A DNA stretch of 64,000 nucleotides from Thioalbus denitrificans (GTDB taxonomy: Bacteria > Pseudomonadota > Gammaproteobacteria > DSM-26407), in NCBI RefSeq assembly GCF_003337735.1, contig NZ_QPJY01000003.1, positions 1 through 64,000 of the forward strand, given 5' to 3'. Within the stretch, counting starts at the first letter, position 1, and each line of letters starts with the position of its first letter. Position numbers and translations under genes: made by a program. Shown here piece by piece: positions 1-64,000 of this stretch. The notes beneath the pieces were generated by a model. The model worked only from the letters and a program-made list of their open reading frames with translations. It did not search any database and had not been told where the DNA came from.

Positions 1-70
1 CAGCGACGATAGCCTCTATCACAGCGCAATCCTTTTAGACAGGTTTACAGTATGCTCGGAACAAACGGTT

Positions 71-155
71 AAAAAGGTCGGTGACAAATGGTAATAATTA
101 GTATTTGTCACCGACCCCTTTTCGCTGCCGCTTTTCGCTGACCCCTTTTCGCTGG
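71..155. repeat. Palindrome plus three 13-bp tandem repeats inside a broken attC
   Basis: A 14-bp perfect inverted repeat (76-89 and 103-116, arm GGTCGGTGACAAAT) with an AT-rich loop is followed by about three tandem copies of a CCCCTTTTCGCTG-like 13-mer (115-154). It lies where the rest of the attC of the second integron cassette should be, so it probably disrupted or replaced that site. No transposase is visible. The palindrome resembles a small non-autonomous insertion or REP-type unit; this is inference. Confidence 0.6.
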
Positions 156-163
156 AATGAAGG

Positions 164-170
164 GTTAGCT
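164..170 (-). other. attC R'' core of second integron cassette (site otherwise disrupted)
   Basis: On the minus strand AGCTAAC follows the stop codon of the 176-808 gene by a few bases. It is the exact reverse complement of GTTAGCT at the start of the same cassette (814-820). In integron cassettes the R'' site is complementary to the cassette's own R' site, so this marks the 3' end of the cassette. The remainder of the attC hairpin is not recognisable. Confidence 0.6.
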
Positions 171-175
171 TTCAT

Positions 176-808
176 TTAGCGGTTCCCGATGAAGTACCAA
201 TTACCACCAAACGACTCTATTTCAGTACCCGGTTCACCCGCATCACCAAACTGTTCTGGTCTACCTCCGTCTGGAACCCATAAGAACCCGGAGTAGTTAT
301 CGAGAATGCCGCGGAAGGTGAAGAAAAATACATAAGGGTTGCTGGATGGGCCTTCAACAAGAATTTCGTCACCCCCCATGGAAACGCCAGAATCTGTTGG
401 AAGCGCGATCAGTTTGTCGTTGTGCGCGACGTTAGGTGCGAAGGTGCCGGACTTCACCTTTTCTACCACTTGCTCTCGCGCTACCTTATTTAAGTTGAAA
501 TTGGCATACAGCCAAAGCTGGGTGAATGGGACAAAGAAAGCGACGAGTAGCGTGCCGATTGAAACCATCAATGGGGCAAAGGCAGATGCACCTTTACTCC
601 TATGGCGATAGGCGTGGGCGGATCCCAAGACAGCCGAGATCACGACTAGGAGCCACACCAAGCCGAGCAATGGCCCACCGAGAAACGGTGTAAGGGCATC
701 GATGATGTCCCATTGAAACACGAGGGACAGCAACAGCAGGAGTGCTGAAATAATGCTGAAATACAACGTCTTGCTTACCCGTGTTGATTGAACTGACAGT
801 GTCGACAT
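176..808 (-). CDS. Integron cassette gene: membrane protein of unknown function
   Basis: A 210-residue protein I do not recognise. Three hydrophobic segments (about residues 15-37, 42-62 and 77-102) are followed by a soluble C-terminal half rich in Gly, Asp and aromatic residues (FFFTFRGILDN, SFGGNWYFIG), so it is probably an inner-membrane protein with an exposed C-terminal domain. The ATG lies only 5 bp from the cassette core site GTTAGCTC and has no clear ribosome-binding site, which is usual for cassette genes. Codon and base use are clearly more AT-rich than in the chromosomal genes to the right, in keeping with acquisition through an integron. Function unknown. Confidence 0.75.
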   Translation of the reverse strand: MSTLSVQSTRVSKTLYFSIISALLLLLSLVFQWDIIDALTPFLGGPLLGLVWLLVVISAVLGSAHAYRHRSKGASAFAPLMVSIGTLLVAFFVPFTQLWLYANFNLNKVAREQVVEKVKSGTFAPNVAHNDKLIALPTDSGVSMGGDEILVEGPSSNPYVFFFTFRGILDNYSGFLWVPDGGRPEQFGDAGEPGTEIESFGGNWYFIGNR

Positions 809-812
809 ATGA

Positions 813-884
813 GAGCTAACGTTTAAATCAGCCGACCAAAAAGCGCGCAGCGGTTTTTGGTCGGCTGAATTTACTTGTTAGAAC
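813..884 (-). other. attC recombination site (integron)
   Basis: This 72-bp imperfect palindrome has outer cores GTTCTAAC (877-884, minus strand) and GTTAGCTC (813-820, minus strand), and an inner stem of CAGCCGACCAAAAA (829-842) against TTTTTGGTCGGCTG (854-867). That is the architecture of integron attC sites: R'' and L'' arms, a variable loop, then L' and R' arms. It sits between two minus-strand cassette genes. The R'' core GTTCTAAC is exactly complementary to GTTAGAAC at the start of the preceding cassette (2027-2034). Confidence 0.85.
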
Positions 885-1111
885 ACAATCAAACCAAAAA
901 GCCAGTTTATTACTTTCACTGCAAGTAGCACGATCACTGAACGAAGACATTGTTTTGCCATCGAATTTGAGCACTGTCTGCAGCGCTCCTTTTGACACGT
1001 AGTTCGCATAACTCACCCTCAAACTCACCCGAAGTTCGTGCCCCATTTTCCTGATAAGGCTGGGGTTATCGAGGGATGGCGAACTACAGATAGAATTCCG
1101 GAACATTTTTA

Positions 1112-2020
1112 CTACATCGCGTTTCCGGAATCGGTTTCTTCATTTTTTGTTCCGGCAACCAAGTCGGCAAGTGCTTTGGATAACTCGACTTGCCGCCACA
1201 GTCGCCTCGCCATGGTCCAATCGGTGAATATCTCCTTGATCTTTGGATTAGTGACTTTTCTTAGCCGCTCTGTTGTATCGACCTCATCGAGAGGCCAAAT
1301 TGCATTAGAAATCACGTTGTTTGTAAATCGAGCCTTGTTGAGACGAGCCCAAAATTGGAGGTCGAAGGCCTGCAAAACACCGTAATCACGCCATGTTGCA
1401 TAGTCTCGAGTAGAGTACGGATTTTTTGCTTCCCCTGATTCCGCACGAGCTCCAGCCAACCAAACCTCAAACGCAATCTTTAGAGTTTCGTCATCTTGCT
1501 CCAGATCGACAACAAGGGGGAACCCCGATATCACCTCAGAGGGATTAATTGGTTCTGATTTCCAATCTATAAGTTCTCCGAACGATTTCCTTTTTTGTGC
1601 TTTTAATGTTTCGGGCAGTTCGGTGAACAATTTTCCTGGTGTCTGAGATTGCCGGAAAGTATTGAGTTCTGAAAAAAGATTTGAGCCCTGAGGAGAACTA
1701 CTTATTACCGCGGCGAGGTACAAAGCATCGAATCCACTCGGCTCTTTAACCCCCCATAGATCAGAAATATCCCCCAAAGATGAGGCCAATGCGCCTTTTG
1801 TATAGTTTTCATTTACAACAAGGCTATCGAAAAGTTCTTTGGCATGTGGGATGTCGTCGGTGTTCTCAAGGACTGTTTGCACCGAAAGCCTCATTACGAT
1901 TTCATCTAGCCACCGCTCTTCCTCCAAGCCTTGATAATAGTGCTTGGATTTGAACCAAGGGGGCAAATCATCCTTAGCTTTTAATGTGGTCAGTTTTTTC
2001 TCGGCTCTACCCATGACCAT
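1112..2020 (-). CDS. Integron cassette gene: hypothetical protein, possibly DUF6387-like
   Basis: A 302-residue soluble protein without signal peptide or membrane segment. The N-terminus (LPPWFKSKHYYQGLEEERW) recalls the DUF6387 family, whose members begin with a similar Pro-Trp-Phe motif, but I cannot confirm this. It is rich in charged residues and Trp with no catalytic motif I know. The start chosen (2020) is 7 bp from the cassette core GTTAGAAC; an alternative ATG lies at 2014. About 230 bp separate its stop from the attC, an unusually long cassette 3' region. Base use is AT-rich like its neighbour. Function unknown. Confidence 0.75.
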   Translation of the reverse strand: MVMGRAEKKLTTLKAKDDLPPWFKSKHYYQGLEEERWLDEIVMRLSVQTVLENTDDIPHAKELFDSLVVNENYTKGALASSLGDISDLWGVKEPSGFDALYLAAVISSSPQGSNLFSELNTFRQSQTPGKLFTELPETLKAQKRKSFGELIDWKSEPINPSEVISGFPLVVDLEQDDETLKIAFEVWLAGARAESGEAKNPYSTRDYATWRDYGVLQAFDLQFWARLNKARFTNNVISNAIWPLDEVDTTERLRKVTNPKIKEIFTDWTMARRLWRQVELSKALADLVAGTKNEETDSGNAM

Positions 2021-2026
2021 TTTCTT

Positions 2027-2034
2027 GTTCTAAC
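2027..2034 (-). other. Cassette boundary core site (R')
   Basis: GTTAGAAC on the minus strand, just upstream of the first cassette gene. It is an 8/8 reverse complement of the R'' core at 877-884, which fixes the limits of the first cassette. No attC-like hairpin lies upstream of it, so this may be an attI remnant or a secondary insertion site. Nothing resembling an integron integrase is seen in 2035-2436 on either strand. Confidence 0.65.
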
Positions 2035-2269
2035 AGTACAAAACAACGGAACATTGCTGTATATCGCCCATATCAGGTAAACGTCGGCCTATCTCGCACC
2101 AGCAAACCTCCAGGAACTCGCGGATACATAACGCTCACCCCGGCTTTTCAGCAGGTTACACAATCCATCCTGGGGCGAAACACGAACGGGTGCAGCGTGA
2201 TATACGGCCAATTTCCATTTATCAATGGCCAGCACAACGCTTCTCACCTCGTCGTCAACCAAACCCCAA

Positions 2270-2308
2270 AACAAAAAAGGCCCGCCCCGATCCCCCGAGG
2301 CGAGCCCT
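2270..2308 (-). terminator. Rho-independent terminator after nrdJb
   Basis: On the minus strand a GC-rich stem (GGGCTCGCCTCGG against TCGGGGCGGGCC, with G-U pairs) is followed by TTTTTTGTTTT. It lies about 130 bp beyond the nrdJb stop. The 2035-2436 interval holds otherwise only a short palindromic tract near 2400-2425 (GCGCCTTGGCGCCTTGGCG) and no convincing gene. Confidence 0.7.
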
Positions 2309-2436
2309 TCCCGATTCAACCCACGCTCTCCCTGCGCATCATATCCATCACCCCATCCCCTGGCTCACCTTCATCCCGTCACCCTGCCCTCTTCAACCTT
2401 TGCGCCTTGGCGCCTTGGCGTTAAACAAAACCCGAA

Positions 2437-3147
2437 TCACCCGCACTTCGACTCCCCGCAGTTCAAACACGTCAGGCAGTTGTCCATGACGATCATGGCC
2501 TTGGTGTTGCACTTGGTGCAGAGCTGGGCGCCCTCGGGGAACTTGGCCTCCTCGGTGGACTCGTTCTGCTTGCTGAGCTTGCTTTCGTACTCGGCGCGCT
2601 TCTGCTCGATGAGCTTCTTCTGGTGCTCGTCGAGGCTGTCGTCCTTGAGCATGCCGATCTTCTTCAGGTGGGTCTCGATGACGTCCCCGATCTCGCTCAC
2701 CAGCGAGGGGCAGAACTTGCCGCCCTTCTTGAAGTAGCCGCCGCGGGGGTCGAACACGGAGTGCATCTCCTCCACCAGGAAGGTGACGTCGCCGCCCTTG
2801 CGGAACACGGCGCTGATGATGCGGGTCAGCGCCACGATCCACTGGAAGTGGTCCATGTTCTTCGAGTTGATGAACACCTCGAAGGGGCGGCGGTGCTCGT
2901 GCTCGGTGCCCTCGTTGAGGATGATGTCGTTGATGGTCACGTACAGCGCGTGCTCGGAGAGCGGCGTCTTGACCTTGTAGGTGGAGCCGATGAGGATGTC
3001 CGGGCGCTCGAGCTTCTCGTGCATGTGCACGATGTTGTCGGTCGCCTTCAGCTTCTTGGCCGCCGCGGCCTCCTGGGCCCTGGCCGCCTCCTCCTCCTTG
3101 TTGGCCACCGCGTACTTGGCAATCTTCTTTTCGATCTTGATGGTCAT
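2437..3147 (-). CDS. nrdJb: Class II ribonucleotide reductase, C-terminal subunit NrdJb
   Basis: This 236-residue protein is the separately encoded C-terminal part of a B12-dependent ribonucleotide reductase, as in Pseudomonas. It contains the TSCPD-type region (about residues 40-170, with LTRIISAVFRKGGD and the CPSL motif) and ends in a Cys-rich tail, CTKCNTKAMI then CLTCLNCGESKC, typical of the zinc-ribbon or thiol-relay end of class II enzymes. The ATG at 3147 is chosen because MTIKIEKKI is preceded by AGGAA at proper spacing; the upstream extension is low-complexity read-through. It lies 58 bp after nrdJa in the same operon, before a terminator. Confidence 0.92.
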   Translation of the reverse strand: MTIKIEKKIAKYAVANKEEEAARAQEAAAAKKLKATDNIVHMHEKLERPDILIGSTYKVKTPLSEHALYVTINDIILNEGTEHEHRRPFEVFINSKNMDHFQWIVALTRIISAVFRKGGDVTFLVEEMHSVFDPRGGYFKKGGKFCPSLVSEIGDVIETHLKKIGMLKDDSLDEHQKKLIEQKRAEYESKLSKQNESTEEAKFPEGAQLCTKCNTKAMIVMDNCLTCLNCGESKCG

Positions 3148-3205
3148 GGTTCCTGTCTCCCGTGTCGGTCGGTCTTGTCGATGCTGCTGAGTGCCGGCCG
3201 GCACG

Positions 3206-5362
3206 TCAGAACTTGCCGTAGTAGCCTTCCTTGAGGGCGTCGTAGAGGTTGGCGGCGGTGTGGATCTCGCCGTCGTACTCGATCTCCTCGTTGCCCCTGG
3301 CCTCGACGACGGTGCCGTCCTCGAGGGTGAAGCGGTAGATGGTGCCCTCCAGGTCCTTCTCCTTCACCAGCACGCCCTGGAACGCCTCGGGGTTGAAGCG
3401 GAAGGTGGTGCAGCCCTTCAGCCCCTGCTCGTAGGCGTACATGTAGATGTCCTTGAAGTCCTCGAAGGGGTAGTCGGTGGGGACGTTCGCGGTCTTGGAG
3501 ATGGAGGAGTCGATCCACTTCTGCGCCGCGGCCTGGACGTCCACGTGCTCCTTGGGGGAGATGTCCTCGGCGGTGATGAAGTACTCGGGCAATATCTCCT
3601 CGGCCTGCTCCGAGTAGGGCATGGCGCGGGGGTTGACCAGCTCGCGGTAGGCGAGCAGCTCGAAGGAGAAGACGTCCACCTTCTCCTTGGACTTCTTGCC
3701 CTCGCGGATGACGTTGCGCGAGTAGTGGTGGGCGAAGCTCGGCTCGATGCCGTTGCTAGCGTTGTTGGCCAGGCTCAGCGAGATGGTGCCGGTGGGCGCG
3801 ATGGAGCTGTGGTGGGTGAAGCGCGCGCCGGTGGCGGCGAGCTTCTCCACCAGCTCCGGGGCCACCTCGGCCACCCGCTGCATGTAGCGGCTGTACTTCG
3901 CGTGCAGCACCTTGCCCTTGACCTTGTCGCCCGCCTTGTAGCCGTCCTTCGCCATCTCCGGGCGCCGGGCCAGCATGGCGGCGGTGACCTCGAACTCCCG
4001 CTCCATGATGGGGGCGGGCCCCTTCTCCTCGGCCAGTTCCAGGGCCGTCTCCCAGCCCATCAGGGCGAGCTCGCGGGTGACCCGGTCGGTGAACTCCAGC
4101 GAGTCGGGCGAGCCGTACTTCATGCCCAGCAGGGTCATGGTGGAGCCCAGCCCCAGGAAGCCCATGCCGTGGCGGCGCTTGCTCAGGATCTCGTCCACCT
4201 GCTCCTTGAGCGGCAGGCCGTTGATGTCCACCACGTTGTCGAGCATGCGGGTGAAGATGCCCACCACCTTGCGGTACTCGTCCCAGTCGAAGCGGGCCTT
4301 GTCGCTGAAGGGGTCGCGCACGAACTTGGTCAGGTTGACCGAGCCCAGCAGGCAGGCGCCGTAGGGGGGCAGCGGCTGTTCGCCGCAGGGGTTGGTGGCG
4401 CGGACGTTCTCGCAGAACCAGTTGTTGTTCATCTCGTTGACCTTGTCGATCAGGATGAACCCGGGCTCGGCGAAGTCGTAGGTGGCGGTCATGATCATGT
4501 CCCACAGCCGGCGGGCGGGGATGACCTTGTAGATGCGGCACGCCACCTTCCCCTCGTCGTTGACGTGGTAGGAGTTGGTGGTAGGCCACTCGCGCCAGGT
4601 GACCTTGGAGGCGTCGGTGAGGTCCACGCCGTCGGCCTCGATCTCGCGGGCGGTCATGGGGAAGGCGAGCGGCCACTCGGCGCCGTGGCGCACCGCCTCC
4701 ATGAACTCGCGGGTCACCAGCAGGGAGAGGTTGAACTGGCGCAGCCGGCCATGCTCGCGCTTGGCGCGGATGAACTCCATCACGTCCGGGTGGCCCACGT
4801 CGAAGGTGGCCATCTGCGCCCCGCGGCGGCCGCCGGCGGAGGAGACGGTGAAGCACATCTTGTCGTAGATATCCATGAACGACAGCGGCCCGGAGGTGTA
4901 GGCGCCGGCCCCGCTCACGTAGGCGCCCTTGGGGCGCAGGGTGGAGAACTCGTAGCCGATGCCGCAGCCCGCCTTCAGGGTCAGGCCCGCCTCGTGCACC
5001 TTCTCCAGGATGTCGTCCATGGAGTCGCGGATGGTGCCCGACACCGTGCAGTTGATGGTGGAGGTGGCGGGCTTGTGGGCCAGGGCGCCGGCGTTGGAGG
5101 TGATGCGCCCGGCGGGGATGGCCCCGCGGCGCAGCGCCCACAGGAACTTCTTGTACCACTCCTCCTGCTTCTCGGGCGTCCGCTCCACCTCGGCCAGCGC
5201 CTTCGCCACCCGCTTGTAGGTCTCGTCCACCGTCCGGTCGACGGGCTTGCCGTCCTTGGTCTTCAGGCGGTACTTCTTGTCCCAGATGTCCTGGGAGGCG
5301 GGCTGGAAGGGAATGTCCATGTTCTCGTGGCTCGGGACGGCGTGCAGGTGCGCGGACTCCAT
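3206..5362 (-). CDS. nrdJa: Adenosylcobalamin-dependent (class II) ribonucleotide reductase NrdJa
   Basis: The 718-residue catalytic subunit reduces ribonucleotides to deoxyribonucleotides with a radical from adenosylcobalamin, independent of oxygen. Recognisable motifs are the active-site segment TINCTVSG (about residue 104), NPCGEQPLPPYGAC (about residue 325) holding the radical Cys and the Glu, and the phosphate-binding region TGTISLSLANN. It is split from the C-terminal subunit NrdJb downstream. The ATG at 5362 follows GGAGAGA; upstream in-frame codons have no such site. NrdR-type boxes upstream suggest control by NrdR. The absence of class I nrdAB here fits a lifestyle at low or changing oxygen. 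Confidence 0.95.
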   Translation of the reverse strand: MESAHLHAVPSHENMDIPFQPASQDIWDKKYRLKTKDGKPVDRTVDETYKRVAKALAEVERTPEKQEEWYKKFLWALRRGAIPAGRITSNAGALAHKPATSTINCTVSGTIRDSMDDILEKVHEAGLTLKAGCGIGYEFSTLRPKGAYVSGAGAYTSGPLSFMDIYDKMCFTVSSAGGRRGAQMATFDVGHPDVMEFIRAKREHGRLRQFNLSLLVTREFMEAVRHGAEWPLAFPMTAREIEADGVDLTDASKVTWREWPTTNSYHVNDEGKVACRIYKVIPARRLWDMIMTATYDFAEPGFILIDKVNEMNNNWFCENVRATNPCGEQPLPPYGACLLGSVNLTKFVRDPFSDKARFDWDEYRKVVGIFTRMLDNVVDINGLPLKEQVDEILSKRRHGMGFLGLGSTMTLLGMKYGSPDSLEFTDRVTRELALMGWETALELAEEKGPAPIMEREFEVTAAMLARRPEMAKDGYKAGDKVKGKVLHAKYSRYMQRVAEVAPELVEKLAATGARFTHHSSIAPTGTISLSLANNASNGIEPSFAHHYSRNVIREGKKSKEKVDVFSFELLAYRELVNPRAMPYSEQAEEILPEYFITAEDISPKEHVDVQAAAQKWIDSSISKTANVPTDYPFEDFKDIYMYAYEQGLKGCTTFRFNPEAFQGVLVKEKDLEGTIYRFTLEDGTVVEARGNEEIEYDGEIHTAANLYDALKEGYYGKF

Positions 5363-5442
5363 GGGGCGTCTCTCCGTCTTATTCTTTAGACCATTGGGAG
5401 GGGTTGCAGCGGTATCCGACGCGCCGGACACCTGAAAACAAA

Positions 5443-5459
5443 ACCACTATATGTTGTGG
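5443..5459. promoter_or_regulatory. NrdR box 1
   Basis: CCACTATATGTTGTGG (5444-5459) matches the NrdR operator pattern acaCWATATWWWGtgt. It lies about 80 bp upstream of the nrdJa start, where NrdR, the ATP/dATP-sensing repressor of ribonucleotide reductases, would act. Confidence 0.75.
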
Positions 5460-5620
5460 TTGGGAGGTAAGGTTAGGCCCCAATAGGGGGGCTGTCAACC
5501 GGATTTCCGCATATTGTCACAGATTGTTTTTTGTCAATTATTCAACCAGTTATGCCATATCTGTGAAGATATTCACGGTTTTTCAGGGGCTTATTGAGCC
5601 GTTGGCGCCCCGATGTGCGA

Positions 5621-5637
5621 ACACAACATATTGTAGT
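5621..5637. promoter_or_regulatory. NrdR box 2
   Basis: ACACAACATATTGTAGT is a second good match to the NrdR palindrome, 177 bp from the first. NrdR boxes usually come as pairs about three helical turns apart, so this wide spacing is unusual. It lies between nrdJa and hsp20, about 80 bp upstream of the sigma32-like promoter. Confidence 0.6.
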
Positions 5638-5716
5638 CCTAATATTCCGATTTTCAGCCGCTTGGGGAAGTTGGCGGGCGCTCACTTCCACCCCCGCCCA
5701 CCGCCCGGCCACACCC

Positions 5717-5745
5717 CTTGAAATCGTCCGGGCCGCGCCCATCTT
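5717..5745 (+). promoter_or_regulatory. Sigma32-type heat-shock promoter
   Basis: CTTGAAA (5717-5723) and CCCATCTT (5738-5745), 14 bp apart, match the sigma32 -35 and -10 elements (CTTGAAA and CCCCATNT). It lies about 45 bp upstream of the Hsp20 gene and would drive the chaperone operon on heat or protein-folding stress. Confidence 0.75.
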
Positions 5746-5790
5746 GATGTCAGGCATGAACAATCAACCGGACTGACAGGAGGTAACACC

Positions 5791-6228
5791 ATGACCATCG
5801 TCCGTTACGACCCCTGGGCGACCCTGAACCAGCTCCAGGAAGAGATGAACCGCCTGTTCAAGCGCGCGGGCGACGAGGACACCGGCACGGTGGTGACCAG
5901 CGACTGGGCGCCGCCGGTGGACATCAAGGAGGAGAAGGACCGCTTCGTGCTGCTGGCCGATGTGCCGGGCGTGGACCCGAAGGACATCGAGATCACCATG
6001 GAAAACGGCGTGCTCGCCATCCGCGGTGAGCGTAAGCTCGAGCCGGAGGAGGAGCGCAAGGGCTTCCACCGCATGGAGCGGGCCCGCGGCGTCTTCTACC
6101 GCCGCTTCGCCCTGCCGGACACGGCGGACGCCGAGAAGATCGCCGCCAGCGGCCGCAACGGCGTGCTGGAGGTGGTGATTCCGAAGCAGGAGAAGGTCCA
6201 GCCGCGCAAGATCGTGGTGGAGGGCTGA
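5791..6228 (+). CDS. hsp20: Small heat-shock protein, Hsp20 family (first copy)
   Basis: A 145-residue cytoplasmic holdase. The N-terminal arm (VRYDPWATLNQLQEEMNRLF) is the usual class of sHsp start, followed by the alpha-crystallin domain (about residues 38-135) with PPVDIKEEKDRFVLLADVPG and the ENGVLAIRGER loop, then a short C-terminal tail with a weak I-x-I/V motif (RKIVV). Strong ribosome-binding site ACAGGAGGT. It is first in the operon hsp20-cbpA-hsp20-degP behind a sigma32-like promoter. Confidence 0.95.
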   Translation: MTIVRYDPWATLNQLQEEMNRLFKRAGDEDTGTVVTSDWAPPVDIKEEKDRFVLLADVPGVDPKDIEITMENGVLAIRGERKLEPEEERKGFHRMERARGVFYRRFALPDTADAEKIAASGRNGVLEVVIPKQEKVQPRKIVVEG

Positions 6229-6243
6229 TCAGAACCCGCAGAC

Positions 6244-6276
6244 GGCCCCGCCCCGGAGTCCGCTTCGGGCGGGGCC
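6244..6276 (+). terminator. Stem-loop between hsp20 and cbpA (attenuator-like)
   Basis: GGCCCCGCCC (6244-6253) pairs perfectly with GGGCGGGGCC (6267-6276). No T-run follows, so it is more likely an RNA-processing or attenuation hairpin that sets more hsp20 than cbpA transcript than a full terminator. Confidence 0.5.
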
Positions 6277-6290
6277 GGGGGAACTGATAG

Positions 6291-7259
6291 ATGGAATACA
6301 AGGACTACTACAAGATTCTCGGCGTGGAACGCGGCGCGTCCCAGGAGGAGATCAAGCGCGCCTTCCGCAAGCTGGCGCGCAAGTACCACCCGGATGTGAG
6401 CAAGGAGAAGGACGCCGAGGCGCGCTTCAAGGAGGTCAACGAGGCCAACGAGGTGCTCGGCGACCCCGGGAAGCGGCGCGCCTACGACCAGCTCGGCAGC
6501 AGCTGGCGCTCGGGCCAGGAGTTCCGGCCGCCGCCGGGCTGGGAGGGCCGCACGGAGTTCCGCCACGGCTTCGGCGGGGCCGGGGGCGGCGCCGAGGAGT
6601 TCAGCGACTTCTTCGAGAGCCTGTTCGGCGGCGGCGGGCCGTTCGCCGGCGGCGGCAGCCCCTTCGGCGGCCGCCGCGGCAGCGCCTTCCGCATGCCCGG
6701 CGAGGACCAGCAGGCCAAGCTGCTGCTGACCCTGGAGGAGGCCTACCAGGGCGTGACCCGGACCCTGTCGCTGCAGGTGCCCGAGGCCGACGCCCAGGGG
6801 CGGGTCACGGTGCGCAACCGCAAGCTGCAGGTGAAGATTCCGGCCGGCGCCACCGAGGGCCGGCAGATCCGCCTCGCCGGCCAGGGCAGCCCCGGCATGG
6901 GCGGCGGCCCGCGCGGGGACCTCTACCTCACGGTGGAGATCCAGCCCCACCCCTTCTATCGCACCGAGGGCAAGGACATCCACCTGGATCTGCCCGTGGC
7001 GCCTTGGGAAGCGGCCCTGGGCGCGAAGGTGACCGTTCCCACCCTGGGCGGCAAGGTGGATCTCGGCATCCCCGCCGGCTCCCAGTCGGGGCGCACCCTG
7101 CGCCTGAAGGGCCGCGGCCTGCCGGGCCGGCCGGCCGGCGACCAGTACGTGCACCTGAAGATTCTCACGCCGCCGGCGGACTCGGAACAGCTGCGGGAGC
7201 TGTACCGGGAGCTGGAGCGCGCCGCGCCCTTCAACCCCCGGGCGACCCTCGGCGTCTGA
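6291..7259 (+). CDS. cbpA: CbpA-type DnaJ co-chaperone
   Basis: This 322-residue J-domain protein stimulates DnaK ATPase. The J domain occupies residues 5-70 with the HPD motif at 33-35. A Gly/Phe-rich linker (about 95-140) follows, then two C-terminal substrate-binding beta domains (about 145-310). The four CxxCxGxG zinc modules of true DnaJ are absent, which identifies the CbpA class. It is co-directional with and 62 bp behind hsp20, and ahead of a second hsp20 and a DegP-like protease. Confidence 0.94.
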
Positions 7260-7271
7260 GCCGCCGCGGAC

Positions 7272-7297
7272 CCCGCGCCGGACGGAACCGGCGCGGG
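7272..7297 (+). terminator. Stem-loop after cbpA
   Basis: A perfect 10-bp stem, CCCGCGCCGG (7272-7281) and CCGGCGCGGG (7288-7297), directly behind the cbpA stop. There is no U-tract, so it may act as a partial terminator or an mRNA-stabilising hairpin before the second hsp20. Confidence 0.5.
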
Positions 7298-7398
7298 ATG
7301 AAACTATTCCACACGATTGGTGCACTAACCGGGCAGCAGGCCCAGACAGGCCAGTCCTGCTGGCCGAACCCGCCACTCGAACCATCAAGGAGGGAGAC

Positions 7399-7902
7399 AT
7401 GAGCACCCTGAATCAGCTGCGGCACGGCCTGGAGCGGGCCTGGGACAGCCTCGCGGAGGGCTGGCGCCAGCTGCTCGACCACGCCAGCGACGCCCTCACC
7501 CGCTTCACCCCGGTGCGCCATGCCCAGGAGCTGGAGACCGCCGATGAACTGATCGCCGGCCGCGCCTCCCGCTGGGGCCTGCTGGCCGCCCAGGTGCAGG
7601 AGACCGACGACGCGGTGGTGGTGCGGCTGGAGGCGCCGGGCCTGGAGCCGGAGGCGTTCGACATCAGCGTGGTGGACGACTACCTGGTGGTGCAGGGCGA
7701 GAAGCGCGTGCAGCGGGAGAGCCGGGAGGGCCGCTACACCCTCATGGAGTGCGCCTACGGCCGCTTCGAGCGCGCCATTCCCCTGCCGGTGCCGGTGGAC
7801 GAGGACGCCGCCCGCGCCAGCTACCGCCACGGCGTGCTGCGCATCGAGCTGCCGCGCCTGCGGGCGCCCGGCGCCCGCCGCATCCAGGTCGACGTGGACT
7901 GA
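7399..7902 (+). CDS. Small heat-shock protein, Hsp20 family (second, divergent copy)
   Basis: A 167-residue protein whose alpha-crystallin domain is seen at about residues 65-165 (VQETDDAVVVRLEAPGLEP, DYLVVQGEKR, YGRFERAIPLP). It has a longer, different N-terminal arm of about 65 residues and ends in RIQVDVD without a clear IxI tail. It shares little with the first Hsp20, so the operon holds two different sHsps rather than a recent duplication. Strong site AAGGAGGGAGAC before ATG. It stops 10 bp before the degP-like gene. Confidence 0.9.
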   Translation: MSTLNQLRHGLERAWDSLAEGWRQLLDHASDALTRFTPVRHAQELETADELIAGRASRWGLLAAQVQETDDAVVVRLEAPGLEPEAFDISVVDDYLVVQGEKRVQRESREGRYTLMECAYGRFERAIPLPVPVDEDAARASYRHGVLRIELPRLRAPGARRIQVDVD

Positions 7903-7912
7903 GGGAGGAACC

Positions 7913-9271
7913 ATGGCATTACGACGGACCGCGACGCTCCTGCTCCTGCTGTTGACCCTCGGCGCCGGGCTCCCCGCCGCGGCGGCCCTGCCCGCCGCCG
8001 TGGAGGGAGAGCCCCTGCCCACCCTCGCCCCCATGCTGGAGCGGGTCACCCCGGCGGTGGTGAACATCTCCACCGAAAGCCGGGTGCTGGTGCGGGACAA
8101 CCCCCTGCTCAGCGATCCCTTCTTCCGCCACTTCTTCGATCTGCCCGCCCGGCCGCGGGAGCGCACGGCCCAGAGCCTGGGCTCCGGGGTGATCGTGGAC
8201 GCGGCCAAGGGCTACATCCTCACCAACCACCACGTGGTGGACAAGGCGGTGCAGATCACCGTCACCCTCAACGACGGGCGCCACTTCAGCGCCGAACTGG
8301 TGGGGGCCGACCCCGAGTCCGACGTCGCCGTCATCAGGATCCCGGCCGAGGGCCTCACCCAGCTCACGGTGTCCGACTCCGACGCGCTGCGGGTGGGGGA
8401 CTTCGTGGTGGCCATCGGCAACCCCTTCGGGCTGGGCCAGACGGTCACCTCCGGCATCGTCAGCGCGCTGGGGCGCAGCGGGCTCGGCATCGAGGGCTAC
8501 GAGGACTTCATCCAGACCGACGCCTCCATCAACCCGGGCAACTCGGGCGGGGCGCTGGTGAACCTGCGCGGCGAGCTGGTGGGGGTGAACACCGCCATCT
8601 TCTCCAAGTCGGGCGGCAACATGGGCATCGGGTTCGCCATCCCCAGCAACATGGCCCGGGTGGTGATGGAGCAGTTGCTGGAGTACGGCGAGGTGCAGCG
8701 CGGGCTGCTGGGCGTGAGCGCCCAGGATCTGACCGTGGAGCTGGCCCAGGCCTTCGGCATCAGCTCCGGCGGCGGCGCGGTGGTCATCGGCGTCACCGCC
8801 GGTTCGCCGGCGGAGAAGGCGGGGCTGAAGGTGGGGGATGTCATCCTCGCGCTGAACGGCACCCGCACCAACAGCGCCGGGGAGATGCGCAACAACCTCG
8901 GCCTGCTGCGTCCGGGCACCCGGGTGGAGATGCGGGTCTGGCGCGCCGGCAAGGAGTTCGACGCCACCGCCGTGATCGTCGAGCAGAGCGCCCTGCAGCA
9001 GGACGGCGGCGATCTCGACCCGCGGCTGAAGGGCGCCGTCCTCGACGAGTTCACCGCCGATGACGGCTCCAGCCGCCTCCGGGTGGAGGACGTGGCCGGG
9101 CAGAGCCCCGCCGCCGCCCTGGGCCTGCGCCCCGGCGACATCTTCCTCTCCGTCAACAACCAGGCCGTCACCGACACCGCCAGCCTCGGCCAGGCGCTCC
9201 AGCGCGACTCCCGCGGCATCCTCATGCGCCTGCAGCGGGGCAACACCCTGCTGACCCTGCGGGTGCGGTAA
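7913..9271 (+). CDS. degP: Periplasmic serine protease/chaperone, DegP/DegQ (HtrA) family
   Basis: A 452-residue exported protease. The signal peptide (residues 1-25, hydrophobic TLLLLLLTLGAGL) is followed by the trypsin-like domain with catalytic His107, Asp137 and Ser211 (GNSGG), then two PDZ domains (about 255-345 and 365-450). It degrades or refolds misfolded periplasmic proteins. The start follows GAGGGAGGAACC, 10 bp behind the second hsp20, so it is the last gene of the heat-shock operon. Coupling cytoplasmic sHsps and a periplasmic HtrA in one transcript is unusual. Confidence 0.93.
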   Translation: MALRRTATLLLLLLTLGAGLPAAAALPAAVEGEPLPTLAPMLERVTPAVVNISTESRVLVRDNPLLSDPFFRHFFDLPARPRERTAQSLGSGVIVDAAKGYILTNHHVVDKAVQITVTLNDGRHFSAELVGADPESDVAVIRIPAEGLTQLTVSDSDALRVGDFVVAIGNPFGLGQTVTSGIVSALGRSGLGIEGYEDFIQTDASINPGNSGGALVNLRGELVGVNTAIFSKSGGNMGIGFAIPSNMARVVMEQLLEYGEVQRGLLGVSAQDLTVELAQAFGISSGGGAVVIGVTAGSPAEKAGLKVGDVILALNGTRTNSAGEMRNNLGLLRPGTRVEMRVWRAGKEFDATAVIVEQSALQQDGGDLDPRLKGAVLDEFTADDGSSRLRVEDVAGQSPAAALGLRPGDIFLSVNNQAVTDTASLGQALQRDSRGILMRLQRGNTLLTLRVR

Positions 9272-9353
9272 AGGATAGTTGCGAGTGGCGAGGCAGTAGG
9301 TGCAGATTCATCTGCCCGCCTGCGCCAGATGGACACGCCGCCCCCTCCCCCAG

Positions 9354-9376
9354 CCCCCTCCCGCAAGGGGAGGGGG
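9354..9376. repeat. GC-rich hairpin behind degP
   Basis: CCCCCTCCC and GGGGAGGGGG form a tight stem with a 4-base GCAA-type loop. No T-run follows. It may end the heat-shock transcript weakly or be one of the dispersed extragenic palindromes in this genome. Confidence 0.4.
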
Positions 9377-9445
9377 AGCAGGCCGTGCCGCACCCAAGCA
9401 TTCATGGTGATGGGTGATGCGTTGTGGGTGATGGGACGTTCGGCA

Positions 9446-9504
9446 TCACCCTTCACCCTTCACCCTTCACCCCTTACCCCTTACCCCTTACCCCTCACCC
9501 TTCA
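9446..9504. repeat. Heptamer tandem repeat tract
   Basis: About eight consecutive 7-bp units drifting from CACCCTT to TACCCCT. The same heptamer family recurs at 10406, 13655, 31087, 41081 and 51536. Together with the hairpin at 9354 it fills most of the gap 9272-9570, which has no gene. Confidence 0.75.
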
Positions 9505-9570
9505 CGGATCACGCATTCATCCGGCCAGGCAGCGCCCCCCCCTCAGCCCCCTGCGAAGACCAACCAAAAT

Positions 9571-9595
9571 ATACTTGACTATTACAGTAGGCAAT
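9571..9595 (+). promoter_or_regulatory. IscR type-1 binding site overlapping a -35 element
   Basis: The 25-bp palindrome (left half ATACTTGACTAT, right half CAGTAGGCAAT) agrees at 23 of 25 positions with the type-1 IscR consensus as I recall it (ATASYYGACTRWWWYAGTCRRSTAT). It contains TTGACT (9575-9580), which can serve as the -35 box, as in the iscR promoter itself. It implies control by Fe-S-loaded IscR of the downstream gene. Confidence 0.7.
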
Positions 9596-9662
9596 ATTAG
9601 CCTTATGAGCGTATAAGCAGTTACTTGTTTACTGATACAGGCAGCAACAGGAGGTAGTGACT

Positions 9663-10112
9663 ATGTCCGGTCTGATTCCCAACTTCCCGCTGGACGGCGT
9701 TGTGACCATCAACCGCGTGATCCTCAAGCCGGAATACACGGTGGAGGACCTGGAGGAACGGGTGGCGATGCTGTGCGAGAACGTCAAGACCTACCACTCC
9801 GACACCGGTTTCATCGGCGGCTTCGTGGCGCTGAACAGCGGCGCCGTCTCCAACGAGGGCTCCACCATCGGCCAGGCCGTGGAGAACCCCCTGAAGGGCA
9901 AGGAGGCCCTGATCATCACCTTCTGGAAGAGCTTCGAGGACCATGAGCGCTCCCACCGCTCCGACACCTTCCAGCCCCTGTTCCGCGAGGTGCTGGCGCT
10001 GTGCGAGAACGGCAACGAGGAGATCGCCTACGAGATGCTCTGGTCGGGCACCGCCTACGACCCCGAGGCCGCGAAGGCCGCCCGCGAGGCGAAGGAGAAG
10101 TACGCCGCCTGA
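9663..10112 (+). CDS. Small sulfur oxygenase reductase-like iron protein (single domain)
   Basis: A 149-residue soluble protein. Residues 87-99 (FWKSFEDHERSHR) and 123-124 (YE) reproduce the mononuclear iron site of archaeal and bacterial sulfur oxygenase reductase, which reads FWKDWKDHEEMHR with His86/His90 and Glu114; here the ligands would be His94, His98 and Glu124. Only two cysteines occur (Cys38 and Cys114), near the positions of SOR Cys31 and Cys101/104. SOR has about 310 residues and two such halves; this protein has one ferredoxin-like half, so it may assemble as a dimeric alpha+beta barrel. GGAGG lies 8 bp before the ATG at 9663; an in-frame GTG at 9657 is too close. Gene is monocistronic with its own terminator. 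The function is inferred; an ABM-type barrel protein of other function is the alternative. Confidence 0.7.
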   Translation: MSGLIPNFPLDGVVTINRVILKPEYTVEDLEERVAMLCENVKTYHSDTGFIGGFVALNSGAVSNEGSTIGQAVENPLKGKEALIITFWKSFEDHERSHRSDTFQPLFREVLALCENGNEEIAYEMLWSGTAYDPEAAKAAREAKEKYAA

Positions 10113-10163
10113 CCCCGGCAACCCTCCCTCCCGCCAGCAGACGCTGGCATTGCCCCCCCCTTG

Positions 10164-10191
10164 GCCGCCCGCCCCCGGGCGGCATTTTTTT
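10164..10191 (+). terminator. Rho-independent terminator
   Basis: GCCGCCCG (10164-10171) and CGGGCGGC (10176-10183) form an 8-bp stem followed by ATTTTTTT. It closes the SOR-like transcription unit. Confidence 0.85.
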
Positions 10192-10328
10192 GCCTGTTGT
10201 CCTCAGATGGTGGCTATTCTTCTGTCATTCATTGCATGATCGACGCAAAAGACACCCGGTTTGAGGTGTAACGACGCTGGCCACCGGCACCTGGCCTCCG
10301 GGCAGCCGGCAGCGTCCCATCGCCCCGG

Positions 10329-10402
10329 GGGCGGGCCTCCCACAGGCCTCGGCCAGGCCGCCGGGGCCGGGGAATCCTTGTGGGAGGGGCGCCCCGCCGC
10401 GA
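10329..10402. repeat. REP-like imperfect palindrome
   Basis: GGCGGGCCTCCCACA and TGTGGGAGGGGCGCCCCGCC form the arms of a 70-bp imperfect palindrome. The TGTGGGAG...CCGCGA outline resembles the widespread Pseudomonas and Xanthomonas type of extragenic palindrome. Confidence 0.5.
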
Positions 10403-10405
10403 TTC

Positions 10406-10466
10406 CCTTCACCCTTCACCCTTCACCCTTCACCCTTCACCCTTCACCCTTCACCCTTCACCCTTT
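10406..10466. repeat. Heptamer tandem repeat (TTCACCC), about eight copies
   Basis: An almost perfect 7-bp tandem repeat ending 22 bp before the stop codon of cbbO. It is the longest clean tract of this family in the window and a likely length-variable locus. Confidence 0.9.
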
Positions 10467-10487
10467 CTCCCTTAACCACCGAACCAG

Positions 10488-12653
10488 TCACGACGTCAGC
10501 TTGCGGTAGATGTCGGAGATGCGCAGGGGGAGCTTGGTGACATCGTCGATGACGGTGTAGCCGGCGGGGCCGTACATGTGCTTGAGGTAGTCGGCGGCCT
10601 CGGTGTCGAGGGTGACACAGTAGGCGTGGATGCCGTCGCGGCGGGCCTCCATGAGGGCCTGGCGGGTGTCCTCGATGCCGTATTCGCCGCGGTAGCCGTC
10701 GAGATCCTCGGGCTTGCCGTCGGAGAGGGTGACCAGCACCCGGATGCGGGCGTCCACCCGGGCCAGCAGCCCGCTCAGGTGGCGGATGGCGGTGCCCATG
10801 CGGGTGTAGTCCTTGGGCGCGATGCCCGCGATGCGCCGGTGCACCGTCTCGTCGTAGGCCTCGTCGAAGCGCTTGACCCGGAACACCTCGCAGCGGTTGC
10901 GGGTCATGCCCGAGAAGCCGTAGATGGCGTAGCGGTCGCCGAGGCTCTCCAGGGCCTCGCACAGCAGCACCAGGGCCTCGCGCTCGGCGTCGTTGACCCA
11001 GCCCTTGGTGGAGCCGCTCATGTCCACCATGAACATCACCGCGATGTCCCGCTCCAGCCGGTGCATGCGGGTGTAGAGGCCCACCGGGCTCTCCTGCCCG
11101 GCGCGGGCGTCGGCGTAGGCGTCCACCACCGCGTCGATGTCCACGTCGTCGCCCTCGGGCTGGCGCTTGAGCAGCTTGTTCTCCCCGCGCAGCACCTCGA
11201 AGGTGCGGCGGATGCTCTTCACCAGCCCCCGGTACTTGGCCTGGGCCGCGGGGAAGAATGCCTCCGGGCCCGGTTCCACGGTGAGCTCGCGCAGCTGGCA
11301 CCAGCCCTTGCGGTAGTGGCCCCGCTCCATGTCCCACTCGTCGTAGAAGAGCATGCCCTCGTTGCCGGCCATGCCGGAGCGGGCGCGGCGCTGGGCCTCC
11401 CGCTCCTCGTCCACCCGGTACTCGCCCTCTCCCGCGGCGTGGAGGTATTCGTCGGGAATCTCGCCCAGGTCCAGCAGGATGGAGTTGATGAGGTTCTGCA
11501 CCTCCTCCGGCGGCGCCACCGGCTTGTCCTCCAGGTAGAGTTCCACCCGCATGCCTCCCGGCCGGGCGGGGTCGGGCCGCTGGCGCAGCTCCAGCTTCAT
11601 GGGCCGGCGCTCCGTCTCCCCGGCCTCGCCGCGGGCATCCCGGGTGCGCTCCTCCAGCTCCTGGCGCAGGCGCACCAGGGCGGTGGTCAGCTGCCGCTCC
11701 TCGCGCTCGATGCGCGCGGCCATGACCGCGGCGGCCCGCTCGGGGCGGAGTTCGCCCTGGTAGCAGAGGGTCTCGGGCAGCGCCGGCTGCTCCCACAGCC
11801 GCCGGACCCAGTCCAGGACATCCGCCGCACCGGCCCCGGGCGCCGCCAGCGCCGCGGCCGCCCCGGCCCACGCGCCGGGCAGGGGACCGCCCCCCAGCAC
11901 CGCCTCCAGGGCGTCCATCTCGCGGGCCACGCCGGGCAGCTCGTGGCGCACCCGGGCATCCAGGCGCACCGCCTCCAGGCGGTGGAACAGGCGCAGGGCC
12001 CGGTCGGGATCGGGGTAGGCCGCCAGCGACTCCGCCAAAGGCAGGCGCCAGGTGCCGAAGCGGATCTGGGCCCACTGGTGGACGGCCATCGCCTTGTAGA
12101 GCTGGAAGTTCCGCTCCCGCGCGGGCAGCACGTTGAGCAGCGGCGGCAGGTAGAGGGTCTCGGTGTCGGTGAAGGGGATCTCGGACTCGTCGAGCTTCAG
12201 CACCCGCCCGCTGAGGCCGGTGACGAACCGCTCCAGCACCCCGGCGATGTCCGCCAGCGCCACCCCGGTGTAGCGGGCGGCGCGGTCGGCGGCGAACTGC
12301 TCCACCTCGGCCAGGGCCCGGAACGCCACCGCCAGGCCCTTGCGGTCGTAGGCGTCGACGGCCTGCACCAGCCACTCCTCGACCCCCTCGGTGTCCATCA
12401 GCTCGAAGGCCCGGTCCACCCGCTCGGCGAACTGGAAGGCGAGCTCGAGGCTGGTGCGCGCCACCACCTTGATCCAGTGCAGCACGAAATCCTGCTGCAC
12501 GCCCTCGAGGGAGGCGATGGCCAGCGCCGGGGCGACGGAGTGGCGCGAGGAGATGTCGGTCTCGAACACCTCCTCCAGGTGCAGCTCCACCTCGTCGGCG
12601 CTCATGGCGCGGTGGGAGAAGCGCCGCCTGGCCCGGTACCGCCCTTCCGTCAT
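10488..12653 (-). CDS. cbbO: CbbO/NorD-type von Willebrand factor A protein (Rubisco-activase adaptor)
   Basis: This 721-residue cytoplasmic protein has a long helical N-terminal region and a C-terminal VWA domain (about residues 515-720) with the metal-ion motif DMSGSTKGW, then TLSDGKPED. CbbO is the adaptor that docks the AAA+ ring CbbQ on Rubisco to remove inhibitory sugar phosphates; the NorD relative serves nitric oxide reductase. The CbbQ gene 1 kb upstream favours the pair CbbQO. The start at 12653 is preceded by GGGGAACGACC; an alternative ATG is at 12605. No Rubisco gene is in the window, and the pair is split by an oppositely oriented gene. Confidence 0.85.
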   Translation of the reverse strand: MTEGRYRARRRFSHRAMSADEVELHLEEVFETDISSRHSVAPALAIASLEGVQQDFVLHWIKVVARTSLELAFQFAERVDRAFELMDTEGVEEWLVQAVDAYDRKGLAVAFRALAEVEQFAADRAARYTGVALADIAGVLERFVTGLSGRVLKLDESEIPFTDTETLYLPPLLNVLPARERNFQLYKAMAVHQWAQIRFGTWRLPLAESLAAYPDPDRALRLFHRLEAVRLDARVRHELPGVAREMDALEAVLGGGPLPGAWAGAAAALAAPGAGAADVLDWVRRLWEQPALPETLCYQGELRPERAAAVMAARIEREERQLTTALVRLRQELEERTRDARGEAGETERRPMKLELRQRPDPARPGGMRVELYLEDKPVAPPEEVQNLINSILLDLGEIPDEYLHAAGEGEYRVDEEREAQRRARSGMAGNEGMLFYDEWDMERGHYRKGWCQLRELTVEPGPEAFFPAAQAKYRGLVKSIRRTFEVLRGENKLLKRQPEGDDVDIDAVVDAYADARAGQESPVGLYTRMHRLERDIAVMFMVDMSGSTKGWVNDAEREALVLLCEALESLGDRYAIYGFSGMTRNRCEVFRVKRFDEAYDETVHRRIAGIAPKDYTRMGTAIRHLSGLLARVDARIRVLVTLSDGKPEDLDGYRGEYGIEDTRQALMEARRDGIHAYCVTLDTEAADYLKHMYGPAGYTVIDDVTKLPLRISDIYRKLTS

Positions 12654-12771
12654 GGTCGTTCCCCGTCCCCTGCCTGCGCGGACCGCCGCCGGCCCGCTCG
12701 AAAGACACCTGCGCCGGGCGTCCCGACACGTTAAACTGAATCCCAGTGACAACCCGCGTCGCTGAGCACGA

Positions 12772-13605
12772 ATGTCCGGCACCCCGCACCCGTCATCACC
12801 CGCCTTCTCCTACCGCCTGCCGGCGGCCGCGCTGGCCGTGGCGCTGGCCCTGGTGGGCCTGGCGGTCATCGCCGGCATGCAGCGCTCCCCGCCCTGCGCC
12901 GCGGGCGCGCCCGGGGTGGAGTGCCTCGGGGTGGAGGTGCTGCGCGCCTGGGACCACCCCTGCGGCCACTACACCCAGGGGCTGGAGTACCACGACGGCC
13001 TCCTCTACGAGAGCGCCGGCGGCTACGGCGAATCGGCCCTGGTGCGCTACGCCCTCGGCAGCGCCGAGATCGAGCGCAGGCCCCTGCCCGCCCGCCTCTT
13101 CGGCGAGGGGCTCACCCGCAGCGGCGGGCGCCTGCTCCAGCTCACCTGGCGCGAAGGCGTCCTGCTGAGCTGGCGCGCCGGGGATCTCGCCCCCCTGGAG
13201 GAGCGCCGCTACCAGGGGGATGGCTGGGGGCTGTGCGACGACGGCCGCCGGCTGGTGATGAGCAACGGCAGCGAACACCTCACCCTGCGCGACCCCGAGA
13301 GCTTCGCACCCGTCGGGGAGCTCACCGTGACCCTGGGCGCCCGTCCCGTCTCCGGCCTCAACGAGCTGGAGTGCGTGGGGGGCGACATCTACGCCAATGT
13401 CTGGCCCACCGACCGGATCCTGCGCATCGACGGCGCGACCGGAGCGGTCACCGCCGTCATCGACGCCGCCGGGCTGCTGCCCGAGCCCCACTGCCGGGGC
13501 ACCGACGTCCTCAACGGCATCGCCTACCGCCCCGACACCGGCACCTTCCTGCTCACCGGCAAGTACTGGCCCTTCATTTACGAGACCCGCTTCGTGGAAC
13601 GCTAG
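12772..13605 (+). CDS. Glutaminyl-peptide cyclotransferase (glutamine cyclotransferase family)
   Basis: A 277-residue protein that converts N-terminal Gln to pyroglutamate. An N-terminal membrane anchor or signal (about residues 15-36) is followed by a five-bladed beta-propeller domain with the family motifs YTQGLEYHDGLLYESAGGYG, FGEGLT, GDGWGLC, NELECVGGDIYANVWPTDRI and DVLNGIAYRPDTGTF then LTGKYWP. It probably acts in the periplasm. The gene lies between cbbO and cbbQ on the opposite strand, which is odd because those two are normally adjacent; it is probably an insertion into the cbbQ-cbbO unit. The start was taken at the first ATG after the divergent intergenic gap, without a strong ribosome site. 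Confidence 0.88.
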   Translation: MSGTPHPSSPAFSYRLPAAALAVALALVGLAVIAGMQRSPPCAAGAPGVECLGVEVLRAWDHPCGHYTQGLEYHDGLLYESAGGYGESALVRYALGSAEIERRPLPARLFGEGLTRSGGRLLQLTWREGVLLSWRAGDLAPLEERRYQGDGWGLCDDGRRLVMSNGSEHLTLRDPESFAPVGELTVTLGARPVSGLNELECVGGDIYANVWPTDRILRIDGATGAVTAVIDAAGLLPEPHCRGTDVLNGIAYRPDTGTFLLTGKYWPFIYETRFVER

Positions 13606-13611
13606 CGTTCC

Positions 13612-13684
13612 GTGAGTGCGTGAGTGCGTGAGTGCGTGAATAGTGCCCTTATCCATTCACCATTCACCCTTCACCCTTGTCCCT
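13612..13684. repeat. Octamer then heptamer tandem repeats between convergent genes
   Basis: GTGAGTGC is repeated about 3.5 times (13612-13638), followed by a short ATTCACC/CTTCACC heptamer tract (13655-13684). It fills the 85 bp between the stop codons of the cyclotransferase and cbbQ. Confidence 0.8.
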
Positions 13685-13690
13685 TAACCG

Positions 13691-14503
13691 TCAGAACAGC
13701 GACGTGCTCAGCTCGTTGACCGCCGCCAGCATGTCCGGGTCGTCGGTCAGGGCCTGGGCCACGCCGGCGCGGCAGGCCGCGGCCGGGGGGATGCCGTGGT
13801 GGATGAGCTTGGCCGCCTGCACCAGCAGCCGGGTGCTGGCCCCCTCGTCCAGTCCCGCCCCCTTGAGGTTGCGGGTCATCTCGGCGAAGCGCACCAGGCG
13901 TCCGGCCACCTCGCCGTCCACGCCCGACTCGCGCTCGATGATGCGCGCCTCCAGCTCGGGGTCCGGGTAGCTGAACTCCAGCGCCACGAAGCGCTGGCGG
14001 GTGCTCTGCTTCAGGTCCTTGAGCACGCTCTGGTAGCCGGGATTGAAGGAGATGGTGAGATTGAACTCCGGCGGCGCCTCCAGCAGCTCGCCCAGCTTCT
14101 CCATGGGCAGCTCGCGGCGGTCGTCCGCCAGCGGGTGGATCACCACGGTGGTGTCCTTGCGCGCCTCCACCACCTCGTCCAGGTAGCAGATGGCACCGAA
14201 GCGCACGGCCCGCGCCAGGGGCCCGTCGGTCCAGACCGTCTCGCCGTTCTTGACCAGGAAGCGGCCCACCAGGTCGGCCGCGGTGAGGTCGTCGTGGCAG
14301 GAGACGGTGATGAGCGGGCGCTTGAGGCGCCAGGCCATGTGCTCCATGAAGCGGGTCTTGCCGCAGCCGGTGGGCCCCTTGAGCATTACCGGCAGGCGGT
14401 TGTCGTAGGCTGCCTCGAACACCTCGATCTCGTCGGCCACCGGCTCGTAGTAGGGCTCCTGCCCGATGATCCGCTGCTCGGCCTTCAGGCTGTGTGCCTG
14501 CAT
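13691..14503 (-). CDS. cbbQ: CbbQ-type MoxR AAA+ ATPase (Rubisco activase motor)
   Basis: A 270-residue AAA+ protein close to CbbQ/NorQ. Walker A is GPTGCGKTR (about residues 43-51), Walker B CYLDEV, with the pre-sensor segment DTTVVIHPLADDRRELP and the typical NPGYQSVLKDLKQSTRQRF. It forms hexamers that remodel inhibited Rubisco with CbbO. The start at 14503 follows GAGGAG; the longer upstream frame lacks a ribosome-binding site. CbbO is downstream on the same strand, after the inserted cyclotransferase. No cbbLS or cbbM is in the window. Confidence 0.9.
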   Translation of the reverse strand: MQAHSLKAEQRIIGQEPYYEPVADEIEVFEAAYDNRLPVMLKGPTGCGKTRFMEHMAWRLKRPLITVSCHDDLTAADLVGRFLVKNGETVWTDGPLARAVRFGAICYLDEVVEARKDTTVVIHPLADDRRELPMEKLGELLEAPPEFNLTISFNPGYQSVLKDLKQSTRQRFVALEFSYPDPELEARIIERESGVDGEVAGRLVRFAEMTRNLKGAGLDEGASTRLLVQAAKLIHHGIPPAAACRAGVAQALTDDPDMLAAVNELSTSLF

Positions 14504-15139
14504 GCAAACTCCTCGCTCGATAGGGTCTGTGGGGTGAGGGGGACGACCGGCGGCGCGGCCCGCCCGGCGGTTAACATTAAGACAAGCGTCCCGGCCCGGG
14601 TTCCGCAGGCCGCGCCCGCGGCGGAAATCCGGTCCGTATTTTCGATCCCTGCCGGGATTTATCCTTACCAGACTATTTCCGACCAAACCACCCTGTTTTC
14701 AAAAGGATAATGGGAGCGTTTTGCTGGGTATTTAGGTTGATCCACAGGCCAAACAGGGCCTTAGCCATGGTCATTGTCAAATCCATATGACCGTTCTATC
14801 GCTATATACGAAATTTCTGGGTTGCATCCCTAGGGGACAAGTGGCAACGCCCCGCGCAGAGGGGTATGGTTACGCCATTCTGCATCCGGGAGCCTGTCGG
14901 CTTTTCCCTGCTGCGCTGCGGAATCGTGCCGGAACTCCCGGCACCGGCGGCGGCCGCGAGTAAAATCCGACAGGCTCCCGGGCAGCACTCCCCCCCACCG
15001 TTCCGGCGACCGGCCGGAGCGCGGGGTTTTGCGCCGCATCGTCGGCGCGGGGCGCCGCTGCCGCGGACCGCGCGACCCGGCTGGGAAGCGCACAATGAAT
15101 TCCACTCCAGAAGACCTCGAATCCGTGACGGAGGCAAAC
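14504..15139. other. Divergent intergenic region between cbbQ and qmoA
   Basis: A 636-bp gap with no gene. It must hold the divergent promoters of cbbQ and qmoA; a weak -35-like TTGTCA lies at 14774-14779. A 96-bp inverted-repeat element (14886-14981) sits in the presumed qmoA leader. The rest shows no recognisable structure. Confidence 0.5.
14886..14981. repeat. Short inverted-repeat element, CCTGTCGG family (copy 1)
   Basis: Perfect 15-bp terminal inverted repeats (CCGGGAGCCTGTCGG at 14886-14900 and its complement at 14967-14981) enclose 66 bp. A 162-bp relative with the same AGCCTGTCGG ends lies at 37357-37518. It is non-coding and looks like a miniature inverted-repeat transposable element in the qmo leader. 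Confidence 0.75.
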
Positions 15140-16423
15140 ATGGCGGATGTGATCGCAACCAACGAGACCATCCTGGTCGTCGGTGGCGGCATCAGCGGCA
15201 TGAGCGCGGCGATTGAAGCTGCCGAGTGCGGCAAGCATGTCGTTCTGCTCGAAAAGGGACCCGCCCTCGGTGGCCGGGTCAGCCAGCTTTACAAGTACTT
15301 CCCGAAGCTGTGCTTCCCCACCTGCGGCCTGGAGATCAACCTCCGTCGCCTGAAAGGCAACCGCAACCTGCACATCATCACCATGGCGGAGGTGACCGGC
15401 GTCAGCGGCGAGCCGGGCGACTTCAGCGTGGAGGTGAAGATCGCCCCCCGTTACGTGAACGAGAACTGCACCGCCTGCGGCGAGTGCACGAACGCCGTGG
15501 AAGCGGAGTTCGACGACGAGTTCAACTACGGGATGAAGAAGCGCAAGGGCGCCTACCTGCCCCACAACATGGCCTACCCGCAGCGCTACCTGCTCGACCC
15601 GCGCATCATCGGCACCGATGACGCCGACAAGGCCAAGGCCGCGTGCAAGTACGACGCCGTCGACCTCGACATGCAGGAACAGACCCTGCAGCTGAAGGCC
15701 GGCGCCATCGTCTGGGCCACCGGCTGGACGCCCTACGACGCGGCCAGGATCCAGCCCTACGGCTACGATCGCTACGCCAACGTCATCACCAGCGTCGAGT
15801 TCGAGCGCATGCTCGACCCCTTCGGCCCCACCGGCGGCAAGGTCCAGCGGCCCTCCGACGGCCAGGCGCCGAAGAACGTGGCCTTCATCCAGTGCGCCGG
15901 CTCGCGCGACCGCAACCACCTCAAGCACTGCTCGCGCATCTGCTGCATGGCCACCCTGAAGCAGACCACCTACGTGCGCGAACAGTTCGGCGACGACGCC
16001 AAGTCGAGTGTCTACTACATCGACATCCGCGCCATCGACCGCATCGACGATTTCTACCGCAAGGTCCAGGCCGACCCGAACGTCACCTTCGTCAAGTCCA
16101 AGGTCGCCAACATCACCGTCAACCGGGAGAACGACAACCCGATCCTGCACGGCGTGGACACCGAGGGCTACCACCGCTACTCCAACGAGCACGACCTGGT
16201 GGTGCTGGCCGTCGGCATGCAGCCGAACGTGCCCGGCGATCACCTGCCGGAGGGCGTGGTCATCAACGAGGAAGGTTTCATCGACCACTCCAGCAACAGC
16301 GGCATCTTCGCCGCCGGCTGCTCCGCCGACGCCCTGGACGTGAACCGCTCGGTTCAGAACGCCACGGCCGCGGCGCTGCGCGCCATCCAGGTGGTCAACC
16401 GGGTTTCGGGTACGGAGGGTTAA
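15140..16423 (+). CDS. qmoA: QmoA, HdrA-like FAD/Fe-S subunit of the Qmo complex
   Basis: A 427-residue flavoprotein of the HdrA family. The Rossmann FAD motif VVGGGISGMSAA (residues 11-22) is followed by GGRVSQLYKYFP, a cysteine cluster CTACGEC (about residue 110), and FIQCAGSRD with HCSRICCM. Qmo transfers electrons between APS reductase and the quinone or thiol pool. The start at 15140 follows GGAGG by 5 bp; an upstream ATG at 15095 would add 15 residues. It is first of qmoA-qmoB-hdrC-hdrB and ends 3 bp before qmoB. Confidence 0.93.
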   Translation: MADVIATNETILVVGGGISGMSAAIEAAECGKHVVLLEKGPALGGRVSQLYKYFPKLCFPTCGLEINLRRLKGNRNLHIITMAEVTGVSGEPGDFSVEVKIAPRYVNENCTACGECTNAVEAEFDDEFNYGMKKRKGAYLPHNMAYPQRYLLDPRIIGTDDADKAKAACKYDAVDLDMQEQTLQLKAGAIVWATGWTPYDAARIQPYGYDRYANVITSVEFERMLDPFGPTGGKVQRPSDGQAPKNVAFIQCAGSRDRNHLKHCSRICCMATLKQTTYVREQFGDDAKSSVYYIDIRAIDRIDDFYRKVQADPNVTFVKSKVANITVNRENDNPILHGVDTEGYHRYSNEHDLVVLAVGMQPNVPGDHLPEGVVINEEGFIDHSSNSGIFAAGCSADALDVNRSVQNATAAALRAIQVVNRVSGTEG

Positions 16424-16426
16424 ACA

Positions 16427-18685
16427 GTGTCTGAGAAGAAGATGGGAGCCTATCTCTGCAAGGGCTGCGGCCTCGGCGAGCGGCTCGACGCCGATGCGCT
16501 CGAGCAGGTGGCCGTGCGCGAAGGGAAGATGACCTTCTGCAAGCAGCACGACTACCTCTGCAGCGCCGAGGGCGTGGCCATGATCAAGGCCGACATCGAG
16601 GCCGGCGACGTGACCCACATGGCGATCCTGGCCTGCTCGCGCCGCGCCAAGGCCGACGCCTTCAACTTCGATGGCGTGGCCATGTCCCGCGGCAACCTGC
16701 GCGAGGGCGTCATCTGGTCCCAGCCCGACACCGACGAGGCGCGCGAGCTGACCGGCGAGATGGCCATGGACTATGTCCGCATGGCCTGCGCCGAGGTCAA
16801 GTACATGACCGTGCCCGGGGGCAAGGTCAAGGAGGAGTTCGCCCGCGAGGTCATGGTGGTGGGCGGCGGCATCTCCGGCATGACCACGGCCATCGAGGCG
16901 TCGAATGCCGGCTACCCGGTGACCATCGTGGAGCAGTCCGACGCTCTCGGCGGCGCCATGAAGACCATCTGGAAGCGCGTGCCCGCCGATGCGCCCTTCG
17001 CCGAGCCCGCCGACACCGGCGTGGAGGCGATGAAGGCCGCCATCGAGGCCGACCCGAAGATCACGGTAAGGCTCAACACCAAGGTCGCCAGCACCGACGG
17101 CGCCCCGGGCCGCTTCAGCGTGGAGCTCGCCACCGAGAGCGGCTCCACCGAGAGCCGCACCTTCGGCGCCGTGGTGGTGGCCACCGGCTTCGAGCCCTAC
17201 GACGCCAGCCAGCTGCCCGAGTTCGCCTGGGGCAAGACCCCGGACGTGGTGGACCAGATGGGCCTGGAGAAGCTGGCCCGCGAGGCCAACGGCGGCGCCA
17301 TCAAGCGCCCCTCCGACGGCAAGGAGGTCAAGAGCGTCGTCTTCATCCAGTGCGCCGGCCAGCGCAGCGAGAAGGAGGGCCACCTGCCCTACTGCTCCGG
17401 CCACTGCTGCCTGACCTCCATCAAGCAGGCGATGTACTTCAAGGACACCAACGCCGACGTGGAGACGGTGGTGATGTTCTCCGACCTGCGCACCCCCGGT
17501 GCCGGCGGCGAGGACTTCTACCGCTCAGGCCAGGACAAGGGCGTGACCTTCCGCAAGGGCCAGGCCAGCGAGGTGGTGACCGGCGGCGACGGCCTGGAGG
17601 TGAAGTTCAAGGACCTGATCCTGGACGAGGACACCGCCCTGCAGGCCGACCTGGTGGTGCTGGCCACCGGCATGGTGCCGGTCAGCGGCCCCGATCCCTA
17701 CGTCCAGCTGGACCTGGAGCAGGCCAAGGCCGACGGCAAGGAAGAGCGCGTCATCCAGCTGCAGAAGGAGCTCGACAAGGCCCCGCCCTCGGTGCTCAAC
17801 CTGCAGTACCGCCAGGGCACCGACGTGCCGCACCTGCGCTACGGTTTCACCGACTCGCACTTCATCTGCTTCCCCTACGAGAGCCGCCGCACGGGCATCT
17901 ACACCACCGGCCCGGTGCGCCGCCCCATGGACGCCATCCAGGCGGTGGAGGACGCCACCGGCGCGGCGCTCAAGGCCATCCAGGCCATCGAGAACGCCGG
18001 CCAGGGCCGTGCCGCCCACCCCCGCTCGGGCGACCTCTCCTACCCCTCCTTCCGCAAGGAGGGCTGCACCCAGTGCAAGCGCTGCACGGTGGAGTGCCCG
18101 TTCGGCGCCATCGACGAGGACGAGCAGCGCTACCCGGTGTTCAACGAGGAGCGCTGCCGCCGCTGCGGCACCTGCATGGGTGCCTGCCCGGTGCGCGTCA
18201 TCTCCTTCGAGAACTACTCGGTGGAGACCGTGGGCCAGCAGCTCAAGGCCGTGGACGTGCCCGACGAGTTCGAGGAGAAGCCGCGCATCCTGGTGCTGGC
18301 GTGCGAGAACGACGCCTACCCGGCGCTGGACATGGCGGGCATGAACCGGCTCACCTACAGCCCGTTCGTGCGCATCATCCCGGTGCGCTGCCTCGGCTCG
18401 GTGAACACCATCTGGGTCTCCGACGCGCTGAACAGCGGTTACGACGCGGTGATGCTGCTCGGCTGCCAGAAGGGCGACGACTACCAGTGCCACTTCGTGA
18501 AGGGCTCCGAGATGGCCCACTACCGCATGAGCAAGATCGACGACACGCTCACCCAGCTCAACCTGGAGACCGAGCGCGTCCAGACCTATGAGGTGGCGAT
18601 CACGGACATCCACCGGATTCCGAAGCTGATCGACGAGATGGCCGCCACGGTCGAGAAGATTGGCCTCAGCCCCTTCAAGTTCTAA
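16427..18685 (+). CDS. qmoB: QmoB, HdrA-MvhD fusion subunit
   Basis: A 752-residue protein. An N-terminal Cys-rich segment (CKGCGLGE ... CKQH ... CSAEG) precedes the FAD domain (VVGGGISGMTTA, about residue 142), a pair of [4Fe-4S] ferredoxin motifs (CTQCKRCTVECP at about 547 and CRRCGTCMGACP at about 576), and a C-terminal MvhD-like domain (about 620-752, with VLACENDAYP, VRCLGSVN and LLGCQKGDD). This architecture is diagnostic of QmoB. It starts with GTG at 16427, preceded by GGAGGG. It partners QmoA and passes electrons to HdrC/HdrB. Confidence 0.94.
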   Translation: MSEKKMGAYLCKGCGLGERLDADALEQVAVREGKMTFCKQHDYLCSAEGVAMIKADIEAGDVTHMAILACSRRAKADAFNFDGVAMSRGNLREGVIWSQPDTDEARELTGEMAMDYVRMACAEVKYMTVPGGKVKEEFAREVMVVGGGISGMTTAIEASNAGYPVTIVEQSDALGGAMKTIWKRVPADAPFAEPADTGVEAMKAAIEADPKITVRLNTKVASTDGAPGRFSVELATESGSTESRTFGAVVVATGFEPYDASQLPEFAWGKTPDVVDQMGLEKLAREANGGAIKRPSDGKEVKSVVFIQCAGQRSEKEGHLPYCSGHCCLTSIKQAMYFKDTNADVETVVMFSDLRTPGAGGEDFYRSGQDKGVTFRKGQASEVVTGGDGLEVKFKDLILDEDTALQADLVVLATGMVPVSGPDPYVQLDLEQAKADGKEERVIQLQKELDKAPPSVLNLQYRQGTDVPHLRYGFTDSHFICFPYESRRTGIYTTGPVRRPMDAIQAVEDATGAALKAIQAIENAGQGRAAHPRSGDLSYPSFRKEGCTQCKRCTVECPFGAIDEDEQRYPVFNEERCRRCGTCMGACPVRVISFENYSVETVGQQLKAVDVPDEFEEKPRILVLACENDAYPALDMAGMNRLTYSPFVRIIPVRCLGSVNTIWVSDALNSGYDAVMLLGCQKGDDYQCHFVKGSEMAHYRMSKIDDTLTQLNLETERVQTYEVAITDIHRIPKLIDEMAATVEKIGLSPFKF

Positions 18686-18697
18686 CGGAGTGCGACC

Positions 18698-19318
18698 ATG
18701 AGCGATCTGAACACCGCGATGATCGAGAAGTATCGCAACAGCTTCCTCAAGGAGGTTGAGGCGAACGTCGAGGAGGGCGACTGGGTCAAGATGTGCATGC
18801 AGTGCGGCGTCTGCTCGGGCTCCTGCCCGCTCGGCCCGCACTGGGAGCATCCCCCGCAGGAGATCTTCATGATGATCCGGGCGGGCAAGCGCGACGAGGT
18901 GCTCCAGTCCGACGCCATGTGGATGTGCACCTCGTGCTACAACTGCATCGTGCGCTGCCCGCGCGAGCTGCCCATCACCCACATCATGCACGGCCTGGCC
19001 CACTACGCGAAGCGCCTGGGCCTGGCGCCGAAGAACCAGCCCACGGCCAAGTTCGCCCAGCTGTTCTGGGACAACCTGGTGAAGTCCGGACGGGTCAACG
19101 AGCTCAAGCTCGGCCTGTCGCTGTACTTCATGAACGGCTTCGGCGAGGGCATCAAGACGTCGCTGAAGATGAAGAACATCGGGCTCGGGATGGTCAAGAC
19201 CAAGCGCATGAACCCGATGGAGATCCTCGGCGGACACGGCGTCAAGGACAAGTCGGGCCTGCAGAAGATTCTGAACAAGGCCCGCGAGATCGAAGAGGCC
19301 AAGGCCCAAGGCGCCTGA
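18698..19318 (+). CDS. hdrC: HdrC-like [4Fe-4S] protein (soluble counterpart of QmoC N-terminus)
   Basis: A 206-residue protein with two classical cysteine motifs, Cys33/36/39/43 (CMQCGVCSGSC) and Cys77/80/83/87 (CTSCYNCIVRC), for two [4Fe-4S] clusters. In sulfate reducers QmoC fuses this module to a haem b membrane domain; here the membrane part is absent and a separate hdrB follows. That QmoAB-HdrCB arrangement is known from Gram-positive sulfate reducers and several sulfur oxidisers. The gene is 12 bp after qmoB with a good GGAG site. Confidence 0.92.
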   Translation: MSDLNTAMIEKYRNSFLKEVEANVEEGDWVKMCMQCGVCSGSCPLGPHWEHPPQEIFMMIRAGKRDEVLQSDAMWMCTSCYNCIVRCPRELPITHIMHGLAHYAKRLGLAPKNQPTAKFAQLFWDNLVKSGRVNELKLGLSLYFMNGFGEGIKTSLKMKNIGLGMVKTKRMNPMEILGGHGVKDKSGLQKILNKAREIEEAKAQGA

Positions 19319-19332
19319 GGAGAGACTGACCC

Positions 19333-20235
19333 ATGGCTAAAAAAGAGTATTCCTTCTACCCGGGCTGCTCCTCGCAGGAGAAGGCCTCCTCCTCCAACTA
19401 CCTGAAGTCGGTGGAGACCATGTGCGAGGAGCTGGACATCCAGCTCAACACCATCCCCGACTGGAACTGCTGCTCCGCCTCCATCGGCTACGCCGGCGGC
19501 GGCGAGCTGCCGCGCCTGGCCCTGTCGGCGCGCAACATCGCCCTGTCCGAGCAGCACAACGCCGGCCAGGACATCGTCGCCACCTGCGCCGCCTGCTGGC
19601 TCGCCACCAAGGAGACCCAGGAGCGGCTGCACGACGACCAGGACATGATGGCGGACATGAACAAGGTCCTCGCCGAGGCCGGTCTCAAGGTGGAGGCCAA
19701 GTCGCCCATCCGCCACATGGTGGAGGTGCTGATCGAGGACTTCGGCTACGAGGCGCTGGGAAGCCACGTGAAGAAGCCGCTGGACGGGCTCAAGATCGCC
19801 GGCTACGTGGGCTGCCAGACCAACCGCCCCTTCGGCATCGACGGCGAGTCCTTCGAGAACCCGAAGTACCTGGACAAGCTGGTGGAGACCATGGGCGCCG
19901 AGCCCCTGGAGAACTACGACAAGAAGGTCCAGTGCTGCGGCGGCGCGCTGGCGTTCTCCGAGCCGGAGAAGAGCCAGGCGATGATCAAGGACATCATCGA
20001 GGCGGCCTACGACGGCGGCGCGGACCTGGTGGTCACGCCCTGCCCGGTGTGCCAGATGAACGTGGAGGTCTACCAGGACCACATCAACGCCAAGTACGGC
20101 ACCAAGTTCAAGATGCCGGTGGTCTACTACAGCCAGCTGATGGACGTGGCCTACGGCCGCAACGCCAAGGACGCCGGCCTCGACGGCCAGGTGATCCGCG
20201 CCAAGCAGTTGGAGGAGATCGCCAACAAGTCGTAG
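19333..20235 (+). CDS. hdrB: HdrB-like protein with two CCG domains
   Basis: A 300-residue protein of the heterodisulfide reductase B family. Two CCG-type Cys clusters are visible: Cys12, Cys46-47, Cys85 and Cys88 in the N-terminal half, and CCGGALAFS followed by TPCPVCQMN in the C-terminal half. In HdrB these bind noncubane [4Fe-4S] clusters that act on disulfides, so this subunit suggests a thiol/disulfide or menaquinone-independent electron outlet for the Qmo complex. It is last in the operon, with a strong terminator 26 bp downstream. Confidence 0.92.
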   Translation: MAKKEYSFYPGCSSQEKASSSNYLKSVETMCEELDIQLNTIPDWNCCSASIGYAGGGELPRLALSARNIALSEQHNAGQDIVATCAACWLATKETQERLHDDQDMMADMNKVLAEAGLKVEAKSPIRHMVEVLIEDFGYEALGSHVKKPLDGLKIAGYVGCQTNRPFGIDGESFENPKYLDKLVETMGAEPLENYDKKVQCCGGALAFSEPEKSQAMIKDIIEAAYDGGADLVVTPCPVCQMNVEVYQDHINAKYGTKFKMPVVYYSQLMDVAYGRNAKDAGLDGQVIRAKQLEEIANKS

Positions 20236-20260
20236 GCAATCCCCGGCGGCAACGCCGTTG

Positions 20261-20291
20261 AAAAGCCCTCCCCCGCGGAGGGCTTTTTTTT
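20261..20291 (+). terminator. Rho-independent terminator of the qmo-hdr operon
   Basis: AGCCCTCC (20264-20271) and GGAGGGCT (20277-20284) with a five-base loop, followed by eight T. It is preceded by AAA and ends the qmoAB-hdrCB transcript. Confidence 0.92.
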
Positions 20292-20317
20292 GCTTCGTCG
20301 TGCGGGGAAAGGCCCAT

Positions 20318-20576
20318 TCACCACGAAGGCACAAAGGACACGAAGAGAAAGGCTAGTTAACCGCAGATTACGCAGATTTACGCAGATTTTTCCCCGATCG
20401 ATGGATTGCCATCTGAAAATCCCGGATGGGGTGCTGGAAGAGGGACGATCCATCGAACCGTATCGTTATGGATCCTGTTTCATCGATGCGCCAACATGCC
20501 TGAATGGTTCAATCTGCGTAATCTGCGGATAATAGTCCTTTCGCTTTTCTTCGTGTCCTTCGTGCCTTCGTGGTGA
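20318..20576. repeat. 260-bp inverted-repeat element, CACCACGAAGG family (copy 1)
   Basis: Begins TCACCACGAAGGCAC...GACACGAAGAGAAAGG and ends with the inverted form, through ...CTTCGTGTCC then CCTTCGTGGTGA. Inside both ends lies a second inverted pair, CCGCAGATTACGCAG and CTGCGTAATCTGCGG. The 259-bp unit has no ORF. It stops 36 bp before the antiporter ATG, so it may carry or shape that gene's promoter. A like-sized relative follows the antiporter gene. Confidence 0.85.
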
Positions 20577-20612
20577 GAACTTTCTTTACTGTGCCGATGA
20601 AGCCGACAGCCC

Positions 20613-22337
20613 ATGGACGCCCTTAACCACGCCCTGCTGGTGGGCGCCGTCCTGATGTTCGCCGGGATTCTCCTCGGCGGGGTCTCGGCGCGCTTCGGGC
20701 TGCCGGCGCTGCTGGTGTTCCTGGTGGTGGGCATGCTGGGCGGGGAGGACGGCCCCGGGGGCATCGCTTTCGACGACTACGGCATCAGCGTGCTGGTGGG
20801 GAACCTGGCGCTGGCGGTGATCCTGCTGGACGGCGGGCTGCGCACCCGCTACGCCACCTTCCGCGTCGCCCTCGGGCCCTCCCTGTCGCTGGCCACCGTG
20901 GGCGTGCTCATCACCGCCGGCCTGCTGGGTGCGAGCGCGGCCTGGCTGCTGGGGGTGGACTGGCGCCTGGGCCTGCTGCTGGGCGCCGTGGTGGGCTCCA
21001 CCGATGCGGCCGCCGTCTTCTCCCTGCTGCGCGCCGGCGGCGTGCGCCTCAACGACCGTGTCGCCGCGGCCCTGGAGCTGGAGTCGGGCCTCAACGATCC
21101 CATGGCCGTCTTTCTCACCCTGACCCTCGTCGCCGTCCTGAGCGGCCAGATGACGGAACCGGCGACGGCGCTGCCCCTGGCGCTGTTCAAGCAGTTCGGG
21201 CTGGGGCTGGCGGCGGGAGTCGGGTTCGGACACGCCATCGGCTGGGTGCAGGACCACGCCCGGGTGGGCGAGGGGCTCCAGGCCCTGCTGCTCGCCTCCG
21301 CCGGGGTGCTGGTGTTCGCCCTGACCAACGCGCTGGGCGGCAGCGGCTTCCTGGCCGTCTACCTGGTGGGGCTGACCGCCGGCAACCGCGAGCGGCCCGT
21401 GGGCGAGGGCGCCCTGCGCGCCATGGACGGGCTCGCCTGGCTGGCCCAGTCGGGGATGTTCCTGCTGCTGGGGCTGCTGGTCGCCCCCCGGGAGGGGCTG
21501 GCGGTGGCCGGGCCGGCGCTGCTGCTGGCCGGCATCCTGATGCTCGTCGCCCGCCCGCTGGCGGTCTGGCTCACCCTGCTGCCGTTCCGGTTCGCCGCCC
21601 GCGAGGTGGCCTTCATCGCCTGGGTGGGGCTGCGCGGGGCGGTGCCCATCGTGCTGGCCCTGTTCCCGCTGCTGGCCGGGGTGGAGGGGGCGGAGCTCAT
21701 CTTCAACATCACCTTCTACGTGGTGCTGCTGTCGCTGCTGCTGCAGGGCACCAGCCTGGCCTGGGTGGCGCGGCGCCTGAAGGTGTGCGTGCCGCCCCGC
21801 CCCGAGCCCTTCTCCAGCGTCCCGCTGGACACCGGCGCCGGCGAGGCCTTCGCCCTGGTCCAGTACCGGGTGCTGCCGGAAAGCCGCGCCGCGGGCCACG
21901 TGCCCGCCACCCTGCGCCTGCCCGAGCGCTGCGAGGCGGTGGCGGTGTTCCGCGGCGGGCTGCGCTTCACCGACCTGGCCGCCCTGCGCCTGGAGGTGGG
22001 GGACATCGTCTCCCTGCTCGCCCCCGCGGCGTTCAGCGAGCGGCTCGCCGAGTGGTTCCGCAGCGACACCGGCCCCTTCGCGGCCCGCGAGGTGTACGGC
22101 GACTTCACCCTCGACGCGGGCGCCCGCGTGGCCGACGTGGTGAGCTTCTACAACGCCGGCGAGGTGCCCCCGCCGCTGGCCGCCGCCACCCTGGCCGAGG
22201 CGCTGGAGCGGCTGCTCCACCACCGGGCGGTGGAGGGCGACGAGGTGGTCATCGGCAACCTGCACCTGACGGTGCGGGAGATGGTCAACGGCGAGATCCG
22301 CAAGGTGGGCCTCAAGCTCCTCCGCCCCGCGGAGTGA
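20613..22337 (+). CDS. cvrA: CPA1-type K+(Na+)/proton antiporter, CvrA/NhaP2-like
   Basis: A 574-residue inner-membrane antiporter. About 12-13 membrane helices span residues 1-390, with ILLDGGLRT, GSTDAAAVFSLL and ESGLNDPMAVFL, the conserved ion-binding Asp region of CPA1 antiporters. A cytosolic RCK_C/TrkA-C type domain (about 400-490) and a CorC_HlyC-like C-terminal segment follow, as in E. coli CvrA. It would exchange K+ or Na+ for protons in cell-volume or pH control. It is a single gene, framed on both sides by 260-bp repeat elements. Confidence 0.92.
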   Translation: MDALNHALLVGAVLMFAGILLGGVSARFGLPALLVFLVVGMLGGEDGPGGIAFDDYGISVLVGNLALAVILLDGGLRTRYATFRVALGPSLSLATVGVLITAGLLGASAAWLLGVDWRLGLLLGAVVGSTDAAAVFSLLRAGGVRLNDRVAAALELESGLNDPMAVFLTLTLVAVLSGQMTEPATALPLALFKQFGLGLAAGVGFGHAIGWVQDHARVGEGLQALLLASAGVLVFALTNALGGSGFLAVYLVGLTAGNRERPVGEGALRAMDGLAWLAQSGMFLLLGLLVAPREGLAVAGPALLLAGILMLVARPLAVWLTLLPFRFAAREVAFIAWVGLRGAVPIVLALFPLLAGVEGAELIFNITFYVVLLSLLLQGTSLAWVARRLKVCVPPRPEPFSSVPLDTGAGEAFALVQYRVLPESRAAGHVPATLRLPERCEAVAVFRGGLRFTDLAALRLEVGDIVSLLAPAAFSERLAEWFRSDTGPFAAREVYGDFTLDAGARVADVVSFYNAGEVPPPLAAATLAEALERLLHHRAVEGDEVVIGNLHLTVREMVNGEIRKVGLKLLRPAE

Positions 22338-22367
22338 CTCATGACTCACCAGAAAGACGAAAAGAGC

Positions 22368-22629
22368 TCACCACGAAGGCACGAAGGACACGAAGAGAAA
22401 GGCTGTCCAACCGCTGATTTGCGTTGATTGTCCCCGTTTATCCGGTTGGTTGCCAAACGACTCTACGAGGTTTCCTGTCGAAACACGCGCGCCCCAACCC
22501 ATCACCTTCGGGAGGGGCTTTCAGCGCCAAGCCAACCTGTGTTGTACACCCGAATCAGCGTCAATCAACGTGAATCTGCGGTTGATTCGCCTTTCGCTTT
22601 TCTTCGTGTTCTTCGTGCCTTCGTGGTGA
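22368..22629. repeat. 260-bp inverted-repeat element, CACCACGAAGG family (copy 2)
   Basis: 262 bp with the same termini as copy 1 for about 35-40 bp at each end, then a related but diverged inner inverted pair (AACCGCTGATTTGCGTTGATT and AATCAACGTGAATCTGCGGTT) and a different core. It starts 31 bp after the antiporter stop and fills the gap to oprC. Confidence 0.85.
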
Positions 22630-22665
22630 GATCAATCTGGCGCGTCCCTGCGCCGGGTTAGGTGC

Positions 22666-24657
22666 CTACTCGAACTTCAGGTTGGCCTTGACCCAGAGGG
22701 TGCGGCCGGGCTCGTTGACCCGCTCGGTGGGCGGGTTGAGGCCGGCAAAGGTGTTGCGGCTGATGTGCTCCACGTAGGTGGCGTCGAACAGGTTGTCGAC
22801 GCCGGCGGTGAACAGGGCGTTCCGGTTGAGGCGGTAGCCGGCGTTGAGGGACCAGACGGTGAAGCCGCCGGTCTCGCCCATGTCGACACTGGCGATGCTG
22901 CCGCTGCCGGCGTCCACCCGGTCCTGCTCCGCCACGGCCCGCACGGAGACCCCGCCCGACCAGGTGCCGTTGTCGTAGGCCAGGCCGAGGCGGCCCTCCA
23001 GCGGCGGCATCAGCGCCAGGGCGTAGTCGTAGGTCTCGTTCTCGCCGTAGACGTAGGCCAGGGCGCCGTTGAGGCGCCAGTTCCTCACCAGCTCGTAGGA
23101 GAAGTCCGCCTCCAGGCCCCAGGTGCGCGCGTCGATGTTCTCCGCCGCGCCGTTGGCCAGGATTTTCGGATCGCTGTAGTTGATGAGGATGTAGTCGTCG
23201 TGGCGCGCGGCGAAGGCGGAGACGGTCGCCCGCAGGCGCTCGCTGCGGTAGGTGGCGCCGAGATCGAGCTGCAGGGTCTTCTCCGTGTCGAGATCGAAGA
23301 CCTGCCGCCGCTCCCAGTAGTCGGGGGCCCGCTCCGCCAACCCCAGGCCGGCGCTGAAGGTCCACGGCAGGGTATCGAGGTCGTGCTCCCAGCGGGCGAA
23401 TCCGGACACCAGGGTATCCTCGTCCTCGGTCCCGGGGGCGGCGCCGCCGTAGCCGCCGGCCATGAGGGCCTCGGCCTCGGCCCAGTTGGTGCGCAGTCCC
23501 GCCACCAGGCGGTCCCGGTCTCCCAGGGCGTGGTTCAGCTCCCCGAACAGGCCCGTCTCCTTGAAGCGGGCGTCCTTGGCCCGCGGCAGGCTGGTGTAGG
23601 TGGAGACGGCCATCCCCATGGCCTTGCGCAGGGTGTGCTCGTTCTCCTGGTAGTCCACGCCCACCGTGGCGAAGGTGGCCTCGCCGAGATTGAGCTGGGC
23701 GGCGAGCCGGGCGCCCACCGTGTCGCGGTCGGGGTTGCTGACCATGGGCATGGCCATGGTGTCGCGCAGGGTGTAGTTGTCCATCACGTGGTCCACGTAG
23801 TTGTGATAGACATTCAGGTCGAGCCGCTCCAGGAGACCGGCGGCGAAGGACTTCTCCACCTTCAGGCCATAGCCGGTGCGGTCGAACTTCACCCCGTCCA
23901 TGGGACGGTCGGCGTAGGCGGCCTCGGCGTCGCTGCGGTCCAGCGACAGCTCCACCAGGGTGGTGTCGTCTGGCGTCCAGCCCGCCACCAGGCTGCCGCT
24001 CCAGCGGGTGTAGAAGGAGTGGAGCTCGTTGCCGTCGCCGTCCTCGTAGTTGTCGGAGTCGGAGCGGGTGGCGCTGCCCCGCAGGTAGCCCTGGGTGCTG
24101 CCGCCGGTGAGCTCGAGCACCTGGTCGTTGCGCCCGAAGCTGCCGAGCATGAGGCTGCCGTTGGCCCGCACCCCGGGGGCGTCGAAGCGCGGCGTGTCGC
24201 GCTCGAAGCGCACCGTCGCCCCGCTGGTGGGCGTGCCGTAGAGGACCGTCTGCGGCCCCTTGAGCACCGTGATGCGGTCGTAGGACTCCGGGTAGACGTA
24301 GGCGGTGGGCGGGTCCATGCGCATGCCGCAGCCGCCGAGGATATTGGCGTCGTCGAGCAGGATGTTGATGCGCGAACCGCTCATGCCGCGGAACACCGGG
24401 TCGCCCGAGGTGCCGCCCTTGCGCACCACGGAGAAGCCGGGAATGTTCTTCAGGTAGGCGGCGCCGTCGGCCGCCGGCACCGGCTGCACCGGCGCCTTGG
24501 GATCGGTGACCACGGTGAGGGGATCCTCCATCTGCGGGGCGGTGACCACCACCTCGCCCAGGTAGACCGCCTCGGAGACCAGCTCGGTATTCTCCTGCGC
24601 CAGGACATTGGCGGCAGGCAGGGCCGCGAGAATCGCGGCTGAAAGCGCGGTGCGCAT
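22666..24657 (-). CDS. oprC: TonB-dependent copper receptor, OprC family
   Basis: A 663-residue outer-membrane receptor. The signal peptide (residues 1-20, ending NVLA) is followed by a plug domain (about 50-165) and a 22-strand barrel ending in a C-terminal aromatic residue (NLKFE, one residue before the end). The copper ligands described for Pseudomonas OprC appear conserved: CxxxM at Cys110-Met114 (CGMRM) and HxM at His290-Met292. The start at 24657 follows AAGGGGGAA; the longer frame is untranslated leader. Its promoter gap (24658-24807) has two direct repeats, GACAGTTGTGC and GACTGTTGTGC, a possible operator. Likely role: copper import or sensing. Confidence 0.88.
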   Translation of the reverse strand: MRTALSAAILAALPAANVLAQENTELVSEAVYLGEVVVTAPQMEDPLTVVTDPKAPVQPVPAADGAAYLKNIPGFSVVRKGGTSGDPVFRGMSGSRINILLDDANILGGCGMRMDPPTAYVYPESYDRITVLKGPQTVLYGTPTSGATVRFERDTPRFDAPGVRANGSLMLGSFGRNDQVLELTGGSTQGYLRGSATRSDSDNYEDGDGNELHSFYTRWSGSLVAGWTPDDTTLVELSLDRSDAEAAYADRPMDGVKFDRTGYGLKVEKSFAAGLLERLDLNVYHNYVDHVMDNYTLRDTMAMPMVSNPDRDTVGARLAAQLNLGEATFATVGVDYQENEHTLRKAMGMAVSTYTSLPRAKDARFKETGLFGELNHALGDRDRLVAGLRTNWAEAEALMAGGYGGAAPGTEDEDTLVSGFARWEHDLDTLPWTFSAGLGLAERAPDYWERRQVFDLDTEKTLQLDLGATYRSERLRATVSAFAARHDDYILINYSDPKILANGAAENIDARTWGLEADFSYELVRNWRLNGALAYVYGENETYDYALALMPPLEGRLGLAYDNGTWSGGVSVRAVAEQDRVDAGSGSIASVDMGETGGFTVWSLNAGYRLNRNALFTAGVDNLFDATYVEHISRNTFAGLNPPTERVNEPGRTLWVKANLKFE

Positions 24658-24807
24658 GTTTTCCCCCTTGGGTCGTTGCACAACAGTCGTTGTTGAAACC
24701 GCACAACTGTCAGCAAGAAACATACCCGCCGTTCCGCCCGGGAAACGCCGCTCCGGCGGGCATACGGGTTCGGGGGAGCGCGGCAAATGCCGCAGCGGTC
24801 GGTGATA

Positions 24808-25272
24808 TCACTCGCCCAGGCGGGCGCGGTTGTTGCCTTCGTTGAGCTCGATGACGGCGTAGTCGAGATCCACCTGTCCCAGGCACCGTGCTGCGGGGCC
24901 GCCGGCGGTGAGCGGGAAGACGGCGGCGGCCCCGGCGGCGAGGGGCGGCAGGGTCCAGGCGAGCGCGCCCGGCGGCCAGTTCAGCAGGGTGCGCTCCAGC
25001 GGCGCACAGCCGGCGCAGGCGATGGGCACCGGCGCCGCCCCCTCGCAGCCCACCGCCATCACCACGGCGGGGGCGGGATCGGTGCCGCGGTTCACCACCT
25101 CGACCCGCAGCCCCCCGGCAACCGCTTCCAGGGTCAGCGCCAGGTCGGGCAGGCGGTTGCGGCAGGCGGGGAGCGGGGCGCCCCCCTCGGCGACGAGGGA
25201 AACGGGGGCCGCCAGGGCGGCCGCGGACGCCCCCAGCGCCAGGACCGGCAGGAGGGCAACCGGCGTCCTCAC
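24808..25272 (-). CDS. Exported CARDB-domain protein
   Basis: A 154-residue protein with a signal peptide (TPVALLPVLALGASAAALAAP) and one CARDB-like immunoglobulin-type domain (about residues 35-150, with LPDLALTLEAV, VEVVNRGTDPAPAV and DYAVIELNEGNN). It has Cys pairs that could form disulfides. The start is GTG at 25272: GTGA overlaps the carbonic anhydrase stop TGA, so the genes are translationally coupled; the longer ATG frame upstream runs antisense-like through the anhydrase. Function unknown; a surface or periplasmic adhesion or scaffold role is typical of the fold. Confidence 0.75.
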   Translation of the reverse strand: MRTPVALLPVLALGASAAALAAPVSLVAEGGAPLPACRNRLPDLALTLEAVAGGLRVEVVNRGTDPAPAVVMAVGCEGAAPVPIACAGCAPLERTLLNWPPGALAWTLPPLAAGAAAVFPLTAGGPAARCLGQVDLDYAVIELNEGNNRARLGE

Positions 25273-25940
25273 AGGGCGTGGCGCTCCAGGCTCTCCGGGA
25301 TCGGCGCCTCGATCACCTCGAAGCGGTCGGTCTCGGCGTCGAGGGCGAGCAGCTCGCCCTGGTCCAGGTCGAAGTACCAGCCGTGCAGCTGCAGCCGCCC
25401 CTCCGCCTCCCGATCGCGCACCCAGGGGAAGGTGCGCAGGTTGTCCAGGGAGGCCCGCACGCCCGCCTGCTCGCATTCGCGGGCGGGGTGGGCGGCGTCT
25501 GCCCGGGCCCGGTCGAAGGCGACCTTGCAGGCGTCGCGGGCGATGTCCATCCACGGCCCGATGAACTCCCGCTGCCGCCCCGGGGCCGGCTCGGTGGTGA
25601 TGAGCGAGCGGATGCCGCCGCAGTAGGCGTGGCCCATGATCACCACGTGCTCCACCTGCAGGTCGAGCACGGCGAACTCCAGCGCGGCGCTGGTGCCGTG
25701 GTAGGTGCCGGCCTGCTCGTAGGGCGGCACCAGATTGGCCACGTTGCGGATGACGAACATCTCGCCGGGGCTGCAGTCGAGGATGATGGCGGGGTCCACC
25801 CTCGAGTCGCAGCAGGCCACCATGGCCACCCGGGGCGACTGCCCCTCGCGGCTCAGGCGGTCGAACAGTTCCTGTTTCTGGGGGTAGTAGCCGGCGCGGA
25901 AACGGCCGTAGCCCTGCAACAGTTCGTCGATGGCGTTCAT
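25269..25940 (-). CDS. Beta-class carbonic anhydrase
   Basis: This 223-residue zinc enzyme interconverts CO2 and bicarbonate in the cytoplasm. Zinc ligands are in CxDSR (Cys43, Asp45, Arg47) and HxxC (His104, Cys107). The length is normal for the bacterial beta class. It starts 8 bp after the pycB stop on the same strand, so bicarbonate made here can feed pyruvate carboxylase. It overlaps the downstream CARDB gene by 4 bp. Confidence 0.95.
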   Translation of the reverse strand: MNAIDELLQGYGRFRAGYYPQKQELFDRLSREGQSPRVAMVACCDSRVDPAIILDCSPGEMFVIRNVANLVPPYEQAGTYHGTSAALEFAVLDLQVEHVVIMGHAYCGGIRSLITTEPAPGRQREFIGPWMDIARDACKVAFDRARADAAHPARECEQAGVRASLDNLRTFPWVRDREAEGRLQLHGWYFDLDQGELLALDAETDRFEVIEAPIPESLERHAL

Positions 25941-25948
25941 GGGCGACC

Positions 25949-27787
25949 TCAGGCGGGTTCGATCTCGATCAGGGCCTCGTTGGGATTGACGCTGTCACCC
26001 TTGGCGATGTGCACGGCGATCACCTTGCCGGCGATGGGCGCCTGCACCTCGGCCTCCATCTTCATCGCCTCGGCGATGAGCACCGGGTCGCCGGCGTTCA
26101 CCATGTCGCCCTCCTTCACCTTCACCTCCACGATGGTGCTGGGCATGGAGGTGGTGACGTGGCCGGGCTTGGAGGCGCGCGGGCGGCCGCCCTTGGACTT
26201 GCTCACCACCGCGCCCTCGGCGCCGCCGGTGAGGAGCACCTCCTCCAGCGTCTCCACCACGATCTCCTCGGGCATGCCGTCGAGGGTGAGGTAGAAGTGG
26301 CGCTCGGCCTCGGCCTTGTGGCCGGTGCCGGTGACCTTCACGTGGTAGGTCTCGCCGTGGAGGGTGATGTTGAACTCGGTGGGGGCGGTCTCCGTGGGCG
26401 GCGCCTGCTCGCCCTCCTTCGCCGGCTGGGGCTCCAGCGGCTCGGGGTGCAGGGTGCCGGCGGCGCGGTGCTCCAGGAACTGGCGCCCCACCTCCGGGAA
26501 CATGGCGAAGGTGAGGATATCCTCCTCGCCGCGGGCCAGCTGGCCGATCTGCTCGCCGAGGTTGTGCATCTCGTCCTTGAGCATGTCGGCGGGGCGCACG
26601 TCGATGACCGGCTCGTTGCCGATGGCCTGCTGGCGCACCAGGCTGTTCACCTGTCCCGGCGGACGGCCGTACTTGCCCTGCAGGTAGAGCTTCACCTCGT
26701 TGGTGATGGACTTGTAGCGGGTGCCGGTGAGGACGTTCAGCACCGCCTGGGTGCCCACGATCTGGGAGGTGGGCGTGACCAGGGGCGGGAAGCCGAGATC
26801 CTCGCGTACCCGGGGAATCTCGGTGAGCACCTCCTGCATCCGGTCCAGCGCCCCCTGCTCGCGCAGCTGGTTGGCGAGGTTGGAGATCATGCCGCCGGGC
26901 ACCTGGTTCACCTGCACCCGGGTGTCCACCCCGGTGTAGTCGCTCTCGAACTGGTGGTAGCGCTTGCGCACCTCGTAGAAGTACATGCCGATCTGCTGCA
27001 GCAGTTCGAGATCCATCTCCGTGTCGTGCTCGGTGCCGCGCAGGGCCGCCACCATGCTCTCGGTGGGGGCGTGGCTGGTGCCGCCGGCCATGGATGAGAT
27101 GGCGGTGTCGATGTGGCGGCAGCCGTTCTCGATGGCCTTCAGGTGGCACATCTCGGCCTGGCCGGAGGTGGCGTGGGTGTGCAGGTGGATGGGCAGGTCC
27201 ACCGCGTCCACCAGGACCTTGACCAGCTCGGCGGTGGCGTAGGGGGTGAGCAGGCCCGCCATGTCCTTGATGGCGATGCTGTCACACCCCATCTGCGCCA
27301 TCTCCTTCGCCATGGCCACGAACTGGTCGTTGCTGTGCACCGGGCTGGTGGTGTAGCTGATGGCGCCCTGGGCGTGCTTGCCGGCGGCCTTCACCGACTC
27401 GATGGCCACGCGCAGGTTGCGCACGTCGTTGAGGGCATCGAAGATGCGGAACACGTCGATGCCGTTCGCAGCGGCGCGCTTGGCGAAGGCCCGCACCACG
27501 TCGTCGGAGTAGTGGCGGTAGCCGAGCAGGTTCTGGCCCCGCAACAGCATCTGCAGCCGGGTGTTGGGCAGCGCCTCGCGCAGCTTGCGCAGCCGCTCCC
27601 AGGGGTCCTCCTTGAGGAAGCGCAGGCAGGAGTCGAAGGTGGCGCCGCCCCACACCTCCAGCGACCAGTAGCCGGCCGCGTCCAGCTTGCCGCAGATGGG
27701 CAGCATGTCATCGGTACGCAGGCGGGTCGCGATGAGGGACTGGTGCGCGTCGCGCAGGACCGTATCGGTGATGAAGACTTTCGACAT
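25949..27787 (-). CDS. pycB: Pyruvate carboxylase subunit B (carboxyltransferase and biotin carrier)
   Basis: A 612-residue subunit. The HMGL-like TIM-barrel carboxyltransferase domain (residues 1-300, DTVLRDAHQSL and metal ligands HLHTHATSG) is followed by the conserved PYC_OADA domain (about 300-470), a Pro/Glu-rich linker, and a biotinyl domain with AMKME near residue 575. It is homologous to oxaloacetate decarboxylase alpha; pairing with a biotin carboxylase subunit and absence of OadB/OadG indicate the anaplerotic two-subunit pyruvate carboxylase. Confidence 0.92.
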   Translation of the reverse strand: MSKVFITDTVLRDAHQSLIATRLRTDDMLPICGKLDAAGYWSLEVWGGATFDSCLRFLKEDPWERLRKLREALPNTRLQMLLRGQNLLGYRHYSDDVVRAFAKRAAANGIDVFRIFDALNDVRNLRVAIESVKAAGKHAQGAISYTTSPVHSNDQFVAMAKEMAQMGCDSIAIKDMAGLLTPYATAELVKVLVDAVDLPIHLHTHATSGQAEMCHLKAIENGCRHIDTAISSMAGGTSHAPTESMVAALRGTEHDTEMDLELLQQIGMYFYEVRKRYHQFESDYTGVDTRVQVNQVPGGMISNLANQLREQGALDRMQEVLTEIPRVREDLGFPPLVTPTSQIVGTQAVLNVLTGTRYKSITNEVKLYLQGKYGRPPGQVNSLVRQQAIGNEPVIDVRPADMLKDEMHNLGEQIGQLARGEEDILTFAMFPEVGRQFLEHRAAGTLHPEPLEPQPAKEGEQAPPTETAPTEFNITLHGETYHVKVTGTGHKAEAERHFYLTLDGMPEEIVVETLEEVLLTGGAEGAVVSKSKGGRPRASKPGHVTTSMPSTIVEVKVKEGDMVNAGDPVLIAEAMKMEAEVQAPIAGKVIAVHIAKGDSVNPNEALIEIEPA

Positions 27788-27818
27788 GGCGATGGTTCCC
27801 GACTTTGGTTTCCGTTGG

Positions 27819-29237
27819 TTACAGCCCGGCGTGGGCGGCGATGGCCGCGGCCAGGGCGGCGGCGACGTCGTGGGGGCGGCGTTTGCTGGAGTAGTTCGCC
27901 AGCTCGGGGTGGGTGGCCACGAAGCTGGTGTCGAAGGTGCCGGTGCGGAACTCGGCCGTCTTCAGGATCTCCAGGTAGTAGGGAATGGTGGTGCGGATTC
28001 CCTGCAGGCCGATATCGCGCAGGGAGCGCCGGGCGCGGTTCACCGCCTCGTCCCAGGTGAGCGCCCAGACAATCAGCTTGGCGCACATGGAGTCGTAGTA
28101 GGGCGGTATCTCGTAGCCGGTGTAGATGGCCGCGTCGGTGCGCACGCCCGGCCCGCCGGGGGCGTAGTAGCGGGTGATGCGCCCGAAGCTGGGCAGGAAG
28201 TCGTTCTTGGGATCCTCGGCGTTGACGCGCAGCTGGATGGCGTAGCCGCGCCGCTGCACGTCGCCCTGGGCGTAGGAGAGCGGCTGGCCGTCGGCGATCC
28301 GGATCTGCTCGCGCACGATGTCGATGCCGGTGATCTGCTCGGAGATGGTGTGCTCCACCTGCAGGCGGGTGTTCATCTCCATGAAGTAGAACTGGTTGCC
28401 GGCGTCGAGCAGGAACTCCACCGTGCCGGCATTGGTGTAGCCCACCGACTTGGCCGCCTTCACCGCGAGCGCGCCGATCTCCTGGCGCTGGGCCTCGGTG
28501 AGCTGGGGCGAGGGAGCGATCTCGATGAGCTTCTGGTTGCGGCGCTGGATGGAGCAGTCGCGCTCGAACAGGTGGATGGCGTTGCCGTGGGTGTCCGCCA
28601 GCACCTGCACCTCGATGTGGCGCGGGTTGACGATGCACTTCTCCAGGAACACCTCGGCGGAGCCGAAGGCCTTGGTGGCCTCGGAGACCACGCGGTCGTA
28701 GTTGCGGCGCAGATCGGCCTCGGAGTCGCAGCGGCGAATGCCTCGGCCGCCGCCGCCGGAGGTGGCCTTGAGCATCACCGGGTAGCCGATCTCGCCCGCC
28801 CGCGCCAGCGCATCCTCCAGGTCGGCCAGGTTGCCCTCGCTGCCCGGGGTGACCGGCAGGCCGGCGGCGATCATCGACCGGCGCGCCTCCGTCTTGTCGC
28901 CCATGCGCCGGATCACCTCGGCGTCGGGGCCGATGAAGCGGATGCCGCGCCGATCGCAGGCGGCGGCCAGCTCGGGATTCTCGGACAGGAAGCCGTAGCC
29001 GGGATGGAGGGCGTCGCAGCCGGTGGCCACGGCCAGATCCACCAGGCGGTGGGCGTTGAGATAGCCGGCCAGGGGATCGGGACCCAGGCTGTAGGCCTCG
29101 TCGGCCTTCTTCACATGCAACGCGTGCCGATCGGCCTCGGAGTAGACCGCCACCGAGCGAATGCCCATCTCGGCACAGGCGCGCGCGATGCGCACCGCGA
29201 TTTCACCGCGGTTGGCGATGAGTATCTTTCTGATCAC
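27819..29237 (-). CDS. pycA: Pyruvate carboxylase subunit A (biotin carboxylase)
   Basis: This 472-residue ATP-grasp enzyme carboxylates biotin on PycB. The start IRKILIANRGEIAVRI is classical, with the glycine-rich ATP loop KATSGGGGRGIR and the active-site segment FMEMNTRLQVEH. The start is GTG at 29237, preceded by GGAGG; the N-terminal extension upstream is not family-like. First gene of pycA-pycB-carbonic anhydrase-CARDB. Confidence 0.93.
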   Translation of the reverse strand: MIRKILIANRGEIAVRIARACAEMGIRSVAVYSEADRHALHVKKADEAYSLGPDPLAGYLNAHRLVDLAVATGCDALHPGYGFLSENPELAAACDRRGIRFIGPDAEVIRRMGDKTEARRSMIAAGLPVTPGSEGNLADLEDALARAGEIGYPVMLKATSGGGGRGIRRCDSEADLRRNYDRVVSEATKAFGSAEVFLEKCIVNPRHIEVQVLADTHGNAIHLFERDCSIQRRNQKLIEIAPSPQLTEAQRQEIGALAVKAAKSVGYTNAGTVEFLLDAGNQFYFMEMNTRLQVEHTISEQITGIDIVREQIRIADGQPLSYAQGDVQRRGYAIQLRVNAEDPKNDFLPSFGRITRYYAPGGPGVRTDAAIYTGYEIPPYYDSMCAKLIVWALTWDEAVNRARRSLRDIGLQGIRTTIPYYLEILKTAEFRTGTFDTSFVATHPELANYSSKRRPHDVAAALAAAIAAHAGL

Positions 29238-29640
29238 ACAAACCTCCGCTGACGGGGTTGCGGTGCGCCGCCCAGGCGCCTCAGGGTATGCTGCGGCACA
29301 GCAAAACGTAGCCGATCCGCGGCCGGACGGCAATCAGGCCCTGCTTGCGGGGCACCGGCGGTTTGTCACAGTCCCTGGACCCGGCACCGGGAGAAGCAAT
29401 CTCGCTCCGGGCGCGCCGCAGGGCTCCGCTGCGCCGGTGTGGCCATTCCACATCCTGCCCCGGCAACACCGCCATGGCTGCGGACGGTCACTCCCTGGGC
29501 ACTGCGTGTCTTTTCCAGGACTGTATCGGGCGGGCCCGGGGCCGCCCGGCGGCACGTCTCATCCGTGCCGCCGGACCCTCGGGGAAATGATCATATACAC
29601 TTTTGCGGGCGTTTGATATCCCGGTTACTGCACTGCGTCA
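29238..29640. other. Intergenic region upstream of pycA
   Basis: 403 bp with no gene, repeat or clear promoter. It is GC-rich for its left two thirds and ends in an AT-rich stretch around 29586-29610. It should contain the pycA promoter and the 3' end of the PepSY-like gene transcript. Confidence 0.4.
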
Positions 29641-29937
29641 TCAGCCGAGATGGCGGCCGCTGCGGGCATCGAAGCGGGATTCCTGCAGCCCGTCGCGTCC
29701 CAGCAGCACGATCCGGTAGACCCAGTCCGTGTCCACGGCGTGCAGCTCCGCCCGGACAAAGCGCCCCGCGGTCATGCGTTCCGCGGCCTGGATGACCGTA
29801 TCGATCGAGACCAGGGCGGCCGGGAGTTCACCCCGCCCGGAACGGTCACAGCAGCCGGCGGCCACACCGGCGCCCACCGACAGCACCAGGCCCAGACCCA
29901 GCAGGACAACAGCGGCTATGCGCGGGATTTTCTTCAT
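29641..29937 (-). CDS. Small exported PepSY-like protein
   Basis: 98 residues. The signal peptide (KKIPRIAAVVLLGLGLVLSVG) is followed by a short Cys-Cys motif and a single PepSY-like fold (about 40-95: TVIQAAERMTAGRFVRAELH and WVYRIVLLGRDG then ESRFDARSG). PepSY proteins occur near signalling and electron-transfer systems and are thought to bind or inhibit partners. The start at 29937 follows GGGAGGAA. Monocistronic by position. Confidence 0.75.
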   Translation of the reverse strand: MKKIPRIAAVVLLGLGLVLSVGAGVAAGCCDRSGRGELPAALVSIDTVIQAAERMTAGRFVRAELHAVDTDWVYRIVLLGRDGLQESRFDARSGRHLG

Positions 29938-30024
29938 GGGGGTTCCTCCCAGGTGGCATCCATTGACGATGCCATTCTCCCGCGGCCCCATGAAACCACA
30001 CTGAATTTATTATTAACCCAGGTT

Positions 30025-30165
30025 TCTGTCGCCAGGAACGCCAAGGTTAAGAATGCTCGAGACCTTCCGAATGGCGCATCGAACATCGTCTTGCACGGAG
30101 GCCACTGCGGTACAAGACCGTCAATCCTCTTGTTTTCCCGGCGTTCTTCGCGTCTTGGCGAGAGA
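30025..30165. repeat. 140-bp inverted-repeat element, CGCCAGGAACGCCAAGG family (copy 1)
   Basis: The left end TCGCCAGGAACGCCAAGG is matched by an inverted right end GGCGTTCTTCGCGTCTTGGCGA, with an unrelated core. A 139-bp relative is at 49289-49427 and a fragment near 2400. It occupies most of the gap 29938-30292. Confidence 0.7.
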
Positions 30166-30292
30166 TTTGTGAAAAATTGCGGGCCGGCTGCCTTTAAGCA
30201 TGGTCGGCCGGCAGGGCGCGCGGGCTGGCGACCGTACCCGGCGCGGACTATGTTTAAGCAGGAATCCTCCTCCCCCTGCCCTCCGAACCACC

Positions 30293-31078
30293 ATGTCCAT
30301 CGAGCTCTACGGGGATGATCTCCATTCCTGCCAGTTGTTCAGTGGGCAGGTGGTGCGCACCGAGGTGCAGACCTGCCAGGGCCTGGTTGTGCACGGCTAT
30401 CACGCCGCCCTCATCGATCCCGGCGGCACAGCCACCTTCAACCGTGTCCTGACACAGCTGGGCCCTCACCTCAAGTACCTGGATTATCTCCTGTTTTCAC
30501 ACCAGGACCCGGATACCACCGGGGCTCTCGAGGGTTGGGTGCTGGCCACCCGGGGCAAGGTGGTCATCCCCGAGCTGTGGGAGCGCTTCCTGCCCCACCT
30601 GTGCTCGCCGGGGATCCTCGACGGCCGGGTGATCACCATTCCCGACGCCGGACTCGAGCTGCCCATGGGCAAATCCCGGCTACGCGCCCTGCCCGCCCAC
30701 TTCCTCCATTCAGAAGGAAACTTCCACTTCCATGATCCCGTCGCCCGGGCCCTGTTCAGCGGCGACATGGGCTCGGCCATCGGCGTGGAGGAGTTGTGCA
30801 CGCCCGTGGAGAGCCTGGGCCCGCACATCCGCTACATGGAGCCCTTCCACCGCCGCCACATGAGCTGCAACAAGGCCTGCCGGCTATGGGCCGACATGGT
30901 CAGGGAGATCGACCTGGAGTGGCTCGTGCCCCATCACGGCCCCCCGCTCCATGGCCGGGCCGTGATCACCGACTTCCTGGAGTGGATATCGGAGCTGGAG
31001 TGCGGCACCGACCTGCTCACCGCCGCGGACTACCGGCCGCCCGGACCGGTGCGGCACCAGGGGAAAGGTGAAAGGTGA
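30293..31078 (+). CDS. Metallo-beta-lactamase-fold diiron protein, ODP/FprA-like
   Basis: 261 residues. Metal-binding motifs run SHQDPD (His70, Asp72, Asp74), HFLHSEGNFHFHD (around 136-148), SGDMGS (Asp158) and PHHG (His214/215). This replaces the HxHxDH of hydrolases with the variant seen in oxygen-binding diiron proteins (ODP) and the diiron domain of flavodiiron proteins. It has no flavodoxin domain, so it would need a partner for O2 or NO reduction, or act as a sensor. The ATG at 30293 starts the conserved part. Stop is followed by tandem repeats and a convergent gene. Confidence 0.75.
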   Translation: MSIELYGDDLHSCQLFSGQVVRTEVQTCQGLVVHGYHAALIDPGGTATFNRVLTQLGPHLKYLDYLLFSHQDPDTTGALEGWVLATRGKVVIPELWERFLPHLCSPGILDGRVITIPDAGLELPMGKSRLRALPAHFLHSEGNFHFHDPVARALFSGDMGSAIGVEELCTPVESLGPHIRYMEPFHRRHMSCNKACRLWADMVREIDLEWLVPHHGPPLHGRAVITDFLEWISELECGTDLLTAADYRPPGPVRHQGKGER

Positions 31079-31086
31079 AGGGTGAA

Positions 31087-31181
31087 AGGACAAAGGACAA
31101 AGGACAAAGGACAAAGGCAGGATGCCCCCGCCGCCACCGGAGGCGCCAGTCACCAGTCACCAGTCACCAGTCACCAGTCAC
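31087..31181. repeat. Two heptamer tandem tracts between convergent genes
   Basis: AAGGACA is repeated four times (31087-31117) and CCAGTCA five times (31146-31181), in the gap between the stops of the diiron protein and the YkgJ-family gene. Confidence 0.85.
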
Positions 31182-31274
31182 GGAACACGGAACACCAGCA
31201 TCCCTTGACCTTTATCCCTTATCCATCAACCCCTATCCATGAACCCGTAACCTTTTTCCCTTCACCCCGCTGAA

Positions 31275-32189
31275 TCAGTAGTCGTCCACCGACGCGTCGA
31301 AACGCTCGGCGTCGTTCAGATCGGCCAGGGCGGCCTTGTGCTGGGCGGCGGCCTGCGCCGCCTGGGCCTCGGCCGCGGCGATCTTGCGGGTATTGCGCTC
31401 CTCCACGGCCTCCTGGCGCACGGGGATGGAGACCTCGCCGAACAGCACCTGGCGCAGCAGCCGGGCGCTGAACTCCAGCAGCGCCTCGTCACTGGCCTCG
31501 ATCTCGTCGAAGAGTTCGGGCGGCAGGTCGTAGGACTCGCGGAAGCTCTCGGAGGTGGCGAAGGCCCGGAAGGTATCCGGATCGTAGCTGGCCATGAAGA
31601 AGAACTGCCGGCTCTTCAGCGACAGGCTGCCGATCGAGGGTCCGGAGGACTTTTTCTTCAGGACCAGCTGCCTCCAGCCGCGGGAGTGACGGTCGTACTC
31701 CACCACGCCCTGCTCCTGGCGGTACTCGTCGATGGTGATGGGGCGTTCCTCGAGATGCCCCATGCAGTGCTCCTCCTTGACCACCGCGTAGGCGTCCCGA
31801 TCCACGTATTCGTCCTGCTTGCGCAGGGACATGAGGCCGACGGGATAGTAGCGGCACGAGGCGGGACGGTCGTCGTAGACCGAACAGCCCTCGTCCACCA
31901 TGAAGCGGCAGGCGGTGCCGTTCGGCACCGGCTTCATCTTCACCCCGGCCAGGCCGTCCTTCTCCATCTCGAAGGGAACGGTGTACTCGCGCAGGAACTG
32001 GGCGGAGGTGATGCCGAGCCGCTTCCTGAGCCGCACGATGTCGTAGGGTGTCAGGGTGATGTCGATGTTGCTGCAGCAGGCGTTCCAGCAGCTGATTCCC
32101 TTGTGGCAGCGGAAGTTGAACTGGTGATCGCCCTCCAGCATCACGGGCATGACAGGGCTCTCGAAGGGGGGCTTCATGGGTTCGCTCAT
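31275..32189 (-). CDS. YkgJ-family cysteine-cluster protein
   Basis: 304 residues. The N-terminal half carries the YkgJ zinc/iron-chelating cluster: Cys28, Cys34, Cys38-39 (FRCHKGISCWNACC) and later ACRF, GCSVYDDRPASCRYYP. The C-terminal third is an Ala/Glu-rich helical tail. Family members are thought to bind Fe-S or metal clusters; function is unsettled. It lies 200 bp downstream of aprA on the same strand, separated by a hairpin, so it may be co-expressed by read-through and serve APS-reductase cofactor assembly (inference). The start at 32189 follows AGAGGTGA. Confidence 0.8.
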   Translation of the reverse strand: MSEPMKPPFESPVMPVMLEGDHQFNFRCHKGISCWNACCSNIDITLTPYDIVRLRKRLGITSAQFLREYTVPFEMEKDGLAGVKMKPVPNGTACRFMVDEGCSVYDDRPASCRYYPVGLMSLRKQDEYVDRDAYAVVKEEHCMGHLEERPITIDEYRQEQGVVEYDRHSRGWRQLVLKKKSSGPSIGSLSLKSRQFFFMASYDPDTFRAFATSESFRESYDLPPELFDEIEASDEALLEFSARLLRQVLFGEVSIPVRQEAVEERNTRKIAAAEAQAAQAAAQHKAALADLNDAERFDASVDDY

Positions 32190-32335
32190 GGAATCACCTC
32201 TGGATATCGGCCGCTGTCCGCACGGCTGTGCGACGGGTCTGTTTGGACCGCGGCCGGAACGGGAAGGTTCACTTCCCGGGACAGGCACCTGCAACGTTCG
32301 CGTACCGCCTGGAACGTTCGTGTTCTACATAATAA

Positions 32336-32367
32336 GAGGTCCGGGTGCCTCGCGACACCCGGACCTC
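32336..32367 (-). terminator. Terminator hairpin behind aprA
   Basis: A 12-bp perfect stem (GAGGTCCGGGTG at 32336-32347 and CACCCGGACCTC at 32356-32367) with an 8-base loop. On the minus strand it is followed by TTATTATGT, a weak U-tract. It probably ends most sat-aprBA transcripts. Confidence 0.8.
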
Positions 32368-32391
32368 GAAGTCTAAACCGTCAAGCAGTGA

Positions 32392-34404
32392 TTACTTGAA
32401 CAGCTTGGACTTGTCCACCAGGTCGACATGGGCGCGCTTGAAGCAGGTCCACTTCTTGCTGTCCTTGTCGTAGACGGAGTTCACGAAGCACTTCCAGTTC
32501 TCCTCGTCGACGAAGTTCTTGTCGGCGCGGTAGTAGAAGCCGGGGTAACGGCTCTCCTCGCGGAACTGAATGTGCTTCATGTGGGCTTCGGCCGTCAGGA
32601 TGCGGTGGTAGTTCTCCCAGGCGCGGAGCAGCTCGTGGAGATCCTTCGCACGCATCTTCGCGGCGTCTTCCTTCAGCATCTCCAGCTTCTCTTCGGCCAC
32701 GGCGAGCATGTGGGCGTTGGTGGTGTAGTAGGTCGCCACACCGGCCACGTACTCGTCCATGATCTTCTGGAGGCGGAACTGCAGCATCTTCGGCGTGATG
32801 TAGTGCGGGTTCACGTCGATGGCGGTGCTGTAGTCCTTGTGCTCCATGTAGGTGCGGACCGGCTTGTAGATCTCCTCCACCAGCGCGTCCACGTCGGTGT
32901 CGAGCTCAGGCGTCCAGTCCTTGTTGTCCAGGCAGTACTGCACCATGGACTTGGCGGCCATGCGACCCTCGGCGTGGGAGCCGGAGGAGAACTTGTGGCC
33001 GGAGGCGCCCACGCCGTCACCGGCGGTGAACAGACCCTTCACGGTGGTCATGCCGCGGTAGCCCCAGCTCCAGCCCTTCGGCAGGTGCCCGGGCACGCCG
33101 TCCATCGCCTCGTCGGTGGGCGCACCCACGTCATCGGGACCGGAGGTCCAGATGCCGCAGCAGCCGGAGTGGGAGCCGAGCAGGTAGGGCTCGGTGGGCA
33201 TCAGCTCGGAGTTCTTCTTCTCCGGCTCGATGTTCTCGCCCACCCAGATGCCGCACTGGCCGACGCACATGTCGAGGAAGTCTTCCCAGGCCTCGGCCTC
33301 GAGATGCTTGACCTCCTTCGGGGTCAGGGTCTCGCGCAGGTTGGCCAGGGCGGTGACGGTATCCATGTAGATGGGACCGCGACCTTCCTTCATCTCCTTC
33401 AGCATGAGATGGTTGCGCAGGCAGGAGGCGGGAACGGCGGCCTGCCCGTAGGGCGGGTAGTCGTTCAGCATCTCCTTGTTGCGGTCCATGTAGACCTCGC
33501 CGAAGGCGTTGGTGGCCTTGGCCTTGAACAGCAGGAACCAGGCGCCGACCGGGCCGTAACCGTCCTTGAAGCGGGCGGGCACGAAGCGGTTTTCCATCAT
33601 GGTCAGCTCGGCGCCGGCCTCGGCGGCCATGGAGTAGGTGGAGCCGGCGTTCCAGACCGGGTACCAGGCGCGGCCGGTGCCCTCACCCACGGAGCGGGGA
33701 CGGAACAGGTTGACGCAGCCACCGGCGGCCAGCAGGCAGGCCTTGAACTTGTAGACCATCACCTTGTGCTCGCGAACGGAGAAGCCCACGGCGCCGGCGA
33801 TGCGGCTGGGGTCGTTCTTGTCGTTCACCAGCTTCACGATGAAGATGCGCTCCTGGATGCGGTCGGAGCCCAGGGCCTTCTTGGCGGCCTCGGCAACGAT
33901 CCACTTGTAGGACTCGCCGTTGATCATGATCTGCCACTTGCCGGAGCGCACCGGCTTGCCGCCGTCCTTCAGCGCGGGGATGCCCTCGCGGATGGACTCG
34001 GCGCCGTCGTGACGCACGCCCTGGTCGTCGGTCTTCCAGATGGGCAGACCCCACTCCTCGAACAGGTGCACGGACTCGTCCACGTGGCGGCCCAGGTCGT
34101 AGGCCAGGTCGTCACGGGTGATGCCCATCAGGTCGTTGGAGACCATGCGGGCGTAGTCGGCGGGATCCTGCTCGGAGCCGATGTAGGTGTTGATGGCGGA
34201 CAGGCCCTGGGCCACGGCGCCGGAGCGGTCCATGGCGGCCTTGTCAACCAGCTTGATCTTCAGGTCGACGCCGGTCGCGGCCTTGGCGGCCTCGGCCCAG
34301 CGCATGATCTCGTAACCGGCGCCGCAGCAAGCCATGCCGCCGCCGATGAGAAGGATGTCGACCTCTTCCTGGACAACTTCGGGATTACCAAATTCACCAG
34401 CCAT
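32392..34404 (-). CDS. aprA: Adenylylsulfate (APS) reductase alpha subunit
   Basis: The 670-residue FAD subunit of dissimilatory APS reductase. The FAD-binding start LLIGGGMACCGAG (residues 18-30), the fumarate-reductase-like fold and the sequence HDGAESIREGIPALKDG are family-typical, and the length is exact. In sulfur oxidisers it runs in reverse, joining sulfite and AMP to APS and passing two electrons to AprB and then Qmo. It follows aprB by 34 bp. Confidence 0.98.
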   Translation of the reverse strand: MAGEFGNPEVVQEEVDILLIGGGMACCGAGYEIMRWAEAAKAATGVDLKIKLVDKAAMDRSGAVAQGLSAINTYIGSEQDPADYARMVSNDLMGITRDDLAYDLGRHVDESVHLFEEWGLPIWKTDDQGVRHDGAESIREGIPALKDGGKPVRSGKWQIMINGESYKWIVAEAAKKALGSDRIQERIFIVKLVNDKNDPSRIAGAVGFSVREHKVMVYKFKACLLAAGGCVNLFRPRSVGEGTGRAWYPVWNAGSTYSMAAEAGAELTMMENRFVPARFKDGYGPVGAWFLLFKAKATNAFGEVYMDRNKEMLNDYPPYGQAAVPASCLRNHLMLKEMKEGRGPIYMDTVTALANLRETLTPKEVKHLEAEAWEDFLDMCVGQCGIWVGENIEPEKKNSELMPTEPYLLGSHSGCCGIWTSGPDDVGAPTDEAMDGVPGHLPKGWSWGYRGMTTVKGLFTAGDGVGASGHKFSSGSHAEGRMAAKSMVQYCLDNKDWTPELDTDVDALVEEIYKPVRTYMEHKDYSTAIDVNPHYITPKMLQFRLQKIMDEYVAGVATYYTTNAHMLAVAEEKLEMLKEDAAKMRAKDLHELLRAWENYHRILTAEAHMKHIQFREESRYPGFYYRADKNFVDEENWKCFVNSVYDKDSKKWTCFKRAHVDLVDKSKLFK

Positions 34405-34438
34405 TGTTCTTTCCTCTGATTCGTTACGTGCCCGAGCC

Positions 34439-34906
34439 TTACTTGCGGATCAGCTCGGCCGGGTTGCCGGCGCGATAGCCATTGCTGGCGGTGAAGAAGC
34501 CGGGCTTGGAGATGTTCTCCATCTTGGCCTCTTCCTTGCCGGCGTAAGGCTCGATGGAGCCCTCGGGCGTCGTGCGGATCGGGAACTTGAAGCGCTTCAT
34601 GGTGCCGTTGCGGAACTTGATGGTCCACATGATGGAATCGGAACCACGCAGCGGCTGCACGGAGCCACCCAGCGGTACGATATCGGCGTAGTGACGTGCC
34701 TCGATGGCATTCTGCGGGCAAATCTTCACGCAGGAGTAGCACTCCCAGCACTGCTCGGGCTCCTGGTTGAAGGCCTTCATCGCGTGACCGGTCTCGGACC
34801 CGTCCTTGTCGAGCTTCATCAGGTCGTGCGGGCAGATGTACATGCAAGCAGTCTTGTCCTGACCCTTGCAGCCATCGCATTTGTCAGTACGAACAAACGT
34901 AGGCAT
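34439..34906 (-). CDS. aprB: Adenylylsulfate reductase beta subunit
   Basis: A 155-residue iron-sulfur subunit. Two [4Fe-4S] sets are seen in the N-terminal half: CDGCKGQDKTACMYICP (residues 10-26) and CWECYSCVKICP (about 52-63). A C-terminal tail wraps AprA. It connects the AprA flavin to the Qmo/Hdr complex. GGAGA lies 7 bp before ATG. It is located between sat and aprA. Confidence 0.98.
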   Translation of the reverse strand: MPTFVRTDKCDGCKGQDKTACMYICPHDLMKLDKDGSETGHAMKAFNQEPEQCWECYSCVKICPQNAIEARHYADIVPLGGSVQPLRGSDSIMWTIKFRNGTMKRFKFPIRTTPEGSIEPYAGKEEAKMENISKPGFFTASNGYRAGNPAELIRK

Positions 34907-34939
34907 TGTCGTTCTCCATTTCTACCGCGGTAAAGAATG

Positions 34940-34965
34940 GCCGCCCGTCTGGCAGATCAGGCGGC
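34940..34965 (-). terminator. Small hairpin between sat and aprB
   Basis: GCCGCC and GGCGGC arms with an inner GTCTGGCAGATC loop. Being short and without a U-tract, it is more likely a processing or attenuation signal than a terminator in the sat-aprBA operon. Confidence 0.35.
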
Positions 34966-34981
34966 ACACTTTGAAAAGCCG

Positions 34982-36199
34982 TTACTTGGCAGAGTGGCCG
35001 GTCAGCTTGACCTCCACTTTCTCGTCGTCCTTCAGACTTCTGTAGTACTCCTGCAGGATGCTGACCACCTCGGGGCGGCTGAATTCCGCCGGCGGGTCCT
35101 CACCCTCGGAGAGCATCTTGCGCAGCTTGGTGCCCGAGAGCAGCAGGCGGTCGCCCGCCTCGTGGGGGCAGGTCTTCATGGAGGCCATGCCGCCGCACTT
35201 GTAGCACCAGAAGGTCCAGTCGATCTTGAGCGGCTTGGTCTCCAGCGCGTCCTTCGGGATCTGGTCGAAGATGTGATGCGCGTCGAAGGGGCCGTAGTAG
35301 TCGCCCACGCCGGCATGGTCGCGGCCGACGATGAGGTGGGAGCAGCCGTAGTTCTGGCGGAACAGGGCGTGCAGCAGCGCCTCGCGCGGACCGGCATAGC
35401 GCATGTCCAGCGGGTAGCCCGCCTGCATCACCGTGTTCTTGACGAAGTAGTTGTCGATGAGCGATCCGATGGCGTCGGATCGCACCTCGGCCGGAATGTC
35501 ACCGGGCTTGAGCTTGCCGAGCAGGGAGTGGATCAGCAGACCATCGCAGATCTCCACGGCGATCTTGGCCAGGTACTCGTGGGAGCGGTGCATCGGGTTG
35601 CGGGTCTGGAAGGCGGCGATGGTGCTCCAGCCGCGCTTCTGGAATTCCGCCCGCGTCTCCGCCGGGGTCATGAACTGATCGCCGTACTTCTCGGGGAAGC
35701 CGCCGAGGGAGAGCACCTTCACCGGGCCGGCCAGGTTGATCTCGCCCTGGGCCTTGACCATCTTGACGCCGGGATGATCCTCGTCGGTGGTCTTGTACAC
35801 CATCATGCACTCGTGGGCCTTGTCGATGGTGTACTTCTCGGTCACCTTCATGGTGGCCAGGATCTCGTCGCGCTCGGCGTCGTAGAGCGCCACATCCTGG
35901 CCCTCCTTGATGCTGTTCGAGGTATCGAGATCGGTGGAGAGGGTGATGGGGATGGGCCAGAACAGGCCGTTGGCCATCTTCATCCCGTCACAGACCCCCT
36001 GCCAGTCGGCATGGGTCATGAAGCCCTCGAGCGGGGTGAACCCGCCGATGCCCATCATGATGAGGTCGCCCGCCTCGCGGGAAGAGATACGGATCTGAGG
36101 CAGAGACTGGGCCCGGGCCTTCTCGGCCTCCAGCGCTTCGCCTTCGAGCAGCAGCGGCTTGAGCTCGCCACCACCGTGAGGATTCACCAGCTTTGACAT
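34982..36199 (-). CDS. sat: ATP sulfurylase (sulfate adenylyltransferase)
   Basis: A 405-residue homo-oligomeric enzyme. Motifs: PUA-like N-terminal domain, [15 protein letters not shown] (QxRN and HxxH, about residues 202-216), and [12 protein letters not shown]. In sulfur oxidation it turns APS plus pyrophosphate into ATP and sulfate. The start at 36199 gives [13 protein letters not shown]; upstream codons belong to the leader. First gene of sat-aprB-aprA, with promoter TTGACA-16 bp-TATGGT upstream. Confidence 0.97.
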
Positions 36200-36288
36200 G
36201 TATCCGCCCTTCTTCTGGTTGTACCGAGGGTGTCCTTTCAATCCCCAAAACCGGGCGCTTTCCACCCCCGGCCGGACGCAGGTGCCCT

Positions 36289-36316
36289 ACCATATACCTT
36301 TGCCCCAGCGTGTCAA
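36289..36316 (-). promoter_or_regulatory. Sigma70-type promoter of sat-aprBA
   Basis: On the minus strand a -35 box TTGACA (36311-36316) is followed, 16 bp on, by TATGGT (36289-36294). It is about 90 bp before the sat start. A 29-bp palindrome lies about 30 bp further upstream. Confidence 0.6.
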
Positions 36317-36346
36317 AACAGATTTCTCTTCGCACGCCATAAGGCT

Positions 36347-36375
36347 CGCTTATCTTAGACTGAGACTAATAAGCG
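36347..36375. promoter_or_regulatory. Palindrome upstream of the sat promoter (candidate operator)
   Basis: Near-perfect dyad CGCTTATcTTAGACT-G-AGACTAATAAGCG, centred about 45 bp upstream of the -35 box. The position suits an activator. The regulator is unknown. Confidence 0.5.
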
Positions 36376-36433
36376 AAACCGGGGGGTAACACCCGGATGG
36401 ATAGGCGGGGTTAATGGTGGGGGCAAGGATCTA

Positions 36434-36531
36434 GTGTACTGCACCACTCTTGGAGGCACATTCAGCGAGTCGCCGGGCGGTCAGATCCAAGGCGCGCTTG
36501 CGCAGGAAGGGCAGGCGCCGCAACCGGCCGG
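36434..36531. repeat. GTGTACTG inverted-repeat element, left half (copy A)
   Basis: Begins GTGTACTG..CACTCTTGGAGGCACATTCAGCGAG and continues with GGCGCGCTTGCGCAGGAAGGGCAGG, as in copy C (52738). The right terminal repeat is missing, so this copy is truncated. It lies between sat and the NIF3-like gene, next to an octamer tract. Confidence 0.75.
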
Positions 36532-36537
36532 AAACGC

Positions 36538-36565
36538 ATGCGCACTCACGCACTCACGCACTCAC
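36538..36565. repeat. Octamer tandem repeat (CGCACTCA)
   Basis: About 3.5 copies, ending just before the stop codon of the NIF3-like gene. Confidence 0.8.
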
Positions 36566-36568
36566 CCA

Positions 36569-37327
36569 TCACACCGGATTGTCGATGTCGATGAAGCGGT
36601 GCTCGATGCCGAAGCGCTCGGCCAGGTGCTCGCCCAGGGCCTGGACGCCATAGCGCTCGGTGGCGTGGTGACCCGCGGCGAAATAGTGGATGCCGAGCTC
36701 CCGGGCCTCGTGGACGGTCCGCTCCGAAACCTCTCCGCTGATGTACGCGTCCAGCCGCAGGGCCGCGGCCTGCTCCAGGTAGTCCTGGGCGGCGCCGGTG
36801 CACCAGCCCACCCGGTAGACGCGGTCGCCGCCGCCCGCCACGTGCAGGGGTGCCCGGCCGAGACGCTCGGCCAGGAAGTCGGTGAAGACCCCGGGCGCCA
36901 GCGGCTCGCTGAGCGAGCCGTACATGGCGATGCCCGAATCGGGCCCCGGCCCGAAGCCGCCCTCGACGCTCAGATCCAGCTCGGCGGCCAGCCGCGCGTT
37001 GTTGCCGTAGACCGGGTGGGCGTCCAGGGGCAGGTGGTAGGCGATGAGGCTCAGGTCCGCGCCGAGCAGGCTCCGCAGCCGACGGCGCCTCATCCCGCTC
37101 ACCACCGGGCTCTCGCCGCGCCAGAAATAGCCGTGGTGGACCAGCAGGGCATCGGCCCCGGCCTCCTGCGCCGCCTCGATGAAGGCCTGGCAGGCGGTGA
37201 CCCCGGTCACCAGGCGCTCCACGCGCTCCCGCCCCTCCACCTGGAGTCCGTTGGGAGCGTAGTCCTGGAACCGCTCCACCTGGAGCAGCCCGTCCGCATA
37301 GCCCACCAGTTCGTACAGACCGGCCAT
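36569..37327 (-). CDS. NIF3/YbgI-family dinuclear metal-centre protein
   Basis: 252 residues. Family motifs are the metal ligands VHHGYFWRG (about residues 64-72) and YHLPLDAHP, plus AYISGEVSE and FAAGHHATE in the C-terminal half. Members form hexameric toroids with a dinuclear metal site and are linked to GTP cyclohydrolase-like chemistry; the role is unsettled. The start at 37327 follows GAGGAGG. In gammaproteobacteria this gene often neighbours degS/algW-like genes, as here (divergent). Confidence 0.9.
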   Translation of the reverse strand: MAGLYELVGYADGLLQVERFQDYAPNGLQVEGRERVERLVTGVTACQAFIEAAQEAGADALLVHHGYFWRGESPVVSGMRRRRLRSLLGADLSLIAYHLPLDAHPVYGNNARLAAELDLSVEGGFGPGPDSGIAMYGSLSEPLAPGVFTDFLAERLGRAPLHVAGGGDRVYRVGWCTGAAQDYLEQAAALRLDAYISGEVSERTVHEARELGIHYFAAGHHATERYGVQALGEHLAERFGIEHRFIDIDNPV

Positions 37328-37356
37328 CACAACCTCCTCGCAGGGCGCCACACCTG

Positions 37357-37518
37357 GCAGCCTGTCGGACTTGAGACTAATCTACTGCGCCGGCGGGACA
37401 GCGGTCCATATGGAGCCGATTTTTCGTTACATAGACCCACTATGCGCCTCAAAATCGACTCCATCTGTCCTCGCTCTCCCACTCGGCCCGCTACGATCGC
37501 TCAAGTCCGACAGGCTGC
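37357..37518. repeat. Inverted-repeat element, CCTGTCGG family (copy 2)
   Basis: Perfect 19-bp terminal inverted repeats, GCAGCCTGTCGGACTTGAG (37357-37375) and its complement (37500-37518), flank 124 bp of non-coding sequence. The ends match copy 1 (14886-14981). It fills the divergent gap between the NIF3-like gene and degS and so must lie next to both promoters. Confidence 0.85.
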
Positions 37519-37578
37519 TAGTTATTATGTATCGTGTAAAATTGCCATGACAGTCGCCCCGGCACGGACTCCCACCCA

Positions 37579-38736
<1,158 letters not shown>

Positions 38737-38824
38737 CGCTGAACGCCGGCGGCCATGGGCCCGCCCCGGCAGGCACACGCGCCACTGGACAGGACGACAA
38801 CCCCTAATTTAGTGTAACTGCATA

Positions 38825-38999
38825 GTGTACTGTGCCGCTCTTGGAGGCACATTCAGCGAGCCGCCCGGAGGGAGTCCCCCGAAAGCGCCAGGACAAGGCG
38901 CAGTGCGCAGGCAATGGTTGTTCCCTTGTCAAGCGCTGCGACGCCGTCATGGCGCTTTCGGGGGACTCTGAAAGCACCTCCAAGAGTGGCGCAGTACAC
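38825..38999. repeat. GTGTACTG inverted-repeat element, complete (copy B)
   Basis: 175 bp with 26-bp terminal inverted repeats differing at three positions (GTGTACTGtGCCgCTCTTGG at left, complement of GTGTACTGcGCCaCTCTTGG at right). An inner inverted pair AGTCCCCCGAAAGCGCCA and its complement is also present. It has no protein-coding capacity. It lies between degS and the methyltransferase gene. Confidence 0.88.
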
Positions 39000-39110
39000 C
39001 AGGTCGGCCCGGGCCCGGGGTCCTTTCCGAGCAGTCCCGCCGATCCGGACTGCGGCCGCGCGAGCGGCGCCGAACACGCCCCCCGGGCGAACCGTGAGAT
39101 CACCAAGCCG

Positions 39111-39722
39111 ATGTCATCCTCCGACCTGCCCCTGTTCCTGAGCCAATGGTTGCGCGCCCCCCTGCGCATGGGGGCGCTCGTGCCCAGCGGGGGCGCCCTG
39201 GCCCGCGCCCTGGCACTCCAGGCGCTGCCCTCCCGGGACGGCCCGGTGCTGGAGCTGGGCGCCGGAACCGGGGTGGTGACCCGCGCCCTCCTCGCCCGCG
39301 GCATCGCGCCCCAGAGACTGGTGCTGGTGGAGCGGGATCCCGTCTTCTGCCGCCTGCTCCGCCAGCGGTATCCGTCGGTCCGGGTGGTACAGACCGACGC
39401 CTGCCGGCTGATCCAGTCCCTCGCCGCCCTGGGCATCCACGAGGCCGCGACCATCATCTCCGGCCTGCCCCTGCTCTCGCTGCCCTTCACCACCCAGCAC
39501 CAGGTCCTGCGCCAGAGCTTCCGCCTGCTGGTTCCCAACGGCACCTTCGTCCAGTTCACCTACGGCCTCGCCTCGCCGGTCCACCCGGCGCTGCTGCGCC
39601 GGCTCGAACTGGTGGGACGGCCGGTGGCCCGGGTACTGCTGAACCTGCCTCCGGCGGTGGTGTGGCGGTATACCCAGCGCGATGCCGCCAGCCCCCCGGG
39701 GGAGACCCGAGCCGCCGCATGA
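39111..39722 (+). CDS. SAM-dependent methyltransferase, phospholipid N-methyltransferase-like
   Basis: 203 residues. Rossmann-type SAM motif LELGAGTGVVTRALL (about residues 47-61), an acidic second strand (VLVERDP) and SGLPLLSLP followed by PNGTFVQFTYG resemble PmtA and LigE-like phosphatidylethanolamine methyltransferases. The start at 39111 is taken at MSSSDLPLF, where conservation should begin; the frame stays open upstream through repeat element B. The stop overlaps the exchanger start (ATGA), so the two genes are coupled. Confidence 0.78.
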   Translation: MSSSDLPLFLSQWLRAPLRMGALVPSGGALARALALQALPSRDGPVLELGAGTGVVTRALLARGIAPQRLVLVERDPVFCRLLRQRYPSVRVVQTDACRLIQSLAALGIHEAATIISGLPLLSLPFTTQHQVLRQSFRLLVPNGTFVQFTYGLASPVHPALLRRLELVGRPVARVLLNLPPAVVWRYTQRDAASPPGETRAAA

Positions 39723-40672
39723 CAGCCTGGCTGCTGACCGCCGCCGGGCTGGTGCTGCTGTTCGCCGGCGGCGAGATGCTGGTCCGGGGCGCCGCGGGGC
39801 TGGCCCGGCGCCTGGGCGTCCCACCCCTGCTCATCGGCCTGACCGTGGTGGGGTTCGGCACCTCGGCGCCCGAACTCCTGGTCTCCCTGGAGGCCGCGCT
39901 GCGCGCCCAGCCGGATCTCGCCATGGGCAACGTGGTGGGCTCGAATATCGCCAACATCCTGCTGATTCTCGGCGTCTCCGCCCTGGTCCATCCCATCCTG
40001 GTACCGGCCACGGGCATCCGCCGCGACGCCCTGGCGGTCCTCGCCGCCACGCTGCTGCTGCCGGCCCTGGCCCTCACCGGAACCATCGCCGCCTGGCAGG
40101 GCGGCGCCATGGTGGCGCTCCTGGCGGGCTATATCGCCTGGTCCTACCGCGCCGACATCCGGGCCCGCAACGGGGGCGCCGAGCTGCATCTCCACGAGGC
40201 CGACGAGCTGGGCACCGCTCCCCTGCCGGCCTGGCGGTCCCTGCTCCACCTGGCGCTCGGGCTGGCGGGCGTCCTGCTGGGGGCGCGGCTGCTGGTGAGC
40301 GGCGCCGTGGACCTGGCCCGGGCGATGGGCGTGAGCGAGGCGGTCATCGGCCTCACCCTGGTGGCGGTGGGCACCTCGCTGCCGGAGCTTGCCACCTCGG
40401 TCATGGCCGCCCTGCGCGGCCACAACGACGTGGCGCTCGGCAACGTGCTGGGCAGCAACCTGTTCAACATCCTCGGCATCCTCGGCGTCACCGCCGCGGT
40501 GGTGCCGCTGCCCTTCAACCCGCGCCTGCTGGCCCTGGACCTGTGGGTGATGCTCGCCGCCACACTGGCGATGCTGGCCCTGTTCCTGGGCGGCCGGGGC
40601 CTGTCCCGGATCGGCGGCGTGGTCTTCCTGCTCCTTTACGCCGGCTACACGGGGTGGCTGTTCGCTGCCTGA
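39719..40672 (+). CDS. CaCA-family Ca2+/Na+ (or H+) exchanger, YrbG-like
   Basis: A 317-residue inner-membrane protein with about ten helices in two inverted repeats. Each repeat holds the alpha motif: GTSAPELLVSLEAAL with GNVVGSNIAN, and GTSLPELATSVMAAL with GNVLGSNLFN. A second, related gene is at 49451. It is translationally coupled to the methyltransferase. Confidence 0.92.
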   Translation: MTAWLLTAAGLVLLFAGGEMLVRGAAGLARRLGVPPLLIGLTVVGFGTSAPELLVSLEAALRAQPDLAMGNVVGSNIANILLILGVSALVHPILVPATGIRRDALAVLAATLLLPALALTGTIAAWQGGAMVALLAGYIAWSYRADIRARNGGAELHLHEADELGTAPLPAWRSLLHLALGLAGVLLGARLLVSGAVDLARAMGVSEAVIGLTLVAVGTSLPELATSVMAALRGHNDVALGNVLGSNLFNILGILGVTAAVVPLPFNPRLLALDLWVMLAATLAMLALFLGGRGLSRIGGVVFLLLYAGYTGWLFAA

Positions 40673-40688
40673 GGCCGTGCAGCGATAT

Positions 40689-41048
40689 TCAACGCCAACG
40701 CCGGGCCACGGCGAGGTAGATGGCGACGTTGACGAGGAGCACCAACCCGGCCAGCGCGAACTGGATCTCCCGGGTCAGGCCCGCGGGGTAGATGAGGGGC
40801 AGGAGATAGTGCTCCACGAAGCCGCCGCCATAGCCGGCCTCCCCGGCCCGGGCGCGCAGGGCGTTCTCCAGCGGGGTGAGCGGGCAGATCCAGCCGCCCA
40901 GCTCGATGGCCGCGGCCCAGGCCGCCGCCGGCAGGTGCACCCACGCCACCCGCAGCCAGCGCAGGGCGAGCAGCCCGCCCAGCACCGCGAACAGGATGAA
41001 CGCCAGGTGCAGCAGCACGGTGAAGTCCGCCAGCAGACGCGCGATCAT
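40689..41048 (-). CDS. DUF2784 membrane protein
   Basis: 119 residues with three to four membrane helices and the family pattern LHLAFILFAVLGG, RWLRVAWVHLPAA, GWICPLTPLEN and EHYLLPLIYP. Function unknown. Convergent with the exchanger and followed upstream by tandem repeat tracts. Confidence 0.88.
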   Translation of the reverse strand: MIARLLADFTVLLHLAFILFAVLGGLLALRWLRVAWVHLPAAAWAAAIELGGWICPLTPLENALRARAGEAGYGGGFVEHYLLPLIYPAGLTREIQFALAGLVLLVNVAIYLAVARRWR

Positions 41049-41080
41049 GGCACGGGGTGTTGGTGAGTCAGTGTGTGTAG

Positions 41081-41138
41081 TGATGGGTGATGGGTGGTGG
41101 GTGATGGGTGGTGGGTGGTGGGTGGTGGGTGGTGGGTT
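41081..41138. repeat. Heptamer tandem repeat (GGTGATG/GGTGGTG)
   Basis: About eight units of 7 bp upstream of the DUF2784 start. Confidence 0.85.
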
Positions 41139-41160
41139 TTGAGGATGGGACGATCCGCAT

Positions 41161-41228
41161 CACGCATTCACGCATTCACGCATTCACGCATTCACGCACT
41201 CACGCACTCACGCACTCACGCACTCACG
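41161..41228. repeat. Octamer tandem repeat (ACGCATTC/ACGCACTC)
   Basis: About eight units; the first four read CATTC, the last four CACTC, a clean variant switch. The tract runs into the stop codon of hisD, so the last HisD codons may derive from it. Confidence 0.9.
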
Positions 41229-42525
41229 ATTTGATCCGGTACTCCGCCGAGCGGGCGTGGGCGGTGAGGCCCTCGCCGCGGGCGAACACGGAGGCGATCC
41301 GGCCCAGGGTGGTGGCGCCCTCGGGCGAGCACATGATGAGCGAGGAGCGCTTCTGGAAGTCGTAGACCCCCAGCGGCGAGGAGAAGCGCGCCGTGCGCGA
41401 GGTGGGCAGCACATGGTTGGGCCCGGCGCAGTAGTCGCCCACCGCCTCGGCGGTGTAGCGGCCCATGAAGATGGCGCCGGCATGGCGGATCCTGCCCGCC
41501 ATGGCCTCGGGGTCATCCACCGACAGCTCCAGGTGCTCCGGGGCGATGAAGTTGGCCACCGTCACCGCCTCGTCGAGATCCCGCACCTTGACCAGCGCAG
41601 CGCGGGCGCCGAGGGACTTCTCGATGATGGCCTTGCGCTCCATCTCCGGCAGCAGGCGCGCCACGCTGGCGGCCACCGCCTCCAGGAACTCCCCGTCGGG
41701 GGTGACCAGGATCGGCTGGGCGTCCTCGTCATGCTCGGCCTGGGAGAAGAGATCCATGGCCACCCAGTCGGGATCGGTCTTGCCGTCGCAGACCACCAGG
41801 ATCTCGGAGGGGCCGGCGATCATGTCGATGCCGACGGTGCCGTAGACCATGCCCTTGGCGGTGGCCACGTAGATGTTGCCGGGGCCCACGATCTTGTCCA
41901 CCCGCGGCACCGTCTCGGTGCCATAGGCCAGGGCGGCGACCGCCTGGGCTCCGCCGAGGGCGAAGACCCGGTCCACCTCGCACAGCTCGGCTGCGGCCAG
42001 CACCAGCGGGTTCACCTCGCCGTCGGGGGTGGGCACCACCATGATGAGCTCCGGCACGCCGGCCACCTTGGCCGGAATGGCGTTCATCAGCACCGACGAG
42101 GGGTAGGCGGCCTTGCCGCCGGGGACGTAGAGGCCGACCCGGTCCAGGGCGGTGATCTGCTGGCCCAGCAGCGTGCCGTCGGCCTCGCGATAGCTCCACG
42201 ACTCCTGCTTCTGGCGGGCGTGGTAGGCCTTCAGGCGCGCCACGGAGACCTCCAGCGCCTCGCGCTGGTCGGCGGGCAGGCCCGCGAGGGCCGCCTGCAG
42301 GCGGGCGCGGGGGATCTCCAGCTCGGCCATGGCCGTGGCGCTCATGCGGTCGAACCGGTTGGTGTACTCCAGCAGCGCCGCGTCGCCCTCGCGGCGGACC
42401 CGGTGGAGAATCTCGCGCACCGTGGTGGTCACCCGCTCGTCGGACACCGACTCCCAGGCCAGCAGGCCCTCGAGCCGCTCCCAGAAGTCCACCGCGGTCG
42501 TATCCAGTCTCGTGATCTCAGCCAT
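41224..42525 (-). CDS. hisD: Histidinol dehydrogenase
   Basis: This 433-residue enzyme catalyses the last two steps of histidine synthesis. Motifs: [50 protein letters not shown] (zinc and catalytic region) and APEHLELSV. Normal length. The C-terminal residues overlap an octamer repeat tract. It lies 110 bp behind hisG on the same strand. Confidence 0.97.
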
Positions 42526-42635
42526 GGTCTGCTCCCAGTTGGAGTGCTTCTGCCACAGGGGACACAGAGGTCGCCAGACCTCCCGGCACCCTGCGAAAAC
42601 CCGTTTCCGACCGCCCCTGCGGCCTCCGTGCGCCT

Positions 42636-43280
42636 CTACTTGCCGCCGGCGGCGGCCACCGCCTCGGCGAGGCGCTGGATGAAGGCCTTCACCCGGGCGT
42701 GCTTCATCTTCATGGAGGCCTTGTTCACCACCAGCCGCGAGCTGATGTCGGCGATGTGCTCCAGCGGCACCAGCCCGTTGGCCTTGAGGGTGTTGCCCGT
42801 GTCCACCAGGTCCACGATGAGGTCCGCCAGCCCGACCAGCGGCGCCAGCTCCATGGAACCGTAGAGCTTGATCACCTCCACCTGCTCGCCGCGGGCGGCG
42901 TAGTAGCGCCGGGTGGTGTTCACGTACTTGGTGGCGATGCGCAGCCGTCGGCGCGGGGCCCGTCCCTCCCGGGGACCGGCCACCATCATGCGGCAGCGGG
43001 CGATGTCCAGGTCCAGCGGCTCGTAGAGCCCGTCGCCGTCGTGCTCCATGAGCACGTCCTTCCCGGCCACGCCCAGGTCCGCCGCGCCGTACTCCACGTA
43101 GGTGGGGACATCCGCGGCGCGGATGATCACCAGCTTCACCTCCGGCAGGTTGGTGTCCAGGATCAGCTTGCGGCTGGTCTCCGGATCATCCACCGGGTGG
43201 ATGCCGGCGTGGGCCAGCAGCGGCAGGGTGTCCTTGAAGATGCGCCCCTTGGAGAGGGCGATGGTCAGTGTGTCGGTCAT
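42636..43280 (-). CDS. hisG: ATP phosphoribosyltransferase catalytic subunit, short form
   Basis: 214 residues catalyse the first step of histidine synthesis. The short form lacks the C-terminal regulatory domain and needs HisZ, which is not in the window. Recognisable: [27 protein letters not shown] and [13 protein letters not shown]. The start at 43280 gives the conserved N-terminus; the longer frame is shadow sequence. Confidence 0.95.
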
Positions 43281-43410
43281 GATGTCGTCGGCCGGTTTGT
43301 CAGCGCCATGGGGCCCGGGGCGTGGCGAACGGGACGCAGCAGCCCGGGCTGCCCCGTCACCGCGGCCCTGCGCCCGGCACGCCGTCTCCCGCGTGCTCCG
43401 TGACCGGCTC

Positions 43411-45119
<1,709 letters not shown>

Positions 45120-45437
45120 GGTTTTCTCCTGTCTTGCTGCACGCGCTATGTCCGCGCGTTTCATTATTTCCGGGAACCGGCCGCCTTCACCGCGCCCGGC
45201 TCGCCCATGACAAGGGACGGATCATATAGGAAACAGCCGTCGCGGCGAAACCTCGCACCCCAGGCCGGGACACCTCATCCTGGAAGTCACGCGGGGCGGG
45301 GCGGGAGGGGAGGCCGTGGCAGCCCCGGCCCGCCCGGCTCTTCCCGCCCCATCGGGCCAGGAAAACGGCGCCTGCCGCGAGCCCCGGGAGCGTCCTCCCC
45401 GCCTGGGGCGGGAGCCGCCGCAGCGCGGCCCGGGGCC

Positions 45438-45737
45438 TCAGGCCAGCCCGAGGATCTCCTCCAGGCCGCTGATCCGGGCAATGGAGAGCAGCTGTTCCGG
45501 CACGCCGGTGAAGGCGAGCGTCCGCCCCTGGCGGCGCCCCTCGCGGACCCACTCCACCAGCAGCGCCAGCCCCGCGCTGTCCACCCGGCTGACCCCGGAC
45601 AGGTCCAGCGTCAGCGTCCCGCCGCCGGAGAAGAGCCGGCGCCCCGACTCCAGGACCTCCGGAACCGTGGCGAAGCCCAGTTCGCCCTGGAGCCGGAAGG
45701 AGCCGTCCGCGGCCTGTTCGAGGGTGAGGTTGTTCAC
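45438..45737 (-). CDS. mlaB: MlaB, STAS-domain subunit of the Mla lipid transporter
   Basis: A 99-residue STAS protein (LTLDLSGVSRVDSAGLALLVEW) that binds MlaF in the inner-membrane MlaFEDB complex. The start is GTG at 45737, overlapping the mlaC stop as GTGA, so translation is coupled. The frame upstream of it is shadow of mlaC. Confidence 0.9.
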   Translation of the reverse strand: MNNLTLEQAADGSFRLQGELGFATVPEVLESGRRLFSGGGTLTLDLSGVSRVDSAGLALLVEWVREGRRQGRTLAFTGVPEQLLSIARISGLEEILGLA

Positions 45738-46339
45738 TTGCCGCCGTGGTTGCGCTGCTGCAGGTTCGCGATCAGGCCGTCGATGCCGGATTTGCGAATC
45801 TCGTTGGCGAAGCTGGCGCGGTAGTTGGTCACCAGGCTGATATTGTCGATGACCACGTCGTAGACCTTCCAGCCGTTGTCCGCCCGGTACAGGCTGTAGT
45901 TGATGGGAATGGGGTAGCCGCCGGGCTGCTGCACCTCGGTGCGCACCAGCACGTCCCCGTCCGTCTCGCTGCCGCGCATGGGCAGGTAGGCGATCTTCTG
46001 GTCCGTGTACTCCCACAGCGCCTTGCTGTAGGTGCGCACCAGCATGGTCTGGAACTCGTGGGCGAAGCGCCCGCGCTGATCCGCGTCGGCCTGGCGCCAG
46101 TACTTGCCCAGCACCAGCCGGGACATGCGATCGAAGTCGAAGTGGGGCAGGACCACGGCATCCACCAGCGCGTAGAGCTTCCGGGGTTCGGCCTGGTAGG
46201 CCTCCCGGTTCTGCTTGAAGGTGCCCAGGATGCGATCGGCGGTGTCCCGCACCAGCTCGGTGGGCCCCATGGAGGCCTGGGCCGTCGCGCCGCCGAGCAG
46301 CAGCAGCGCGGCGGCAAGCCAGTGAATCACGGTTCTCAT
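45734..46339 (-). CDS. mlaC: MlaC, periplasmic phospholipid carrier
   Basis: 201 residues. The signal peptide (1-22, LAAALLLLGGATAQA) and MlaC/Ttg2D domain (FDRMSRLVLGKYWRQA, GWKVYDVVIDNISLV then YRASF) are typical. Shuttles phospholipid between the MlaA-OmpC and MlaFEDB complexes. Confidence 0.96.
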   Translation of the reverse strand: MRTVIHWLAAALLLLGGATAQASMGPTELVRDTADRILGTFKQNREAYQAEPRKLYALVDAVVLPHFDFDRMSRLVLGKYWRQADADQRGRFAHEFQTMLVRTYSKALWEYTDQKIAYLPMRGSETDGDVLVRTEVQQPGGYPIPINYSLYRADNGWKVYDVVIDNISLVTNYRASFANEIRKSGIDGLIANLQQRNHGGK

Positions 46340-46401
46340 TGTTATTGCTCCGTCGACAAGTCAGATTCGGTCATGCATTGGACCGCGGGAGGCGGGCGAT
46401 G

Positions 46402-46878
46402 TTACTCCGTGGCCGTGCTCTCCTGGGCCTTGCTGAACAGGAACTGTCCCACGATCTGCTCCAGCACCAGCGCGGACTGGGTGAGCTTGATCTCGTCACC
46501 GTCCTTCAGGAAGCGCAAATCGCCGCCCGGATCGAGCCCGACGTACTGCTCGCCGAGCAGGCCCGCGGTGAGGATGCTCGCCGAGGTGTCGGCCGGCAGC
46601 TTGTCGTACTGGGGATCGATGTTCATGGTGACCACGGCCTGGTAGGCCTCGTTGTCGAAGCCGATGCCCGATACCCGGCCGACCAGCACGCCGGACATGC
46701 GCACCGGCGAGCGTACGGTGAGCCCCCCGATGTTGTCGAAATGGGCGCTGACGGTATAGCCGTTCTCCGCCTTGAAGGTGCTGAGATTGCTCACCTTCAT
46801 CGCCAGCATGAACAGGGCGGCGAGGCCCGCGGCCACGAACACACCGACGCCGATCTCCACCGTTCTCGTATGCAGCAT
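46402..46878 (-). CDS. mlaD: MlaD, MCE-domain membrane protein
   Basis: 158 residues. One N-terminal helix (8-25) and one MCE domain (about 38-118: VSAHFDNIGGLTVRSPVRMSG) that forms the periplasmic hexameric ring. Ends with hydrophobic pore helix residues. Confidence 0.96.
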   Translation of the reverse strand: MLHTRTVEIGVGVFVAAGLAALFMLAMKVSNLSTFKAENGYTVSAHFDNIGGLTVRSPVRMSGVLVGRVSGIGFDNEAYQAVVTMNIDPQYDKLPADTSASILTAGLLGEQYVGLDPGGDLRFLKDGDEIKLTQSALVLEQIVGQFLFSKAQESTATE

Positions 46879-47658
46879 TTACACGCCTCCGAACATGAGT
46901 GCCGTGAGGACGAAGTCCAGGCCCAGCACCGCCAGGGCCGTATGCACCACGGTGCGGGTGGTGGCACGGCTCACCCCCTCCGAGGTGGGCACCGCGTCAT
47001 AGCCCTCGAACAGGGCGATCCAGGTGGCCACGAAACCGAACACGGCGCTCTTGATCACGCCGTTGATGATGTCCTCGTAGAAATCCACTTTCGCCGTCAT
47101 CTGCGACCAGAAGGCGCCGTCGTCCACGCCCAGCAGGCCGACACCGACGAACCAGCCCCCGAACACGCCCACGGCGCTGAAGATGGCCGCCAGCAGGGGC
47201 ATGGAGATGAACCCGGCCAGGAACCGCGGGGCGATCACCCGGCGCAGCGGGTCCACGGCCATCATCTCCATCCCGGCCAGCTGCTCGGTGGCCTTCATCA
47301 GCCCGATCTCGGCGGTCAGCGCCGAGCCGGCCCGGCCGGCGAACAGCAGCGCGGTGACCACCGGCCCCAGCTCGCGCACCAGGGACAGGGCCACCACCAC
47401 GCTCAGCGCCTCCTCGGAGCCGAAATCCACCAGGGTATTGTAACCCTGCAGGCCAAGCACCATGCCCACGAACAGGCCGGAGACGGTGATGATGAGCAGC
47501 GACAGCACGCCCACCGAATAGACCTGCTGGATGACCAGGCGGAGGCGGAGCAGCAGGCCCGGCGTCCCCATCAGCACGTAGAGCAGGAACAGGTGGCCCC
47601 GGCCGAGGCGCTCGAACATGCCCAGGGCCCAGCGGCCCAGGTTCTGGAGGGTGTCCAT
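46879..47658 (-). CDS. mlaE: MlaE, permease subunit
   Basis: 259 residues with five to six membrane helices and the family motif [18 protein letters not shown]-like stretch (about 88-106), [16 protein letters not shown] and [13 protein letters not shown]. Abuts mlaD and overlaps mlaF by one base (TGATG). Confidence 0.96.
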
Positions 47659-48470
47659 CAGCGTACCGATCCCAGCAGGTCGTCGGCGAAATCGGGCGCC
47701 GGGTAGTGGAACGGCACCGGGCCGTCGGGCTCGCCGTGCATGAACTGGTTCACCCAGGGCGAACGCTCCCGGTCCAGCGCCGCCGGGGTCCCGTGAGCCA
47801 CCACCTTGCCGCCGGAGATGAGATAGATGTAGTCGGCGATGCCGGCGGTCTCGGCCACGTCATGGGAGACCACGACGCTGGTCAGCCCCAGGGCGTCGTT
47901 GAGCAGCCGGATCAGCTTCACCAGCACCCCCATGGACATGGGGTCCTGTCCCGTGAACGGCTCGTCGTACATGATCATCATCGGGTCCAGGGCGATGGCG
48001 CGCGCCAGCGCCACGCGCCGGGCCATGCCCCCGGAGAGCTCGCTCGGCATGAGATCGCGGGCGCCCCGCAGCCCCACCGCCTCCAGCTTCATCAGCACCA
48101 GGTCGCGGATCAGCACCTCGCCCAGGCGGGTGTGCTCGCGCAGGGGAAAGGCGACGTTGTCGAACACCGGCAGGTCGGTGAGCAGCGCCCCGCTCTGGAA
48201 CAGCATGCCCATGCGCTTGCGCAGCTCGAAGAGCTGATCGCGGCGCAGGCGCGGCACCTCCTGGCCGTCCACCCGGATGGACCCCGAGCGGGGGCGCAGC
48301 TGGCCGCCGATGAGGCGCAGCAGGGTGGTCTTCCCGGTGCCGCTCGGCCCCATGATGGCCGTGACCTTGCCGCGGCGCAGGTCGAGGTCGACCCCGTCGA
48401 AGATCATCCGGTCGCCGCGGGCGAAACTCAGCCCCCGGATCTCCACCAGATTTTCGCTGTCCTTGCCCAT
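47658..48470 (-). CDS. mlaF: MlaF, ATPase subunit
   Basis: 270 residues. ABC ATPase: Walker [10 protein letters not shown] (about 40-48), signature LSGGMARR, Walker [14 protein letters not shown] and switch His in VVVSHDV. The C-terminal tail (about 245-270) is typical of MlaF, which binds MlaB. First gene of mlaFEDCB. Confidence 0.97.
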
Positions 48471-48589
48471 GCCGAACCGGAGCGCCCCGCTGCAGAGTTC
48501 TGAAAGCGCCGAAACCCTCGGCGCGGAAGCAAAAAAGTCGGGAAATCATAACCGATCGATGCAGCACCTGAAAGCGACCGGGTCCCGCT

Positions 48590-49186
48590 TCAGCCCATGA
48601 GTTCCGCCAGCCCGCGCAGACGGCCGAGCACCCCCGCGGGCGGCGGCGAGCCGGCCACCACCAGCACCCCCTCCCCGGCCCCCGCCGCGGCGGCGAATCC
48701 CCGCAGCAGCGCCCCGAGCTCCGGCGCCGCCAGATCAGGCGCCGGTTCGCACCAGCCGAGCCCGGCCGCCGCCGCGCCGGGCCAGGGCCGGTCCGGGCGC
48801 CAGCACGGGCGCAGGCCGAGCGCCGCGGCCTCCTCCGCCGCCCCCAGCCACCAGGCCGGCACCGCCGCCGGCAGGCCCGCCACGCCCCGTGGGGCGCCGG
48901 GCGGCACGAGGAAGCCGCCCAGCCGCTCGCCCAGCCCCATGCAGCGCGCCGCCACCTCCCCCCCGGCCTCCAGGGGCAGCTCCACCAGGAAGCGGAACGC
49001 GGGCGCGGTCTCGCCGGCCCAGTGGGCCAGCTCCCGCCCGCTGGCGGCCACGGCCAGCGGCGCCGGCACCACCACCGCCGGGAACGCGTTGGCATAGTAG
49101 GCCAGCCGCCACTCCTCGGGCAGGTCCGCAGGATAATAGCCGCCCTCCCAGCCCGGATGGTCCCAGCCGTAAGCCGCAATGCGCAT
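48590..49186 (-). CDS. DUF72-like protein, short and diverged
   Basis: 198 residues. The start (MRIAAYGWDHPGWEGGYYPADLP) matches the DUF72 family beginning, where GxSGW-type motifs precede YYP, and the predicted TIM-barrel strands follow. Family proteins usually have about 240-300 residues; this one is shorter and Ala-rich toward the end, so it may be a reduced version. The start at 49186 follows GGGGAGG. Function unknown. Confidence 0.6.
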   Translation of the reverse strand: MRIAAYGWDHPGWEGGYYPADLPEEWRLAYYANAFPAVVVPAPLAVAASGRELAHWAGETAPAFRFLVELPLEAGGEVAARCMGLGERLGGFLVPPGAPRGVAGLPAAVPAWWLGAAEEAAALGLRPCWRPDRPWPGAAAAGLGWCEPAPDLAAPELGALLRGFAAAAGAGEGVLVVAGSPPPAGVLGRLRGLAELMG

Positions 49187-49288
49187 GCCCGCCTCCCCGA
49201 GGTTGCAATACCAGGCCCAGTCACATTCTAATGTTTCTGATGTGCTGTGCGCCCCGGAACCCTGGTAGCGTGCCCCAACATCTATAAA

Positions 49289-49427
49289 TCTCTCGCCAGG
49301 AACGCCAGGTAAACAAAGGATTAATGGTCTTAATACTGCAGCGGCCCTCGTACGAGACGATGCTTGATGCTCCATTCATGAGGTCTCGATCATTTTGAAC
49401 CTTGGCGCTCTTGGCGTCCTGGCGGGA
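49289..49427. repeat. 140-bp inverted-repeat element, CGCCAGGAACGCC family (copy 2)
   Basis: TCTCGCCAGGAACGCCAGG at left and CCTTGGCGCTCTTGGCGTCC..GGCGGGA at right frame a unique core. Size and ends match copy 1 (30025-30165). Located 24 bp before the exchanger ATG, in the leader of the kds/lpt operon. Confidence 0.7.
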
Positions 49428-49450
49428 AACGTCCGGGCCAGCTTCATGTC

Positions 49451-50416
49451 ATGACCCTTTCAATCCTCGCCGTCATCGCCGGATTCGTCCTGCTCGTCCT
49501 GGCCGGCGATCGCTTCGTCACCGGGGCCGCCGCCCTGGCCCGGAACCTGGGGGTCCCGCCCCTGCTCATCGGCCTGACCATCGTCGCCTTCGGCACCTCG
49601 GCCCCGGAGATGGCCGTTTCCGCCACCGCCGCCTGGGTTGGCAACCCGGGGCTCGCCATCGGCAACGCCATCGGCTCCAACATCGCCAACATCGGCCTGG
49701 TGCTGGGCATCACGGCCCTCGTCCAGCCCCTGCACGTCCACTCCAACACCCTGCGCCGCGAGTTCCCGGTCCTGTTCGCCATCACGCTGCTCACCCTGGC
49801 GCTGCTGCTCGACGGCGAGCTGGGCCGGTTCGACGGCGCGGTGCTCATCGCCGGGCTGGGGCTGGTGATCTACTGGATGGTGAGCATCGGCCGCGCCAGC
49901 CGGATCTCCGATCCGATGACCGCCGAATACGCCGAGGAGGTCCCCCGGGGCATGCCCACCGCCACCGCCCTGCTCTGGCTCGCCCTCGGGCTGGTGCTGC
50001 TGCCGCTGAGTTCGCGCCTGCTGGTGTGGGGCGCGGTGAACATCGCCAGCGGATTCGGCGTCAGCGATCACGTGGTGGGCCTGACCGTGGTGGCCATCGG
50101 CACCAGCCTGCCGGAGCTGGCCGCCTCCGTGGCGGGCGCGCTGAAACGCGAGCACGACATCGCGCTGGGCAACATTCTCGGCTCCAACATGTGGAACCTG
50201 CTGGCGGTGCTGGGGCTGCCCGGGCTGATCCGGCCCACCCTCCTGGAACCGGCGGTCATGACCCGCGACTTCCCGGTTATGTTAATCTTCACAGTTGCCC
50301 TGTTCGCCATGGCCTACGGCTTCCGCGACGGCAGCCGCCTCACCCGCTTCGAGGGCGGCCTGCTGCTCGGGGGCTTTGCCGGCTACATGGCCACGCTGGT
50401 CCTGACCGCGGCATGA
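49451..50416 (+). CDS. yrbG: CaCA-family exchanger YrbG
   Basis: 321 residues, about ten helices, two alpha repeats: GTSAPEMAVSATAAW with GNAIGSNIAN, and GTSLPELAASVAGAL with GNILGSNMWN. Its place directly before kdsD is the conserved yrbG position of E. coli. Paralogue of the 39719 gene. Confidence 0.94.
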   Translation: MTLSILAVIAGFVLLVLAGDRFVTGAAALARNLGVPPLLIGLTIVAFGTSAPEMAVSATAAWVGNPGLAIGNAIGSNIANIGLVLGITALVQPLHVHSNTLRREFPVLFAITLLTLALLLDGELGRFDGAVLIAGLGLVIYWMVSIGRASRISDPMTAEYAEEVPRGMPTATALLWLALGLVLLPLSSRLLVWGAVNIASGFGVSDHVVGLTVVAIGTSLPELAASVAGALKREHDIALGNILGSNMWNLLAVLGLPGLIRPTLLEPAVMTRDFPVMLIFTVALFAMAYGFRDGSRLTRFEGGLLLGGFAGYMATLVLTAA

Positions 50417-50474
50417 GCGTCCGCAGGACCGGCATGCCGCGAACCGTGAACCGCCACCCAGACCCGGAGAGCCC

Positions 50475-51479
<1,005 letters not shown>

Positions 51480-51535
51480 TGGCAGGTGCCGGGGAACGGG
51501 AGGCGATGCACACTCCCGCCCGCCGGAACCCCCGC

Positions 51536-51600
51536 CTTTATCCTTTATTCATTAACCTTTATCCATTGACCCTTAACCCTCTACCCTCAAACCAATAACC
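51536..51600. repeat. Degenerate heptamer tract (CCTTTAT/CCCTTAA)
   Basis: Irregular 7-bp units between kdsD and kdsC. This gap (124 bp) interrupts an otherwise tight operon. Confidence 0.5.
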
Positions 51601-51603
51601 GCC

Positions 51604-52125
51604 ATGCAAGACATCCTGCAACGCGCCGCCCGCACCCGCCTGGTCATCTTCGATGTGGACGGGGTGCTGACCGACGGCAGCCTCTACCTCGACGACAACG
51701 GCATGGAGTACAAGGCCTTCAACTCCCGCGACGGACACGGCATGAAGCTGCTGCGCCAGACCGGGGTGGAGATCGCCATCATCAGCGGCCGCTCCTCGGG
51801 GGTGGTGAAGGAACGCATGGAGAGCCTCGGCATCCACCACGTCTACCAGGGGCGGGAGGACAAGCTCAACGCCCTGGGCGAACTGCTCGACCGGCTGGAC
51901 ACCCCCCTGGAGGAGGTGGCCTACGTGGGGGACGATGTCATCGACCTGCCGGTGATGCGGCGGGTGGGGCTGGCGGTGGCCGTGGCCGATGCCCACCCCT
52001 TCGTCTGCAAGCACGCCCACTGGCAGACCCCGAGCCCGGGCGGCCGCGGGGCCGCGCGCGAGGTGTGCGAACTGATCATGGAAGCCCAGGGCACCCTGCA
52101 GGCGATTCTCGAGGCCTACCTCTGA
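51604..52125 (+). CDS. kdsC: Kdo-8-phosphate phosphatase
   Basis: 173 residues of the HAD superfamily with FDVDGVLTDGSLYL (nucleophile Asp and acid Asp), ISGRSSGVVKERM and YVGDDVIDLPVM. Removes phosphate from Kdo-8-P. Confidence 0.96.
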   Translation: MQDILQRAARTRLVIFDVDGVLTDGSLYLDDNGMEYKAFNSRDGHGMKLLRQTGVEIAIISGRSSGVVKERMESLGIHHVYQGREDKLNALGELLDRLDTPLEEVAYVGDDVIDLPVMRRVGLAVAVADAHPFVCKHAHWQTPSPGGRGAAREVCELIMEAQGTLQAILEAYL

Positions 52126-52132
52126 GGCCCCC

Positions 52133-52738
52133 ATGCCCCGGTTCCCCATGCCCCGGTTCCCCCTGCCCCGCCTCAGCCCCACCACCGCAGGCCTTCTCGT
52201 CCTCGGCCTGCTCGCGGGGCTGAGCAGCCTGTTCGCCTATCGCTACGAACCCTGGTGGCCGACCCGGACGGACGTGCAGCGCCACGATCCCGACTACTGG
52301 TTCGAGGGCTTCTCCGCGGTGCGCATGAACCTCGAGGGGGTGCCCATCCAGCGCCTGACCGGCAAGCGCCTGCAGCACTATCCCGACGATGACAGCACGG
52401 AGCTGGAGACGGCCCGGCTGGTGCACTACCCCCAACAGGGTGCGCCCTGGGTGGTGACCGCCGAGCGGGCACGGGTCACCGAGGACGGCGCACTGGTGTT
52501 TCTCCCCGGGCAGGTCCTGGCCGAGCAGGCGCCCACCGCCGCCGATCCCGGCCTGACCCTGCGCACCCACGACCTGCGCGTCCTGGTGGAGCAGGAGTAC
52601 CTGGAGACCGACCGCGAGGTTTCCATCACCCGCGGGGGTGATATGATCAACGCAACCGGCATGCGGGCCTTCCTGCGGGAGGAGAGGCTGCTGCTACAGT
52701 CCAAGGTGAAGGCCACCCATGAACCGAACCGCCGTTAG
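52133..52738 (+). CDS. lptC: LptC, LPS transport membrane protein
   Basis: 201 residues. One N-terminal helix (about 19-37) and a periplasmic LptC/OstA-like beta-jellyroll (DVQRHDPDYWFEGFSAVRMN; DREVSITRGGDMINATGM). Links LptB2FG to LptA. Its last 20 bp overlap the lptA start; its stop TAG coincides with the left end of repeat element C. Confidence 0.93.
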   Translation: MPRFPMPRFPLPRLSPTTAGLLVLGLLAGLSSLFAYRYEPWWPTRTDVQRHDPDYWFEGFSAVRMNLEGVPIQRLTGKRLQHYPDDDSTELETARLVHYPQQGAPWVVTAERARVTEDGALVFLPGQVLAEQAPTAADPGLTLRTHDLRVLVEQEYLETDREVSITRGGDMINATGMRAFLREERLLLQSKVKATHEPNRR

Positions 52739-53504
52739 TGTACTGCTTCACTCTTGGAGGCACGTTCAGCGAGTTGCTGGCCGGTTAGCTGCAAGGCGCG
52801 CTCTCGCAGGAATGGCAGGGTCCTTTCAAGAGAGCGCAACGCCGCAGATGGCCGGCCAGCGGCTCGCCCGAAGGGAGCCCCCCGAAAGCACCATGACCGC
52901 GTTGCGGTGCTTGACAAGGACCGGGCCATTGCCTGCGCACCGCGCCTTGTCCTGGCACTTTCGGGGGGCTCTGAATGTACCGCCAAGAGTGAAGCAGTAC
53001 ACCAGTGTACTGCTGCTGCTCCTCGCCCTGCCGGGGGCGGCCCTGGCCCTGTCCGGCGACAGCGACAAGCCCATCAGCCTCGAGGCCGACCAGGCGGAGC
53101 TGAACGAGGCCACGGGCGTCAGCACCTATACCGGGCGGGTGGTCCTGACCCAGGGCAGCATCGAGCTGCACGCCGACCGGCTGGTGGTCCACGCCGCCGG
53201 CGGCGAGCTGTCCCAGATTACCGCCACCGGCAACCCGGTGCGTTTCCGCCAGCGCCCCGAGGGCCGGAACAAGGACGTGACCGCCGAGGCGAAGAAGCTG
53301 GAATACCAGGGCAAGAGCCGCATGCTGGTGCTCATCGGCGAGGCGAAGGTGACCCAGGGGCGCAATACGTTCAGCGGGCAGCGTATTGAATATGACCTGC
53401 AGCGCGAGTCGGTGCTGGCCACCGGCGGCAGCGGCGAGGGCGGCAAGCCGGGCCGGGTGCAGATGACCATCGTCCCCTCCAGGGGCGGCGACAGCAAGCA
53501 ATGA
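52719..53504 (+). CDS. lptA: LptA, periplasmic LPS-transport protein with a mobile-element insertion in its signal-peptide region
   Basis: The mature part (from about 53040) has the OstA/LptA fold: [58 protein letters not shown]. The ATG at 52719 overlaps lptC as usual and encodes [10 protein letters not shown], but 267 bp of repeat element C follow before [15 protein letters not shown] resumes. AGTGTACTG occurs at both junctions (52737 and 53004), so removing the insert restores a normal signal peptide. The insert is a multiple of three without stops, so a 261-residue product is possible. An in-frame GTG at 52989, inside the element's right terminal repeat, would give [16 protein letters not shown], a good signal peptide with a Lys and a normal 171-residue LptA. 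I think this internal start is used. Confidence 0.85.
52738..53002. repeat. GTGTACTG inverted-repeat element, complete (copy C), inside lptA
   Basis: 265 bp. The left end GTGTACTGCTTCACTCTTGG is matched by the complement of its right end for about 29 bp with three mismatches. Inside are two nested palindromes: GCTGGCCGG/CCGGCCAGC with GCGCTCTC/GAGAGCGC, and AGCCCCCCGAAAG with its complement near 52960. The second is shared with copy B, the first with copy A. Confidence 0.88.
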
Positions 53505-54226
53505 GCGTCCTGGAAACCCGCGGGCTGGGCAAACGCTACGGCGCCCGCGAGGTGGTCCGCGATGTCTCCCTGCGGGTGGAGAGCGGCGAGGTGGTGGGCC
53601 TGCTGGGCCCGAACGGCGCCGGCAAGACCACCTGCTTCTACATGATCGTGGGCCTGGTGCGCTGCGACAGCGGCGCCATCACCATGGATGGAGCCGACCT
53701 GACCCGGGAGCCCATGCACATTCGCGCCCGGCGCGGCATCGGCTACCTGCCCCAGGAAGCCTCGGTATTCCGCAAGCTCACCGTCGAGCAGAACATCATG
53801 GCCATCCTGGAGCTGCGCCGGGATCTCACGCCCGGCAAGCGCCGGCGGCTCGCCGACAGCCTCATGCACGAGTTCCACGTGGGCCATCTCCACGACAATC
53901 TCGGCATCAGCCTCTCCGGCGGCGAGCGGCGGCGGGTGGAGATTGCCCGGGCGCTGGCGACCGAGCCCCGCTTCATCCTGCTGGACGAGCCCTTCGCCGG
54001 CGTGGACCCCCTCTCGGTACTCGATATCCAGCGCATCATCAGCCACCTGCGCGACCGCGGCATCGGGATCCTGATTACCGACCACAACGTCCGCGAGACC
54101 CTCGGCATCTGCGACCGCGCCTACATCATGAGCAACGGCAACGGCATCGCCCACGGCACGCCGGCCGAAATCCTCGACAACAGCCAGGTCCGGGACGTCT
54201 ACCTGGGCCACGAGTTCCGCCTGTGA
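53501..54226 (+). CDS. lptB: LptB, LPS export ATPase
   Basis: 241 residues. Walker [10 protein letters not shown] (about 38-46), signature [15 protein letters not shown], Walker [14 protein letters not shown], His switch ITDHNV. Starts within the lptA stop (ATGA). Confidence 0.98.
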
Positions 54227-54362
54227 CTTCCCGCCTCCCCGGTCGCGGGGATACCCGCGCGGCCCGTGCCCCTATCTGCACGGCATGTTATTTGCGTTAC
54301 AATCCGGACATAACGACAACGGATACCGGATATCCGTTTACGCCTAGACGACGACGCGCCGT

Positions 54363-55814
54363 ATGAAACCCTCCATTCAGCTCCGGCTGAGCCAGCAACT
54401 CACCATGACGCCGCAGCTGCAGCAGGCCATCAAGCTGCTGCAGCTCTCAGCGCTCGACCTGCAGATGGAGGTCCAGGAGGCGCTGGAGACCAATCCCATG
54501 CTGGAGCTGGCGGAGGACGAGGTCGAAGCGTCGGGTGAGGCGGAGGCGCCATCGACGTCGGGCAGCGAGGCCGAGGACCGCGACCTCGACCTCGAGCGCA
54601 ACGACGCGGACATTCCCGCGGACCTCCCGGTGGACAGCGCCTGGGACGACATCTACGACGTGCCCAGCAGCAATTCCGGGCCCGACGAGGGTGACGAGCA
54701 GGAGTTCGCCAATGTCAGCCATGGGGGCGAGTCGCTCCAGGAGCACCTCCTCTGGCAGGCCAGCCTCGCCCATTTCAACGACCGCGACCTGGAACTGGCC
54801 CGGCTGCTCATCGACGCCATCGACGAACGCGGCTACCTCGGCGCCACGCTGGAGGAGCTCCTGGCCAGCCTCGACCCCGAGTTCGAGGTGGAGCTCGACG
54901 AGCTGGAGGCGGTCCTGCACCGCATCCAGACCTTCGACCCCCTCGGGGTGGGCGCCCGCAACCTGGGCGAATGCCTGTCCCTGCAGCTGCGCCAGCTGCC
55001 CGCCGCCACGCCCTGGCGCAGCGAGGCGCTGAACCTGGTGGAAAACCACCTGGAACTGCTGGGCTCCCGCGACTACGCCCAGGTCCAGCGGCGGATGAAG
55101 ATCAGCGAGGACGAGCTGCGCGAGGTCATCCAGCTGATCCAGACCCTCAACCCCCGCCCCGGCAACGAGGTGGGCGGCGAGGAGCCCCAGTACGTGGTGC
55201 CGGATGTCACCGTGCGCAAGCACCGGGGCAGCTGGCTGGTGGAGCTCAACCCGGAGGCCTCCCCGCGACTGCGCGTGAACCCCAGCTACGCCGCCCTCGT
55301 GCGCCGGGCCGACAACAGCCAGGACAACAACTTCCTGCGCACCCAGTTGCAGGAGGCGCGCTGGTTCCTGAAGAGCATCCAGAGCCGCAACGAGACCCTG
55401 CTGAAGGTGGCCACCTGCATCGTGGAGCACCAGCGCGGCTTCCTGGAGCACGGCGAGGAGGCCATGAAGCCCCTCGTCCTGCACGACATCGCCGAAGCGG
55501 TGGAGATGCACGAGTCCACCATCTCCCGGGTCACCACCCAGAAGTACATGCTCACCCCCCGTGGTATCTTTGAGCTGAAATACTTCTTCTCCAGCCACGT
55601 CAGTACGGCGAGCGGAGGCGAGGCCTCCTCCACGGCGATCCGGGCGCTCATCAAGAAGCTCATCGCCGCCGAGCACCCGTCCAAGCCGCTCAGCGACAGC
55701 AAGATCGCAAAAATCCTGTCTGATCAGGGAGTCAATGTGGCACGCAGGACCATCGCAAAGTACCGCGAGGTCATGGCGATACCGCCATCAAACGAAAGAA
55801 AGCGCCTGCTATAA
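54363..55814 (+). CDS. rpoN: RNA polymerase sigma-54 factor
   Basis: 483 residues. Region I is Gln/Leu-rich ([20 protein letters not shown]), region II acidic (about 50-115), region III holds the core-binding and HTH parts, and the C-terminal RpoN box reads [11 protein letters not shown]. The 136-bp gap upstream holds a -10-like TACAAT (54298-54303) and a CGGATACCGGATATCCG dyad; no strong ribosome site is seen. Confidence 0.97.
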
Positions 55815-55831
55815 GGCTTAAGGAGTCAGCT

Positions 55832-56143
55832 ATGCAGACCAACATCACCGGTCATCACGTCGACATCACCCCGGCACTGCGCGACTATGTGAACTCGAAG
55901 CTGGAGAAGGTCGAACGCCATTTCGACAACATCACCAACGTGCACGTGATCCTGGGCGTGGAGAAGCTGCGGCAGAAAGCCGAGGCCACCATCCATCTGA
56001 GCGGGGCCGAACTGTACGCCGACGCCGAGCACGATGACATGTACGCGGCCATCGATGCCCTGGTGGACAAGCTCGACCGGCAGGTGAAGAAGCACAAGGA
56101 AAAGTCCCAGGCTCACAACCACGAGAGCGCCAAGCGCGCCTGA
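55832..56143 (+). CDS. hpf: Ribosome hibernation promoting factor
   Basis: 103 residues, short HPF type (S30AE domain: MQTNITGHHVDITPALRDYV; DDMYAAIDALVDKLDRQVKKH). Drives 100S dimer formation in stationary phase. AAGGAG precedes ATG; 17 bp behind rpoN. Confidence 0.96.
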   Translation: MQTNITGHHVDITPALRDYVNSKLEKVERHFDNITNVHVILGVEKLRQKAEATIHLSGAELYADAEHDDMYAAIDALVDKLDRQVKKHKEKSQAHNHESAKRA

Positions 56144-56159
56144 GCCCGGAACCGGGGAG

Positions 56160-56190
56160 GGCTGACGGGGCCGGCGGCCCCGTCAGCCCC
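56160..56190 (+). terminator. Strong stem-loop after hpf
   Basis: A 14-bp perfect stem, GGGCTGACGGGGCC (56160-56173) and GGCCCCGTCAGCCC (56177-56190), with a 3-base loop. No U-tract. Probably stabilises or partly ends the lpt-rpoN-hpf transcript. Confidence 0.6.
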
Positions 56191-56297
56191 GTCCCGGACT
56201 CGAACCCACGACAACCGCGGCGGACCCGGACCGAGACCAGTGAGAGACGCCAGACGATTGAAATCGAACGGATCGCCCCGCACAGTGACGAATCACC

Positions 56298-56795
56298 ATG
56301 CACCTGCGTGACATCCTGACCCTCGAACGCACCGCGACCGACGTCATCGCCGGCAGCAAGAAGCGCGCGCTGGAATTCCTCGGCGGCCTGGCGGCGACTG
56401 ACGAGCCGGAGCTGGACCCCACCGAGGTGTTCGAGAGCCTCATCGCCCGCGAGCGCCTCGGCAGCACCGGCATCGGCCACGGTATCGCCATTCCCCACGG
56501 ACGGCTGAAGAACAGCGACCACGTCATCGGCGCGCTGGCGCACCTGCAGGAGCCCATCGACTTCGACGCCATCGACGACAAGCCGGTGGACCTGCTGTTC
56601 GCGCTGCTGGTGCCCGAGAACGCCACCGAGGAGCACCTCGAGGTCCTGGCACGGCTGGCCCAGCTGTTCAGCGACGAAGAGGCCCGGCAACGGCTGCGCG
56701 AGGCACCCGACGCGGCAGCGCTGCTCCAGACGATCCTGAGTTACGAGGCCGCCGAAACGGATGCCCCGGACGATCAGCATACAAAACCTGTTTGA
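56298..56795 (+). CDS. ptsN: PTS-Ntr EIIA protein
   Basis: 165 residues. PTS EIIA type-2 domain with active His67 (GIAIPHGRL). Phosphorylated by the HPr-like protein; its phospho-state signals nitrogen and potassium status. Its end overlaps hprK by 35 bp. Confidence 0.96.
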   Translation: MHLRDILTLERTATDVIAGSKKRALEFLGGLAATDEPELDPTEVFESLIARERLGSTGIGHGIAIPHGRLKNSDHVIGALAHLQEPIDFDAIDDKPVDLLFALLVPENATEEHLEVLARLAQLFSDEEARQRLREAPDAAALLQTILSYEAAETDAPDDQHTKPV

Positions 56796-57687
56796 AGTCC
56801 AGCAGGAGAATCTCTGCCTCACCTGGATTGCCGGCCAGGCCGGCGGCGAACGTTCCCTGAGCCTCCCGGATCTCCCCGTGACCGGGCTCGCGGGCTTCTA
56901 CAACCCGATACATCCCCACGCGATTCCCCTGCTGACCGACGCCGAGCTGGCGTGGCTGGAGCGGGAGGCGGATCCGGCCCGGGATCCGTTCGCGGCACCG
57001 GCGGTCCTCGCCATCCTGACGGGGGACGGCGCGCCCCCGCCCCGGCTGGTGGAGCACGCGGAGCGGAGCGGATTTCCCCTGTTCAGCTCCCGCCTGGAAC
57101 CCCGGCGGCTGATCAACCGTCTCAACTTCTATCTCACCCAGTCCCTCTCGGCGCGCATCACCGTCCACGGCGTGTTCATGGAGGTGCTGGGCGCCGGTGT
57201 GCTGCTCAGCGGCGAGAGCGGCATCGGCAAGAGCGAACTGGCCCTCGCCCTGCTCAGCCGCGGGCACCGGCTCATCGCCGACGATGCCCCGGAGTTCGCC
57301 AATACCGTTCCGCGCATGCTGGTGGGCTACTGCCCGGAGCCGCTGCACGACTTCCTTGAAGTTCGCGGACTGGGCATACTCAACGTGCGGGCCATGTTCG
57401 GCGACAGCGCCCTGGCACCGGAGCATGTACTGGACCTGGTGATACACCTCAAGGAGATGGAAGGCCATGAACTCGCGGCCATCGACCGGCTGCACGGCGT
57501 CCAGCGCCGCCGCGAAATGCTCGGCATCGAGGTGCCCGAGGTGACCATTCCGGTGGCGGAGGGACGCAACCTGGCGGTGCTGGTGGAGGCCGCCGTGCGC
57601 AACGAGCTGCTCAAGAGCCGGGGCTACGACGCCGGCACCGAGTTCATCGAACGCCAGCGGGCCCACATCGAGCGGGGACCGGCATGA
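56761..57687 (+). CDS. hprK: HPr kinase/phosphorylase
   Basis: 308 residues. N-terminal HPrK_N domain, His136, Walker A GESGIGKSE (151-159) and the C-terminal signature EVRGLGILNVRAMFG then EVPEVTIPV. It phosphorylates Ser46 of HPr. Present in some proteobacteria together with PTS-Ntr but not in E. coli. Starts inside ptsN and overlaps rapZ (ATGA). Confidence 0.95.
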   Translation: MPRTISIQNLFEVQQENLCLTWIAGQAGGERSLSLPDLPVTGLAGFYNPIHPHAIPLLTDAELAWLEREADPARDPFAAPAVLAILTGDGAPPPRLVEHAERSGFPLFSSRLEPRRLINRLNFYLTQSLSARITVHGVFMEVLGAGVLLSGESGIGKSELALALLSRGHRLIADDAPEFANTVPRMLVGYCPEPLHDFLEVRGLGILNVRAMFGDSALAPEHVLDLVIHLKEMEGHELAAIDRLHGVQRRREMLGIEVPEVTIPVAEGRNLAVLVEAAVRNELLKSRGYDAGTEFIERQRAHIERGPA

Positions 57688-58544
57688 ACCTGGTGGTCAT
57701 CAGCGGTCTGTCGGGCTCGGGCAAGAGCATCGCCCTGCAGACCCTGGAGGACCTGGAGTACTACTGCGTGGACAACCTCCCGGTCGGCCTGCTGCCGGCC
57801 CTGGCCGAGCAGCTCAGCGAAGCCGGCGCCCTGCCCCGCGGCGGGCGGACCGCGGTGAGCATCGACGCGCGCAACCTGCCCGCCGACCTGGCCCGCTTCC
57901 CGGAGATCCTGGCCGCGGTCAAGGCCCGCGGCCTGGGCTGTCAGATCATCTTCCTCGACGCCGAAAACCCGGTGCTGCTGAAGCGCTTCAGCGAAACCCG
58001 CCGGCGCCATCCCCTGAGCCGCGGCGACCTGCCCCTGCGCGAGGCCATCGACCGCGAGCGGGAGCTGCTCGGCTCCATCGCCTCCCTGGCCGATCTGCGG
58101 GTGGACACCAGCGCGCTCAACATCTACCAGCTGCGCGACATCATCCGCGAACGGGTGGCGGGCAAGCGGATCGGGGAACTGTCGCTGCTGTTCCAGTCCT
58201 TCGGCTACAAGCGCGGCATCCCCACCGATACCGACATCGTCTTCGACGTGCGCTGCCTGCCCAACCCCTACTGGGAGCCGACCCTGCGCCGGCTCACCGG
58301 CGAAGACGCGGAGGTCATCGCGTTTCTGGAGGCGCACCCGGAGGTGAACGCCATGTACAACCAGATCCGCGACTTTCTGGAATACTGGATCCCGGCCTTC
58401 GAGACCAACAACCGCAGCTACCTCACGGTCTCCATCGGCTGCACCGGAGGCCACCACCGTTCCGTCTACCTGGTCTCGCGCCTGTCCCGCCATTTCCGCG
58501 GCCAGCGCGACAACGTACAGACCCGCCACAGGGAGCTCTCATGA
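57684..58544 (+). CDS. rapZ: RNase adapter protein RapZ
   Basis: 286 residues. N-terminal P-loop GLSGSGKS (8-15), LEDLEYYCVDNLP, and the C-terminal small-RNA and metabolite-binding domain with SIGCTGGHHRSVYL. In E. coli it controls glucosamine-6-phosphate synthase through GlmY/GlmZ; the neighbours hprK and ptsH are conserved. Confidence 0.97.
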   Translation: MNLVVISGLSGSGKSIALQTLEDLEYYCVDNLPVGLLPALAEQLSEAGALPRGGRTAVSIDARNLPADLARFPEILAAVKARGLGCQIIFLDAENPVLLKRFSETRRRHPLSRGDLPLREAIDRERELLGSIASLADLRVDTSALNIYQLRDIIRERVAGKRIGELSLLFQSFGYKRGIPTDTDIVFDVRCLPNPYWEPTLRRLTGEDAEVIAFLEAHPEVNAMYNQIRDFLEYWIPAFETNNRSYLTVSIGCTGGHHRSVYLVSRLSRHFRGQRDNVQTRHRELS

Positions 58545-58960
58545 CTGTCGGACTCCTGGTGATCACCCACAACCGCATCGGCGAGGAGCTGCTCTCCAGC
58601 GCCGTCGGCACCCTGGGCATCTGCCCGCTCTGCACCGAGACGCTGGTGGTCCGCTCCGACTGCGACCCCGACCAGCTGCGGGAAGAGGCCCGGGCCCAGC
58701 TGCAGCGCCTGGACCAGGGCGACGGCGTGCTGGTGCTCACCGACATCTACGGCTCCACGCCGAGCAACATCGCCCACTCCCTGCTCGACCCGAAAGGGGT
58801 GCGGGTGGTTTCCGGCGTGAACCTGCCCATGCTCCTGCGGGTTCTCAACTACCCCCAGCTCAATCTCGACGAACTGGCCCAGAAGGCCCTGAGCGGCGGG
58901 CGCGACGGCATCATCGACTGCTGCCCGGAGGAGAAACGCGCACCCCGCGCCCTGCCCTGA
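58541..58960 (+). CDS. PTS EIIA component, mannose family
   Basis: 139 residues with active His10 (LLVITHNRIG) and VLVLTDIYGSTPSN, typical of EIIA-Man. No EIIB, C or D is nearby, so it is regulatory rather than transport-linked. Overlaps rapZ and HPr genes by a few bases. Confidence 0.92.
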   Translation: MTVGLLVITHNRIGEELLSSAVGTLGICPLCTETLVVRSDCDPDQLREEARAQLQRLDQGDGVLVLTDIYGSTPSNIAHSLLDPKGVRVVSGVNLPMLLRVLNYPQLNLDELAQKALSGGRDGIIDCCPEEKRAPRALP

Positions 58961-59229
58961 TGCCCACCCTGCAGACCACCATCATCAACAAGCTGGGCCT
59001 GCACGCCCGCGCCGCCGCCAAGTTCGTCAAGACCGCCTCCGCCTTCGAATCCAGCGTCACCCTGCGCCGCGGCGAGCGCGAGGTGAACGGCAAAAGCATC
59101 CTCGGCGTGATGATGCTCGCCGCCAGCCGCGGCACCGAGGTGGAGATCGACGCCGAGGGCCCCGACGCCGACGCCGCCCTCGAAGCCCTCCGGACCCTCA
59201 TCGACGAGCGCTTCGGCGAAGCGGAGTAG
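58960..59229 (+). CDS. ptsH: HPr phosphocarrier (NPr type)
   Basis: 89 residues. Active His15 (KLGLHARAA) and Ser46 (NGKSILGVMMLAA) are both present. Ser46 is the HprK target, which fits the upstream hprK. Confidence 0.95.
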   Translation: MPTLQTTIINKLGLHARAAAKFVKTASAFESSVTLRRGEREVNGKSILGVMMLAASRGTEVEIDAEGPDADAALEALRTLIDERFGEAE

Positions 59230-59257
59230 GCGTACAGCCCACCCGCCTCGTCACGGC

Positions 59258-59372
59258 TCTTCTTTCTCTGACCGCAGATTCACGCCATTGGCGTGAATCA
59301 ATAGTCCGGGTCCGCAATTCGAAAACAGTTGCAGCAACGAAAATCGCGTTAATCTGCGGTTAGAAAAATCGT
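59258..59372. repeat. CCGCAGATT inverted-repeat element
   Basis: ACCGCAGATTCACGCCATTGG on the left and ATCGCGTTAATCTGCGGTTAG on the right frame about 115 bp. An inner hairpin TTCACGCCATTGGCGTGAA is present. Related to the inner repeats of the 20318 and 22368 elements. Located between ptsH and mgtE. Confidence 0.65.
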
Positions 59373-59493
59373 GTCCGTACTGGCTGAACAGCCCTCCTCC
59401 CCGGCTGCGTTTTGGTCCCCGGTGCTATAAACTCGACAACGCCCGCACCCGGCGGCGCATGCGTTCCGCGCCGCCAAGCCCCCAGAGGCCGCC

Positions 59494-60852
59494 ATGACGG
59501 ACACCAGCCCACAGGACCGCACCGAAGCCCGGCTGCACTCGCTGAGCAACGCGCTCGAAAGCGGTGCATTCCTGCCGGTGCGCCGCATGCTCAACACCCT
59601 GCATGCGGCCGAAGTGGCCCACCTGCTGGAGTCCATGCCGCCCAAGGAGCGCCACGTGCTCTGGGGCCTGCTCCGCGAGGAGCGCCACGGCGACATCCTC
59701 CAGTACCTCGGCGAAGAGGTGCGCGCGGCCTTCCTGCGCGAGATGGACCCCCAGGCCCTGGCCGCGGCCACCGAAGGCCTGGACGTGGACGACATCGTCG
59801 ACATCCTCCAGGACCTCCCCGGCGCGGTCATCCACGAAGTCCTGCAGTCGATGGACGAGCAGGACCGCCAGCGGGTCGCCAAGGCCCTGTCCTACGACGA
59901 AGACACCGCCGGCGGCCTGATGAACACCGACACCCTGACGGTGCGGGCCGACGTGACGCTGGACGTGGTGCTGCGCTACCTGCGCCTGCGGGGCGAGATC
60001 CCGGAGATGACCGACAACCTCATCGTGGTGGATCGCCAGGACAACTACCTGGGGGTGCTGCCGCTGTCGGATCTCCTCACCCGGGATCCCGACCTCTCCG
60101 TGGGGGAGGTGATGAACACCGAGGTGAAGCCCATGCCGGCCGAGCTGACCGCCAGCGAGGTAGCGGCCCGGTTCGAGCGCATGGACCTGGTCTCGAGCCC
60201 GGTGGTGGACGCCAGCGGCCGGCTCATCGGGCGCATCACCGTGGACGACGTGGTGGACGTCATCCGCGACGAGGCCGAGCACTCCCTGCTGGGCATGGCC
60301 GGCCTGGGCGAGGACGAGGACACCTTCGCCCCCATCCTGCCGAGCGCCCGGCGCCGCGCCGTATGGCTGGGCATCAACCTGCTCACCGCCTTCGCCGCCG
60401 CCTGGGTCATCGGCCTGTTCGAGAAGACCATCGCCCAGGTGGTGGCCCTGGCCGTGCTCATGCCCATCGTGGCCAGCATGGGCGGCATCGCCGGCAGCCA
60501 GACCCTGACCCTGGCCATCCGCGCCATGGCGCTGGGCCAGCTGGTGGAGAGCAACGTCCGCTGGCTGGTATTCAAGGAGCTGGCGGTGGTCGCCCTCAAC
60601 AGCCTGGTCTGGGCCGCCGTGGTGGCGGCGGTCGCCGTGTGGTGGTTCGGGGATCCGCGCCTGGGCTGGCTCATCGCCGCGGCCATCGTCATCAATCTCG
60701 TCATCGCCGCCCTCAGCGGCGTGCTCCTGCCGCTGGCCATGCGCCGCATGGGCATCGACCCGGCGCTCGCCGGCAGCGTGGTCCTCACCACCGTCACCGA
60801 CGTGGTGGGCTTCTTCGCCTTCCTCGGCCTCGCCACCCTGTTCCTGCTCTGA
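59494..60852 (+). CDS. mgtE: Magnesium transporter MgtE
   Basis: 452 residues. MgtE N domain (about 20-130), paired CBS domains (about 140-265) and five membrane helices (about 290-452) with the pore motif PIVASMGGIAGSQ. Mg2+-gated channel. Separated from ptsH by a repeat element. Confidence 0.96.
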   Translation: MTDTSPQDRTEARLHSLSNALESGAFLPVRRMLNTLHAAEVAHLLESMPPKERHVLWGLLREERHGDILQYLGEEVRAAFLREMDPQALAAATEGLDVDDIVDILQDLPGAVIHEVLQSMDEQDRQRVAKALSYDEDTAGGLMNTDTLTVRADVTLDVVLRYLRLRGEIPEMTDNLIVVDRQDNYLGVLPLSDLLTRDPDLSVGEVMNTEVKPMPAELTASEVAARFERMDLVSSPVVDASGRLIGRITVDDVVDVIRDEAEHSLLGMAGLGEDEDTFAPILPSARRRAVWLGINLLTAFAAAWVIGLFEKTIAQVVALAVLMPIVASMGGIAGSQTLTLAIRAMALGQLVESNVRWLVFKELAVVALNSLVWAAVVAAVAVWWFGDPRLGWLIAAAIVINLVIAALSGVLLPLAMRRMGIDPALAGSVVLTTVTDVVGFFAFLGLATLFLL

Positions 60853-60921
60853 GCCTTTCAGCATCGATTCAGGCGGGTCCGCTAAGGTGTCCCCAACGCT
60901 GACTCAAGGGAGACCGACACC

Positions 60922-61095
60922 ATGTTCCGCAAGGCTTTCACTCTGGTGCTGCTGGGGGTCCTGCTGGTGGGCGCCGCGGCGGTGACCTACGGCACCTTCT
61001 TCGACCGCGGATTCGCCGCCAGCGCCGCCGGTGTGCTGGGCGCCGGGGATCACGACGCTGACGACGACCATGGGCACGACGATGACGATGACTGA
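60922..61095 (+). CDS. Small Asp/His-rich membrane-anchored or exported peptide (57 aa)
   Basis: An N-terminal hydrophobic segment (FTLVLLGVLLVGAAAVTYG, residues 6-24) behind MFRK serves as anchor or signal. The C-terminus is GDHDADDDHGHDDDDD: eight or more Asp with three His in 16 residues, a likely metal-binding tail. AAGGGAGA precedes the ATG. The stop overlaps the cytochrome b561 start (ATGACTGA), so the two are translationally coupled. I know no named family. Confidence 0.7.
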   Translation: MFRKAFTLVLLGVLLVGAAAVTYGTFFDRGFAASAAGVLGAGDHDADDDHGHDDDDD

Positions 61096-61600
61096 GGCGC
61101 GCCTGCCGAAGGCCTTCGACCTGCTCCTGGTCTGGCACGGCCTGTTCGCCGGCGCCTACACCATCGCCTATCTCACAGCCGATGGCGCCCGGGGCCTGCA
61201 CCAGTTCGCGGGCTACACCCTCCTCGGCCTGCTGACGATTAGGCTGCTGCTGGCGGCCACTGTCCCGGAACGCAGTCCCTGGTCCCTGCCCTGGCCGAAG
61301 GCGGCGCTGTGGCGCAGCTTCGGCCGCAAGCTGGGCGGCGGGGATCTCTCGGCGCTGCGCGGCCGCACGCCCCTGGCGCCGCTGTCGGGGCTGGCGCTGC
61401 TGGCCATGCTGACGGGGGTCGGTTTGAGCGGCCTGGCCGCCGACTGGTGGGAGTGGGAGGACCTGCACGAGGGGCTCGCCGAAGGCTCCCTGACCGTGGT
61501 CCTGGTCCACGTCGCCCTCGTCTCGCTGGGCCCCGCCCTGCGCAAGCTGGGCGAGGCCCAGGCCGGCCCGAGGCGCACCACCGCCCCGCGCAACGCCTGA
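61088..61600 (+). CDS. Cytochrome b561-like membrane protein
   Basis: 170 residues with four helices and His at positions suited for haem b: His17 (LLVWHG), His38 (LHQFAGY), one in DLHEGLAEG and one in LVHVALVSLG. Matches the bacterial cytochrome b561 / Ni-Fe hydrogenase b-type family. The start ATG at 61088 lies inside the last codons of the small Asp/His-rich gene. Confidence 0.85.
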   Translation: MTEARLPKAFDLLLVWHGLFAGAYTIAYLTADGARGLHQFAGYTLLGLLTIRLLLAATVPERSPWSLPWPKAALWRSFGRKLGGGDLSALRGRTPLAPLSGLALLAMLTGVGLSGLAADWWEWEDLHEGLAEGSLTVVLVHVALVSLGPALRKLGEAQAGPRRTTAPRNA

Positions 61601-61635
61601 TCCGTGGAGACGAACCCGTAGTCGTGAAGGTCTTT

Positions 61636-61830
61636 TCGGTTATCCGCAGATTACGCAGATTACACAGATGTTTTGTGTTGAGTTGATGTGCAGGTGGCCA
61701 ACCTGATGACCGACCTGGAACATGCGCGTGGCGGATCGCGCTGACCCACCGAAGCGCGGATTGTCGACGGGCAACCCCGCTATCGACAACCAAATCCGCG
61801 TAATCTGCGTAATCTGCGGATAAAAAAATG
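61636..61830. repeat. CCGCAGATT inverted-repeat element
   Basis: TTATCCGCAGATTACGCAG at left and its complement CTGCGTAATCTGCGGATAA at right; about 195 bp with an unrelated core. Fills the gap between the convergent cytochrome and amidase genes. Confidence 0.8.
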
Positions 61831-61845
61831 TTCCCGGAGACCGGC

Positions 61846-62676
61846 TCAGGCCTCCGTGCCCTCGCAGCCGAGGCGGCGGTGCTCGGCGACGGGGAAGTTG
61901 CGGCGGATGTCGCGGACCCGTTCCAGGTTCACCTCGCCGAGGACCACGCCGGAGCCGCGGGGGAGGCGGTCCAGCACGCCGCCCCAGGGCTCCACGATCA
62001 TGCTGTCGCCGTGGGTTTCGCGGCCATTGAAGTGGTAGCCGCCCTGGGCCGAGGCCACCACGTAGCAGAAGTTCTCGATGGCCCGCGCCCGCACCAGCAC
62101 CTCCCAGTGGGCACGGCCGGTGATGGCGGTGAAGGCCGCCGGCAGGGCCAGGATCTCCATGCCCCGGGCGAACAGGCCGCGGAACAGCTCCGGGAAGCGC
62201 AGATCGTAGCAGACCGCCAGCCCGAGACGCCCGAACGGGGTGTCGATCACGGTCAGCCCGTCACCGGGCTCGATGGTCCGGGACTCGGTGTAGGATTCGG
62301 CGCTCTCGGTGATGCGCACATCGAACAGGTGCATCTTGTCGTAACGCGCCACCCGCTCGCCGCTGCTGTCGTAGACCAGGCAGGCCGCGCGCACCTTCCC
62401 CGGGACCGAGGCTTCGAGCGGAATCGTGCCCCCCACCAGCCAGACGCCGTGGCGCCGGGCCTGCTCGGCCAGGAAGGCCTGGATCGGCCCCCGTCCCTCC
62501 GGCTCCCGCACCGCCACCTTGTCGGTCTCCTGCATGCCCATGATGGCGAAGTTCTCGGGCAGCACCACCAGCCTCGCATCCGCCTCGGCGGCCTTGGTGA
62601 TCAGGCGCTCGGCCTCGTAGAGGTTGGCGGTCACGTTGGGCCCGGAGGCCATCTGCACGGCGGCGACTTTCGTCAC
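61846..62676 (-). CDS. Nitrilase-superfamily amidase (Nit-type, deaminated glutathione amidase-like)
   Basis: 276 residues. Catalytic triad Glu41 (LPENFA), Lys114 (RYDKMHLFDV) and Cys156 (LAVCYDLRFPEL) all present. The sequence around DKMHLFDV and the position next to yhdP point to the Nit1/YbeM-like branch, which repairs deaminated glutathione. Confidence 0.92.
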   Translation of the reverse strand: MTKVAAVQMASGPNVTANLYEAERLITKAAEADARLVVLPENFAIMGMQETDKVAVREPEGRGPIQAFLAEQARRHGVWLVGGTIPLEASVPGKVRAACLVYDSSGERVARYDKMHLFDVRITESAESYTESRTIEPGDGLTVIDTPFGRLGLAVCYDLRFPELFRGLFARGMEILALPAAFTAITGRAHWEVLVRARAIENFCYVVASAQGGYHFNGRETHGDSMIVEPWGGVLDRLPRGSGVVLGEVNLERVRDIRRNFPVAEHRRLGCEGTEA

Positions 62677-62805
62677 GGCGACTCCTTAGCGATCAGTCCG
62701 GCACGGAGACGGAAGCATATCACCACCGACGCCGATGGTGATCCGGTTCCGGCGTGCCGATGCGCCCGCAATCAACGACCATCATGCCCATCCGCGGTTC
62801 CATCC

Positions 62806-64000
62806 TCAGCGCTGGTCGCCCGGGCCGCCGGGGCGGTCCTCCTCGTGCTGCATGCGCACCATCTCGGGATCGTCCCAGGTGCCCTTGAGGGAGTACTGGG
62901 CACGGGTGATCTGCTCGATCTGGGTCTGGAAGACCTTCTGCAGCACCAGCACCGCGGCGCCGGCCACGGGCCCGCCGGCGATGGCGCCGGCCACCGACAG
63001 GCTGCCGCCCAGCTCGGGGGTGACGGTAATCACCTGGTCGTAGTCCCGGGCCACCAGGCCGGTGCGGCCCGCCACCTCGATGCGCGCCGAGGGGCCCTTG
63101 ATGTAGAAGTCGTTGGTATAGGCATTGCCCCCATCGAGGGTGAAGTGGCCCTCCATGCGGTCGAAGGCGAAGCCCTCCTTCACCAGGTCGCTGAAGTCCA
63201 GCGACAGCCGCCGGCGCAGGGCGGGCAGGCTGAGCAGGCCGAACACCCGGCCCACGCCCGGCTGCACGTCCTCGAGCTGCCCCTCGTCCACGCGCAGGGA
63301 AATCCCGCCGTCCACCCGCGCGAGCGCGAAATCGCCCGGGCCACCGCTCCAGACCACCTCGAAGTCGCCCCGGCCCTTGCCCTCGTTGATGCCCACCGCG
63401 AATCCGAGGCTCGCCAGCGCCTTGCCGGTATTTCCCGCGGAAAAATGGCCCTTCAGGCGCATCCACTGCCGGCCGCCGGCTTCCCGGCGCCAGTCGCCGG
63501 TGACGTCGAGCGCCAGGGCGCCGCCCTCCAGCTTCAGGGTCTCCAGCTGGAGCCCGTCGGCGCCCGGCGCGGTATTCAGGATCAGCGTCCCCAGCTCCCG
63601 CCCGTCGTAGACCAGGGTGGTGCAACGCAGGGCCAGGGGCGGCAGGCCGGCGGGGTCGATCGGCTCCGCGGCCTGTCCGGCCGGGGACGGGGCGGCCGGC
63701 GGCCACACGAGCCGCTCCAGTCCGATGCCCAGCGGCGCCGAGCGGTCCGCCGGGATGGCCACGGTGCCCTGCACCTGCGGCCCGTCCAGGGTGGTCCGCC
63801 AGCCCCCATCCTCCCCCGGGACCAGCACCACCCCCACCTGCTCGAACGATCGCCCGAGCGCCACCAGCGTACCCACCCGCAGGTCCAGGCGCGTCAGGCC
63901 CGGCCCACCCCCGTTCCCGCCGCTCTCCAGCAAGCCCGTCCAGTCGTCCAGCGCCGCCCGCTCCAGCCGGCCGCTCACGGTCAGTCCGGGGGTCGCGGGG
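62806..64000 (-). CDS. yhdP: YhdP (AsmA-like lipid transport protein), 3' part
   Basis: About 397 C-terminal residues; the gene continues beyond the window. Features: SLPALRRRLSLDFSDLVKEG and FAFDRMEGHFTLDGGNAYTN, then VAGAIAGGPVAGAAVLVLQK, the YhdP/TamB-like C-terminal region. An inner-membrane-anchored bridge-like protein moving phospholipid to the outer membrane. Confidence 0.9.
   Translation of the reverse strand, partial: PATPGLTVSGRLERAALDDWTGLLESGGNGGGPGLTRLDLRVGTLVALGRSFEQVGVVLVPGEDGGWRTTLDGPQVQGTVAIPADRSAPLGIGLERLVWPPAAPSPAGQAAEPIDPAGLPPLALRCTTLVYDGRELGTLILNTAPGADGLQLETLKLEGGALALDVTGDWRREAGGRQWMRLKGHFSAGNTGKALASLGFAVGINEGKGRGDFEVVWSGGPGDFALARVDGGISLRVDEGQLEDVQPGVGRVFGLLSLPALRRRLSLDFSDLVKEGFAFDRMEGHFTLDGGNAYTNDFYIKGPSARIEVAGRTGLVARDYDQVITVTPELGGSLSVAGAIAGGPVAGAAVLVLQKVFQTQIEQITRAQYSLKGTWDDPEMVRMQHEEDRPGGPGDQR

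Follow-up and report, generated by a model that had tools for sequence, protein, structure and literature searches.

The window, that is, the whole stretch of 64,000 bases analysed here, starts at base 1 of contig C3, with nothing readable further left, in a genome of 4.14 Mb and 21 contigs. Its positions 1-2034 are occupied by two low-GC genes on the minus strand that are bounded by integron cores. Cassette 1 (820..2033, minus strand) runs from the TT of its own core to the G of its own attC, as delimited by its complementary ends and an attC match. It carries a gene for a 302 aa protein of the DUF6387 family (1112..2020, minus strand; Pfam PF19924, E 9.9e-38, 130.6 bits against a cut-off of 28.9) that has no match in PADLOC or NCBIfam. 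Cassette 2 (153..819, minus strand), the attC of which is incomplete, contains a gene for 210 aa (176..808, minus strand) whose product is hydrophobic in its N-terminal half and belongs to no family: nothing scored above the cut-off in Pfam, and NCBIfam and PADLOC were also negative. Relatives of the cassette 1 protein were neither confirmed among the genome contigs (48 pattern stretches checked) nor found on the plasmids searched, and the cassette 2 protein had two weak matches from Priestia. The GC content rises from 44-49% over the initial 2 kb, through 54% over the following 0.5 kb, to values of mostly 60-75% further on, in line with the AT-rich genes beside a GC-rich chromosome on which the original prediction, made from this sequence alone, had drawn.

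The two cassettes were originally recognised by the exact complementarity of the cores within each of them, and this complementarity is confirmed. On the minus strand, cassette 1 starts with GTTAGAAC (2034-2027) and has the R'' GTTCTAAC (884-877); read on the plus strand, GTTCTAAC at 2027-2034 and GTTAGAAC at 877-884 are complements at 8/8 positions. Similarly, cassette 2 starts with GTTAGCT (820-814) and ends in the R'' AGCTAAC (170-164) on the minus strand, and AGCTAAC at 814-820 and GTTAGCT at 164-170 on the plus strand are complements at 7/7 positions. GTTCTAAC and AGCTAAC occur three times each in the 64 kb, both strands included.

The attC that was proposed to join the cassettes proved to be real when a covariance model was run on it. 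The site (814..883, minus strand; R'' TTCTAAC ... R' GTTAGCT, the latter one base off GTTRRRY) scores 33.6 bits with our model R1 over all 67 model positions, with E 4.4e-6 over 79 kb, E 1.8e-7 when 3.2 kb are searched with filters off and E 2.3e-4 genome-wide. Model R1 was built without the window and without its own genome, from 22 attCs of arrays adjoining intact intI genes in other genomes of the same class. Candidates for it were obtained by matching cassette starts to their own R''; six doubtful ones and all those longer than 92 bases were dropped, which left 33, and 22 of these were used. The full-length match includes the R''/L''/L'/R' architecture of integron cassette attCs. Folded as DNA, positions 813-884 reach -26.2 kcal/mol, compared with -8.0 for shuffled sequences (z -8.5). 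A scan of the window at the Rfam gathering thresholds gave 0 matches.

The second cassette is less complete. Its start is complementary to its R'' (AGCTAAC, 164..170, minus strand), but its attC is only a half site, in which the R'' is followed by about 11 bases and then by a REP palindrome of the AAAGGGGTCGGTGACAA family (GGTCGGTGACAAAT...ATTTGTCACCGACC, 57..152) that is repeated elsewhere in the genome. Model R1 finds no match at this half site, even with filters off over 3.2 kb. The 17-mer of this REP family has 22 matches at up to 2 mismatches, against 0 for the reversed control, and such palindromes are found in many low-GC cassette islands, at window 57-152 and on contigs C1, C3, C5, C8, C9 and C19. 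REP copies also flank an IS200-like Y1_Tnp gene (C9:34681-35370), and the genome likely has a system of REP elements and REP transposase. At the other REP sites inspected, no clear rule emerged by which REP insertion would be targeted at attCs. The array had been called CALIN-type. The absence of an integrase beside it agrees with that label, but IntegronFinder 2 by default requires at least 2 attC for a CALIN (PMC9024848), and the strict definition does not apply to what is visible, namely one attC, the second being broken at the end of the contig.

On its other side, the array runs continuously and without gaps into the chromosome, where about 400 bp separate it from a gene for a TSCPD protein (2437..3204, minus strand; Pfam TSCPD), the nrdJb of the original prediction. 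A search of window 1-12000 for intI-like stretches was negative (best E 0.38), in agreement with what had been stated for the nrdJ side. Relatives of the TSCPD gene, 60-75% identical, are present in 16/37 genomes, counting its own, and the gene has no match in the one genus mate examined. A comparison of this region in relatives had been suggested: in the 15 loci inspected, there is neither an attC nor a relative of either cassette protein near nrdJb. As for the contig ends themselves, 19 of the 40 readable ones in the assembly (counted by eye) finish in one shared tandem repeat of 7 bases (CGGAACA or its complement), a major reason for the breaks in the assembly.

A single integron-type intI was found in the genome, on contig C4, where cassettes read away from an intI-like frame; a functional intI, as a complete integron would have beside its array, is found neither there nor at the window. 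The frame covers no more of TIGR02249 than positions 1-115 and 236-313, and its 239 bits stay below the cut-off of 265. It lacks about 120 residues, the block with the YGxGxR box included, and its motif IHTHVL has His in place of the nucleophilic Tyr, where 13 of 14 aligned IntI from other genomes have YTHVL, the exception being a frameshifted Halomonas copy. The lost YGxGxR block and the Tyr of YTHVL are what we take to be catalytic residues of IntI, and from its sequence the C4 IntI is taken as dead. The two next-best full-length frames of the genome look like XerD and XerC.

Further arrays were detected with model R1, in a genome-wide list that is a lower bound, as 150 of 5085 first-look candidates were scored. 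Contig C4 has four sites (48.8, 43.3, 42.5 and 20.4 bits); others are located at C3:265113-265181 (58.1 bits), C1:339724-339814 (47.9), C1:340159-340227 (47.3) and the end of C16 (29.7), while C8 has weaker sites of 22.5 bits and less. The array at C1:339-344 kb (L090, L127) is without an integrase, includes two strong attCs and adjoins a gene read as thyA-like.

The junction at which cassette 1 begins deserves particular attention. On the minus strand, positions 2032..2051 read TTCCGTTGTTTTGTACT|GTT, in which GTT is the crossover and thus the cassette start. The attI core pattern TTCCRTTGATTTGAACTGTT with up to 3 mismatches is found at six places in the genome (C4, C13, three on C9 and this one) against 0 for the reversed control, and the window core, with 2 mismatches (18/20 bases), ends exactly where cassette 1 starts. 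The 57 bases before each GTT in the 64 kb were scored against the five other attI copies, and the cassette 1 junction ranks first of 1130 sites with a score of 34, the next one reaching 13. Since none of the other GTTs of the window comes close to this junction in likeness to the genome's own attI, insertion at a secondary site, which the original prediction had offered as an alternative to a CALIN, is not the best reading. The likeness is nevertheless short. The window core is 85% identical to the C4 attI over the first 20 bp and at background level beyond, and apart from the copy at C9:133314 it is the weakest of the six; a feebler, gapped likeness to the copy at C9:130 kb extends to about 2070. 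Because identity falls to background beyond 20 bases, the window copy may be either a much decayed attI or a lookalike. Further upstream, a palindromic stretch, GATATACGGCCAATTTCCATTTATC (window 2197-2230), resembles stretches that lie between the C4 intI and attI and upstream of the C13 copy.

When used as a DNA query, the C4 region from intI to the first cassette matched C13:78152-78348 (73%), C9:27156-27218 (92%), C9:130272-130317 (87%), C9:133289-133328 (85%) and, weakly, C3:2201-2222. The C13 copy and the three C9 copies are alike up to ...TTGATTTGAACT|GTT and then diverge into different genes; the copy at C9:133289-133328 has AATT|CTT at the crossover in place of GTT. A search behind the three C9 copies, at E up to 1, gave no attC. 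Directly behind the first of them, with no integrase near, stands a HamA-HamB pair of the Hachiman anti-phage defence (C9:27195-30759, L123; PADLOC E 1.8e-122 and 3.8e-296). At the C13 copy, a cassette starts at the crossover and shares 95 identical bp with the left end of C4, and the right ends of C8 and C16 likewise have 95 bp in common. The unit entered from C4/C13 begins with GTTAGGGC, and the one entered from C8/C16 shows its complement, GCCCTAAC. These shared ends suggest that one duplicated cassette, present in two arrays, may lie between the C4/C13 and C8/C16 ends.

Extra attI copies are not peculiar to this genome. Copies without a full intI beside them were found in 14 of 27 other intI-bearing genomes, in two surveys (6/9 and 8/18). 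The first survey used a joined query of the 70 bases before the first-cassette crossover beside intact intI genes of nine genomes, and retrieved two extra copies in each of G125 (96% and 95%), G081 and G083 and one in each of G127, G022 and G165; G212, G041 and G136 had none, nor did the genus mate, G001. The second survey, of 18 genomes, used a joined query of 76-240 bases upstream of intI. Its blocks were cut by distance from intI and not at a known crossover, which makes it cruder, and some copies matched a relative's block best. It retrieved copies in Halomonas sp. Y3 (2), H. nitroreducens (3), H. urmiana (2, plus one next to a full intI), a Sedimenticola MAG (2), G122 (1), G034 (3), G169 (1) and G262 (1), and none in 8/18 genomes (G126, G229, G090, G156, G171 and three MAGs of Wenzhouxiangella, Ectothiorhodospiraceae and Salinisphaera). 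Four Endozoicomonas matches (G277), short G069 matches and other short or palindromic matches were left out of the count; the G276 C76 copy, which a full intI adjoins, was left out of the count of orphan copies.

Most of these orphan copies are followed by attCs (15 of the 19 that are testable). In the first survey, an attC in the right orientation (E up to 0.003) follows all but one of 8 testable copies; the exception, L284, has one at E 0.44 only, and the G022 copy ends with its contig. In the second, 8/11 testable copies have an attC about 0.5 to 6.6 kb downstream (E up to 0.05), L322 reaching E 0.32 only and L323 and L327 showing none; L328, L331, L333 and L334 lie less than 300 bases from a contig end and are outside the testable set. 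Some of these attCs, above all those at longer distances, may lie outside the array of the copy itself. Fragments of intI adjoin two copies, in G022 (L288, residues 1-74) and in H. urmiana (G276 C50, L326, 76 residues), which fits an origin from degraded integrons for these two, and no intI trace was found beside the remaining copies in the flanks fetched. Both copies of Halomonas sp. Y3 (L320, L321) are followed, after the same sequence, by a distant tyrosine recombinase of about 35% identity to IntI in the array direction, perhaps part of an element that targets attI itself. In the same strain (L251/G274), the IntI reading beside the main attI is broken in the alignment, with stops and a lost frame.

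In 13 copies (the window one excluded, which gave no blastn match in this comparison), the right end of the homology to the intI-adjacent attI falls between -5 and +8 of the crossover core, and its left reach varies from about 40 to about 250 bases, or 356 in G022. In the second survey, all but one of the 15 copies end at the GTT core (by eye), the exception being the G169 match, which stops about 12 bases short. The mean identity of the 13 copies decreases with distance from the crossover, from 96% (0-20) to 88% (20-40), 72% (40-60, a bin in which the G022 copy has an indel) and 54% (60-100), and is 66% at 100-150 and 61% at 150-200. Shuffled single-copy controls lie mostly at 45-61% within 150 bases and at 32-47% further out. 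The conserved part, about 60 bp, is close in size to the 65 bp of attI1 (PMC12901181), which argues for past selection on an attI function at the copies. As the flanks stay above the control in several copies, common descent of a longer stretch is likely as well.

Several scenarios may explain the window array. The one that we consider probable is that positions 1-2034 are a short integrase-less array, CALIN-type or "satellite", docked at a diverged extra copy of attI. It is built on the attC, the cassette ends, the attI-like core, the five further sites and the broken intI, and from these we infer the action of IntI in trans and the origin of the attI copies. The recurrence of this architecture in 14 of 27 other intI-bearing genomes, the attCs behind most of those copies, their conserved core of about 60 bp and a Shewanella prophage CALIN with its own attI (PMC9892861) also speak for it. 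An IntI that was then active would have inserted cassettes in trans at several chromosomal attI copies, by the route of known integrons, in which a folded bottom-strand attC is joined to a double-stranded attI, and each dock would have taken its own cassettes. IntI would then have decayed, leaving the arrays frozen, and a REP element would have broken the attC of cassette 2. The attI copies themselves could stem from duplications of the integron followed by the loss of intI, or from another route, possibly attI pieces carried by delta-attI cassettes. Some of the observations do not sit easily with such a dock: the clear likeness covers only about 20 bp and could be that of a lookalike, 3 of the 5 other attI-like sites (all on C9) have no detected attC downstream, and no attI core is found, even with 3 mismatches allowed, at the arrays of C1:339 kb and C3:265 kb.

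In an alternative that we regard as unlikely, the cassettes entered an ordinary secondary (attG) site and the likeness to attI reflects the preference of the enzyme and not descent. Such insertions are known (PMC10127599, PMC12444791), and both the background identity past the first 20 bp and the two arrays without an attI core speak for this alternative. Nevertheless, an attG insertion has a GTT junction without further likeness to attI, and here the attI core of the genome itself, found at only six places, is matched in 18 of 20 bases; moreover, the gapped likeness to the C9:130 kb copy extends further, and the better copies, in this genome and in others, follow attI for about 60 bp, a longer stretch than the short GTT-type core known from secondary sites (PMC10127599). 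It is also rather improbable that the array is the remnant of a complete second integron from which the adjacent intI was deleted. The intI fragments beside the G022 and G276 C50 copies and the palindrome at window 2197-2230, which resembles one between intI and attI on C4, would be congruent with such a degraded integron, yet there is no intI trace in window 1-12000 or beside most other copies, and only about 400 bp lie between the array and the TSCPD gene. Finally, the array can hardly be a part of the C4 integron torn off by the draft assembly: although the end of C3 lies within the array and further contigs (C4, C13, C8 and C16) likewise terminate in cassettes, the array runs gap-free into the TSCPD gene, the left end of C3 has no exact overlap of at least 16 bases with other contig ends (C4/C13 and C8/C16 share 95 bp), and the arrays of C3 and C4 each run off the left side of their contig, which precludes joining these ends head to tail.

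The array of the window is an integrase-less array on an attI-like dock, and belongs to a wider, testable pattern. Outside class 1, attI sites are poorly described and go undetected by the standard tool. Searching a genome with its own attI recovered extra copies, most of them with arrays, in about half of the genomes tried, and makes the origin of CALINs and a possible action of IntI on them in trans directly testable. These results suggest that stray attI docks, present in about half of the genomes tested, are a source of many integrase-less cassette clusters, and the Hachiman pair illustrates that accessory genes can stand right behind an attI-like site with no integrase near. A bolder generalisation, to which we would give somewhat less than even chances, is that many chromosomal integrons might be multi-dock systems, in which one IntI acts in trans on scattered attI copies that keep about 60 conserved bp before the crossover and each grow an array of their own. 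A large share of chromosomal CALINs would in that case be satellite arrays rather than random insertions or decayed integrons. In the mostly non-subscription literature that was searched, dispersed attI copies are nowhere described as what CALINs are generally built on.

Several known systems bear comparison with the window array. It shares with CALINs (PMC9024848) the attC-bounded cassettes and the absence of an adjacent intI, but has one complete visible attC, and a start at an attI-like site is not part of the CALIN definition. Insertions at attG (PMC12444791, PMC10127599) similarly place cassettes away from intI at a GTT junction; their site is described as minimal, whereas the cassettes here begin at a GTT crossover (2032-2051) that matches the core of the resident attI. 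The delta-attI cassettes of class 1 and 2 integrons (PMC12901181) also carry attI pieces away from the primary attI. As described there, however, those pieces lie downstream of a cassette gene in mobile arrays, while the copies reported here head separate chromosomal arrays. In Xanthomonas, CALINs occupy conserved loci away from intI and are contrasted with attG insertion (PMC12444791). As in the present genome, there are several chromosomal integrase-less arrays, and intI is truncated or absent in many of the strains, but the accessible text describes no attI at the arrays, where we find an attI-like dock. The closest precedent found among the accessible sources is the Shewanella sp. prophage M16-3, which has a CALIN with its own attI (PMC9892861) and in which the same attI heads a complete integron and an integrase-less array on one replicon. 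In that case a 28-bp attI lies in a prophage; here the copies are dispersed over the chromosome, the intI appears dead, and the pattern recurs in 14/27 other genomes tested.

Follow-up and report, generated by a model that had tools for sequence, protein, structure and literature searches.

A MITE in the signal-peptide codons of lptA, kept in frame in Thioalbus denitrificans and its sister species

Introduction

How does a gene that is expected to be essential in its host carry a mobile element within the codons of its signal peptide, and from which start codon is it then translated? The question arises at the lptC-lptA overlap of Thioalbus denitrificans (GCF_003337735.1; genome G000, 4.14 Mb), where we analysed a window of 64,000 nucleotides (NZ_QPJY01000003.1, positions 1-64,000, forward strand). 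A preliminary description of the locus had proposed that a non-autonomous element was tolerated there because its right end rebuilt a complete signal peptide with a new start, and that lptA translation may have become unlinked from lptC. Here, we compare the locus and the element family with those of G001, the only relative of the same genus examined; both genomes are drafts.

Results

The insert and its true edges

The lptC-lptA-lptB genes are intact, and their names were confirmed by matches to the profiles TIGR04409, TIGR03002, and TIGR04406. The lptA frame runs from the ATG at 52719 to 53504 without a stop codon, its product passes the curated cut-offs of TIGR03002 and PF03968, and the mature LptA protein is intact despite the insertion. 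The gene is single copy, with one profile match above cut-off in each of G000 and G001; a second, weaker LptA-profile match in each genome falls within a frame of 868-876 residues, presumably LptD. The features of the region are listed in Table 1.

Table 1. Features of the lptC-lptA region (positions in the window)
Feature	Position	Strand	Evidence
lptC	52133..52738	+	TIGR04409, 135 bits; stop abuts the MITE, unchanged in G001
lptA open frame with in-frame insertion	52719..53504	+	TIGR03002, 148 bits, residues 110-253; sole LptA of the genome
Original ATG start	52719..52721	+	AAGGTGAAGG upstream; overlaps lptC by 20 nt; identical in G001
TA, left half of presumed 2-bp target duplication	52736..52737	.	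First two bases of the lptC stop TAG (52736-52738)
MITE copy, 265 bp, terminal repeat to terminal repeat	52738..53002	+	About 20 full-length G000 paralogues; orthologue in G001
Left terminal inverted repeat (GTGTACTGCTTCACTCTTGG...), 32 nt	52738..52769	+	91% complementary to 52971-53002; kept across copies
Candidate TTG start, 40-residue signal peptide	52929..52931	+	AAGGA 8 nt upstream, -5.3 kcal/mol
Right terminal inverted repeat	52971..53002	-	Complementarity to left repeat; copy alignment
5-codon mini-ORF ATG TAC CGC CAA GAG TGA (ATGTACCGCCAAGAGTGA)	52975..52992	+	GGGGGG upstream, -9.4 kcal/mol; stop overlaps GTG 52989 (GTGA)
Candidate GTG start in right terminal repeat	52989..52991	+	No Shine-Dalgarno pairing; paired in predicted stem
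CA, right half of presumed target duplication; TA in most copies	53003..53004	.	Copy comparison
AGTGTACTGCT, end-like target sequence encoding start of hydrophobic core, outside the element	53004..53014	+	L003 empty site, neighbour count
Rest of hydrophobic core, ALA cleavage site, and mature LptA	53015..53504	+	Sequence, TIGR03002

As the preliminary description had reported, two copies of AGTGTACTG, at 52737 and 53004, lie 267 bp apart (start to start) in the signal-peptide codons, and the DNA between them is in frame and free of stops; removal of these 267 bp rejoins MNRTAVSV to the downstream signal-peptide residues, so that the insert falls between the n-region and the hydrophobic core (h-region) of the LptA leader. 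The reading of AGTGTACTG as a 9-bp target duplication that bounds the element was ruled out, since GTGTACTG lies within the element in almost every copy, with TA as the flanking repeat. The left AGTGTACTG is the element's own end, while the right one is an end-like target sequence; the CA that follows the right edge is presumably a mutated TA.

The copy in lptA has no separate gene of its own. Its family has the ends GTGTACTGC...GCAGTACAC, inserted at TA, usually within CTAG, and an interior that forms an imperfect palindrome with two inner hairpins. Full-length copies usually measure 266 bp end to end between TA dinucleotides, and most copies thus add 268 bp with the TA, as compared to 267 bp (89 codons) at lptA. 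The one-base gap that gives the lptA copy its length occupies a column common to another copy, L020, so the missing base need not be a repair, and a frame-restoring 1-nt deletion specific to lptA is unsupported. The lptA-phase frame is free of stops in 21 of 29 family copies. The open frame, real as an observation, is thus a property of the family and silent on translation or read-through, and an insertion that is both in frame and open was not a rare prospect. An Rfam search gave no match to the element, and a search for promoters and terminators found none borne by it, the sole promoter-like site lying upstream at 52620 in lptC.

A MITE family with an IS630-like target

The proposal of a non-autonomous mobile element holds, and the element belongs to a MITE family. 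A search of G000 returned 71 matches to the query region; among these are many partial copies and about 20 full-length paralogues, which share 83-90% identity with it, the best of them 85-90% over the full length. Internally deleted derivatives of about 86-190 bp retain both ends. There are 92 terminal-repeat sites with at most 2 mismatches, against 0 for a reversed-pattern control, and the repeat family is far beyond chance. Many copies are also present in G001, while L003 and L020 are missing at the matching G001 loci, which are empty sites. The element is thus short, lacks a transposase gene, and has terminal inverted repeats, dispersed copies, and empty sites, as expected of a MITE.

Across all 47 insertions, TA adjoins 34 left ends and 35 right ends, preceded by C or T and followed by G (C-TA...TA-G, a CTAG-like target). 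The TA duplication and the preference for CTAG are those of IS630-derived MITEs, and we file the element as a non-autonomous MITE with an IS630-like target. Profile searches of G000 and G001 found no DDE_3 transposase, and the IS630 model gave nothing above threshold, with two sub-threshold helix-turn-helix matches in frames that by eye are integrase-type and IS481-like. Neither these models nor single-ended sites revealed an autonomous partner, so that the link to IS630 comes from the target site.

Among the 369 genomes sampled from the class, only this genus had the family ends in high copy number. G015, G016, G022, and G026, which represent four other sampled gammaproteobacterial families, hold diverged cousins, some of which differ in their end sequences; at two loci of G026 (L065 and L070) cousin elements share an interior and differ in their terminal repeats (CTAGTGTCCTGTCTCCGAAGTT...), as if one core were carried on different ends. 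The window itself holds a left-half remnant at 36432-36515 and a short copy of about 180 bp at 38823-39001, adjoining a gene for a trypsin-like (DegP-type) protease. At one shared insertion site the copy is 266 bp long in G000 (L013) and 176 bp in G001 (L184), by internal deletion or in-place replacement.

Almost every copy examined lies between genes; the only clear in-frame insertion into a gene that was found is the one in lptA. The full-length copy L020 (G000 C2:782546-782812) frameshifts a gene resembling a small thioesterase, whose G001 counterpart (L120) is uninterrupted; such a difference would be expected if an essential gene retained only insertions that do no harm.

Target sequences that resemble the element's own ends

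The G001 element-free site that matches L003 reads CCTTAGTGTACTGCCCC and carries CCTTAGTGTACTGC, which means that the target itself bears an end-like motif. Such motifs (7-9 of 9 matches beside TA) accompany 10 of 47 distinct insertions (10 of 94 sides), compared with 1.3% of control TA sites (p = 6e-7). This suggests that the element targets its own ends or re-uses relic ends. End-like neighbours were seen, for example, at L005, L012, L172, L024, and L010, as well as at the G001 element-free site L121. Since both genomes carry the lptA insert, we infer that its empty site was GCCGTTAGTGTACTGCTGCTG, which encodes an uninterrupted leader, and that TAGTGTACTG was probably present at the target before the insertion; it could be the relic of an older copy.

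Age and conservation of the insertion

Comparison of the lptC-lptA junction in relatives, which had been proposed as a check, revealed the same insertion at the same base of G001, with the same length and frame and 4 differences in 270 positions. LptA proteins outside the genus have no insert, and their ordinary short leaders directly precede an LSxD-type mature start. The presence in a sister species shows that the insertion is old, predates the split, and is not an artefact. The divergence between G000 and G001 is 3.0-3.5% in kdsC, lptC, the remainder of lptA, and lptB.

The low divergence of the insert is not particular to lptA. Four other orthologous full-length copies show 9 differences in 1076 positions, as compared to 282 in 3986 in their flanks (p = 6e-20). 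For these pairs (L016/L173, L002/L188, L008/L189, and L004/L190) this amounts to 0.8%, against 7% for the 500-bp flanks, and paralogues are about 10% apart, so that neither recent spread to the same sites nor homogenisation accounts for it. The elements, even non-coding ones, seem to evolve more slowly than the DNA around them, a hint of a function or a mutational effect. The lptA copy, with 4 differences in 269 positions, is no more conserved than the non-coding orthologous copies, and its low divergence is therefore no evidence for translation or for a particular start; conservation as a proof of coding was rejected on this ground. A codon-position test is powerless here, with 4 substitutions of which 2 fall at codon position 3 and 2 change residues.

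Signal peptide and candidate starts

Read from the ATG at 52719, the protein is strongly hydrophobic only in the old core, at residues 97-106 (11-residue mean hydrophobicity 2.6, versus at most 0.83 in the first 80 residues). The 96 residues that precede it hold 15 K/R and 3 D/E. With such a long n-region, the precursor would be expected to enter the membrane in the manner of a type II protein, its tail left in the cytoplasm, with cleavage at ALA. Both species retain the start itself, its upstream AAGGTGAAGG, and the overlap of 20 nt with lptC without change, and the suggestion that lptA translation may have become unlinked from lptC finds no evidence here.

As had been claimed, the right end of the element and the host codons kept beside it are jointly able to specify a complete signal peptide, and GTG 52989 yields a textbook 20-residue leader. 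The proposed use of this GTG did not fare as well, since it is predicted to be paired within a 20-bp terminal stem and lacks Shine-Dalgarno pairing. The mini-ORF just upstream owes its ATG (52975) to a substitution that is private to the lptA copy and shared by G001; with its strong Shine-Dalgarno-like GGGGGG and GTGA overlap, it makes re-initiation at GTG 52989 conceivable. Stop-start overlaps of the GTGA type are known from coupled genes. The RNA of the region is predicted to be extremely structured (-204 kcal/mol, z -9).

Discussion

The explanation that we consider the most likely, by a modest preference, is that an IS630-like MITE inserted in the signal-peptide codons of lptA in an ancestor, and that translation still starts at the old ATG. 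A non-autonomous element entered the lptC-lptA overlap in a common ancestor of the two known species of the genus, landing between the n-region and the hydrophobic core. Its tolerance would stem from three properties: a length of 267 bp (89 codons) for element plus TA, an open frame, and a host right side with an intact core and AxA site. Translation from the old ATG would give a precursor with an arginine-rich 96-residue tail, which would stay cytoplasmic and be lost together with the signal peptide; initiation within the element would yield the same mature LptA. The insert is thus probably removed at cleavage whichever start is used, and an unchanged mature protein would be the main reason for its tolerance. 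In this modified form the idea that the leader accounts for the tolerance is sound, and a start newly supplied by the element is a plausible but somewhat less favoured reading. A point against the long leader is that an n-region of 96 residues greatly exceeds the length of normal signal peptides.

A start inside the element, at GTG 52989, TTG 52929, or ATG 52893 (signal peptides of 20, 40, and 52 residues), is a possibility to be taken seriously, although we somewhat favour the old start over the internal ones combined. The GTG would give a leader of almost ancestral length and is overlapped by the mini-ORF stop, the TTG has a well-spaced AAGGA, and the final 215 nt of the element with the signal-peptide codons are identical in both species (0 of 215 differences versus 32 of 1000, p = 0.004). 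The equal conservation of the non-coding orthologous copies removes the force of this last argument, and the GTG suffers from the missing pairing and the stem described above. It is improbable that the element lowers or breaks lptA expression, with survival on residual synthesis or with a dispensable lptA: the extreme RNA structure would fit such a loss, but the frame was retained in two species, lptC, lptA, and lptB are intact and all diverge by about 3%, and lptA is the only copy.

The ribosome could also bypass the folded element, taking off and landing on the matched AGT GTA CTG codons at its two ends, which lie exactly 267 nt apart and in frame and would be brought together by the terminal stem. 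Bypassing of inserts with matched codons is known from T4 gene 60 and yeast mitochondria (PMC5009743). If it occurred here, the ancestral signal peptide would be made from an interrupted gene, a bacterial counterpart of bypassed mobile inserts. We consider this very unlikely, because the open frame makes bypassing unnecessary, the known bypassed inserts are of about 50 nt or short blocks, and the choice of target explains the matched codons. Least credible of all is an assembly or contamination artefact, for which nothing speaks beyond the draft state of both genomes; it is refuted by G001, an independent assembly that has substitutions of its own and yet shows the same junctions.

The insertion is mostly an ordinary case of a known phenomenon, a known kind of event in an unusual place; the search terms that we used retrieved no literature on MITE insertions in signal peptides. 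In effect, nature has here tested the tolerance of a presumably essential gene to insertion, and the n/h boundary of a signal peptide may be a safe harbour for mobile DNA, where inserts would be discarded on export. An old start with a very long leader and a start supplied by the element can be directly told apart on the natural allele of the two species. The family is also worth following for its insertion beside sequences like its own ends and for its conservation well above that of its flanks.

The family resembles prokaryotic MITEs (PMC10969869) in its size below 300 bp, the lack of genes, the terminal inverted repeats, the short target duplication, the tens of copies, and the internally deleted derivatives; it departs from them in that no autonomous partner was found and in its imperfectly palindromic interior with two inner hairpins. 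Palindromic elements of Rickettsia (RPEs) are small repeats that lie in frame within protein genes and extend the product (PMC10969869). The likeness to them is one of anatomy alone, as RPEs are commonly intragenic, whereas our copies are mostly intergenic and the one in lptA sits in a cleavable leader. QMITE1 and QMITE2 of Coxiella burnetii are gammaproteobacterial MITEs of about 50 copies that overlap ORFs and are conserved between strains (PMC5896051); compared by description, their direct repeats are of variable sequence, while ours is TA in a CTAG-like site. IS630 prefers TA in CTAG (Tenzen and Ohtsubo 1991, as cited in PMC2170065), and IS630/Tc1/mariner elements such as ISY100 (PMC2170065) have the same TA duplication and C-TA...TA-G neighbourhood, a likeness from the target site alone, with no IS630 transposase detected in G000 or G001. 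Finally, insertion sequences that use palindromic repeats as targets (PMC1525189) resemble the family in that both kinds insert beside a repeated end-like sequence, with the difference that the target here resembles the element's own end.
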